Source: Psychrobacillus soli (lineage in GTDB: Bacteria > Bacillota > Bacilli > Bacillales_A > Planococcaceae). From it: a DNA stretch of 37,410 nucleotides. Location of the stretch: assembly GCF_006861775.1 (NCBI RefSeq), contig NZ_VDGG01000038.1:1-37410 (forward strand), read 5' to 3'. Below the pieces are notes generated by a model, which was not told the origin of the DNA, searched no databases, and worked only from the letters and a program-made list of their open reading frames with translations. Below are positions 1 through 37,410 of the stretch, piece after piece. The position numbers were made by a program, and so were the translations under genes. Position 1 is the stretch's first letter. Each line of letters begins with the position of its first letter.

Positions 1-19
1 TGTTGCCCTAAGCCTTTTA

Positions 20-320
20 TTGGATTCACACAGTTGAAAAACGGAGGAAATTTTGTTTTTAGTGAGTTGATACTCAATAAGCAAGCAATTTCCGTTGATT
101 TTCGCTGTAGTCGACGACTCCTGCCGGAGGCCAACAGGACGTTGGTCACGAAGGCGTTGCCACACGATGTGGCGCTCTTAGCCTTTGTTCCTCGTGAGCA
201 AATGAGACATCCCTACGACGCCTAAGCGGCGGGGATGGCTCATCGCTCACCCGGCGGAAAGCGTTCGACTACAGCGAAAATCCTAGCGGTCACTTCCTTA
301 CCACGCAGTATCCCTATAAT
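20..320. repeat. Structured dispersed repeat with 18-bp perfect inverted arms
   Basis: The arms gattttcgctgtagtcga (97-114) and its exact reverse complement (265-282) enclose about 150 bases that hold further inverted pairs: gccaca/tgtggc near 158-173, ccaac/gttgg near 131-145, and a long imperfect hairpin at about 194-246. The left flank (about 47-95) is shared with the inverted copy at 37219-37410. The tail after the right arm (about 286-320, cacttcctta and following) recurs near 11091-11127 and 17450-17480. The layout resembles the palindromic intergenic repeats common in Bacillaceae. No transposase is present and no gene is supported inside it. Confidence 0.8.
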
Positions 321-330
321 ATGCACTCCA

Positions 331-368
331 CACAAAACAATAAACCGGTAGCCAAGGCTACCGGTTTA
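331..368 (-). terminator. Intrinsic terminator of sspA
   Basis: A perfect 13-bp stem (taaaccggtagcc at 341-353 with its complement at 356-368) is followed on the minus strand by a T-rich run at 331-340. It lies 9 bases past the sspA stop. Confidence 0.88.
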
Positions 369-377
369 TCTGTTTTC

Positions 378-572
378 TTATTTACTGTAACCGTTCATTT
401 GTGATTGCGCTTGTTGCACTAATCGCTTTGTAATTTCTCCGCCTACGGATCCGTTGGCACGCGATGATGCATCAGGCCCAAGTTGTACTCCAAATTCTTG
501 TGCAATTTCATATTTCATTTGATCAATCGCTTGTTGTACACCTGGAACGACAAGTTTGTTGTTGTTTGGCAT
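378..572 (-). CDS. sspA: Alpha/beta-type small acid-soluble spore protein
   Basis: Encodes a 64-residue DNA-binding spore protein. Such proteins coat forespore DNA, protect it from UV and heat, and are degraded by the GPR protease at germination. The sequence starts [12 protein letters not shown] and shows the family hallmarks: an EIAQEFGV segment that matches the GPR cleavage region, and a C-terminal segment with [12 protein letters not shown]. The ATG at 570-572 is chosen because GGAGG lies about 10 bases upstream; an in-frame GTG at 579-581 would overlap that ribosome site. A sigma-G promoter match lies directly upstream and a strong terminator downstream, so it is probably a monocistronic forespore gene. 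Its place beside thiI matches sspA of B. subtilis, which is why I use that symbol. Many genomes carry several paralogues, so exact orthology is inferred. Confidence 0.95.
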
Positions 573-594
573 GTCTCTCACCTCCTTGTGAAAT

Positions 595-623
595 TAGAAT
601 GGTCATTTTCTCGAATTTCATGC
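595..623 (-). promoter_or_regulatory. Sigma-G promoter of sspA
   Basis: On the minus strand a GCATG -35 box (619-623) and a CATTCTA -10 box (595-601) are separated by 17 bases. The known forespore sigma-G consensus is GHATR, about 18 bases, CATWHTA, so both boxes match fully. It places the start of transcription roughly 15-20 bases before the sspA ATG. Confidence 0.75.
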
Positions 624-654
624 ACGGAGGATAAGAGGTATATTTTGTTAATTT

Positions 655-1857
655 TTATAACAGGTTTTCAAAATCATTTTTCTTTTTTGTTGGAAACGAG
701 TGTACTTCTCTATTTTCGACTGCTTCTTTTATTAAGTCATGATAATCTTTAAAGCTCTCGTAGTATTCCACTTTCTCCAGCTTAGGTTTTGTTTTAGGAC
801 AGGAAGGAGTGAATATTGTACAGCAATCTTCATAAGGTAAAATGGACGTCTCATAAGTTCCTATTTCCCGGGCAATATCTATAATATCTAATTTGTCCAT
901 AGAGATGAGTGGTCTGAAAACTGGTGTAGATGTGACTGCATTAATGGCAGTCAAGCTTTCGAGCGTTTGACTAGCAACTTGACCCAAACTTTCACCAGTT
1001 ACAATGCCTAATGCACCAATTTCTTCTCGAACTAAATCTGCAATTTTCAACATCATTCTTCTTGTCGTCGTCATAGATACATTTTCTGGAATTTGCGCAG
1101 CAATACTTTGCTGGATTTCAGTAAATGGAATGACATGGAGTCTAACAGTTGCTCCAAAATGACTTAATTGGTTTGCAAGATCCATTACTTTTTCTTTCGA
1201 GCGCTCACTTGTAAACGGTGGACTATGGAAATGAATAGCATCTAATCTTACTCCACGTTTCAAAAGCATATAACCAGCAACTGGACTGTCAATCCCACCA
1301 GACAGCATTAAAAGCGAGCGACCATTTGAACCAAGTGGCATACCGCCAGCACCAGGGATTACTTGTGCCATCATATATACAGCATCCGCTAATACTTCTA
1401 TTCGTAACTCTATTTCGGGCTTTTTCAATTGTACTTTTAAAGTTGGGTATTGTCTTAATACATGACTTGCTACAGTCGTTTGCAATTCATATGTATCAAG
1501 TGGGAATCTTTTATCGGATCGTTTCACTGTTACACGAAATGTTTTATTTTCACTATCTAAGCTTTCCATTATTTGAAGCGCAGTCTCTTGAATATCTTCT
1601 AATTCTTGTGAACAAGAAGCGACCGGGCTAAAAGACTGAATGCCAAATATTTTTGGTAGACGCTCTATTAATGCCTCGATCTCCGAGTCTTCTGAAGAAG
1701 TTAAAAACATTCGATCTCTTTCTGCCTGTACTTTAATATTTGGTAAATCTACAAAAGAAAATTTTATGTTGTTGCGAAGATGTGAGATAAATTGCTTCCT
1801 ATTTCTTCCTTTTGTTGATAATTCACCGTATCTTACTAATATTTTTTCCCATTTCAT
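655..1857 (-). CDS. thiI: tRNA 4-thiouridine / thiamine thiazole sulfurtransferase ThiI
   Basis: Encodes a 400-residue cytoplasmic enzyme that adenylates U8 of tRNA and transfers sulfur to give 4-thiouridine; the family can also feed sulfur to thiazole synthesis. The N-terminal ferredoxin-like and THUMP domains cover about residues 1-165. The PP-loop ATP-binding motif SGGIDSP is at 186-192 in the C-terminal AANH domain. The length fits the short Bacillus form, which lacks the C-terminal rhodanese domain of the E. coli protein. A DCC pair and a further Cys lie near the C terminus. It begins 5 bases after nifS with GGAG before the ATG, so the two form one operon and NifS is the likely persulfide donor. 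No clear terminator was seen between thiI and sspA. Confidence 0.97.
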   Translation of the reverse strand: MKWEKILVRYGELSTKGRNRKQFISHLRNNIKFSFVDLPNIKVQAERDRMFLTSSEDSEIEALIERLPKIFGIQSFSPVASCSQELEDIQETALQIMESLDSENKTFRVTVKRSDKRFPLDTYELQTTVASHVLRQYPTLKVQLKKPEIELRIEVLADAVYMMAQVIPGAGGMPLGSNGRSLLMLSGGIDSPVAGYMLLKRGVRLDAIHFHSPPFTSERSKEKVMDLANQLSHFGATVRLHVIPFTEIQQSIAAQIPENVSMTTTRRMMLKIADLVREEIGALGIVTGESLGQVASQTLESLTAINAVTSTPVFRPLISMDKLDIIDIAREIGTYETSILPYEDCCTIFTPSCPKTKPKLEKVEYYESFKDYHDLIKEAVENREVHSFPTKKKNDFENLL

Positions 1858-1862
1858 AAAAA

Positions 1863-2996
1863 CTAATCTCCTTTAATGACTTTCATTACATTTGTAAATA
1901 TTTTTTTAAACTGATTTATTTCTTCTTGTGTATTTATTGAGCTAAAACTAAGTCGAATAACTCCTTTTATATAGTCATCCTGTATATGCATTGCTTTAAG
2001 TACATGGCTTGTTTTAGTTTGCCTTGAAGAGCATGCACTACTTGTAGAAACTATAACATTTTTTTGCTGTAAAGCATTAATAAGAACTTCCCCTTTTACA
2101 TTTCGCACGGAAAAAGAAATGATATGTGGTGCCCGTTTGGTTGGTGAAATCATTTTAACCGTCGGAAAAGATGTTAGAAAAGGAATAAGATCTTCCGTCA
2201 TTTTTTTCATCTTCTCGGCATTTGTCTGCACGTTGTCATTTGCAAGTCTTACTGCTTTTGCGGTACATACTGCTAAAGGTACTGGTGTTGTTCCGCTCCG
2301 AATACCAGATTCTTGACCACCACCAAAAAGCATCGGCTCCACTTCGATAAATTTTTTTAACGCAAGAACACCAGAACCTTTTAAACCGTGAATTTTATGA
2401 GAAGAAATAGTAATAGCATCCACATCCAATGCCCCAAAATGGACTGGTAATTTCCCAAAACTTTGTACCGCATCCACATGAATTAACGCTCGATTATTGC
2501 TCCTTATAAAAGTGGATAGTTCCTCAATTGGTTGAATCGCTCCTGTTTCATTGTTTACATGCATAACACTTACTAAAACTGTATCGTCACGTAGAAGACT
2601 TTTTACTGCATCTACTAATATTACGCCATCCGAATCTACCGGAATCCATTCTACTTCGAATCCATTTTTCATTAAGTGTTTTGCGGCTTCCAGTACAGAG
2701 GGATGCTCAATTTCCGAAACAAGTATATGTCTTCCACGGTTTTTATATTTATTCGCTAAGCCAAAAATCGCTAAATTATTGGATTCCGTACCACCGGATG
2801 TAAAATAAACTTTATCACCAGAAGTATGTAAGATTTCCGCTACTTGCTCTCTAGCTGATTGTAATAATTCATTCGTTTGATGACCAAATTCATGTATTGA
2901 AGCTGGATTTGCCCAAAACTTTTCGTTCACTGCTACGAAGGTTTTCATCACTTCGGGATGCACTTTCGTTGTAGCACTATTGTCAAAATAAATCAC
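1863..2996 (-). CDS. nifS: Cysteine desulfurase, NifS/IscS family (NifZ-type)
   Basis: Encodes a 377-residue PLP enzyme that converts cysteine to alanine and holds the sulfur as an enzyme persulfide. Visible landmarks are FDNSATT at residues 4-10, the cofactor lysine in SSHK (Lys201), and the catalytic cysteine in STSSAC (Cys322) in the mobile loop. The start is a GTG at 2994-2996, preceded by GGAGAGG at a good distance; a longer frame upstream would cross the promoter/hairpin region and lacks homology. It is paired with thiI 5 bases downstream, which is the NifZ-ThiI arrangement of B. subtilis, so its dedicated job is probably tRNA thiolation rather than general Fe-S assembly (inference). 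Confidence 0.95.
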   Translation of the reverse strand: MIYFDNSATTKVHPEVMKTFVAVNEKFWANPASIHEFGHQTNELLQSAREQVAEILHTSGDKVYFTSGGTESNNLAIFGLANKYKNRGRHILVSEIEHPSVLEAAKHLMKNGFEVEWIPVDSDGVILVDAVKSLLRDDTVLVSVMHVNNETGAIQPIEELSTFIRSNNRALIHVDAVQSFGKLPVHFGALDVDAITISSHKIHGLKGSGVLALKKFIEVEPMLFGGGQESGIRSGTTPVPLAVCTAKAVRLANDNVQTNAEKMKKMTEDLIPFLTSFPTVKMISPTKRAPHIISFSVRNVKGEVLINALQQKNVIVSTSSACSSRQTKTSHVLKAMHIQDDYIKGVIRLSFSSINTQEEINQFKKIFTNVMKVIKGD

Positions 2997-3023
2997 TGTA
3001 TTTCCCTCTCCTTTTCGGAAAAA

Positions 3024-3057
3024 AACCACCATCACTATTATAGTGAGGTGGTTCACG
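3024..3057 (-). promoter_or_regulatory. Hairpin overlapping a candidate nifS promoter, or ezrA terminator
   Basis: On the minus strand an imperfect inverted repeat (gaaccacctcacta with tagtgatggtggttt) runs into seven or more T, so it can act as an intrinsic terminator for ezrA. The same stretch holds a perfect TATAAT (3037-3042), with TATACA 17 bases upstream, so it can also be the nifS-thiI promoter. Both readings fit the sequence. The nifS ribosome site starts only about 15 bases after the T run. Confidence 0.6.
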
Positions 3058-3112
3058 TTTGTATACAAAACCCATTTTTAATATCTAAAATAGAATGCTT
3101 TAGACTTTCTAG

Positions 3113-4813
3113 TTATGTACGCCAAGCCTCTTCCTTAACTAATACTTCGATTTTCTTTAGTGCGCCTGGTTCAACTTCCTCTACAGCTGTCGCTGCATCC
3201 TCTAGCGCTTTTGCATATCTAAGTTGTCGAAAGGCTTCTTCCGCTTCTAACAAGCGAGCATTTACACTGGGGTGACTTGTACGATAACGATTGCCGTATT
3301 GAATAATTTTTTCTGTTAGCAACACATTTTCTAACATTTCTTTTGCCCGTTTATGCACTTCTTCCATGCACGCTTCTGCTTTTTCTAAATAATTATCGAC
3401 TAACGTCATATTTAAGGGCACTTCTTGAAGACTTTGCATTGCTACATAAATATGTTCTTCCGCTTCTTCTAAACGGACATCCATATCTTCGGGAATACCC
3501 GGGATATTCGCTTTTTGCATCATTCGATCTGTGTCATGTAAAATATGTTTTAATTCATCTAGTTTTTCACGAGCTTTATTTTCATCGATTCGGAGATTTT
3601 TTAATCGATTCGCAAAACGATCTTGTTCTTCGTATAATCGGTCCAAGTCTTCTGCAATTTCGTTTAGTTCTTCTTGTAAGCTAGAGTATGCGGATTGTTC
3701 TTCTTCCACACGACCTGAAAGGAGGTCGAATTTTTTCGCTAATACTTCTAATTCCTTTAAACAGCTTTGCGGTATTTCTGCCTCTTTTTCTGGCAAACGG
3801 TAGCTTTGCTGGACATAAGCAGCTTCCTCACTTACTGCACGAGTAACAGTCGTTACTTCTTTTAATCGGCTAGCTGTGTGTTCTTTGTGCTGGTCGACGT
3901 ATTTTTTGGCATGTACTTCTTTTTCTAATAAATCATAGAAAGTTTCCATTTCATCTTTTATTTCTTCTACTCTTACGATTGTTTTTTCCACTTGGAGATC
4001 GACAATTGCCGCCTTCAATTCGATTAACTCAGCTTCTATTTCTGTTAATTTATTCGTCATTTCAAGATGCTGCAAGTAATAAGAACTTTCTTCCATTTCT
4101 TTTTGACCATTTCGTAATTCATGAATAGTAGCCGGTATTTTATTTTGTATTTCTGAAAGTATGCTTGGAATATCATGCAATTTAGGGAAGAACTTATTCC
4201 CTTTGTCTTGCAGCGCAATGACAATTTCCCGTGCACTTAAATAATTTCCTGTCTCAGTTAATTTATCAAATTCCTCAAAATCTGGGATAAATGATTCTAA
4301 TTCCGCTTCTAGTGCTGGAACTGCTTCTCCAAAAGAATATTGATGGGCAAGTAAAGTTTTCCTAGCAGCACGATGTTGCTCTTTCAACTGCTCCATTTCT
4401 ATTCTGTTTTTTTCTTCACTGCCAATTAACTCTTCTAGTTCTTTTAGAATCTCTGACATTTTTTCGTCACAAGAAGATATCAACGTTTGAATTTCTTTTT
4501 CAATTTTAGTAGCTTTAGGAAAAATGAATTTGTCTATTTTTTCTTCGGCATCAAATAAAAGAACATCTATTTTCGGCATATGTATATCCATTACTTCTGT
4601 CCATGTATTACGCCATCTTTCAAACATTTCTTCCGTTTGACCGTTCATATTCAGTTGTTTAACTTTTGTCATTTCCTCTAAAATTGGTTTATTTTGAATT
4701 TGATGTTTTTCATGCTCTAAACGTTCAATCTCTGTATTATGTTTTCTTCTTATTATAAACGCAAAAACTGCAATTACTAAAAGTATAATGACTGCTGGGA
4801 TGATATACTTCAT
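3113..4813 (-). CDS. ezrA: Septation ring formation regulator EzrA
   Basis: Encodes a 566-residue membrane-anchored protein that modulates FtsZ ring assembly and links the divisome to class A PBPs. There is one N-terminal transmembrane segment (about residues 3-22) followed by RRK, giving an outside-to-inside orientation. The rest is a long Glu/Lys-rich coiled-coil region typical of the spectrin-like EzrA fold. The length matches B. subtilis EzrA (about 562). Near the start it carries the family-typical segment MFERWRNTWTEVMD. The ATG at 4811-4813 is preceded by a GGGGGC ribosome site. It is transcribed away from hisJ. braB, which lies between nifZ and ezrA in B. subtilis, is absent here. Confidence 0.96.
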   Translation of the reverse strand: MKYIIPAVIILLVIAVFAFIIRRKHNTEIERLEHEKHQIQNKPILEEMTKVKQLNMNGQTEEMFERWRNTWTEVMDIHMPKIDVLLFDAEEKIDKFIFPKATKIEKEIQTLISSCDEKMSEILKELEELIGSEEKNRIEMEQLKEQHRAARKTLLAHQYSFGEAVPALEAELESFIPDFEEFDKLTETGNYLSAREIVIALQDKGNKFFPKLHDIPSILSEIQNKIPATIHELRNGQKEMEESSYYLQHLEMTNKLTEIEAELIELKAAIVDLQVEKTIVRVEEIKDEMETFYDLLEKEVHAKKYVDQHKEHTASRLKEVTTVTRAVSEEAAYVQQSYRLPEKEAEIPQSCLKELEVLAKKFDLLSGRVEEEQSAYSSLQEELNEIAEDLDRLYEEQDRFANRLKNLRIDENKAREKLDELKHILHDTDRMMQKANIPGIPEDMDVRLEEAEEHIYVAMQSLQEVPLNMTLVDNYLEKAEACMEEVHKRAKEMLENVLLTEKIIQYGNRYRTSHPSVNARLLEAEEAFRQLRYAKALEDAATAVEEVEPGALKKIEVLVKEEAWRT

Positions 4814-4963
4814 CGTAAGCCCCCTGTTCCAAAATCAAAAAATTCTAATTCCAATGTTACTCTATATATTACCATGCTTTTTATGTTATTGTTTCATAAA
4901 ACAATAGAAAAGCAATTAATTATTTGAAATAATGATATTTCAGCGATAAGGAGGCAGATATTA

Positions 4964-5761
4964 TTGAAAAAGGATGGTCATATTCATACGCCCTATTGCC
5001 CGCATGGAACGCTTGACTCCTTCCATTCATATATTGAAAAAGCAATCCAAAATAGGTTTCATGAAATTACATTTACCGAGCATGCCCCATTACCAACAAA
5101 CTTTGTTGACCCAACACCTGATAAAGACAGTGGGATGGATTTGAAGCAACTCGAATTGTACTTGGCTGATGTAGATCGTTTGAAAAAACAATATGAAAAG
5201 GATATTGTTATATCAACCGGATTAGAAATAGATTTTATCTCTGGTTTTGAACAAGAGACTACTTCTTTTTTGAATACATATGGCCAGTATTTGGATGATT
5301 CGATTTTATCGGTGCATTTTTTACCATTCCAAAACACCTACACATGTATAGATTTTTCTAAATCTACTTTTTTAGCATTTATTGAACATGTAGGAAGTCC
5401 AATGGCTGTGTATAAATTGTATTATAAAACATTGATGGATTCAATAACGAGCCATCTAGGAATTTATAAACCGAAACGAATCGGTCATATTACGCTCGTA
5501 CATAAATTTCAACGTGCACTTCCTGAACTAATAAATGACCACGAAGAAATAGTTTCAATTTTGCTAGAGTTAAAAAATAAAGAGCTTCAATTGGATGTAA
5601 ATAGTGCAGGGCTTGCAAAACCCTATTGTTTAGAAAGCTATCCAGCACCTGCTTACATTCAATTGGCAAAGCAGCTAGAAATCCCGTTAGTTTTTGGATC
5701 TGATGCGCACCAAGTAAAAGATTTACATCAGTATTATAATGAAATAAAAAAATATTTGTAG
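4964..5761 (+). CDS. hisJ: Histidinol-phosphatase, PHP family
   Basis: Encodes a 265-residue metal-dependent phosphatase that removes phosphate from L-histidinol phosphate, the penultimate step of histidine synthesis. PHP-domain metal motifs are visible: DGHIHTPYCPHG at the N terminus, FTEHAP near residue 39, and GSDAH near the C terminus. The length agrees with B. subtilis HisJ (268). The start is a TTG at 4964-4966, supported by GGAGG nine bases upstream. No other his gene is nearby; the same isolated position beside ezrA is found in B. subtilis. The next gene follows 15 bases later and is probably cotranscribed. Confidence 0.95.
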   Translation: MKKDGHIHTPYCPHGTLDSFHSYIEKAIQNRFHEITFTEHAPLPTNFVDPTPDKDSGMDLKQLELYLADVDRLKKQYEKDIVISTGLEIDFISGFEQETTSFLNTYGQYLDDSILSVHFLPFQNTYTCIDFSKSTFLAFIEHVGSPMAVYKLYYKTLMDSITSHLGIYKPKRIGHITLVHKFQRALPELINDHEEIVSILLELKNKELQLDVNSAGLAKPYCLESYPAPAYIQLAKQLEIPLVFGSDAHQVKDLHQYYNEIKKYL

Positions 5762-5776
5762 AATGGGGAAAACAAA

Positions 5777-6256
5777 ATGTTTACAAAAACAAGTTATTCA
5801 GAAGATTTGTCAGCAAACTATACAATGATGTCGAAACAATTAGATGCACTTTTAACAGGAGAAACAAATGCGATTGCAAATTTTAGTAATGCTTCTGCTC
5901 TATTAAATCAGTTTTTTGATCAAATTAACTGGGTTGGATTTTATTTGATGGAAGATGGCGAATTAGTATTAGGACCGTTTCAAGGGTTACCTGCTTGTGT
6001 GAGAATTCCTGTTGGTAAAGGGGTTTGTGGGACTGCTGCTAAAAACTTAGAAACAATCATCGTTCCCGATGTACATGCTTTTCCAGGTCATATAGCATGC
6101 GATGCAGCCTCCCAATCTGAAATTGTAGTTCCTATCGTGAAAGATGGAGTATTGGTTGGAGTTCTCGATATTGATAGTCCGATAAAAGAACGCTTTTCGG
6201 AACAAGATGCAACTGGCTTAGAACAATTCGTTCAAGTACTGATTAAGCATATATAA
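5777..6256 (+). CDS. msrC: Free methionine-(R)-sulfoxide reductase (GAF domain), YtsP type
   Basis: Encodes a 159-residue single-GAF-domain enzyme that reduces free methionine-R-sulfoxide. The three conserved cysteines are present at residues 74 (LPACVRI), 84 (KGVCGT) and 108 (HIACDA). Their 10- and 24-residue spacings equal those of Cys84, 94 and 118 in the E. coli enzyme, so the thiol chemistry should be intact. The VPIVKDGVLVGVLDIDSP segment is the usual GAF core end. It follows hisJ closely and ends in a shared terminator facing the megL-like gene. Locally it corresponds to B. subtilis ytsP. Confidence 0.93.
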   Translation: MFTKTSYSEDLSANYTMMSKQLDALLTGETNAIANFSNASALLNQFFDQINWVGFYLMEDGELVLGPFQGLPACVRIPVGKGVCGTAAKNLETIIVPDVHAFPGHIACDAASQSEIVVPIVKDGVLVGVLDIDSPIKERFSEQDATGLEQFVQVLIKHI

Positions 6257-6259
6257 CAA

Positions 6260-6291
6260 AGCAGAGGGAGTCGTTGCTCCCTCTGCTTTTA
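6260..6291. terminator. Bidirectional terminator between msrC and the megL-like gene
   Basis: A 10-bp perfect stem, gcagagggag (6261-6270) with ctccctctgc (6277-6286) and a 6-base loop, is followed by TTTT on the plus strand. It sits between two convergent stop codons and can serve both. Confidence 0.85.
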
Positions 6292-7476
6292 AAGTTTTGC
6301 AAATGCTTGCTTTAAATCTTCTACTAGATCCATATCGTTTTCGAGACCTACAGAAAGGCGTAGTAATCCATCCGTAATACCCATTTCCAACCGCTCATTT
6401 TCAGGTACAACTGAGTGAGTCATTGTCGCTGGATGTTGAATAAGCGTTTCAGCATCCCCTAGACTAACCGCGATTTTGATAAGCTTCAATTCATTCATTA
6501 GCTTTTGTACTTTCTTCAGCCCACCTTTAACGGTAAATGAAACAAGTCCACCGCCGCCCTTCATTTGCTTTTTAGCAATTGGAAATTGTGGATTGCTCTC
6601 ATCAAACGGATAATAAACATTATCTACTAAAGAGACCGTTTTCAAATAGGCAACGACTTTTTCTGCATTTTTTGTATGTCGATCCATCCGTACATGCATC
6701 GTTTTAAGTCCTCTAATGAGTAACCAAGCGTCAAACGGAGAAATAATCCCACCAAAATCTTTCTGAACAGAAAAACGAATTTCCTCTATCTCTTCTTTTT
6801 TACTGCCTACAACAATTCCTGCAATAACGTCCCCATGTCCATTAATATATTTGGTCGCACTATGCAAGACAAAATCCGCCCCAAGTGTTAGTGGATTTTG
6901 TAAATAAGGAGATGAAAACGTATTATCAACTACTACACGAATTTTGTGTTTTTTCGCAACTTTCGTTATTAATGCAATGTCTACCATTTCCATTGTCGGA
7001 TTAATAGGCGTTTCGATATAAATACAAACTGTATTTGGTTTTATCGCAGCCTCGATTGCTTCTTCTGTGTTTAATATGGCTAAATCATGCGAAACATTAT
7101 ATTTTTCTTTCAATAGGTTAAGAAGACCAAATGTACAACCGTATATCCCTCGTGTACAAAGAATATGATCACCAGACTTAGTTAAATGAACGAGAATCGC
7201 ACTAACAGCAGCCATCCCAGAACCGAATGCTAATGCACCTTCTCCATATTCTATTGCAGCCATTCGCTCTTCTAACACGCGAACAGTAGGATTTCCTAAA
7301 CGAGAGTAAACCCCGCCAGTTTCTTCTCCAGCAAATCTTCTTGCTCCCTGTTCAGCCGTTTCAAATGCAAAGGTGGAGGTTTGATATAAAGGCACTGCTA
7401 GGCTATCTTGATGATTGGCTGATTGATAGCCCGTATGAATGTATGCCGTCTCCTTTTGTACTTTTTCATCATTCAT
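6289..7476 (-). CDS. megL: PLP-dependent Cys/Met lyase, probably methionine gamma-lyase
   Basis: Encodes a 395-residue enzyme of the Cys/Met metabolism PLP family. The predicted reaction is methionine to 2-oxobutanoate, ammonia and methanethiol. The cofactor lysine is Lys209 in SATKY. The substrate loop reads IYGCTFG with Tyr112 and Cys114, the Tyr-x-Cys pattern typical of methionine gamma-lyases (Tyr114/Cys116 in the Pseudomonas enzyme), which favours this over cystathionine gamma-lyase or synthase. The segment GGIISPFDAWLLIRGLKT is also MGL-like. The ATG follows AAAGGGGTG. A perfect cre element lies 17-30 bases before the ATG, so carbon catabolite control by CcpA is likely. Cystathionine lyase activity cannot be excluded from sequence alone. 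Confidence 0.88.
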   Translation of the reverse strand: MNDEKVQKETAYIHTGYQSANHQDSLAVPLYQTSTFAFETAEQGARRFAGEETGGVYSRLGNPTVRVLEERMAAIEYGEGALAFGSGMAAVSAILVHLTKSGDHILCTRGIYGCTFGLLNLLKEKYNVSHDLAILNTEEAIEAAIKPNTVCIYIETPINPTMEMVDIALITKVAKKHKIRVVVDNTFSSPYLQNPLTLGADFVLHSATKYINGHGDVIAGIVVGSKKEEIEEIRFSVQKDFGGIISPFDAWLLIRGLKTMHVRMDRHTKNAEKVVAYLKTVSLVDNVYYPFDESNPQFPIAKKQMKGGGGLVSFTVKGGLKKVQKLMNELKLIKIAVSLGDAETLIQHPATMTHSVVPENERLEMGITDGLLRLSVGLENDMDLVEDLKQAFAKL

Positions 7477-7492
7477 GTATCTAACACCCCTT

Positions 7493-7506
7493 TGTAAACG
7501 CTTACA
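7493..7506 (-). promoter_or_regulatory. cre site (CcpA operator) in front of the megL-like gene
   Basis: The 14-mer TGTAAACGCTTACA fits the known Bacillus cre consensus TGWNANCGNTNWCA at every position. On the minus strand a weak -35/-10 pair (TTTTCT, 17 bases, TAAACT) would put the cre at the start of transcription, a position that normally gives CcpA repression. The ccpA gene itself lies in this window. Confidence 0.82.
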
Positions 7507-7525
7507 TTTAGTTTACACTGAATAG

Positions 7526-7566
7526 ACAAAAAAGAAAAGGCATCTCTTTACGAAAGATGAGATACC
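7526..7566 (-). terminator. Terminator of dgcP
   Basis: On the minus strand GGTATCTC and GAGATGCC (7559-7566 and 7539-7546, one G-U pair) form a hairpin followed by TTTTCTTTTTTG. The upstream arm is built from the last codons of dgcP. It separates dgcP from the downstream lyase gene. Confidence 0.7.
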
Positions 7567-9410
7567 TTCATAATACTTAATTGATTTTTCCCTTTGTTTT
7601 TTGCTTCATATAAAGCAATATCTGCTAGGTGAAAAAGATGTTTAAAATCGATGTTATCGTGTTGTTGCCAACTAGAAACACCGATCGAAACTGTAACGCT
7701 TGGATTAGTTTGTGATGAGATCAATTCCAATAATTGCTTGCACATTTCTATGCCTTCTGCGAGCGTCATTTGCGCATAATATAGCGCTAGCTCTTCTCCA
7801 CCCCATCTTGCCCCAATTCCTTTTTCTCCAACTTTTTTTTGGATAATAGAAGCTATTTGTTTTAATATTTCATCTCCAATTTGGTGACCATACATATCAT
7901 TCACTTGTTTAAAATTATCAATATCGATTAATACAAATACTCCACGGTCATCTATTTCTATGGAATTTTCTACATATTTATCTAAATATTTTCGCGCAAA
8001 AAGATTCGTTAAATGATCTCTATTCACCATCTCTTGCAATTTATTACTTAGTGTAGAGTTACTTATAGCAAGTGATGAATGTTGGATAAGTGATTGCATT
8101 AATTTAAAACCATCAAAGGAGAAGAAATAAGGGTCTTTATGGAGCACTATGCTAAAACCTACAATTGTATTTTGCTCTTTGAATGGGACTGCTATTAGGG
8201 AGCGATATGCATATGGTAACTTTGTTATTCTGTTAAAGTCAGCAATAAACAAGGAATCCTTCACTTTGTTAAAGTGATTGGACACATGTTGAATGTACAA
8301 TTGACCTTCCTCTGTATGGAAAAAAGTATTACTTGCTGATGAAATTTTGTATTCTTCTTCTTCGATAAAAACAAAACATACTTGCTCTGGAAGGAAAGAT
8401 TTCATTAATTGATTTCTTAAGAAAACGAGCATCTCTTCCAAAGAAATATTAGTATTCAATTTATGTGAAGTTTCATTTATCAATTGCAAATCAGAAACTA
8501 ATCGATGTGACTGAATATACAATTTTGCGTTTTCAAGTGCATTTCCAGTCGTTTCCGCTAGCGAAGTGGCAAATTCCTTTTGTCGATTAGAGAAGAAATA
8601 ATCTTCCTGGGCAGAAAGTTGTAATACCCCATAAATTCCTTGCTTCCCTTTTATCGGTACATTTATTAATCTTATGCCTAAATCTTGTACAAGCTCTGTA
8701 GTAATTTCACCTGAAACATATGCATCTACCGTGGTTGGTCTTTCAGAAGTATAATCAAACAACTTATAAGGAACAGAAGTTTTTCTATCTTGGTCATTGG
8801 ATAATATTAATGTAGGTTCTAATTGTGGAAATGCATTATTTATAGCAAATAATGTTCCATTTAATATTTCCCCAGAATCTAACGTGGAGTTAAACGCTTT
8901 TGTTACACTAAATAAATTGCGATATTGGTTTTCTTGCTGGATTAATATAATCGTTTGTTTTATTGTTTGCACAAGCTTATTAACGGTGCGAATAAATTCA
9001 ACTATATTCTCCGACTCAGAGAATTGTTTCCATTTCACAGTGGACTCCATGACGAGCAATCCTATTGGTTGATTGTCACGATCCCTAAATAAAACCTTAA
9101 CTGTTTTGTTTTCATTGCTTTCCATATCCCAAAAAGGTGTTTCCGTAAAATCTTTTTCATAAAAAAATGCTTCTATCTCCTGCCATTTAATCATGTACAT
9201 CTTTGGAGTGTAAGAATGATTTGCTCTCAATGGTCTAAATGTATCTAAGTCAAAAATCAAATAATGAACCATATCAACATCAAAAAATTCTGACAATATT
9301 ATTTTAAAGTCATCGAACCAATTTATCGTAGTTCCATTTGCAAGTAAGTTTTCATTATATACATCTAAAATACGACTTTTTATAAGCAACATTATTGCGT
9401 CATCTTTCAT
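7548..9410 (-). CDS. dgcP: Diguanylate cyclase with GAF-type sensory region (DgcP/YtrP)
   Basis: Encodes a 620-residue cytoplasmic c-di-GMP synthase. The N-terminal ~450 residues are predicted to be tandem GAF-type modules; the final ~165 residues form a GGDEF domain. The active-site signature reads GGEEL at 537-541, a catalytically competent variant, with the upstream DIDNFKQVND nucleotide/metal motif intact. No RxxD inhibitory site is visible in the expected place before GGEEL, so product inhibition may be weak. There is no transmembrane segment. The position between msrC and rpsD equals that of B. subtilis dgcP (ytrP). It is divergent from rpsD. Confidence 0.93.
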   Translation of the reverse strand: MKDDAIMLLIKSRILDVYNENLLANGTTINWFDDFKIILSEFFDVDMVHYLIFDLDTFRPLRANHSYTPKMYMIKWQEIEAFFYEKDFTETPFWDMESNENKTVKVLFRDRDNQPIGLLVMESTVKWKQFSESENIVEFIRTVNKLVQTIKQTIILIQQENQYRNLFSVTKAFNSTLDSGEILNGTLFAINNAFPQLEPTLILSNDQDRKTSVPYKLFDYTSERPTTVDAYVSGEITTELVQDLGIRLINVPIKGKQGIYGVLQLSAQEDYFFSNRQKEFATSLAETTGNALENAKLYIQSHRLVSDLQLINETSHKLNTNISLEEMLVFLRNQLMKSFLPEQVCFVFIEEEEYKISSASNTFFHTEEGQLYIQHVSNHFNKVKDSLFIADFNRITKLPYAYRSLIAVPFKEQNTIVGFSIVLHKDPYFFSFDGFKLMQSLIQHSSLAISNSTLSNKLQEMVNRDHLTNLFARKYLDKYVENSIEIDDRGVFVLIDIDNFKQVNDMYGHQIGDEILKQIASIIQKKVGEKGIGARWGGEELALYYAQMTLAEGIEMCKQLLELISSQTNPSVTVSIGVSSWQQHDNIDFKHLFHLADIALYEAKNKGKNQLSIMKVSHLS

Positions 9411-9551
9411 GCGTACACCTCTCAGTTTTCCAAGAGCAAATTTGATACTTTTATCACACTTTACTTATAATACAATTTGACTATATTCCTTTAGATTTGT
9501 CAATTGTTTCTTTAAGTTTATATCTGTTCATTTTCCAAGAAATGATTATTA

Positions 9552-9580
9552 TTGACTTTCTCCGAATATAGCGATACAAT
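9552..9580 (+). promoter_or_regulatory. Sigma-A promoter of rpsD
   Basis: TTGACT (9552-9557) and TACAAT (9575-9580) are spaced by exactly 17 bases, giving a strong vegetative promoter. Transcription should start near 9587, leaving a leader of about 190 bases before the rpsD ATG. Confidence 0.85.
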
Positions 9581-9586
9581 CTAGTT

Positions 9587-9775
9587 TGTGTAAAATAAAT
9601 GCAGCAGTTGTATGGCCTAGATTGCTCATTTTGTTCCTCTTTTTTAAAAAGATGGTGTATCCTGTAACCCGTGGCTGCTAGGGCGATGATACATGAAAAC
9701 AAAATGTCTGCTAGTCTGAATACATCTGGTCTTATTTTACAACAAAATAAAACCAATATAAAGGAGGAGACATAC
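9587..9775 (+). ncRNA. rpsD mRNA leader, probable S4 autoregulatory element
   Basis: About 190 noncoding bases lie between the promoter and rpsD. They contain a helix closed by tgtatc (9656-9661) and gataca (9688-9693) with an inner CCC/GGG pairing. In B. subtilis S4 represses its own gene through a structured leader of this kind (established). Assignment here rests on position, length and this helix; a covariance-model hit was not possible. This also accounts for the 365-base gap between dgcP and rpsD. Confidence 0.7.
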
Positions 9776-10378
9776 ATGTCTCGATATACAGGTCCATCAT
9801 GGAAATTATCACGTCGTCTTGGTATTTCACTAAGCGGTACTGGTAAAGAATTAGAAAAACGCCCTTACGCACCAGGACAACACGGTCCTAACCAACGTAA
9901 AAAATTAACAGAATACGGTATGCAATTACAAGAGAAACAAAAACTTCGTCACACTTATGGTGTTAACGAACGTCAATTCCGTACTCTTTTTGACAAAGCT
10001 GGTAAAATGCAAGGTAAACATGGTGAAAACTTCATGATCCTTCTTGAAGCTCGCCTTGATAACGTTGTTTACCGTTTAGGTCTTGCTCGTACTCGTCGTG
10101 GAGCTCGTCAATTAGTTAACCACGGTCACGTTATGGTTGATGGTAAACGTGTTGATATTCCTTCATTCAGCGTAAAACCAGGTCAAGAAATTTCTCTTCG
10201 TGAAAAATCTCAAAACCTTGACGTTGTAAACGAAGCGATCGAAGTAAACAACTTCGTTCCAGAATACGTAACATTTGACGCAGATAAAAAAGTTGGTACT
10301 TTCGTTCGTCTTCCAGAACGTAGCGAATTATCAGCTGAAATTAACGAAGCTCTAATCGTTGAGTTCTACTCTCGTTAA
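9776..10378 (+). CDS. rpsD: 30S ribosomal protein S4
   Basis: Encodes a 200-residue primary 16S rRNA-binding protein that nucleates assembly of the 30S body. The N-terminal domain starts [16 protein letters not shown] and has no zinc-binding cysteines, as in the cysteine-free S4 form. The S4 RNA-binding domain (about residues 90-155) includes [20 protein letters not shown]. The ATG at 9776 follows AAGGAGGAG. Codon choice is strongly biased (CGT, GGT, GAA), as expected for a ribosomal protein, and differs from its neighbours. It is monocistronic, with its own promoter and terminator. Confidence 0.99.
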
Positions 10379-10407
10379 TTTTATTGCTCTGCAAAGAGTG
10401 ATATTAG

Positions 10408-10452
10408 AAGCCACCGAATCCCTGAGAAATCAGGAATTCGGTGGCTTTTTTC
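10408..10452 (+). terminator. Terminator of rpsD
   Basis: A long stem, aagccaccgaatcc with ggaattcggtggctt (10408-10447), with an apical ctga/tcag helix closed by a GAAA tetraloop, is followed by six T. This is a strong intrinsic terminator. Confidence 0.92.
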
Positions 10453-10699
10453 AATTGATCTATTCTTATTTTAGGAATAATGGTTTATAGGAAGCTCTAT
10501 TAGGTGTTCGCAATGATTTCCGCTTCAATCAATAGAATTTCTTGCTAATTTGATGTCTACAGTTATCAGAGATGTAAATTAATCAGGTCCCCCATGCACT
10601 ATTTATTAAACCTAATTAGAAAATACTGGCTCCAAATAAGTGAAGCATATACTTGGAAAAAGTTTGTTTAATTCAACCATTTATTAGTATAATGCCTCC

Positions 10700-10860
10700 T
10701 ATTCAGCGTCGTCTCACTTCAAGTAAACTTGTTAGATTAAGAATTGGTTGCTTTCACCATTAATTTGGTTGCTCTCGTGCTAATTTAGTTGCTTTAAGAA
10801 TAGAATTGATTGCTTTCAATGAATGATTGGTTGTTCTTACCCATTTACTGGATACTTATA
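10700..10860. repeat. Solo copy of the ttggttgct sub-repeat element
   Basis: Five sub-repeats of the form ttNgttgct begin at 10745, 10766, 10786, 10807 and 10828, with spacings 21, 20, 21, 21. This is the same spacing pattern as the tandem units at 16961-17352. The flanks (cgtctcacttcaagtaaac before, catttactggata after) also match the units there. The remainder of the 10453-11246 intergenic stretch holds only this, the repeat relic at 11035-11130, and AT-rich sequence in which I see no gene. Confidence 0.8.
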
Positions 10861-11034
10861 CATCGAAACTCTACTTCTTAGAAGGATAAAGCACACCATA
10901 TACAGCAGCTGCTGACCGGTTTTGTCGCGTTTACAGTTTTTTTTTGTTATTTCTTGCTCAACTATTTATTAATTATATTTTTAGGAAATGCCCTATAAAG
11001 ATTGAATTTACAGTAGTGACACTGATTAGCTAGC

Positions 11035-11130
11035 AATTTTCGTGAATTGAAGCGGAAGGGCGGCGGTAATAGGTTATCGCTCACCCAGCGGAAATCAAAG
11101 CGGTAACTTCCTTAAAACGCATTATTCCTA
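11035..11130. repeat. Relic of the window-edge palindromic repeat
   Basis: Shares atttTCG, a GGCGGCGG block, atcgctcaccc(a/g)gcggaaa and the tail cggtaacttcctta...cgcattattcctatagt with the right half of the repeat at 20-320. The left arm and central hairpins are mostly lost. Confidence 0.65.
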
Positions 11131-11240
11131 TAGTGTAAAAAAGAGAATCTACGGATATCGTCAGAAATTTTATAAAAGCTAGGCAAAAGTAAACCCTAGA
11201 TATGTTGCTTTAGCAATTTTTCTAAGGCTTTTACATTTCT

Positions 11241-11282
11241 ACAAACAAAAAAGCGCCATCTAATTGAATAGAAAAGCGCTTT
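11241..11282 (-). terminator. Terminator of the DUF3006 gene
   Basis: AAAGCGC/GCGCTTT arms (11250-11256 and 11276-11282) form a hairpin followed on the minus strand by TTTTGTTTG. It lies about 20 bases past the stop. Confidence 0.7.
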
Positions 11283-11300
11283 CTTAAAAGAGCATATTAT

Positions 11301-11549
11301 TTATTCTTTTTTCATTCCTTCGATTAAATCCAACAACCGTTGTTTCGTCTCATTTGCTTCTTCTTTTAGTATTTTAAAATCATATCCTGATTTATCCTCA
11401 TTCATATGAACTTCTACTAAATCTCCTATTTTTGCATCTATCGTAAACTTATCTTTTAAAATAACTAACTTGTTTGCCTTGTTATTTTTTTCGAATAGAA
11501 CAACAAAAAAATCGTCGAAACGATCTAATATGTATTTTTTTGTAGCCAT
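11301..11549 (-). CDS. DUF3006 family small protein
   Basis: Encodes 82 residues opening with KYILDRFDDFFVVLF, the typical DUF3006 pattern (I-x-D-R-F then a hydrophobic strand). The middle is a short beta-rich segment ending in GDLVEVHMNED, followed by a charged C-terminal helix. The family function is unknown. In other Firmicutes such genes often sit next to a ComEC/MBL-fold hydrolase gene, but no such partner is here. The ATG is preceded by GAGGGG. It stands alone between two repeat-bearing intergenic regions, with its own terminator. Confidence 0.8.
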   Translation of the reverse strand: MATKKYILDRFDDFFVVLFEKNNKANKLVILKDKFTIDAKIGDLVEVHMNEDKSGYDFKILKEEANETKQRLLDLIEGMKKE

Positions 11550-11767
11550 TGCGCCCAGCCCCTCGATCCAATAATTAACCTATAAAGTGAAATTATTAAA
11601 TATTAATATTGTTGAAAATTTATCTCTAGTACTCATTCTATACTATTTATCGCTTATTTTTCATCCTATTTCACATTAAATATTAAATTTCTTAATAAAT
11701 TCATGATTATTTCACTAACCGATGTAAATACTAAGAACTGAAATGACAAAAATGGGAGGATATGAAT

Positions 11768-11932
11768 ATGAAAAATAATAACAATCATACATCGACAAAT
11801 AAAAAAATGAAAAATTCACATGTTAGCACAAACTTCAATGAGCCCGAAAAATTAACGGACAATGAAAAGAAAAAACTTCAAGTAAAAGATGGCCAGAACA
11901 ATCATCATGTAGATGAACGTGGTGGATTTTAA
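11768..11932 (+). CDS. Small hydrophilic protein, 54 residues, unknown
   Basis: I do not recognise this protein. The frame runs from ATG 11768 to TAA 11932, with GGGAGG eight bases before that ATG; an in-frame ATG at 11762 is too close to the ribosome site. The product is very polar (Asn, Lys and His rich), has no hydrophobic segment and ends HHVDERGGF. Its size, composition and isolated position recall minor small acid-soluble spore proteins, but no family motif could be named. An AATACTA box about 25 bases before the ribosome site resembles a sporulation -10 element; this is only suggestive. A strong hairpin terminator follows 20 bases after the stop, which supports a real gene. Confidence 0.6.
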   Translation: MKNNNNHTSTNKKMKNSHVSTNFNEPEKLTDNEKKKLQVKDGQNNHHVDERGGF

Positions 11933-11952
11933 CAATTGTACCCCTTTTTTAA

Positions 11953-11992
11953 AAAGCTACTTCCCCTTATTTATTGGGAAGTAGCTTTCATT
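11953..11992. terminator. Bidirectional terminator between the 54-residue gene and tyrS
   Basis: A 13-bp perfect stem, aaagctacttccc (11953-11965) with its complement (11976-11988), has A-rich sequence on one side and T-rich on the other. It can end both convergent transcripts. Confidence 0.85.
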
Positions 11993-13509
<1,517 letters not shown>

Positions 13510-13514
13510 TACCT

Positions 13515-13542
13515 ATTTTACCTAATCTGAAACGTATGTCAA
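13515..13542 (-). promoter_or_regulatory. Sigma-A promoter of the tyrS T-box transcript
   Basis: On the minus strand TTGACA (13537-13542) and TAAAAT (13515-13520) are separated by 16 bases, just upstream of the T-box Stem I. Confidence 0.75.
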
Positions 13543-13569
13543 TATCTATCGTCTACTAATAGATGATTA

Positions 13570-13578
13570 TGGTATAAT
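13570..13578 (+). promoter_or_regulatory. Extended -10 promoter of the PBP gene
   Basis: TGGTATAAT is a perfect -10 with the TGn extension; no good -35 is visible. It lies about 30 bases before the ATG, back to back with the tyrS promoter. Confidence 0.6.
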
Positions 13579-13606
13579 AATTCTTGATTTGGGGGTCGAA
13601 TAATCA

Positions 13607-16513
13607 ATGAAAAAATGGATCGAGAAAATCCAATTTTATACAGAGAAAATGAATAAGTGGCAATCTACTAAATGGGCGAAAGGTTTACGAATTTCTTCTG
13701 GCGTCATATGGAACTTATGCTTACTATTTATCGTAATATTCCTTGCGCTCGGAGTATTTGCCGCTTCTGTTGGTGCTGGTTATTTTGCATCGCTAGTGAA
13801 GGAAGAACCACTTCGAGCGAAAGAAGACATGCGAGCGGACGTATTTAATTATGAGGAAACATCCGAAATCTACTTTGCGGATAATGTGTATTTAGGAAAA
13901 CTAAGAACCGATCTGGAACGGACGGAAACAAAGCTTGCTTCAGTTTCCCCATATGTTATTGACGCGGTCCTCGCGACAGAAGATGAGTATTTTGAAGTAC
14001 ATAATGGAATTGTACCGAAAGCAATTTTCCGCGGGTTACTTCAAGACTTTACAAATTCAGATACGCAAACTGGCGGATCCACTTTAACGCAACAATTAAT
14101 AAAAAATCAAATTTTAACCAATGAAGTATCATACGAACGAAAAGCAAAAGAAATTCTCTTAGCAATGCGCTTAGAGCATTTCATGACAAAAGAGGAAGTA
14201 TTAGAAGCCTACTTAAATATAATTCCATATGGACGAAATGCAAACGGGCGGAATATTGCAGGAATTGAAACAGCTGCAAACGGTATCTTTAATGTAAAAG
14301 CAAAGGATCTTACATTGCCACAAGCCGCATATATCGCCGGGATTCCACAAGCTCCATTTGCTTATACCCCTTTTAGACAAGGTGGAGAAAAGAAAGAGGG
14401 GGACGCATTACAGCCTGGTATTGAGCGGATGAAGACCGTATTATTTCGAATGAAAGAAACAGGTTATATTTCGCAAGAAGAATATGATTCTGCCATAAGT
14501 TACGATATTACACAAGACTTTAGAGAGCCGGAAGTGGTCGCTGAGGAAAAATATCCTTGGTTAACATACGAAGTGGAAAACCGTGTAAAAGATATTCTAA
14601 GAGGTCAATTAGCTAGTGCAGATGGAATTGACCCTGAAAGACTAGCAAAAGAGAAGAAATTATATGAGAAATATAATATTATAGCCGAACGCTCTATTCG
14701 AACAGATGGATATCGAATACATACAACGATTAATAGAAATATGTTTGAAGCAATGTTAAAAGTAAAAGATGAATTTGAGTATTATGGACATACGTACACG
14801 AAAGAAGTAAAAGATCCAAATACCGGCGAGATCATTACAAAAGATTTTCCGGTTCAAGTTGGAAGTATGCTCATCGAAAATGGAACCGGGAAAATATTAA
14901 CGTTCCTCGGTGGACGTGATTATCATTTAGAACAATACAATCATGCGACACAAGCTATTCGACCAATTGGGTCCACGATGAAGCCTTTACTAGTATATGC
15001 TCCTGCAATCGAATATGGAGTCATTGGTGCTGGAAGCCCAGTAGTGGATATTAAACTAGACAATCTAACAAGAACGACTTGGGCAAAATCACCCGCCAAC
15101 TATACGATTGCGCAAGAAAAAGGAATTATTTCAGCACGTAGCTCGCTGATGACGTCTCAAAACTTATCTACGATTCGTTTATATGATTTAATCATGGATA
15201 GAAAACCGACTGACTTCTTAATGAAAATGGGATTTGAACATATTGAAGAAAATGAATATGCAAACCATGCACTTTCTATCGGTGGGATGACACACGGTGC
15301 TACAGTGGAAGAAAATACAAATGCATTTGGCACCTTTGCAAATAATGGGCAATTTATCGATGCCTATATGATTGAAAAGATTGAAGATGTGGAAGGTAAT
15401 ATTATTTATGAACACGAAACCGTACCGGTACAAGTTTTCAGTCCTGCAACTGCTTATATTATTACCGATATGATGCGTGACGTATTATCTGGTGGTACAG
15501 CGAAGTTAGCGAACTCACGACTTAAATTCCAATCCGATTTCGCAGCTAAAACTGGGACAACTCAAAATCATAATGACTCATGGCTTGTTGGATACAATCC
15601 AAATGTTTCTTTAGGTGTATGGCTTGGTTACGATGATAATAAAAAATCATTATTTTATATGAATAATCGTTATAATCATCCGAGTGTGCGCGTGAATATG
15701 TTGTGGTCTAATATGATGAATGCTATGTATGATGTATCACCAGAACTAATCGATGCACCGAACCCTTTCCAAGTTCCCGAAGGAGTCGTAACGAGATCTT
15801 TCTGCGGAATTTCTGGACTAGCACCTTCTGATGCATGTGCAAAAGCAGGATTAGTTAAATCCGATTTATTTAACGCTGCTGCTATGTTACCAACCGCCGC
15901 AGATGATAGTTTAATCTCCTCTTCTTATGTGGTGATAAACGGTGATAGATATCGCGCCTTAGATGCTACTCCTAGTGAATTTGTTGTTCAAGGAGGCTAC
16001 GGGGTGAACCAAGACTTTATTACACGAATGCTCGGAAGATTTGGAGGAAATGCGAGTAAGCTTTTCCCAGAGGATTCTAGTTTCGGTGGTAATGTTGTGT
16101 CAGAAGAAGTATTTAAAGCGGATGGTAGCCCACCTGCTGCAGTAAATGCCATGATATCCGGAAATACCATAACATGGGCAAAATCAGCATCATCTGATGT
16201 TGTCGGTTATCGTGTATTCCAAGTTGTTGATGGACAACGAGTACTTGTCGCAACTAAAGCAGAAGCTGAGTCAGCTAGCTTTACAATTAGCGGTCCTGGT
16301 CAATATATTATTGTATCTGTAGACATTACTGGTTTACAATCAGGCGCTTCCAATATTGTGTCGCTAGAAGCCGCGCAACCAGAAACTCCTGTTGAACCTG
16401 TCACACCTCCAGAAAACGGAGAGGATGACGCGACTGATGACGGGATAACTACTCCCCCTTCGAATGAAGATGATTCATCCGAAGAAGGAGACACAACAAC
16501 TGCAAGAAGATAA
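13607..16513 (+). CDS. Class A penicillin-binding protein (PBP1A family) with C-terminal FN3-like domain
   Basis: Encodes a 968-residue bifunctional peptidoglycan synthase. A cytoplasmic start and one transmembrane anchor (about residues 31-60) are followed by a GT51 glycosyltransferase domain with catalytic Glu125 in TEDEYFEVHNG and the GGSTLTQQLIKN motif. The transpeptidase domain has Ser456 in STMK, SQN at 517-519 and KTG at 648-650, so both activities look intact. A fibronectin type III-like segment covers about 838-918. The last ~45 residues are an acidic Pro/Thr tail of the cell-wall-spanning type. Ribosome site GGGGG. B. subtilis has no PBP gene at this place between tyrS and acsA. Which B. 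subtilis PBP is closest cannot be decided by eye. Confidence 0.95.
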   Translation: MKKWIEKIQFYTEKMNKWQSTKWAKGLRISSGVIWNLCLLFIVIFLALGVFAASVGAGYFASLVKEEPLRAKEDMRADVFNYEETSEIYFADNVYLGKLRTDLERTETKLASVSPYVIDAVLATEDEYFEVHNGIVPKAIFRGLLQDFTNSDTQTGGSTLTQQLIKNQILTNEVSYERKAKEILLAMRLEHFMTKEEVLEAYLNIIPYGRNANGRNIAGIETAANGIFNVKAKDLTLPQAAYIAGIPQAPFAYTPFRQGGEKKEGDALQPGIERMKTVLFRMKETGYISQEEYDSAISYDITQDFREPEVVAEEKYPWLTYEVENRVKDILRGQLASADGIDPERLAKEKKLYEKYNIIAERSIRTDGYRIHTTINRNMFEAMLKVKDEFEYYGHTYTKEVKDPNTGEIITKDFPVQVGSMLIENGTGKILTFLGGRDYHLEQYNHATQAIRPIGSTMKPLLVYAPAIEYGVIGAGSPVVDIKLDNLTRTTWAKSPANYTIAQEKGIISARSSLMTSQNLSTIRLYDLIMDRKPTDFLMKMGFEHIEENEYANHALSIGGMTHGATVEENTNAFGTFANNGQFIDAYMIEKIEDVEGNIIYEHETVPVQVFSPATAYIITDMMRDVLSGGTAKLANSRLKFQSDFAAKTGTTQNHNDSWLVGYNPNVSLGVWLGYDDNKKSLFYMNNRYNHPSVRVNMLWSNMMNAMYDVSPELIDAPNPFQVPEGVVTRSFCGISGLAPSDACAKAGLVKSDLFNAAAMLPTAADDSLISSSYVVINGDRYRALDATPSEFVVQGGYGVNQDFITRMLGRFGGNASKLFPEDSSFGGNVVSEEVFKADGSPPAAVNAMISGNTITWAKSASSDVVGYRVFQVVDGQRVLVATKAEAESASFTISGPGQYIIVSVDITGLQSGASNIVSLEAAQPETPVEPVTPPENGEDDATDDGITTPPSNEDDSSEEGDTTTARR

Positions 16514-16542
16514 GGACAAAAGTGCATCTTATCTTTATTGTT

Positions 16543-16586
16543 CGAAAGGGACGAGAAGTTGCAAACAACTTCTCGTCCCTTTCTTT
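16543..16586 (+). terminator. Terminator of the PBP gene
   Basis: A perfect 17-bp stem (16545-16561 with 16566-16582, loop caaa) is followed by ctttc. The T run is short but the helix is very strong. Confidence 0.75.
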
Positions 16587-16785
16587 CGGTAATCCCCAAT
16601 GGTTGTCGGGCACCTATAGAACCGACTGGTGTTAGGTTACTTATTCTTAGAATAGAGACTCTTTACTTAGAGATCAGCGCCCAAAAATATAATTTCGGGC
16701 GCTGTTCGCTGTTTAATCGATTTGGTTATCCTCGGCCTACGACAAATAATAGATTGCACAATATCCATCACTATCGTCTCACCAC

Positions 16786-17445
16786 AAGTTAACTCTTTAT
16801 TTTGAGAATTGGTTGCTTACACGCTGATTTGATTGCCCTCATCATAGAATTGGTTGCTTCCAATGACCAGATGGTTGCTCTTAACCATTTACTGGATAAT
16901 CATACTTCGAAAACTACACGGTATATAGATAATATGCCATACTCACCTCCATCTGACTCCAAGTTAACTCGTTACTATAAGAATTAGTTGCTTTCATCTG
17001 TAAATTGGTTGCTCTCACGCTGATTTGATTGCCCTCATAATAGATTTGGTTGCTTCCAATGACCAGATGGTTGCTCTTAACCATTTACTGGATAATCATA
17101 CTTCGAAAACTACACAGTATATAGATAATATGCCATACTCACCTCCATCTGACTCCAAGTTAACTCGTTACTATAAGAATTGGTTGCTTACACCTGTAAT
17201 TTGGTTGCTCTTACACTGATTTGATTGCTCTCATAATAGATTTGGTTGCTTTCAATGACCAGCTGATTGCTCTTAACCATTTACTGGATAATCGTACTTC
17301 GAAAACTACACGGTATATAGATAATACGCCATACTCACCTCCATCTCACTCCAAGTTAACTCGTTACTATAAGAATTGGTTGCTTTAATCTGTAAATTGG
17401 TTGCTCTCACTAACCAGTTGGTTGCTCTTAACCATTTACTGGATG
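16786..17445. repeat. Nested tandem repeat: ~196-bp units holding 21-bp sub-repeats
   Basis: Units start at aagttaact at 16786, 16961, 17157 and 17353, giving lengths 175, 196, 196 and a partial last unit. Each begins with sub-repeats of the form ttggttgct spaced 20-21 bases. Unit 1 has four, units 2 and 3 have five (spacing 21, 20, 21, 21), and unit 4 has three. The 21-base length difference between units is one sub-repeat. Short open frames occur because 21 is a multiple of 3, but the 20-base step breaks them and no ribosome site precedes them. The remainder of the 1069-base gap (16587-16785 and 17446-17538) shows no gene. Confidence 0.9.
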
Positions 17446-17482
17446 TAGCTGTCACTTCCTTATTACGCATTATCCTTATCTA
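17446..17482. repeat. Tail fragment of the window-edge repeat
   Basis: gctgtcacttccttattacgcattatcc matches the tail found at about 286-315 and 11091-11120. It abuts the last unit of the tandem array. Confidence 0.55.
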
Positions 17483-17538
17483 GTGACATACCTCATATTG
17501 TCGAAAGAATTTCTACATATTATCTTTCCTAAGCAGAC

Positions 17539-17580
17539 AAAAGCCACAGCACCTTATAAAATCTGGTCGCTGTGGCTTTT
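17539..17580 (-). terminator. Terminator of acsA
   Basis: aaaagccacagc (17539-17550) pairs perfectly with gctgtggctttt (17569-17580). It lies 3 bases past the acsA stop and is followed on the minus strand by a T-containing tract. Confidence 0.8.
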
Positions 17581-17582
17581 TA

Positions 17583-19304
17583 TTAGTCTTCCATTGTAGA
17601 TAAATCGCCCGTTGGTAATTTTAACTCCCAAGCTTTTAGAACGCGGCGCATAATTTTACCGCTTCTCGTTTTCGGTAACTTGTCTTTGAATTCAATTTCT
17701 CTTGGCGCAGCATGCGCAGCTAGTCCTTTTTTCACGAATTGTTGAATATCTGCAATTAGTTCTTCCGAAGGCTCGTACCCTTCATTTAACGCAACAAATG
17801 CTTTAATAATTTCTCCGCGCACCGGATCTGGTTTACCAATTACCCCTGCTTCTAAAATAGCGGGATGCTCGATTAATTTGCTTTCCACCTCAAATGGTCC
17901 TACTCGTTCACCGGAAGTCATGATCACGTCATCTACTCGTCCTTGGAACCAGTAATACCCTTCATCATCCATGTATGCAGAATCTCCGGAAAAATACCAT
18001 TCATCATTCATAAAACTAGATTCGTATTTTTCTTTATTATTCCAAATTTGACGCATCATTGATGGCCAACCTTTTTTAATCGCTAAGTTCCCCATCGTAT
18101 ATGGTGGAACGACATTTCCTTGATTGTCAATAATCGCTGCTTCCAACCCAGGAAGTGGTTTTCCCATAGATCCTGGTTTAATCGGTAGACAACCGAAATT
18201 ACAAATCATTTGCGCGCCTGTTTCAGTCATCCACCAAGTATCATGAATGCGCAAATGGAACACTTGCATTCCCCATTTTACTACTTCCGGGTTTAAAGGT
18301 TCCCCTACGGATAATATATGTCGAAGAGAGGATAAATCATGTTTCTCCACGATAGCATCTCCTGCTCCCATTAGCATTCGGAATGCAGTTGGCGCACTAT
18401 ACCATACTGTTACTTTGTATGCTTCAATTGCATTATACCAAGCATCTGGTGAAAAACGTCCACCAAGCACAAGTGACGTAGCTCCAGTTAACCAAGGTCC
18501 GAATATCCCGTAAGAAGTACCCGTTACCCACCCTGGGTCAGCTGTACACCAATATACATCTTCGTCACGAATGTCCATAACCCATTTCATCGATTGATAT
18601 TGTTGAACCATTGCATAATGTACATGTAAAATTCCTTTTGGTTTGCCTGTGGAACCTGATGTATAGTGTAAAATTAGCCCATCTTCTTTATCTACCCACT
18701 CAATATCAAAAGCTTCCGAAGCATTATGTAATGCTTTTTTGAAGTCGATAAACTTTTCTGTTTCCTCTATGTTATCTCCTACTAAAAATACCGTCTCTAA
18801 ATCTGGTAATTTATCTAAAGGAATTCTTTCCAATAAATCTGGAGTTGTCACAATAGCCTTAGCTTCACTATCTAATAATCGGTCATATACTGCACCTTCC
18901 ATAAACGCTTCGAAAAGAGGTCCGACAATAACTCCCATTTTCACAGCACCTAAAAGCGAGAAATATAATTCCGGAGATCTAGGCATAAAAATGAATAGTC
19001 GATCTCCTTTTGTTAAGTTAGAGTACTCTTTATAAACGTTGGCAGCTTTGTTTGTCCACTTTTTCATATCCGCATACGTATAAGATTCTTTTCTGTCTGC
19101 ATCTTGATAATGAAGTGCGACTTTGTCTTTCTTCTCGGATTCGGCATGTCTATCAATTGCTTCATATGCCATATTTACTTTTCCAGTTTCATGCCACGAA
19201 AAATTTTTCTCGGCATCTTCCCACTTAAATGTTCTTGCCGTTTCTTCATAATCCTTTAACTGATAATCCCCTTGTACTACTGGTAACATTTCTATTACTT
19301 TCAT
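17583..19304 (-). CDS. acsA: Acetyl-coenzyme A synthetase (AMP-forming)
   Basis: Encodes a 573-residue enzyme that activates acetate to acetyl-CoA through acetyl-AMP. The adenylate-forming core motif YTSGSTGKPKG is present, followed by the TADPGWVTGTSYG segment and the late hinge YWFQGRVDDVI. The C-terminal PKTRSGKIMRR carries the lysine that AcuA acetylates in B. subtilis to switch the enzyme off. The ATG at 19302-19304 (MKVIEMLPV) has AGGGTG upstream; a longer open frame begins inside the promoter region. The length matches B. subtilis AcsA (572). It is divergent from acuABC, the usual layout. Confidence 0.97.
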   Translation of the reverse strand: MKVIEMLPVVQGDYQLKDYEETARTFKWEDAEKNFSWHETGKVNMAYEAIDRHAESEKKDKVALHYQDADRKESYTYADMKKWTNKAANVYKEYSNLTKGDRLFIFMPRSPELYFSLLGAVKMGVIVGPLFEAFMEGAVYDRLLDSEAKAIVTTPDLLERIPLDKLPDLETVFLVGDNIEETEKFIDFKKALHNASEAFDIEWVDKEDGLILHYTSGSTGKPKGILHVHYAMVQQYQSMKWVMDIRDEDVYWCTADPGWVTGTSYGIFGPWLTGATSLVLGGRFSPDAWYNAIEAYKVTVWYSAPTAFRMLMGAGDAIVEKHDLSSLRHILSVGEPLNPEVVKWGMQVFHLRIHDTWWMTETGAQMICNFGCLPIKPGSMGKPLPGLEAAIIDNQGNVVPPYTMGNLAIKKGWPSMMRQIWNNKEKYESSFMNDEWYFSGDSAYMDDEGYYWFQGRVDDVIMTSGERVGPFEVESKLIEHPAILEAGVIGKPDPVRGEIIKAFVALNEGYEPSEELIADIQQFVKKGLAAHAAPREIEFKDKLPKTRSGKIMRRVLKAWELKLPTGDLSTMED

Positions 19305-19488
19305 CCTTTTCACCCTTTCTAGAACTATACAAACACTATACACTTCTATTCTACAATATTTGTTCACAGTTTTGCCAATCTTTTTATTTTTAAGAATGTT
19401 TCGTTTTGTTTTTTATACATCCACCTTCTTTTCGTAGAAATCATGTATAATAGTTTTAAATGCGTTTATTTTTATAGGTGGTGAACTC

Positions 19489-20121
19489 GTGATACACGAA
19501 AAGACGTATAATGCGTTGGAAATAGAAACAAAACATGGTGCTGTCATTGTCGAAGGACCAATTCTTTCGGAGCAAATAGCAGATTTAGTGTTTCATGAAG
19601 ACTTAATAGCTTTTAGGGCACCTGCCCAACAGCATAAAGCAATTATTGAAATCGCCAAATTGCCGGAAGGAAGAATTATTATTGTACGAGATCAACAGAC
19701 CATCGTTGGTTATTGTACATTTCTTTATCCAGATCCTTTGGAAAGATGGTCGAAAGGGAAAATGGAAGACTTAATAGAATTAGGAGCAATTGAAGTAATT
19801 CCAAAATTTCGTGGAACTGGTGTTGGCAAAACACTTTTACGCGTTTCGATGATGGATGATGCAATGGAAGATTATATTACAATTACAACGGAATATTATT
19901 GGCATTGGGATTTAAAGGGCACTGGTTTAAATGTATGGGAGTACCGTAAAGTGATGGAGAAAATGATGCAAGCTGGCGGCCTCGAATATTTTGCAACGGA
20001 CGATCCCGAGATCAGTTCGCATCCTGCTAATTGTTTAATGGCCAAAATTGGAAGTCGAGTGAACAATAAATCCATTCAACAATTTGACCAGTTGCGCTTC
20101 ATGAACCGGTTTATGTACTAG
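19489..20121 (+). CDS. acuA: Protein acetyltransferase AcuA (GNAT), controls AcsA
   Basis: Encodes a 210-residue GNAT-family acetyltransferase that uses acetyl-CoA to acetylate and inactivate AcsA. The acetyl-CoA motif A is visible as VIPKFRGTGVGKTLL. The start is a GTG at 19489 with GGTGG upstream. The promoter probably uses TATAAT at 19446-19451. It is first in acuABC; 106 bases separate it from acuB. Confidence 0.95.
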   Translation: MIHEKTYNALEIETKHGAVIVEGPILSEQIADLVFHEDLIAFRAPAQQHKAIIEIAKLPEGRIIIVRDQQTIVGYCTFLYPDPLERWSKGKMEDLIELGAIEVIPKFRGTGVGKTLLRVSMMDDAMEDYITITTEYYWHWDLKGTGLNVWEYRKVMEKMMQAGGLEYFATDDPEISSHPANCLMAKIGSRVNNKSIQQFDQLRFMNRFMY

Positions 20122-20227
20122 CAGAATCCTAAAGATGGGAACTTCTGCTCGTATGGCTAATACAGGAGCGGTAACTTAATTAGAATCACATTAATGCGCA
20201 TGAACTTTTAAAAAGGGGTGTATGCAA

Positions 20228-20875
20228 ATGCTTGTAGAAGAAATTATGAATACCTCGGTACCGACTTTAACACCTACGCACACGATTAATGATGCGTTAC
20301 TGCTTTTAAAAGCAAAACGAATCCGCCATATTGCGATTATTAACACCGAGAATGAAGTTCTAGGTGTCGTAACCGACCGCGATCTAAAAGAAGCAACTCC
20401 ATCTACTCTATTGACCAGTAACAATCCAGAAGTATATGAATTACCATTAGAAAAAATTATGACCACAAATCCAATTGTCGGCCATCCTTTAGATTTCATA
20501 GAAGAAACCGCTACTATTTTTTATGATAATCGGATAGGATGTTTACCTATTGTGTCACAAGGAAAACTTGTCGGCATGATTACGGAATCTGATTTATTGT
20601 ATAAATTTATTGAACTTACTGGCGCACATCAACCGGGGTCCCAAATAGAAGTTCGCGTACCAAATAGACCTGGTGTTTTATTTGAAGTTTCTAAAGTTTT
20701 TTATGAGCAAAAAATGAATGTCTTAAGCGTACTCGTATATCCCGATAAAGCGAATGAAGCGTATAAAATTTTAGTGCTCCGAGTGAAAACGATAAATCCG
20801 ATTAGCATTATAGAAGCATTAAGAACAGAAGGATTCGAAGTATTATGGCCAAATCATCCGGGAATGACTCTATGA
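20228..20875 (+). CDS. acuB: AcuB, two CBS domains plus ACT domain
   Basis: Encodes 215 residues. Two CBS modules occupy about residues 1-135 (IMNTSVPTLTP ... IMTTNPIVGHP) and are followed by an ACT-like domain (EVRVPNRPGVLFEVSKVF). Such proteins sense adenine nucleotides or amino acids; the exact role of AcuB in acetate/acetoin control is not settled. The ATG at 20228 is chosen because GGGGTG is 7 bases upstream; the in-frame ATG at 20222 is too close. The stop overlaps the acuC start (ATGA). Confidence 0.94.
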   Translation: MLVEEIMNTSVPTLTPTHTINDALLLLKAKRIRHIAIINTENEVLGVVTDRDLKEATPSTLLTSNNPEVYELPLEKIMTTNPIVGHPLDFIEETATIFYDNRIGCLPIVSQGKLVGMITESDLLYKFIELTGAHQPGSQIEVRVPNRPGVLFEVSKVFYEQKMNVLSVLVYPDKANEAYKILVLRVKTINPISIIEALRTEGFEVLWPNHPGMTL

Positions 20876-22047
20876 AGAAAAATGCTGTGTTTGTCTTTTC
20901 AGAAGATCAGTTAGGTTATAGGTTTTCGGATACACACCCGTTCAATCAAAAACGCCTAACCTTAACGGTCGATTTATTGAAAGAAATGAACGCTTTATCA
21001 TCATCGGATATCGTAGTACCACGTATTGCAACAGACGAAGAATTGAGTTTAATACATGATCCTCAGTATATTGAAATTGTCAAAAAAGCAAGCTTGGAGA
21101 CAAATGATACTACCGTTTATGAAAGCTATGGTATAGGGACTGAAGATACTCCTATTTTCCCTCATATGCACGAAGCAAGCGCAAGCCTTGTCGGTGGTAC
21201 ACTAACTGCAGTAGATTACGTAATGGAAGGGAAATCATTGCATGCCCTTAACTTAGGTGGAGGTCTCCACCACGGATTTAAAGGACGAGCCTCGGGATTT
21301 TGTATATATAATGATAGTTCAGTAGCTATTAAATATATGCAGCAAAAATATAATGCACGTGTTCTCTATATCGATACAGATGCGCATCATGGGGACGGTG
21401 TACAGTGGAGCTTTTACGATGAGCCTAATGTATGTACAATCTCGATACATGAAACAGGCAGATATTTATTTCCTGGAACCGGTAATATTACAGAACGAGG
21501 AACTGGTGAAGGGTATGGTACTTCTTTTAACTTCCCAATAGATGCTTTTACCGAGGATGAATCATTTTTGGAGATTTATCGCACGGCACTTCGGGAAATT
21601 GTGGAGTCCTTTAAACCTGATGTTATATTAAGCCAAAATGGTGCAGATGCCCATTATTTTGATCCGTTAACCCATTTATATGGAACGATGAATATTTACC
21701 GAGAGATTCCTAAACTAGCACATGAACTTGCACATCAGTATTGTGGTGGAAAATGGATTGCTGTTGGTGGAGGTGGTTATGATATTTGGCGTGTCGTTCC
21801 GCGTGCTTGGTCCCTTCTTTGGATGGAAATGAATGATTTGAAAACTCCGGAAGGTAACTTACCTAAAGCTTGGATGGATCGTTGGTCCAAAGAGTCACCA
21901 GTTCCGCTTATCCCAACTTGGATGGATCCGACTCCGTTATACGAACCAATCCCACGAAAAGCAGAAATAATGGAGAAGAATAAACAAATGCTCGACAAAG
22001 CACTATATGCACTTCGCAATCAGCAATCATACAAAAATCACCAGTAA
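20872..22047 (+). CDS. acuC: AcuC, histone-deacetylase-family lysine deacetylase
   Basis: Encodes a 391-residue zinc-dependent deacetylase; in B. subtilis AcuC removes the acetyl group from AcsA and restores activity. HDAC landmarks are LNLGGGLHHGF (general base His pair), the zinc-binding DTDAHHGDG, and GGGGYD near the end. The start ATG at 20872 overlaps the acuB stop by four bases, which signals translational coupling; an earlier in-frame start at 20845 lies within acuB and has less support. It ends at a terminator shared with convergent ccpA. motP/motS, found between acuC and ccpA in B. subtilis, are absent. Confidence 0.96.
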   Translation: MKKNAVFVFSEDQLGYRFSDTHPFNQKRLTLTVDLLKEMNALSSSDIVVPRIATDEELSLIHDPQYIEIVKKASLETNDTTVYESYGIGTEDTPIFPHMHEASASLVGGTLTAVDYVMEGKSLHALNLGGGLHHGFKGRASGFCIYNDSSVAIKYMQQKYNARVLYIDTDAHHGDGVQWSFYDEPNVCTISIHETGRYLFPGTGNITERGTGEGYGTSFNFPIDAFTEDESFLEIYRTALREIVESFKPDVILSQNGADAHYFDPLTHLYGTMNIYREIPKLAHELAHQYCGGKWIAVGGGGYDIWRVVPRAWSLLWMEMNDLKTPEGNLPKAWMDRWSKESPVPLIPTWMDPTPLYEPIPRKAEIMEKNKQMLDKALYALRNQQSYKNHQ

Positions 22048-22070
22048 CCATGGGCTACTGGTGATTTTTT
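22036..22070. terminator. Bidirectional terminator between acuC and ccpA
   Basis: aatcaccagta (22036-22046) pairs with tactggtgatt (22056-22066), with A-rich and T-rich flanks. The left arm includes the acuC stop codon and the right flank the ccpA stop. Confidence 0.88.
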
Positions 22071-23067
22071 ATTTTACTGATTCTCTTTCTTCAATTCGAT
22101 AAGGCAAAACGACTATTTGTTCTTCAATTTTCTCTTTGTTCATAAATTTCGTTAATAATCGCATGGAAACTGCACCGATATCGTATAATGGCAACACAAC
22201 ACTTGTTAGCTGTGGACGTACCATTCTTGCCAGTTTAGAGTTTTCAAAACTGATGACTTCAATGTCATTAGGTACATTCAGTCCACTATCCTGAGCACCG
22301 TGAATTAACCCGATTGCGATTTCGTCATTGCCTGCAAAAAATGCCGTAGGTGGATTCGAAAGCTTACATAACTCTTCCCATGCAGCATGACCATCATCGT
22401 ATGTGTTATCCACACCAACGATTAAATCATTATCGATTTCAATGTTCGCCTCTTTTAATGCTTTTTCATAGCCAGATCGTTTATATACTCGATCGATGGT
22501 CGACTCCATATTCCCTGAGACAAATGCAATGCGTGTATGACCATTTTGAATTAGGCGATTGACAGCGTCAACTGCTGCTTCATGATATTCGATATTAACA
22601 GAAGGAAACGCTTCGGATGTTTCCACTGTACCTGCTAAAACAATTGGAACACTTGACCTTTCCATTTCATTTAGCATATCCTTCGTTACTTCATCGCTCA
22701 TCATAACAATTCCATCCACTTGTTTACTAAACAATGTAGATAGTAGTTGCACTTCTTTATCTGCCTGTTGGTCAGAATTCGTTAAAATAATATTATAGCG
22801 ATACATCGTTGCAATATCTTCTATGCCTCGTACTAATTCCGCATAAAACACGTTGGAAATATCCGGTATAATAACTCCTACAGTTTTTGTTTTCTTACTA
22901 GCTAGCCCTCTTGCGACTGCATTTGGTCGATAGTCCAATCGTTCGATAACAGCCAACACTTTTTGACGAGTTGCTGGCTTGACGTTTTGGTTTCCATTAA
23001 CTACACGTGAAACAGTTGCCATCGACACATTTGCTTCTCTTGCCACATCATAAATGGTAATAGTCAA
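22069..23067 (-). CDS. ccpA: Catabolite control protein A (LacI family)
   Basis: Encodes a 332-residue global carbon regulator that binds cre sites together with HPr-Ser46-P. The N-terminal helix-turn-helix reads [22 protein letters not shown] and the hinge region [15 protein letters not shown] follows; both are CcpA-like. The periplasmic-binding-type core shows the [19 protein letters not shown] start. The start is a TTG at 23065-23067, preceded by GGAGTG. It has its own promoter and is separated from aroA by a terminator. A perfect cre in this window (7493-7506) is a candidate target. Confidence 0.96.
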
Positions 23068-23112
23068 CGCATATCACTCCTTCACATTTATTGTTATTTA
23101 TATTATATATAA

Positions 23113-23142
23113 ATAATACTTGATATACTCTATAACTTTCAA
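23113..23142 (-). promoter_or_regulatory. Candidate sigma-A promoter of ccpA
   Basis: On the minus strand TTGAAA (23137-23142) and TATTAT (23113-23118) are spaced by 18 bases, about 45 bases before the TTG start. Confidence 0.6.
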
Positions 23143-23151
23143 TTAAATAGT

Positions 23152-23181
23152 AAAACCGACTCTATAGCAAGAGTCGGTTTT
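23152..23181 (-). terminator. Terminator of aroA
   Basis: aaaaccgactct (23152-23163) pairs perfectly with agagtcggtttt (23170-23181), 15 bases past the aroA stop. The T run on the minus strand is short. Confidence 0.78.
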
Positions 23182-23196
23182 GTGAATATTTATCAC

Positions 23197-24282
23197 TTAT
23201 GCATGAACTTCATGTGTTTTCATGAAGTTTTGTAACGAATTGTAGAACTCATCGAATTGTTGTAAATTCATTTGTTGTGCCGCATCTGACAACGCAACTG
23301 CTGGATCTGGATGAACTTCCGCCATTACTCCGTCTGCTCCAATTGCGATAGCAGCTTTAGCTGCAGGTAAAAGAATATCACGACGTCCAGTTGAATGTGT
23401 AACGTCTACAAACACTGGTAAATGCGTTTCTTGTTTTAAAATTGGCACTGCTGAAATATCTAATGTATTTCGAGTAGCACGTTCGTATGTGCGAATACCG
23501 CGTTCACATAAAATGATTTGATCATTTCCTTGTGACATAATATACTCCGCAGCATGAATGAATTCATCTAATGTAGCCGCAATACCTCTTTTTAATAATA
23601 CAGGTTTGTTGATTGATCCTACTGCTTTTAATAATTCGAAGTTTTGCATATTACGAGCACCTACTTGCACAACGTCTATATAGTCAAGTGCTTCATCTAA
23701 ATGGCTAGGTGTCACAATTTCAGAGATAACTGCTAAGCCGTATTCTTGAGAAATTTGTTTTAATATTTTTAAGCCTTCTAAGCCAAGACCTTGGAAATCA
23801 TAAGGTGATGTACGCGGCTTATATGCCCCACCTCGTATCAACTTTAAGCCTTTTCCTTGAATTGCTGCAGCAACTTCCGCTACTTGTGTGTATGATTCTA
23901 CTGCACATGGTCCAAATATGAAAGAAGGAGTTCCTGTACCGATTTTTTCACCGTTTATTTCAACCACTGTATCTTCTGATTTCTTTTTACGAGATACTAA
24001 TAGTGCTTTCTTTTGATCATCCACTTGTAATTCTAAAGCAGTTTTAAAGATTTCTTTAAAAATATGTTCCACAGTTGACTGTGGTAGTGGCCCATCATTA
24101 TTTTCTTTTAAGTGATCTAACATATGTCTTTCGCGAAGAGGATCATATCTATTCACACCTTGCTTTTCTTTCACTCTTCCTATTTCTTTTACAACACCAG
24201 CTCTTTCGTTGATTAACTGTAAAATTTCAACGTTAATCTCATCCACGCGACTGCGTAAAGCTTCTAAATCCACATTACTCAT
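23197..24282 (-). CDS. aroA: Bifunctional chorismate mutase / DAHP synthase
   Basis: Encodes 361 residues. An N-terminal AroQ-type chorismate mutase (about 1-90, [19 protein letters not shown]) is fused to a type I-beta DAHP synthase (about 110-355) with [19 protein letters not shown] and [13 protein letters not shown] synthase makes the first shikimate-pathway intermediate from PEP and erythrose 4-phosphate; in B. subtilis the mutase domain provides feedback sensing of chorismate/prephenate. The symbol follows B. subtilis usage; elsewhere it is aroG/aroF. The ATG at 24280-24282 has GGAGA upstream. It lies upstream of ccpA in the same direction but is transcriptionally separated by a terminator. 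Confidence 0.97.
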
Positions 24283-24448
24283 AGATATTTCTCCTCTCTT
24301 CTTTCCACCGACACTTTATATCGACTGAAAATTATGATACATTTTTAAGTATAACTCATATTATAATCAATGTATGTGAAAATGTCACGCATTTTTATTT
24401 TAGCGATTCAACTCGCTAAAGTGTGTGCCTGAAAAAGGACGTGGGAAA

Positions 24449-26584
24449 TTGGCAGCTAAGTTATTTGCATTAGATATAGGAACAAGATCTGTAGTAGGAA
24501 TTATTTTAGAAGAGCGCAATGAGAACTTTCATGTTGTTGATATATTAGTAGAGGAACATAAAGAACGTGCAATGGTCGATGGGCAAATACATAATGTACT
24601 AAAAGTCGCTGAAGTCATTCAATCGATCAAAAAGCAGCTGGAGGAAAAACATGGACCACTTGAAAAAGTAAGTGTAGCTGCTGCAGGACGAGCACTAAAA
24701 ACAGAACAAGCAGAGATTAAAATGGATATTAAAAATAGACCTATTTTCTCTGAAGATGACATAAGCCGATTAGAGCTTACTGCCGTACAACAAGCACAAA
24801 ACAATTTAGTGCAAAATGATTCGGACAAAGAATCTAGTCACTATTACTGCGTCGGATATAGTGTTTTATACTACCGATTAGATGGAGAAGAAATTGGTAG
24901 TTTGGTAGACCAACAAGGGCGAGAGGCATCCATAGAAGTAATTGCAACTTTTTTGCCAAGGGTAGTAGTAGAATCATTACTTTCTGCTTTAAAAAGGGCT
25001 AACTTAGAAATGGAAGCTTTGACATTGGAGCCAATTGCCGCGATTAATGTATTAATCCCTCCTACCATGCGACGACTGAATGTTGCACTTGTGGACATAG
25101 GTGCTGGAACTTCTGATATTGCCATTACAGATTATGGTACAGTTGTCGCATATGGGATGGTCCCAAATGCAGGAGATGAAATTACAGAAGCGTTAAGTGA
25201 TCATTACTTACTCGATTTTCCACTCGCGGAAGATGCAAAAAGAGCAATTAATACGAATGACTTTATCCCGATACAAGATATTCTAGGATTTGATCAAAAC
25301 ATCCCAAAAGAAGAAATGATTGCAGCTATCAAGCCAGCAACGTTGGAACTCGCAATATCCATTTCGACCGAAATCCTCAGGTTGAATAATAACCGACCGA
25401 CAAAAGCCGTCATGCTCGTTGGTGGAGGAAGCTTAACCCCTTCCCTTACGACGATTTTAGCAGAAAAACTAAATTTACCAGCAAATCGGGTGGCAGTCCG
25501 AGGAATTGATGCGATCCAAAACTTAACAAAAGAAGCACATATTCCAATATCTCCAGAACTGGTTACACCAATCGGAATTGCTATCGCAGCAAAACGGGCA
25601 CCAATACAATATATGTCTGTAGAAGTGAACAGCCAAGTCGTTCGCCTATTTGAGCTAAAAGAAATGACTGTAGGGGATGCACTGCTAGCAGCGAATATTC
25701 CTACCCGGAAGTTGTACGGCAAGCCAGGAGCAGCACTTTCTGTGGAAGTGAATGGACAAACGATACATATTCCAGGAGAACATGGCAAACCAGCTGTAAT
25801 AATGTTAAATGGACAGAAAACTAATACAAAAGCCGCGATCAAAAACAAAGATATTATTGAATTATTAGAAGGCGAGAATGGGAAAGAAGGTTCCGCTTCC
25901 GTACGTGATTTAATCGATGATGCTTCTGTTAAAACGATTACTTTTCAAGGTGTTTTACATACAGTTGAACCTTCAGTAAAGGTTAATGCAAAGAAGGTCT
26001 CTCTCGATACACCGTTAAAGGAAAGGGATAAAATTACGGTTGATACACCACAAACAGTTGAACAAATTTTACATGCAATTCGAAAAGAAAGTTATGTAGC
26101 CCAGTTGAATCCGTATATGTTTACAATTGAGGATAAAAATCATTATATACCGGCCTTTTCATCAAAATTATTGTTAAATGGAAAATCAGTAAAGCTTTCC
26201 TACGCAGTTCAAGACAATGATGTTTTAGAAATAAGTGCAGCGAATCCTCCAACTCTACAACAACTTGCCGTTCAATTGGAGAAGAAATTCATGGAGCATA
26301 TAGTACTTACTTTCCAAGGAGAAGCAATAGAGCTTACGAGGGAATGTGCAGTCGTGTCAATTGGAGAAATGAAGTTATCCCTTTCGGATAGTATTCCAAG
26401 CGGAACTATCTTACAGTGGAAGCAAGTAAACTATGCTCCGTGGATTTTCCAAGATGTTTTCCGTTTTACGGATTGGAATATGCCAGAAGGGGCTGGTTCA
26501 TTTCAAATTATTCGAAATGGACAGCCCTCTCGGTTTGACGAAGAAATCTTTGGCGGCGATCAGTTAGAAATTGTGTTTAAATAA
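24449..26584 (+). CDS. FtsA-like actin-fold ATPase with C-terminal array of small beta modules
   Basis: Encodes about 711 residues. The N-terminal ~390 are an FtsA/PilM-type actin fold: phosphate-1 loop FALDIGTRSVVG, an SHS2/1C-like insert (VSVAAAGRALKT ... ISRLEL), phosphate-2 loop VDIGAGTSDIAI, and adenosine motif VGGGS. The C-terminal ~320 residues lack the FtsA membrane-targeting helix. They contain four or five similar units in which a strand with (N)G is followed about 15-20 residues later by a D-x-(I/L)-E-I turn-strand, reminiscent of beta-grasp modules. The chosen TTG (24449) has AAAGGACG upstream; an in-frame GTG at 24425 has no ribosome site but cannot be excluded. It is not the division gene ftsA itself, which is half this length. 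Function unknown; a scaffold or filament role at the membrane or division site is inference. Confidence 0.85.
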   Translation: MAAKLFALDIGTRSVVGIILEERNENFHVVDILVEEHKERAMVDGQIHNVLKVAEVIQSIKKQLEEKHGPLEKVSVAAAGRALKTEQAEIKMDIKNRPIFSEDDISRLELTAVQQAQNNLVQNDSDKESSHYYCVGYSVLYYRLDGEEIGSLVDQQGREASIEVIATFLPRVVVESLLSALKRANLEMEALTLEPIAAINVLIPPTMRRLNVALVDIGAGTSDIAITDYGTVVAYGMVPNAGDEITEALSDHYLLDFPLAEDAKRAINTNDFIPIQDILGFDQNIPKEEMIAAIKPATLELAISISTEILRLNNNRPTKAVMLVGGGSLTPSLTTILAEKLNLPANRVAVRGIDAIQNLTKEAHIPISPELVTPIGIAIAAKRAPIQYMSVEVNSQVVRLFELKEMTVGDALLAANIPTRKLYGKPGAALSVEVNGQTIHIPGEHGKPAVIMLNGQKTNTKAAIKNKDIIELLEGENGKEGSASVRDLIDDASVKTITFQGVLHTVEPSVKVNAKKVSLDTPLKERDKITVDTPQTVEQILHAIRKESYVAQLNPYMFTIEDKNHYIPAFSSKLLLNGKSVKLSYAVQDNDVLEISAANPPTLQQLAVQLEKKFMEHIVLTFQGEAIELTRECAVVSIGEMKLSLSDSIPSGTILQWKQVNYAPWIFQDVFRFTDWNMPEGAGSFQIIRNGQPSRFDEEIFGGDQLEIVFK

Positions 26585-26623
26585 GAAAACACGAAACGGG
26601 TATATGCCGTTTCGTGTTTTCTT
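26583..26623. terminator. Bidirectional terminator between the FtsA-like gene and ytxH
   Basis: A near-perfect 17-bp stem (26583-26599 with 26607-26623) is formed over the stop codons of both convergent genes, with a T-rich flank on the plus side. Confidence 0.85.
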
Positions 26624-27203
26624 ATTTATTTGAGTTATTAGTACCTACTACTGCTTCTTTAATCGCTTCTGCAACCGCTGTAGTATCTTCTTGCTCTGCC
26701 GCTACTTCTTCTTCTGTTGTATGTGAAATAGTTTCCATATAATCCATTGGTTCTTCACCTTCATATGAAGCTGTACCGTCGTCTAAAGGAGAAGTTGGGT
26801 TCCCCTTGATGGACTTCACTTTATCTACTAATTGACCTGATTGCTCTTGTAATTGCTTCGAGATTTGCGTTGTTTTCTCCTTGGCAGTCGAAGAAAAATC
26901 GATTGTTTTTTCTTTTAATTGCCCTGCTTGCGTAGAAAGATTGCCTCGAAGTTCTGATCCAGTTTTAGGAGCTAATAATAATGCGGTCGCGGCGCCGATA
27001 ATACCACCAATGAATACTCCAATAAGAAAGTCTTTCCCGTTTACTTCTTCATCCCGATACACATTTTCTCTCGTTTCGTTGTAGTAAGGAACTGGTGGAT
27101 AATTTGGAGCAGCTTGTCTATCATACGAAGGCTGATTTGCATAATATTCATGATTATAGGACGCTTCATTATAATTTGGCTTTTTTGATTCGTGGTTGCT
27201 CAT
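26622..27203 (-). CDS. ytxH: YtxH-domain general stress protein
   Basis: Encodes 193 residues. A Tyr/Asn/Pro-rich N-terminal stretch (about 1-55) precedes the YtxH core: a Gly-rich hydrophobic segment (FLIGVFIGGIIGAATALLLAP, about 58-80, read in two halves) then PKTGSELR and a long amphipathic helix; the tail is acidic. It is probably membrane-associated. The molecular role is unknown; in B. subtilis the ytxGHJ operon is induced by sigma-B. It starts 14 bases after ytxG. ytxJ, the third gene of the B. subtilis operon, is missing here. Confidence 0.88.
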   Translation of the reverse strand: MSNHESKKPNYNEASYNHEYYANQPSYDRQAAPNYPPVPYYNETRENVYRDEEVNGKDFLIGVFIGGIIGAATALLLAPKTGSELRGNLSTQAGQLKEKTIDFSSTAKEKTTQISKQLQEQSGQLVDKVKSIKGNPTSPLDDGTASYEGEEPMDYMETISHTTEEEVAAEQEDTTAVAEAIKEAVVGTNNSNK

Positions 27204-27217
27204 GTAAATTCCTCCAA

Positions 27218-27682
27218 TTATTGGTTTGTTTTTTTATTTTGTTCATAAGTTTGATAACCTGCTTGCTCTAATTCTTTCCGTTCTTTCCATTTATCCCTTA
27301 TTCCTAATACTACATTACTCCACTGTACAACTTGCGCTATTTTTTCTTCGTTTTTTGTAACGGAAGATGTGACAGAAGATGTTAGTCGCTGTATGGAATG
27401 ATTAAAGCCACTAACAGAAGTTCCTACATTTTTCACTGCATCGACAACTGTATTTAGTTTTTCCGATTTCTCTTGTATATCTTCTGCTAATTCATTTGTT
27501 TTATGAAGAAGTTCCGCCGTTTCTTTTGTCACATTTTGTAAATTTTTATCCAATCCTTCTAATGTGCCTGCAACATTATTTAAAGTCTTTTTCACTGAAA
27601 ACAATGTAACAGCAAGACTTATACAAAGCACCAAAAATGCAACTGCAGCTATAATAGCAGCTATGTATAAAAGATTTTCCAT
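27218..27682 (-). CDS. ytxG: YtxG, DUF948 membrane-anchored coiled-coil protein
   Basis: Encodes 154 residues: one N-terminal transmembrane segment (about 4-28) followed by a long heptad-like helical region (VKKTLNNVAGTLEGLDKNLQ ...), as in DUF948 proteins. Its biochemical function is unknown. It heads the ytxG-ytxH operon, has a good ribosome site (GGGGAGG) and is preceded by a consensus sigma-B promoter, so it should respond to general stress or energy limitation. Confidence 0.9.
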   Translation of the reverse strand: MENLLYIAAIIAAVAFLVLCISLAVTLFSVKKTLNNVAGTLEGLDKNLQNVTKETAELLHKTNELAEDIQEKSEKLNTVVDAVKNVGTSVSGFNHSIQRLTSSVTSSVTKNEEKIAQVVQWSNVVLGIRDKWKERKELEQAGYQTYEQNKKTNQ

Positions 27683-27721
27683 TTTGTATCCTCCCCTTTT
27701 CTTCGTTGTCCTATAACATTT

Positions 27722-27746
27722 TTACCCTAAAAGAATAAAATTAAAC
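27722..27746 (-). promoter_or_regulatory. Sigma-B promoter of ytxGH
   Basis: On the minus strand GTTTAA (27741-27746) and GGGTAA (27722-27727) are separated by 13 bases. The B. subtilis sigma-B consensus is GTTTAA, 12-15 bases, GGGWAW, so both boxes match. The start of transcription would lie about 30 bases before ytxG. Confidence 0.85.
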
Positions 27747-27783
27747 TTCTTTCTCTATTACTATACTACGTTTCTTTTAAATA

Positions 27784-27822
27784 TCCTTTAAAAAAATGCT
27801 TAATCACAGAAGGATTAAGCAT
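27784..27822 (-). terminator. Terminator of murC
   Basis: atgcttaatc (27796-27805) pairs with gattaagcat (27813-27822); the minus strand continues with seven T. It is just past the murC stop. The plus strand also carries a T run. Confidence 0.88.
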
Positions 27823-27827
27823 TTTTT

Positions 27828-29129
27828 TCAGCTATTTAATTTTCCTTCAAATGCTTGTTGATATTTTTGTACATCTCCAGCACCCATAAATAAATAAACT
27901 GCATGTTCATAGCCAAGTAATTGATCGACTGTCTCTTCATATAAGATTTGACTGTTTTCAATTAAATCGACGAGCGTTTGAATGGATAGATCCCCAGCAT
28001 TTTCTCTTGCTGAACCAAATATATCGCATAAAAAGACTTGATCTGCCAAACTTAAGCTTTCGCTAAATTCATGTAAAAACTTTTTCGTTCTAGTAAATGT
28101 ATGCGGTTGAAATATCGCCACAATTTTTCGATTTGGATATTTTTGCTGTGCTGATTGAATCGTTGCTTTAATTTCGGTCGGATGATGCGCATAATCATCA
28201 ATAATAACCCGTTCTCCGATAACTGTCTCTGTAAAGCGTCTTTTCACGCCTTCAAACGTTTCTAATCCTTTTTGAATAATATCCGCTGGCACTTCTTCGT
28301 AATGGCATAAAGAGATCACAGCGAGTGAATTTAATACGGCATGGTCGCCGAATAACGGAATTGTAAAACGCTCATAGAACTCATTTCGAACAAACACATC
28401 AAAAGAAGTTCCCTCCGTTGTTTTCTCTAAATTACGGGCTGCAAAATCATTATGTTCCCCAAAACCGTAATAGACGACAGGAACTGGTGCTTTAATCTTT
28501 TGTAAATAGGCATCGTCGCCACAAGCAATAATCCCTTTTTTTACTTGCATCGCCATCGATTGAAATGCATGGAATACATCCTCAATATCTTGGAAATAAT
28601 CTGGATGGTCAAAATCAATATTTGTCATGATTGCATAATCCGGACTATATGCTAGAAAATGTCTACGGTATTCACATGCCTCAAATACAAAATTAGACGC
28701 ATCCTTTTCCCCTTTTCCAGTGCCATCACCGATTAAGAAAGAAGTAGGCGAATAACCGCTCAATACATGAGAAAGCAAACCAGTAGTAGACGTTTTACCA
28801 TGCGCTCCTGTTACTGCAATGGAAGTAAATCGACTCATATAGTCACCTAAAAAATTGTGATAACGAATGACTTCCAATCCTAATTCCTTTGCTCTAACAA
28901 GTTCAGGATGACTATCAGGAAAAGCATTTCCTGCAATAATTGTCATGCCTTCCTCAATATTTGCTTCATCAAATAACAACACATTTATATTTCTTTCATG
29001 TAAAGGTTTTTCTGTAAAGAAATACTTATCAATATCAGAACCTTGTACTTCATTTCCTACATCATGTAATATTTGCGCCAAAGGGCTCATTCCAGACCCT
29101 TTGATACCTGTAAAATGATACTTTGTCAT
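27828..29129 (-). CDS. murC: UDP-N-acetylmuramate--L-alanine ligase
   Basis: Encodes a 433-residue cytoplasmic Mur ligase that adds the first amino acid to the peptidoglycan precursor. It has the N-terminal UDP-binding motif [11 protein letters not shown], the ATP loop [10 protein letters not shown] near residue 110, the central [10 protein letters not shown] segment, and the C-terminal [13 protein letters not shown] and [10 protein letters not shown] motifs. The length is typical of Bacillus MurC. The ribosome site is AGGAGG. It follows sftA in the same direction after 133 bases; no terminator was seen between them. Confidence 0.98.
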
Positions 29130-29262
29130 ACGTTGTAAACCTCCTGGGGCTATCCCCGCTTAAATACACTATTCAATACATTTTCACTTCATTTATCATA
29201 CATCTTCTAAAAACGTACTCCCCATTATATCATTTTTTCATCCATACTTTTAATAAATAATA

Positions 29263-32073
29263 TTAACTAAATATTTGTTCTAAACTATCGTTAGTAAGTA
29301 ACACATCTCTCGCTTTGCTCCCCTTTGGTTCCGTAATATAACCACTCTCATACATGGCATCTATTAGCCTTGCAGCACGATTATATCCAATGTGGAATTT
29401 ACGTTGCAGTAAAGAAGTAGAAGCAGATCCTTGTTCTACGATAAAACGGCATGCCTCTTCAAATAATTCATCTTGTTCGGAAGTTTCCGCTCTTTGTAGC
29501 AATTCCTCTTGTTCGAATATATAGTCAGGAGTTCCCTGACTTCTCGCATACTCGATAACCGCTTCGATTTCATCGTCCGATACATAAGTACCTTGTATAC
29601 GAACAGGACTAGACATGCCATTTCCTTGATATAGCATATCCCCTTTTCCAAGTAATCGTTCTGCTCCTTGTTGATCTAAAATCGTACGAGAATCGATTTG
29701 AGAAGAGACAGAAAAGGCAATACGCGTAGGAATATTCGCTTTAATAAGCCCCGTAATAACATCCACAGATGGACGCTGTGTAGCTAAAACTAAGTGAATA
29801 CCGCATGCTCTCGCTTTTTGTGCGATGCGACAAATAGCGTCCTCCACTTCTGCTGGAGCCATCATCATTAGATCTGCCAGCTCATCGATCACAATAACAA
29901 GATATGGTAATTTCTGCGCAAATTGTCGCTTCGAAGTTGCTAACGTATTGTATCTACTAATGTCGCGTACTCCAATATGTGCAAATAATTGATAACGACG
30001 CTCCATTTCTTCTACAGCCCATTTCAATGCGGCAGTTGCTGCTTTAACATCTGTAATAACAGGACTTACTAAATGTGGAACATGATTAAACGGAGCAAGC
30101 TCTACCATTTTAGGATCGATTAATAGTAATTTTACTTCTTCTGGAGTCGCTTTATACAACAAACTCACAAGTAATGAATTAATAAATACCGATTTACCAG
30201 ATCCTGTTGCTCCTGCGATTAAACCATGTGGCATTTTTCGTAAATCCAGTGTCACAGGTTTTCCAGTAAGGTCGAGTCCAAGTGCTGCTTCAAGAGGGGA
30301 ATCAGACTGTATAAAAACCTCTGTATTAAGCACTTCCGATAAACGAACTGCTCGTGACGTTCGGTTAGGAATTTCAATTCCGATCGATCTTTTCCCTGGA
30401 ATTGGTGCTTGAATACGAATATCTTTTGCAGCAAGCGCTAATTTCAAATCATCTGCTAGGTTGCGAATTTTACTTACCTTTGTCCCATGGCCTACAGTCA
30501 GTTCAAATTGTGTTACAGCTGGGCCTTGAACCATTTGAACAATTTCACCTGTTACTTGAAAATGGGATAATGCCTCTACTAATGTGTATGCTTGTTCTTC
30601 CATCCACTCTTTGTCCTCATCCTTCATTTCAGGTGGGAGCAAATAACTGAATGATGGTCTCGTGTAATTAGAGGAAACGATTTCCTGCTCTATTTGTTCC
30701 TCTTTTTCGTTTAGTATTGCTTGGGGTACTTCGATTGTTTCTACAGGTTTTTGTATTACAGGTTCATGTATATTATCTATATTTAGTTTATTCAACTTTT
30801 GCTTATCTGATTTCAGCATTAGCACATTAAAAGGCCGAATATTTTCTGTTTGAACTTCCAACTTCTCTTCCTCTGCTTGTTCCAACACAGGCGATGGTTC
30901 TTCCACAAGTGTTGCCGCAGTTGCTTCTGCAGCAAATTGTTCTGGAGTTACAGCAATTGGATCTTCCACTCTGACTGGTTCTTCTATTTTCTCCTCTTTT
31001 TTTATCATTGCTTTTTCTATATGTTGTTTGTCTGATTTCAGCATTAATACATTAAAAGGGCGAATATTTTCTTTCTGAACTTCTTGTTGTTCTTCTCGTA
31101 CTTCTGGCATTTCTTCTTGTATTTTTTGTTTTTCTTCTTGTACTTCTGGTTTTACTTCTTCTACTTCTGGCATTTCTTCTTGTACTTCTGGTTTTACTTC
31201 TTCTACTTCTGGCATTTCTTCTTGTACTTCTGGTTTTACTTCTTCTACTTCTGGCATTTCTTCTTGTACTTCTTGTTTTACTTCTTCTATTTCTAGTTGT
31301 TCTTCTTGTACTAATTCTAGTGTAGGTACAGATTCCTCTGTCTCTTTAAGTATTGGTGTAACCTCTTCTTTTGCCATTTGTACAGGTAGCGTACTAACTG
31401 GTACTTCCTCTATCATTATTTCTTCTAGTTTCGTTTCTTTTTCTGCATGTTTTTCGATAGAGGATTGCTTTTCTCTATTTTTCGAAAAACCATAAATAGG
31501 AGATGGTACTTCTGTTGGCGTAAACGCACTTTTTCTACTTGCTGTAGTCGTAATACCATCCATTGTATTTTTTTCTATACGTTGATCTAATTTCTGTTGC
31601 TTCCGTTGTTGCCACGTTTCTTGAATAGTACTAGTGGAGGTATTGTCCACGAGTGGTTTTTCTATCTGTTTTGAACTTTCTCTGCTTTTTGAAAAACCAT
31701 ATACAGGTGAAGGTACTTCCGTTGGTGTAAATGCTCTTTTTTTTCTTATGATTGCGGGCGTATCATCCACTGTTATTTTTTCTGATCGGTGAATGACTGT
31801 CGGTTGCTTCCGTTGTTGCCACTTGTCTTGCGTGTACAATGGTTTATATGGTTGTTCTTCTGTTAATGTTTTTTCTATAAAAGGTTCATGAATAATTTTA
31901 TCATCATTTGGTTGTTCGTATAGCGTGTCATTTCTTTCTTCATCTGGTATTAATGGAAAGCGAAATGGTGTTTTTGATCGTGTAGTCGAAACAGTTCTCT
32001 CTTCTACTTCGATTTCTTCTTTATATTCTTCTTCATTAGATCCAAATAGTTTTTTAAACCAATTCAATTTCAT
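29263..32073 (-). CDS. sftA: Soluble FtsK/SpoIIIE-type DNA translocase SftA (YtpT)
   Basis: Encodes about 936 residues. It is a cytoplasmic DNA pump that moves chromosome DNA away from the closing septum. No transmembrane segments are present, unlike SpoIIIE. Residues 1-470 are a low-complexity, Glu/Lys/Pro-rich linker with internal repeats: a ~50-residue unit (WQQRK ... FTPTEVPSPxYGFSK) twice, ENIRPFNVLMLKSDKQ twice, and EVQEEMPEVEEVKP three times in tandem. The motor follows: Walker A GATGSGKS near 622-629, Walker B LVIVIDELADL, and a C-terminal gamma winged helix (FHIGYNRAARLID). Length and position match B. subtilis SftA (952). The start is uncertain by one codon (GTG at 32074-32076 or ATG at 32071-32073); the ribosome site is weak. 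Confidence 0.95.
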   Translation of the reverse strand: MKLNWFKKLFGSNEEEYKEEIEVEERTVSTTRSKTPFRFPLIPDEERNDTLYEQPNDDKIIHEPFIEKTLTEEQPYKPLYTQDKWQQRKQPTVIHRSEKITVDDTPAIIRKKRAFTPTEVPSPVYGFSKSRESSKQIEKPLVDNTSTSTIQETWQQRKQQKLDQRIEKNTMDGITTTASRKSAFTPTEVPSPIYGFSKNREKQSSIEKHAEKETKLEEIMIEEVPVSTLPVQMAKEEVTPILKETEESVPTLELVQEEQLEIEEVKQEVQEEMPEVEEVKPEVQEEMPEVEEVKPEVQEEMPEVEEVKPEVQEEKQKIQEEMPEVREEQQEVQKENIRPFNVLMLKSDKQHIEKAMIKKEEKIEEPVRVEDPIAVTPEQFAAEATAATLVEEPSPVLEQAEEEKLEVQTENIRPFNVLMLKSDKQKLNKLNIDNIHEPVIQKPVETIEVPQAILNEKEEQIEQEIVSSNYTRPSFSYLLPPEMKDEDKEWMEEQAYTLVEALSHFQVTGEIVQMVQGPAVTQFELTVGHGTKVSKIRNLADDLKLALAAKDIRIQAPIPGKRSIGIEIPNRTSRAVRLSEVLNTEVFIQSDSPLEAALGLDLTGKPVTLDLRKMPHGLIAGATGSGKSVFINSLLVSLLYKATPEEVKLLLIDPKMVELAPFNHVPHLVSPVITDVKAATAALKWAVEEMERRYQLFAHIGVRDISRYNTLATSKRQFAQKLPYLVIVIDELADLMMMAPAEVEDAICRIAQKARACGIHLVLATQRPSVDVITGLIKANIPTRIAFSVSSQIDSRTILDQQGAERLLGKGDMLYQGNGMSSPVRIQGTYVSDDEIEAVIEYARSQGTPDYIFEQEELLQRAETSEQDELFEEACRFIVEQGSASTSLLQRKFHIGYNRAARLIDAMYESGYITEPKGSKARDVLLTNDSLEQIFS
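31147..31272 (-). repeat. In-frame 42-bp tandem repeat within sftA
   Basis: Three consecutive 14-residue copies EVQEEMPEVEEVKP (residues 269-310 counted from the GTG) are encoded by near-identical 42-bp units, with degenerate partial copies on both sides. Copy number could vary by slippage without breaking the frame. Confidence 0.9.
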
Positions 32074-32132
32074 CACTCTTTCTAATAGATACCTTCTATT
32101 TTACCAATAAAAACGGTATAAGTCCCCTTATA

Positions 32133-32166
32133 TAATAAAAAAGCACACCATATTGGCATGCTTTTT
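32133..32166 (-). terminator. Terminator of ytpR
   Basis: On the minus strand aaaaagcatgcca and tggtgtgcttttt form a 13-bp stem with two G-U pairs, ending in a T tract. It lies about 50 bases past ytpR and before the sftA start region. Confidence 0.85.
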
Positions 32167-32212
32167 CATATTTTGATATAAATTAGCTAATTATAGATTA
32201 AGAGAACATGCC

Positions 32213-32818
32213 TTATGATACAAAGGCTGTTCCTATTTCGGCATTTTCATCTAGAACTAATATACCTTTCGCTTCTGGTGCGTTCGGTATTGCTAATTCT
32301 CTTGCGGAACATAACATACCACTAGAAGCAATTCCGCGAAGCTCCGCGTCTTTAATATTCATACCAGAAGGCATAACCGCTCCCACTTTTGCCACTACCA
32401 CTTTTTGGCCAGCTTCCACATTTGGTGCACCACAAACGATTTGTAATGTAGTCTCTCCAACATTAACTTGACAAACTTTTAATTTATCCGCGTTTGGATG
32501 CTGTTCTAATGATTCTACATAACCAACAACAAATTTAGGTGACAAGTCGACTTCTAATTGGAATTCTGCACCATTTGCATTTAAAGCTTGCTGTACTTTT
32601 TCGACGAACGCCGCTGTTAGCTCAACAGTGCCAGTCGTCTCTATTTTTTCGTATTTGCTAAAGCCAAAAATATTGATCGCTAGTACTTCATTTGACTGTG
32701 CATCTTTCACAAATGTTACGTCACCTTTAGTTTCAGTCACGACTTTTACTACTTTTTCAGGTGTTAATTGTACTAATAGTACATCCCCTATGCCCACTTC
32801 ATTGTAATAAATATTCAT
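32213..32818 (-). CDS. ytpR: YtpR, tRNA-binding (EMAP II-like) domain protein
   Basis: Encodes 201 residues. The N-terminal ~85 form a small Firmicutes-specific domain; the C-terminal part (about 90-195) is an OB-fold tRNA-binding domain like the N terminus of PheT, with VGYVESLEQHPNADKLKVCQVNVG and QIVCGAPNV. It lacks any synthetase catalytic part, so it is a stand-alone tRNA-binding protein of unknown role. Its ATG overlaps the ytpQ stop by four bases, so the pair is translationally coupled. The length equals that of B. subtilis YtpR. Confidence 0.94.
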   Translation of the reverse strand: MNIYYNEVGIGDVLLVQLTPEKVVKVVTETKGDVTFVKDAQSNEVLAINIFGFSKYEKIETTGTVELTAAFVEKVQQALNANGAEFQLEVDLSPKFVVGYVESLEQHPNADKLKVCQVNVGETTLQIVCGAPNVEAGQKVVVAKVGAVMPSGMNIKDAELRGIASSGMLCSARELAIPNAPEAKGILVLDENAEIGTAFVS

Positions 32819-33630
32819 TTGTCTTCGTTCTCCTTCGTTACTCGATTTTTCGCCATGATAAATATTGGCTCTAAATGGCCATTTTCATATATAAAAGATA
32901 ATGAAGTAATCGGTACAGTTCCAACCGTGAAGAAATGCATCGTCATTTGAGCTAGAACATCGTATCCTGTTTCATTTCTTATATCACCAATTATCATAAC
33001 ATCTTGGTGGGGTACAGAAACAGTCATATCTCCAACAATTATTTTTTTCATGTCACGAAGTAGCGATTCATTTAACATACGACTAGCATCATAACCATCG
33101 TTATTATTAAAGAAATAATACGTATTGTCCGCAACGACATCTTTTTTGTAATTTGTTTCTAAGTTTCTAACTTGGAATAATGCTCTCTCACGAATTTCTG
33201 TTTCTCTTATATTCCAGGCAGCTAACATTTTTTCATCGAGTAGACGATAGGTGCTTCCTAAGTCTAATGCATAGTAAATACGTGTTTCTGCTGTATGGTC
33301 TTTTGTAATAAATTTATTTCCTTCATTTGATTTTAAAGGAAATGAAGTAGAACGAATAACTGGGTAGACAGAAGAAGCCGGATCAATTTCCCCTGCCATT
33401 TCTTTTTCCATCGCTTGAAATGTGTGATGAATTGTATACACCACTTCTTCGATTGCTTGATCTTTCTTCGTTTCATATTTGGCTAAAATAGGAGGTATCG
33501 AAATATCAATTCCTTTTCCGATTTCCTTATGCGTCAATCGAAGCTTATTCGTTTCCCGATTAAAATCATACGTATATATTTCTTCCGATAGTTTTGTTTT
33601 TAAAACTCTTATAAGTTCTAACGCTTTCAC
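32815..33630 (-). CDS. ytpQ: YtpQ, DUF1444 protein
   Basis: Encodes 271 residues of the DUF1444 family, function unknown. There is no signal peptide or membrane segment; the sequence alternates helices with short strands, for example SVPHQDVMIIGDI and GYDVLAQMTMHFF. The start is a GTG at 33628-33630 with AAAGGA upstream. It lies 143 bases after ytpP and beyond a terminator, so it should have its own promoter, which I could not pinpoint. It is coupled to ytpR. The identification rests on synteny plus general resemblance. Confidence 0.88.
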   Translation of the reverse strand: MKALELIRVLKTKLSEEIYTYDFNRETNKLRLTHKEIGKGIDISIPPILAKYETKKDQAIEEVVYTIHHTFQAMEKEMAGEIDPASSVYPVIRSTSFPLKSNEGNKFITKDHTAETRIYYALDLGSTYRLLDEKMLAAWNIRETEIRERALFQVRNLETNYKKDVVADNTYYFFNNNDGYDASRMLNESLLRDMKKIIVGDMTVSVPHQDVMIIGDIRNETGYDVLAQMTMHFFTVGTVPITSLSFIYENGHLEPIFIMAKNRVTKENEDK

Positions 33631-33727
33631 TTTAAATCTTTCCTTTCATTTCAATCACATACAACTCGACTGAATGATCAATAGTTTCTGTATCTAACTC
33701 ATTACTAAGAAAAATGTACGACTTTAG

Positions 33728-33768
33728 CTAAAAAAAGTTAAACGGTCCACCATTAGGGAACCGTTTAA
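33728..33768 (-). terminator. Terminator of ytpP
   Basis: ttaaacggt (33738-33746) pairs with accgtttaa (33760-33768), and the minus strand continues AACTTTTTTT. It lies 6 bases past the ytpP stop. Confidence 0.85.
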
Positions 33769-33773
33769 ATGTT

Positions 33774-34085
33774 TTACATCGTTTGAAGAAAAGATTCGAT
33801 TTCTTCCTTTGTTTTACGGTCTTTACTAACAAAACGGCCTTTTTCCACACCATCTTCGAAAACGATAAAACTTGGAATGCCAAACACATCTAATTGGCCA
33901 CATAAATCGATGAATTCATCTCGATTTACAGACACAAATGTAAAGTTTGAAAATTTGTCTTCTACTTCTTCCATAAATGGGTCGATGAAAAGGCAATCTG
34001 GACACCAATCGGCTGTGAATTTGAAAACAACCTTTTCCCCTTGTTTTAACTGTTCGAATTGTTCTAGAGAAGTTAAATTTTGCAT
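33774..34085 (-). CDS. ytpP: Thioredoxin-like protein YtpP
   Basis: Encodes a 103-residue single thioredoxin-fold domain with the active site WCPDC (Cys28, Cys31) and the cis-proline in FGIPSF. It has no signal sequence, so it is cytoplasmic. The CPDC site differs from the CGPC of the main thioredoxin, so the substrates are probably specialised. The ATG follows AAAGGAG. It starts 12 bases after the lipoprotein gene and is likely cotranscribed with it. Confidence 0.93.
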   Translation of the reverse strand: MQNLTSLEQFEQLKQGEKVVFKFTADWCPDCLFIDPFMEEVEDKFSNFTFVSVNRDEFIDLCGQLDVFGIPSFIVFEDGVEKGRFVSKDRKTKEEIESFLQTM

Positions 34086-34097
34086 GTAAATCTCCTT

Positions 34098-34610
34098 TTA
34101 GTTTGTAGTAATAGATCTAACAATTGTCATCATTTTATCCAAATTTCCTGCAATATTTTGATGTTTGGAAATCGTCGTCAGCTTAATACCACCGATACTT
34201 GTAACGAGTTCATATTTTTCTTCACTATTTTCGATAATTGCTACAAATCCAAAACGACCATTTTGTTCAAAGGTCTTTTCTTCTACAATTTTCAAATTAG
34301 TATCCGCCATCATTAAATCATAATATAATCGACTATCTAACAATTCATTCGGATTAAGAAATAATATATAAGAATCGTTTCCTTTTGAAAGAATAATATT
34401 TGTTTCATCTGACTCATCTTCTATTGAAAAACCACTTGGGATAAATAATTTTATATTATTTACTTTTTCATTCGGTTTTTCAGCATCACCTTGAAAAACT
34501 AATTTCGCATTTTCTATACCGTCTTCCACTTGTTCTTCTATGGAAGAGCATCCAACCAATAAAATGACAGCTAGTGACGCGAAAAATACTCGCATCCAAT
34601 TTCGAGTCAT
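34098..34610 (-). CDS. Predicted lipoprotein, unknown function
   Basis: Encodes 170 residues. A charged start (MTRNWMR), a hydrophobic stretch and the lipobox LLVGC with Cys21 indicate export and lipid anchoring. The mature part is about 150 residues and mixes alpha and beta segments (IKLFIPSGFSIEDE, SYILFLNPNE, RFGFVAIIENSEEKYELVTSI). I do not recognise the family. Its coupling to thioredoxin-like ytpP is by proximity only. The ribosome site GGAGGAAA is clear, so the start is well supported. Confidence 0.82.
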   Translation of the reverse strand: MTRNWMRVFFASLAVILLVGCSSIEEQVEDGIENAKLVFQGDAEKPNEKVNNIKLFIPSGFSIEDESDETNIILSKGNDSYILFLNPNELLDSRLYYDLMMADTNLKIVEEKTFEQNGRFGFVAIIENSEEKYELVTSIGGIKLTTISKHQNIAGNLDKMMTIVRSITTN

Positions 34611-34673
34611 TTACTTTCCTCCATTCAAAGCATAACTGCTATATATTTTAACGATGATTTGTACCACATGCAA

Positions 34674-35201
34674 CTACAACAACTTCTTGGAAAGTTCATA
34701 TTGTCCAATTAGAAGATACATAATATGTTCGAACATCATACTTCTAGTAATCAGCCCATTCGTAAATACACCAATTGCCCCTTCGTCATGACGAATACCT
34801 TTCCTATTTGTATAGACGTCCATAACTGGGCCAAGTTCCGCACCAGTTCGTAACTGTACAGCGATTTCATTTGGCAATGGGATACCTGCTCCAGTCGCAG
34901 TAAATACTTCACCATTATTTGCAACAAGTGCTCCCCAATTACAAATGTAAAGGCTCCCCTCTATTTCCTGTACCCCTCCTTCTAATCCAATTCCAAACAA
35001 GTCATCTGAATTGGGCAACTCCATTAGTTGTTTTGCTCGATTGATCGCCCCTTGTCTCGTTTCTTCGTTACTCATTGGTTGCGCAAAAACTAGTGACTCT
35101 ACTTCTTTGTTTATAAAACTAGCATCTGGATAATAAATACGTGAGATTGTTTGAACTGCTTTTGTTTTAGCTTTATTAGTAGTACCTATGAATATGTTCA
35201 T
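34674..35201 (-). CDS. DUF84 family NTPase (inosine/xanthosine triphosphatase-like)
   Basis: Encodes 175 residues of the DUF84/YjjX group, which hydrolyse non-canonical nucleoside triphosphates such as ITP and XTP. Landmarks are the GTTNKAK start, ETRQGAINRA, the central FGIGLEGGV motif, and the RKGIRHDEGAIGVFT segment. The ATG at 35199-35201 (MNIFIG) is preceded by GGAG; the longer frame runs through the ytoP terminator and is rejected. Probably first gene of a unit with the lipoprotein and ytpP. Confidence 0.88.
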   Translation of the reverse strand: MNIFIGTTNKAKTKAVQTISRIYYPDASFINKEVESLVFAQPMSNEETRQGAINRAKQLMELPNSDDLFGIGLEGGVQEIEGSLYICNWGALVANNGEVFTATGAGIPLPNEIAVQLRTGAELGPVMDVYTNRKGIRHDEGAIGVFTNGLITRSMMFEHIMYLLIGQYELSKKLL

Positions 35202-35215
35202 CCATTCATTCTCCT

Positions 35216-35250
35216 TTTGCAAAAAAAGATGCCTCGAGGGCATCTTTTTT
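35216..35250 (-). terminator. Terminator of ytoP
   Basis: aaaaaagatgcc and gggcatctttttt form a ~12-bp stem (tcga loop) around 35222-35250 with a T run on the minus strand. The ytoP stop lies within the arm, and the DUF84 ribosome site comes only about 10 bases later. Confidence 0.85.
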
Positions 35251-36322
35251 ATACGTTTGCTTTGATTGTTTCTAATGTAGTACGGTCACATGCTTTTACT
35301 AGTTTTACTAGTAATTCTTTTGCTGCTGCATAATCATCTGTATGGATAATTGATGATGATGTATGAATATAGCGTGAGCATATACCAATTACCGCACTTG
35401 GAATTCCTTCATTGGATGTATGCACTCGACCTGCATCCGTTCCACCTTGGGAGATGAAGTATTGATATGGGATTTTATGTGTTTCTGCTGTATCCAATAC
35501 GAATTCTCTCATACCGCGATGTGTTACCATTGTGCGGTCGAAAATACGTAGGAGTGCCCCTTTCCCAAGTTGACCGAATTCATTTTTGTTACCGGAAGCA
35601 TCATTTGCAGGGCTTGCATCTAATGCGAAAAATAAGTCTGGTTTAATCATATTTGCCGAAGCCTGTGCCCCACGAAGACCAACTTCTTCCATTACGTTCG
35701 CACCGGAATAGAGCATATTTGGTAATTGCTCGTTTTGCACTTCTTTTAGCAGTTCAATTGCAAGTCCACAACCATAACGGTTATCCCAAGCTTTCGCCAT
35801 AATTTTTTTATCATTAGCCATTGGTGTGAATGGACAAACAGGAACGATTTGATCTCCTGGTTTAATCCCCATTCTAGCTACGTCTTCTTTATTGTCTGCG
35901 CCAACATCGATGAGCATATTTTTAATGTCCATCGGTTTATTACGTATTTCATCGCTCAGTAAATGAGGAGGAATGGAACCGATCACACCTGGAATTGTTT
36001 TTTCTTTCGTTACAATGTCCACACGTTGCGCAAGTAGCACTTGGTTCCACCATCCACCTAGTGGTTGAAAACGAATCATTCCGTTATCTGTAATACCCGA
36101 AACCATAAAGCCAACTTCGTCCATATGACCTGCAACCAATATTTTAGGTCCATTCGCATCGCCTTTTTTCAACCCGAAAATACCACCCAAATTATCTTGG
36201 ACTATTTCATCCGAATACTTCGATAGCTCGCTTCGCATAAATGCACGTACTGCATGTTCGTTACCGGGTGCACCAGGTAATTCTGTTAACGTTTTAAATA
36301 GTGAGCGCGTTTCTTCATTCAT
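35249..36322 (-). CDS. ytoP: M42 family glutamyl/leucyl aminopeptidase (YtoP)
   Basis: Encodes a 357-residue cytosolic dinuclear-metal aminopeptidase, typically a large tetrahedral oligomer. Metal and catalytic residues are visible in [11 protein letters not shown] (His, Asp), [12 protein letters not shown] (Asp), [11 protein letters not shown] (catalytic Glu pair), LDASPAND (Asp) and the final [12 protein letters not shown] (His). The ATG at 36320-36322 (MNEETRSLF) has AGGAGG nine bases upstream; a longer open frame lacks such a site. The length matches B. subtilis YtoP. It is divergent from ytzB, as in B. subtilis. Confidence 0.95.
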
Positions 36323-36492
36323 ATAAAAAAGCCTCCTAATGCTATGTAAAAACTTATTTTTTTCCAAAAAGATTCCCCTTCTATTGTAATAAAAGATACA
36401 TTACTTTACTACAATTAAACTTCGTATATCGAAAAATTTAAACGAAACGAGATGTGTGATACACTGAAAAAAATGACTGAAGGAGGATAATG

Positions 36493-36807
36493 ATGAAATT
36501 AAAAGATTATATGATGGGTCTAGGAACTGGAATTGCAATTGGAATTATAGCAAGTCAAGCCGCTAACAAAGTGAATTTTAATCGATCTGCTGAGCTCGTT
36601 CTAAAAGAGATAAAAACATCGTTTAAAGAAGAGGGACCAATTGATGGATCATGGATTTTAATGAATCCAGAGCCTTTTAACAAAGAGGCAATTCGTACAA
36701 ATGTATATAAAGGTGGCATTTCCCGGATGAAAAATGGGGAACTCGAACAATTTGAATTTGCAGCAGATGCAAAAACAGGTACGGTTGTGGATTTAGTGAA
36801 AATGTAA
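36493..36807 (+). CDS. ytzB: YtzB-like small PepSY-type protein
   Basis: Encodes 104 residues. A short N-terminal hydrophobic segment (YMMGLGTGIAIGIIAS, about 6-22) suggests membrane association. The rest resembles a single PepSY-like domain ending in the strand-rich FAADAKTGTVVDLV. The ATG at 36493 is preferred over 36490 because of its spacing to AGGAGG. The neighbour ytoP is divergent, as in B. subtilis. A role as protease modulator is only a family-level guess. Confidence 0.82.
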   Translation: MKLKDYMMGLGTGIAIGIIASQAANKVNFNRSAELVLKEIKTSFKEEGPIDGSWILMNPEPFNKEAIRTNVYKGGISRMKNGELEQFEFAADAKTGTVVDLVKM

Positions 36808-36831
36808 TACAAACAAGACTAACATGATGTG

Positions 36832-36876
36832 AAGCCAAGAAAGAAGTAAAACACCTACTTCCTTCTTGGCTTTTTG
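36832..36876 (+). terminator. Terminator of ytzB
   Basis: A 17-bp stem with one mismatch, aagccaagaaagaagta (36832-36848) with tacttccttcttggctt (36856-36872), is followed by TTTTTG. Confidence 0.88.
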
Positions 36877-36940
36877 AATTCTCCTGTCTCTTCTCATATA
36901 CTAATCATCCATAATAAATTTATTGACATTTTTTATCTAA

Positions 36941-37150
36941 ATGCTTCCTGAGTTTGCGGGAGATTATGTAATCTTTAGTAAAAACCCAGATGTTGATAAT
37001 TCATTTATGGAAACTGACTTATGGAAAAACATACCTGCAGTTAAAAACAATCAAGTATTTGAAATAAATACGAAAGCATCTACCTACAGTGATCCAATCA
37101 CGCTAGAGTATCTTCTAGAGCTTTTCGAAAAATCATTTCTTCAAAATTAA
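36941..37150 (+). pseudogene. C-terminal remnant of an iron-siderophore ABC binding protein
   Basis: The ~69 residues match the end of a FecB/FhuD-type periplasmic-binding lipoprotein: DYVIFSKNP, then a DLWKNIPAVKNNQVFEIN segment and the DPITLEYLLE helix typical of the C-terminal lobe. The signal peptide, lipobox and N-terminal lobe are missing, and no ribosome site precedes the first ATG. The break lies just before 36941, 65 bases after the ytzB terminator. It is probably a deletion or rearrangement scar. Confidence 0.8.
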
Positions 37151-37218
37151 GAAGCGTGAAGGTATTCTTTTCATAAGCATGCCTTCGATACTAAACTGCC
37201 CCCCGTATGGTTCGTACT

Positions 37219-37410
37219 TTTAAAAAAGGAACAAAGGCTAGGCGCCACATCGTGTGGCAACGCCTTCGTGACCAACATCCTGTTGGCCTCCACTGGAGTC
37301 GTCGTCTGCAGCGAAAATCAAAAGAAATTGCTTACTTATTCAGTGGCAACTCGCAAAAAACAAAATTTCTGCAGTATTTCGTCTGGGTGAATCCAATTAT
37401 TGGATTCACC
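37219..37410. repeat. Inverted partial copy of the window-start repeat
   Basis: The reverse complement of this stretch matches about 40-205 of the window with roughly 85-90% identity by eye, including the gaaggcgttgccacacgat block and its hairpin. The right arm and tail of the full element are absent here. The last 25 bases are a perfect hairpin, ggtgaatcca with tggattcacc (37386-37410); the start copy keeps only part of it (tggattcaca near 20). Confidence 0.85.

Follow-up and report, generated by a model that had tools for sequence, protein, structure and literature searches.

Actin-like ATPases with a tail of ubiquitin-like units form a distinct family in the Bacillota and are candidate morphogenesis scaffolds

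Here, we describe a protein, encoded in a 37,410-nucleotide stretch of the Psychrobacillus soli genome (the window), that joins an FtsA/PilM-type actin-like body to a string of ubiquitin-like beta-grasp units. We propose that it belongs to a distinct, old family of the Bacillota, made up of cytosolic actin-like ATPases with three to five ThiS/TGS-type beads, and that these proteins most likely act as ATP-switched scaffolds in morphogenesis, a reading in which we place about as much belief as doubt. About half of the sampled Bacillota genomes carry such an actin-like bead protein. The earlier note on this DNA, made from the letters alone, had named a published characterization of an ortholog as what would overturn its proposal; full-text literature searches (with subscription papers and preprints outside their scope) found no characterized member, and the family is apparently unstudied. 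We take B. subtilis to lack it, in which case the standard model organism could not have revealed it.

The gene occupies positions 24449 to 26584 of the forward strand, just where the earlier note had read an FtsA-like protein with a repeated tail, and encodes 711 residues from a TTG start codon. The ORF program had instead begun at a GTG at 24425 (719 residues); a Shine-Dalgarno-like AAAGGA precedes the TTG, which is kept in 19 aligned upstream sequences at the Psychrobacillus level. As had been claimed, the gene sits among division and wall genes, since ezrA, a class A PBP gene, murC, and an FtsK-type gene (presumably sftA) were found in the window; we assume that B. subtilis has no counterpart at this place. 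The nearest genes, aroA and ytxH, both lie on the opposite strand, and the gene is therefore not in an operon in this genome. The YtxH-family protein gene (26622 to 27203, minus strand; PF12732, 74.6 bits) is the convergent downstream neighbor. Among the structural matches of the window protein is PDB entry 9a51, titled "Integrative model of MBL-YTXH by crosslinking MS," which ties YtxH to the actin homologue Mbl and makes contact between the window protein and YtxH worth testing; a full-text literature search on YtxH with Mbl found nothing. The genome also holds a canonical ftsA directly before ftsZ on another contig (C44), from which the window gene (C34, beside aroA) differs in being a separate gene that coexists with ftsA and does not adjoin ftsZ. 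Among the matches listed, the best (91% identity) is a record without a name, and the best named ones (90% identity) are from Psychrobacillus. Record names in the family, again among the matches listed, run from cell division protein FtsA, PilM, and rod shape-determining protein to SHS2 domain protein, actin-like ATPase, and hypothetical, so the name of the family is unsettled.

Residues 1 to 385 (24449 to 25603, plus strand) form the FtsA/PilM-type actin-like ATPase domain. The AlphaFold model and structural comparison agree on an FtsA-type fold across residues 1 to 384, which upholds the fold assigned earlier. The nucleotide-binding loops, all of which had been read as present, show little or no variation across 61 members. 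The phosphate-1 loop D9-I-G-T12 (24473 to 24484) and the adenosine loop G325-G-G327 (25421 to 25429) are invariant, and the catalytic-type E194-P with the phosphate-2 loop D216-I-G-A-G-T-S-D223 (25028 to 25117; all on the plus strand) is at least nearly so; the roles of these loops are ones that we presume from the actin/FtsA fold. Conservation is lower in the tail than in the body, with mean column entropies of 1.25 to 1.66 bits before residue 461 and of 2.3 to 2.8 bits from that residue on. The model has a pTM of 0.57, which makes the arrangement of the parts uncertain.

With the whole model as the query, the structural search returned FtsA as the closest fold, ahead of PilM over the whole body. 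FtsA (TIGR01174/PF14450) is also the best NCBIfam match among the named families, and the window protein shares its whole body fold and nucleotide loops. However, the window protein scores 79 bits against the FtsA equivalog TIGR01174, the cut-off of which is 175.85, so that a "second FtsA," as first proposed, holds for the fold but is too strong as a statement of membership. The window protein also lacks the C-terminal amphipathic membrane helix of FtsA, and its family adds 3 to 5 beta-grasp-like units. It is longer than FtsA, though by about 1.65-fold rather than nearly twofold (711 residues versus 430 for the canonical FtsA of the same genome, which ends in a K/F-rich segment). The MreB model TIGR00904 gives 23.1 bits against a cut-off of 365.75.

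Two other named groups of ATPases have to be weighed here. A role like that of PilM, as the cytoplasmic platform of a pilus or secretion apparatus, would account for PilM_2 being the best Pfam match and for the PilM name borne by many records among the matches listed. We consider it very improbable, given that TIGR01175 (PilM) yields 57.7 bits against a cut-off of 133, that FtsA is the better structural match, that the protein has an extra tail, and that pilus genes were not seen beside the window gene, nor any pil gene among the annotated neighbors of the family (few of those outside the Bacilli being annotated). Alternatively, the protein might be a chaperone- or reactivase-like ATPase, akin to Hsp70, EutJ, or DDR, whose target for remodeling is an envelope or metabolic complex and whose beads serve as a substrate adaptor. 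The EutJ and DDR models do match below threshold, Hsp70 chains appear among the lower structural matches, and Hsp70 likewise consists of an ATPase body followed by a beta-rich tail. Nevertheless, FtsA and PilM fit the whole body better, and no kept chaperone neighbor was seen save for a CtsR-McsB-ClpC-like stress cluster (names by eye) downstream of the FtsA-like gene in L083, L084, and L090; we judge this alternative to be quite improbable.

The tail, residues 386 to 711, was cut into five beta-grasp-like units on the plus strand, each drawn from profile comparison. Unit 1 (residues 386 to 481; 25604 to 25891) is the most conserved by column conservation and matches a profile of the units at 406 to 473; unit 2 (482 to 536; 25892 to 26056) matches that profile over its full extent (E = 4e-14, the window being in the profile). 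Unit 3 (537 to 599; 26057 to 26245) is backed by Pfam and the unit profile, unit 4 (600 to 661; 26246 to 26431) by the unit profile, and unit 5 (662 to 711 plus the stop codon; 26432 to 26584) by the AlphaFold model and the unit profile. All 10 pairs of units align profile to profile over 49 to 69 columns (Prob 82.6 to 98.5, E ≤ 1.1e-6), whereas 30 control pairs of a unit with an N-terminal segment reach a Prob of at most 0.31. Adjoining segments overlap by construction, by 3 to 10 residues in the tail; among the 15 N-terminal pairs, 3 neighbors sharing 11 to 16 residues score a Prob of 92 to 97 over just those residues, and the other 12 stay at or below 0.34. The profile pairs, the unit profile, and the Pfam models thus bear out the repeated beta-grasp-like tail, and the structure prediction shows helix/hairpin/strand units across 386 to 711, with block pLDDT values of 80 to 91 but of 68 to 75 at about 381 to 420 and 74 at the C-terminal tip.

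When residues 386 to 711 are scanned without the body, their whole-sequence scores exceed the Pfam cut-offs for both ThiS (32.6 versus 22.5 bits) and TGS (22.7 versus 22.2 bits). The best ThiS stretch (residues 510 to 595) spans units 2 and 3, and the TGS stretch (576 to 595) falls within unit 3. No single stretch reaches an E value of 0.01 or the Pfam threshold by itself, so the whole-sequence scores sum several weak units; with the whole protein as the query, TGS falls below its cut-off (18.7 bits) and ThiS is not listed. Across 30 diverse tails (E ≤ 0.01), ThiS matches 26, Ub-Mut7C 21, TGS 16, and S4 7; across 61 whole members (E of 0.1), the counts are 34 for ThiS, 35 for Ub-Mut7C, and 24 for TGS. 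The unit profile was built from units 2 to 5 in an alignment of the window protein with 44 relatives (45 sequences). It finds five units in 40/40 Bacilli members, all of them inside the profile, and in the 60 members of other classes, which lie outside it, it finds five units in 22, four in 15, three in 21, two in 1, and one in 1, with no match in the body of any of the 60. These 40 and 60 loci, like the 12 gene-less genomes discussed below, were hand-picked rather than drawn at random.

No solved structure matched the tail, the structural searches with the whole model being filled by the actin body. A profile search of PDB sequences with the tail gave a best E value of 0.017, which is not significant, and a tail-only model from 4 sequences had a pLDDT of 30.7. 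Neither is usable, and the beta-grasp assignment consequently rests on the Pfam models and on the secondary structure in the model of the whole protein. The units match the ubiquitin-like beta-grasp models ThiS, TGS, and Ub-Mut7C (PF02597, PF02824, and PF14451), but unlike ThiS/MoaD they are tandem and internal and have no free C-terminal Gly-Gly, so they are not ThiS-type sulfur carriers. The protein ends in ...GDQLEIVFK, with the last strand of the model at 705 to 710, and the C termini of 22 members, inspected by eye, stop at the last unit or carry a short or disordered extension; the membrane helix is absent, as the earlier note had read. Members from one taxonomic family (f81; L082 and L098 to L102) bear long extensions, Ala/Lys-rich or charged at the N terminus and disordered at the C terminus, and their genomes give two or three ftsZ-model matches, some below cut-off. 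An FtsZ-like C-terminal peptide in this group was considered and rejected, the motif being common only to three members of one genus.

Long FtsA-like proteins, which the earlier note had believed to exist elsewhere in the Bacillales, proved to be widespread. The gene is present in 174/250 genomes of the window's taxonomic family (E < 1e-100), 123/398 of the class Bacilli, and 194/348 of the phylum Bacillota, the last count including G859, whose match is weak (E = 6e-27), and G695, whose match is split. The genome sets are species samples, and the lists behind 174 and 194 (and behind 192 and 299 below) were transcribed by hand. That 76 of the 250 genomes in the window's taxonomic family lack the gene indicates that it is dispensable over evolution. 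Conservation next to aroA is high, with aroA within 4 kb of the gene in 36/40 of the Bacilli loci. Among the 12 gene-less genomes, 11 retain both the ccpA-aroA side and the murC-sftA side (the twelfth only aroA), and in 10 of these 11 no match to the window protein lies between the flanks; in G047 (locus L137), 56 residues remain in place as a remnant (62% identity), 166 bp away from aroA. Given the retained flanks, the gene was very likely once present in these 11 genomes and then lost, and its absence from members of 7 of the 19 genera in this taxonomic family suggests more than one loss. In a tree of 65 sequences, the 41 Bacilli members fall within a group of 49 leaves, a grouping in keeping with mostly vertical descent.

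The distribution also bears on a role in sporulation, in which the protein would serve as a factor at asymmetric division or engulfment. In the window's taxonomic family, the gene occurs in 158/183 genomes positive for SpoIVA (over cut-off) versus 16/67 others, and in the phylum set it occurs in 178/299 SpoIVA genomes (E ≤ 1e-40) versus 16/49 others, counts that ignore relatedness and are both inflated by it. However, 16 genomes of the taxonomic family have the gene without SpoIVA over cut-off and 25 have SpoIVA without the gene, and 121 of the 299 SpoIVA-positive phylum genomes lack it. We rejected a strict link, since gene and SpoIVA each occur without the other, and regard a sporulation factor as improbable.

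The connection with morphogenesis, which we draw from the fold and from gene order, is supported by loci in three taxonomic families of other classes (f132, f88, and f157). In 8 of the 60 non-Bacilli loci (L095, L143 to L146, L147, L148, and L182), mreC-mreD-PBP2-minC-minD-minE precede the gene and rodA follows it, all on one strand, although 7 of the 8 were fetched after L095, 6 of them for a shared family or short form, and the count is thus not that of a random sample. The gene starts 14 to 24 nt after minE in six of these loci, overlaps it in one, and starts 139 nt after it in one. Pfam confirmed MreB, MreC, MreD, PBP2, MinC, a MinD-type ATPase, MinE, and RodA in L095 and MinE and RodA in L147 and L182; the remaining loci were identified by BLAST. 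The members encoded there are of a short form (587 to 599 residues), and all 8 genomes also carry canonical FtsA. Set against the connection, there is no morphogenesis operon in the window genome or at most loci, and in 52 of the 60 the mre-min-rodA cluster was not seen in the fetched stretch, some stretches ending at contig ends. MreB/Mbl, then, has in common with the family both the actin fold and, at these 8 loci, a place in the mre cluster. By eye, mreB and a flagellar-rod-like gene also lie upstream of the FtsA-like gene in L083 and L090.

From its fold and loops, the actin body would bind ATP and would then probably switch or assemble, or dock on an envelope complex. The bead string, to judge from its makeup, may replace the membrane helix of FtsA as a long multivalent docking arm, which could keep partner proteins close to the Min system and to the elongation machinery (MreBCD-PBP2-RodA). 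None of the observations points to the binding of wall precursors or other ligands by the tail, which the earlier note had raised as a possibility. Its tandem ubiquitin-like beads and, in some lineages, its place within an mre-min-rodA cluster make this cytoskeletal ATPase a candidate, open to direct testing, for a coupler of elongation and division-site control.

In a different reading, the protein would be a Z-ring partner and an alternative to FtsA: it would double FtsA in most genomes, replace it where it is missing, and reach the membrane via a partner. FtsA is missing from some members of the phylum; C. difficile has none, according to the accessible parts of two papers (PMC10693644 and PMC12548448), and ftsA is listed as absent in Ammonifex and Caldicellulosiruptor in those of a third (PMC3533761). 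In our phylum set (n = 348), 122 genomes have both proteins, 72 the family protein alone, 70 FtsA alone, and 84 neither, which indicates that the family does not depend on FtsA and is not a strict replacement for it. FtsA presence was here taken as E < 1e-50, a stand-in for the TIGR01174 cut-off that lists 192 genomes against a tally of 197 over cut-off, so that up to 5 fewer of the 194 carriers may lack FtsA than the 72 counted. Besides these carriers and the closeness of the fold, the alternative draws on 8 members from genomes in the FtsA-less list, which score 75.4 to 107.1 bits for FtsA versus 39.7 to 68 for PilM, and on records with Desulfitobacterium and Heliorestis names among the listed matches to members from FtsA-less loci. 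Yet the protein has no membrane helix, in the window's genome its gene does not adjoin ftsZ, and 122 genomes hold both; the 84 with neither imply that lacking FtsA does not demand the family protein. Some "FtsA-less" genomes (e.g., f104), moreover, show a second, sub-threshold FtsA match and may encode a divergent FtsA below cut-off. Overall, we find an alternative FtsA doubtful. A second family-cluster match in L083, L090, and L095 was considered as canonical FtsA and rejected, tree and sequences identifying it as MreB; likewise, the "second ftsA" of a B. mycoides paper (PMC3762067) is, in the accessible part of that source, a gel band and not a gene.

More often than the mre-min cluster (11 versus 8 of the 60 non-Bacilli loci), the upstream neighbor is a CheR-type methyltransferase gene, which starts 0.8 to 2.5 kb away on the same strand in 11 taxonomic families. 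It is Pfam confirmed in 4 of the 11 (L077, L171, L173, and L177), and 9 of the 11 genomes are in the list without canonical FtsA; two further loci were left out, the CheR-type gene being 9.4 kb downstream in one and on the opposite strand 5.3 kb upstream in the other. In L171 (8140 to 9472) and L173 (4608 to 5955), the CheR-type gene and a hexapeptide-repeat (acyltransferase-like) gene immediately precede the FtsA-like gene; both also occur together in L077 and L080, and all four genomes are in the list without canonical FtsA. A bolder form of the scaffold reading, which we think unlikely, would make the family a phylum-wide morphogenesis factor whose bead arm couples Min/Z-ring positioning to RodA-PBP2 elongation and which takes the place of FtsA via partners where FtsA is absent, perhaps modified by the adjoining CheR-type methyltransferase; the family would then have been overlooked because its members are filed as FtsA or PilM.

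Upstream of the window gene lies a promoter-like site of the divergent aroA, GTGACA-17-TATAAT (24360 to 24388, minus strand), with 11/12 consensus bases, although one such site was found where 1.1 are expected by chance. By eye, many Bacilli loci show the GTGACA/TATAAT pair, equally spaced, upstream of the gene. Within 160 nt upstream, 22/40 Bacilli loci and 1/20 others have a GTCAC box, versus about 9% of random windows, and the box appears (by eye) to keep a fixed distance from TATAAT; we therefore rejected a conserved upstream regulatory RNA, the box being the divergent aroA promoter read backwards. Between this promoter and the start of the window gene is an inverted repeat, TTTAGCG-N8-CGCTAAA (24399 to 24420), with no Rfam match. 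The pattern was rejected as a regulon signal, since it occurs at 2 places in the genome versus 3 for a control pattern, its other place being a terminator-like hairpin. Its arms are exact in 14 of the 19 aligned Psychrobacillus-level sequences and differ by one base in the other 5, and in several other Bacilli the place of the repeat is taken, as judged by eye, by another hairpin.
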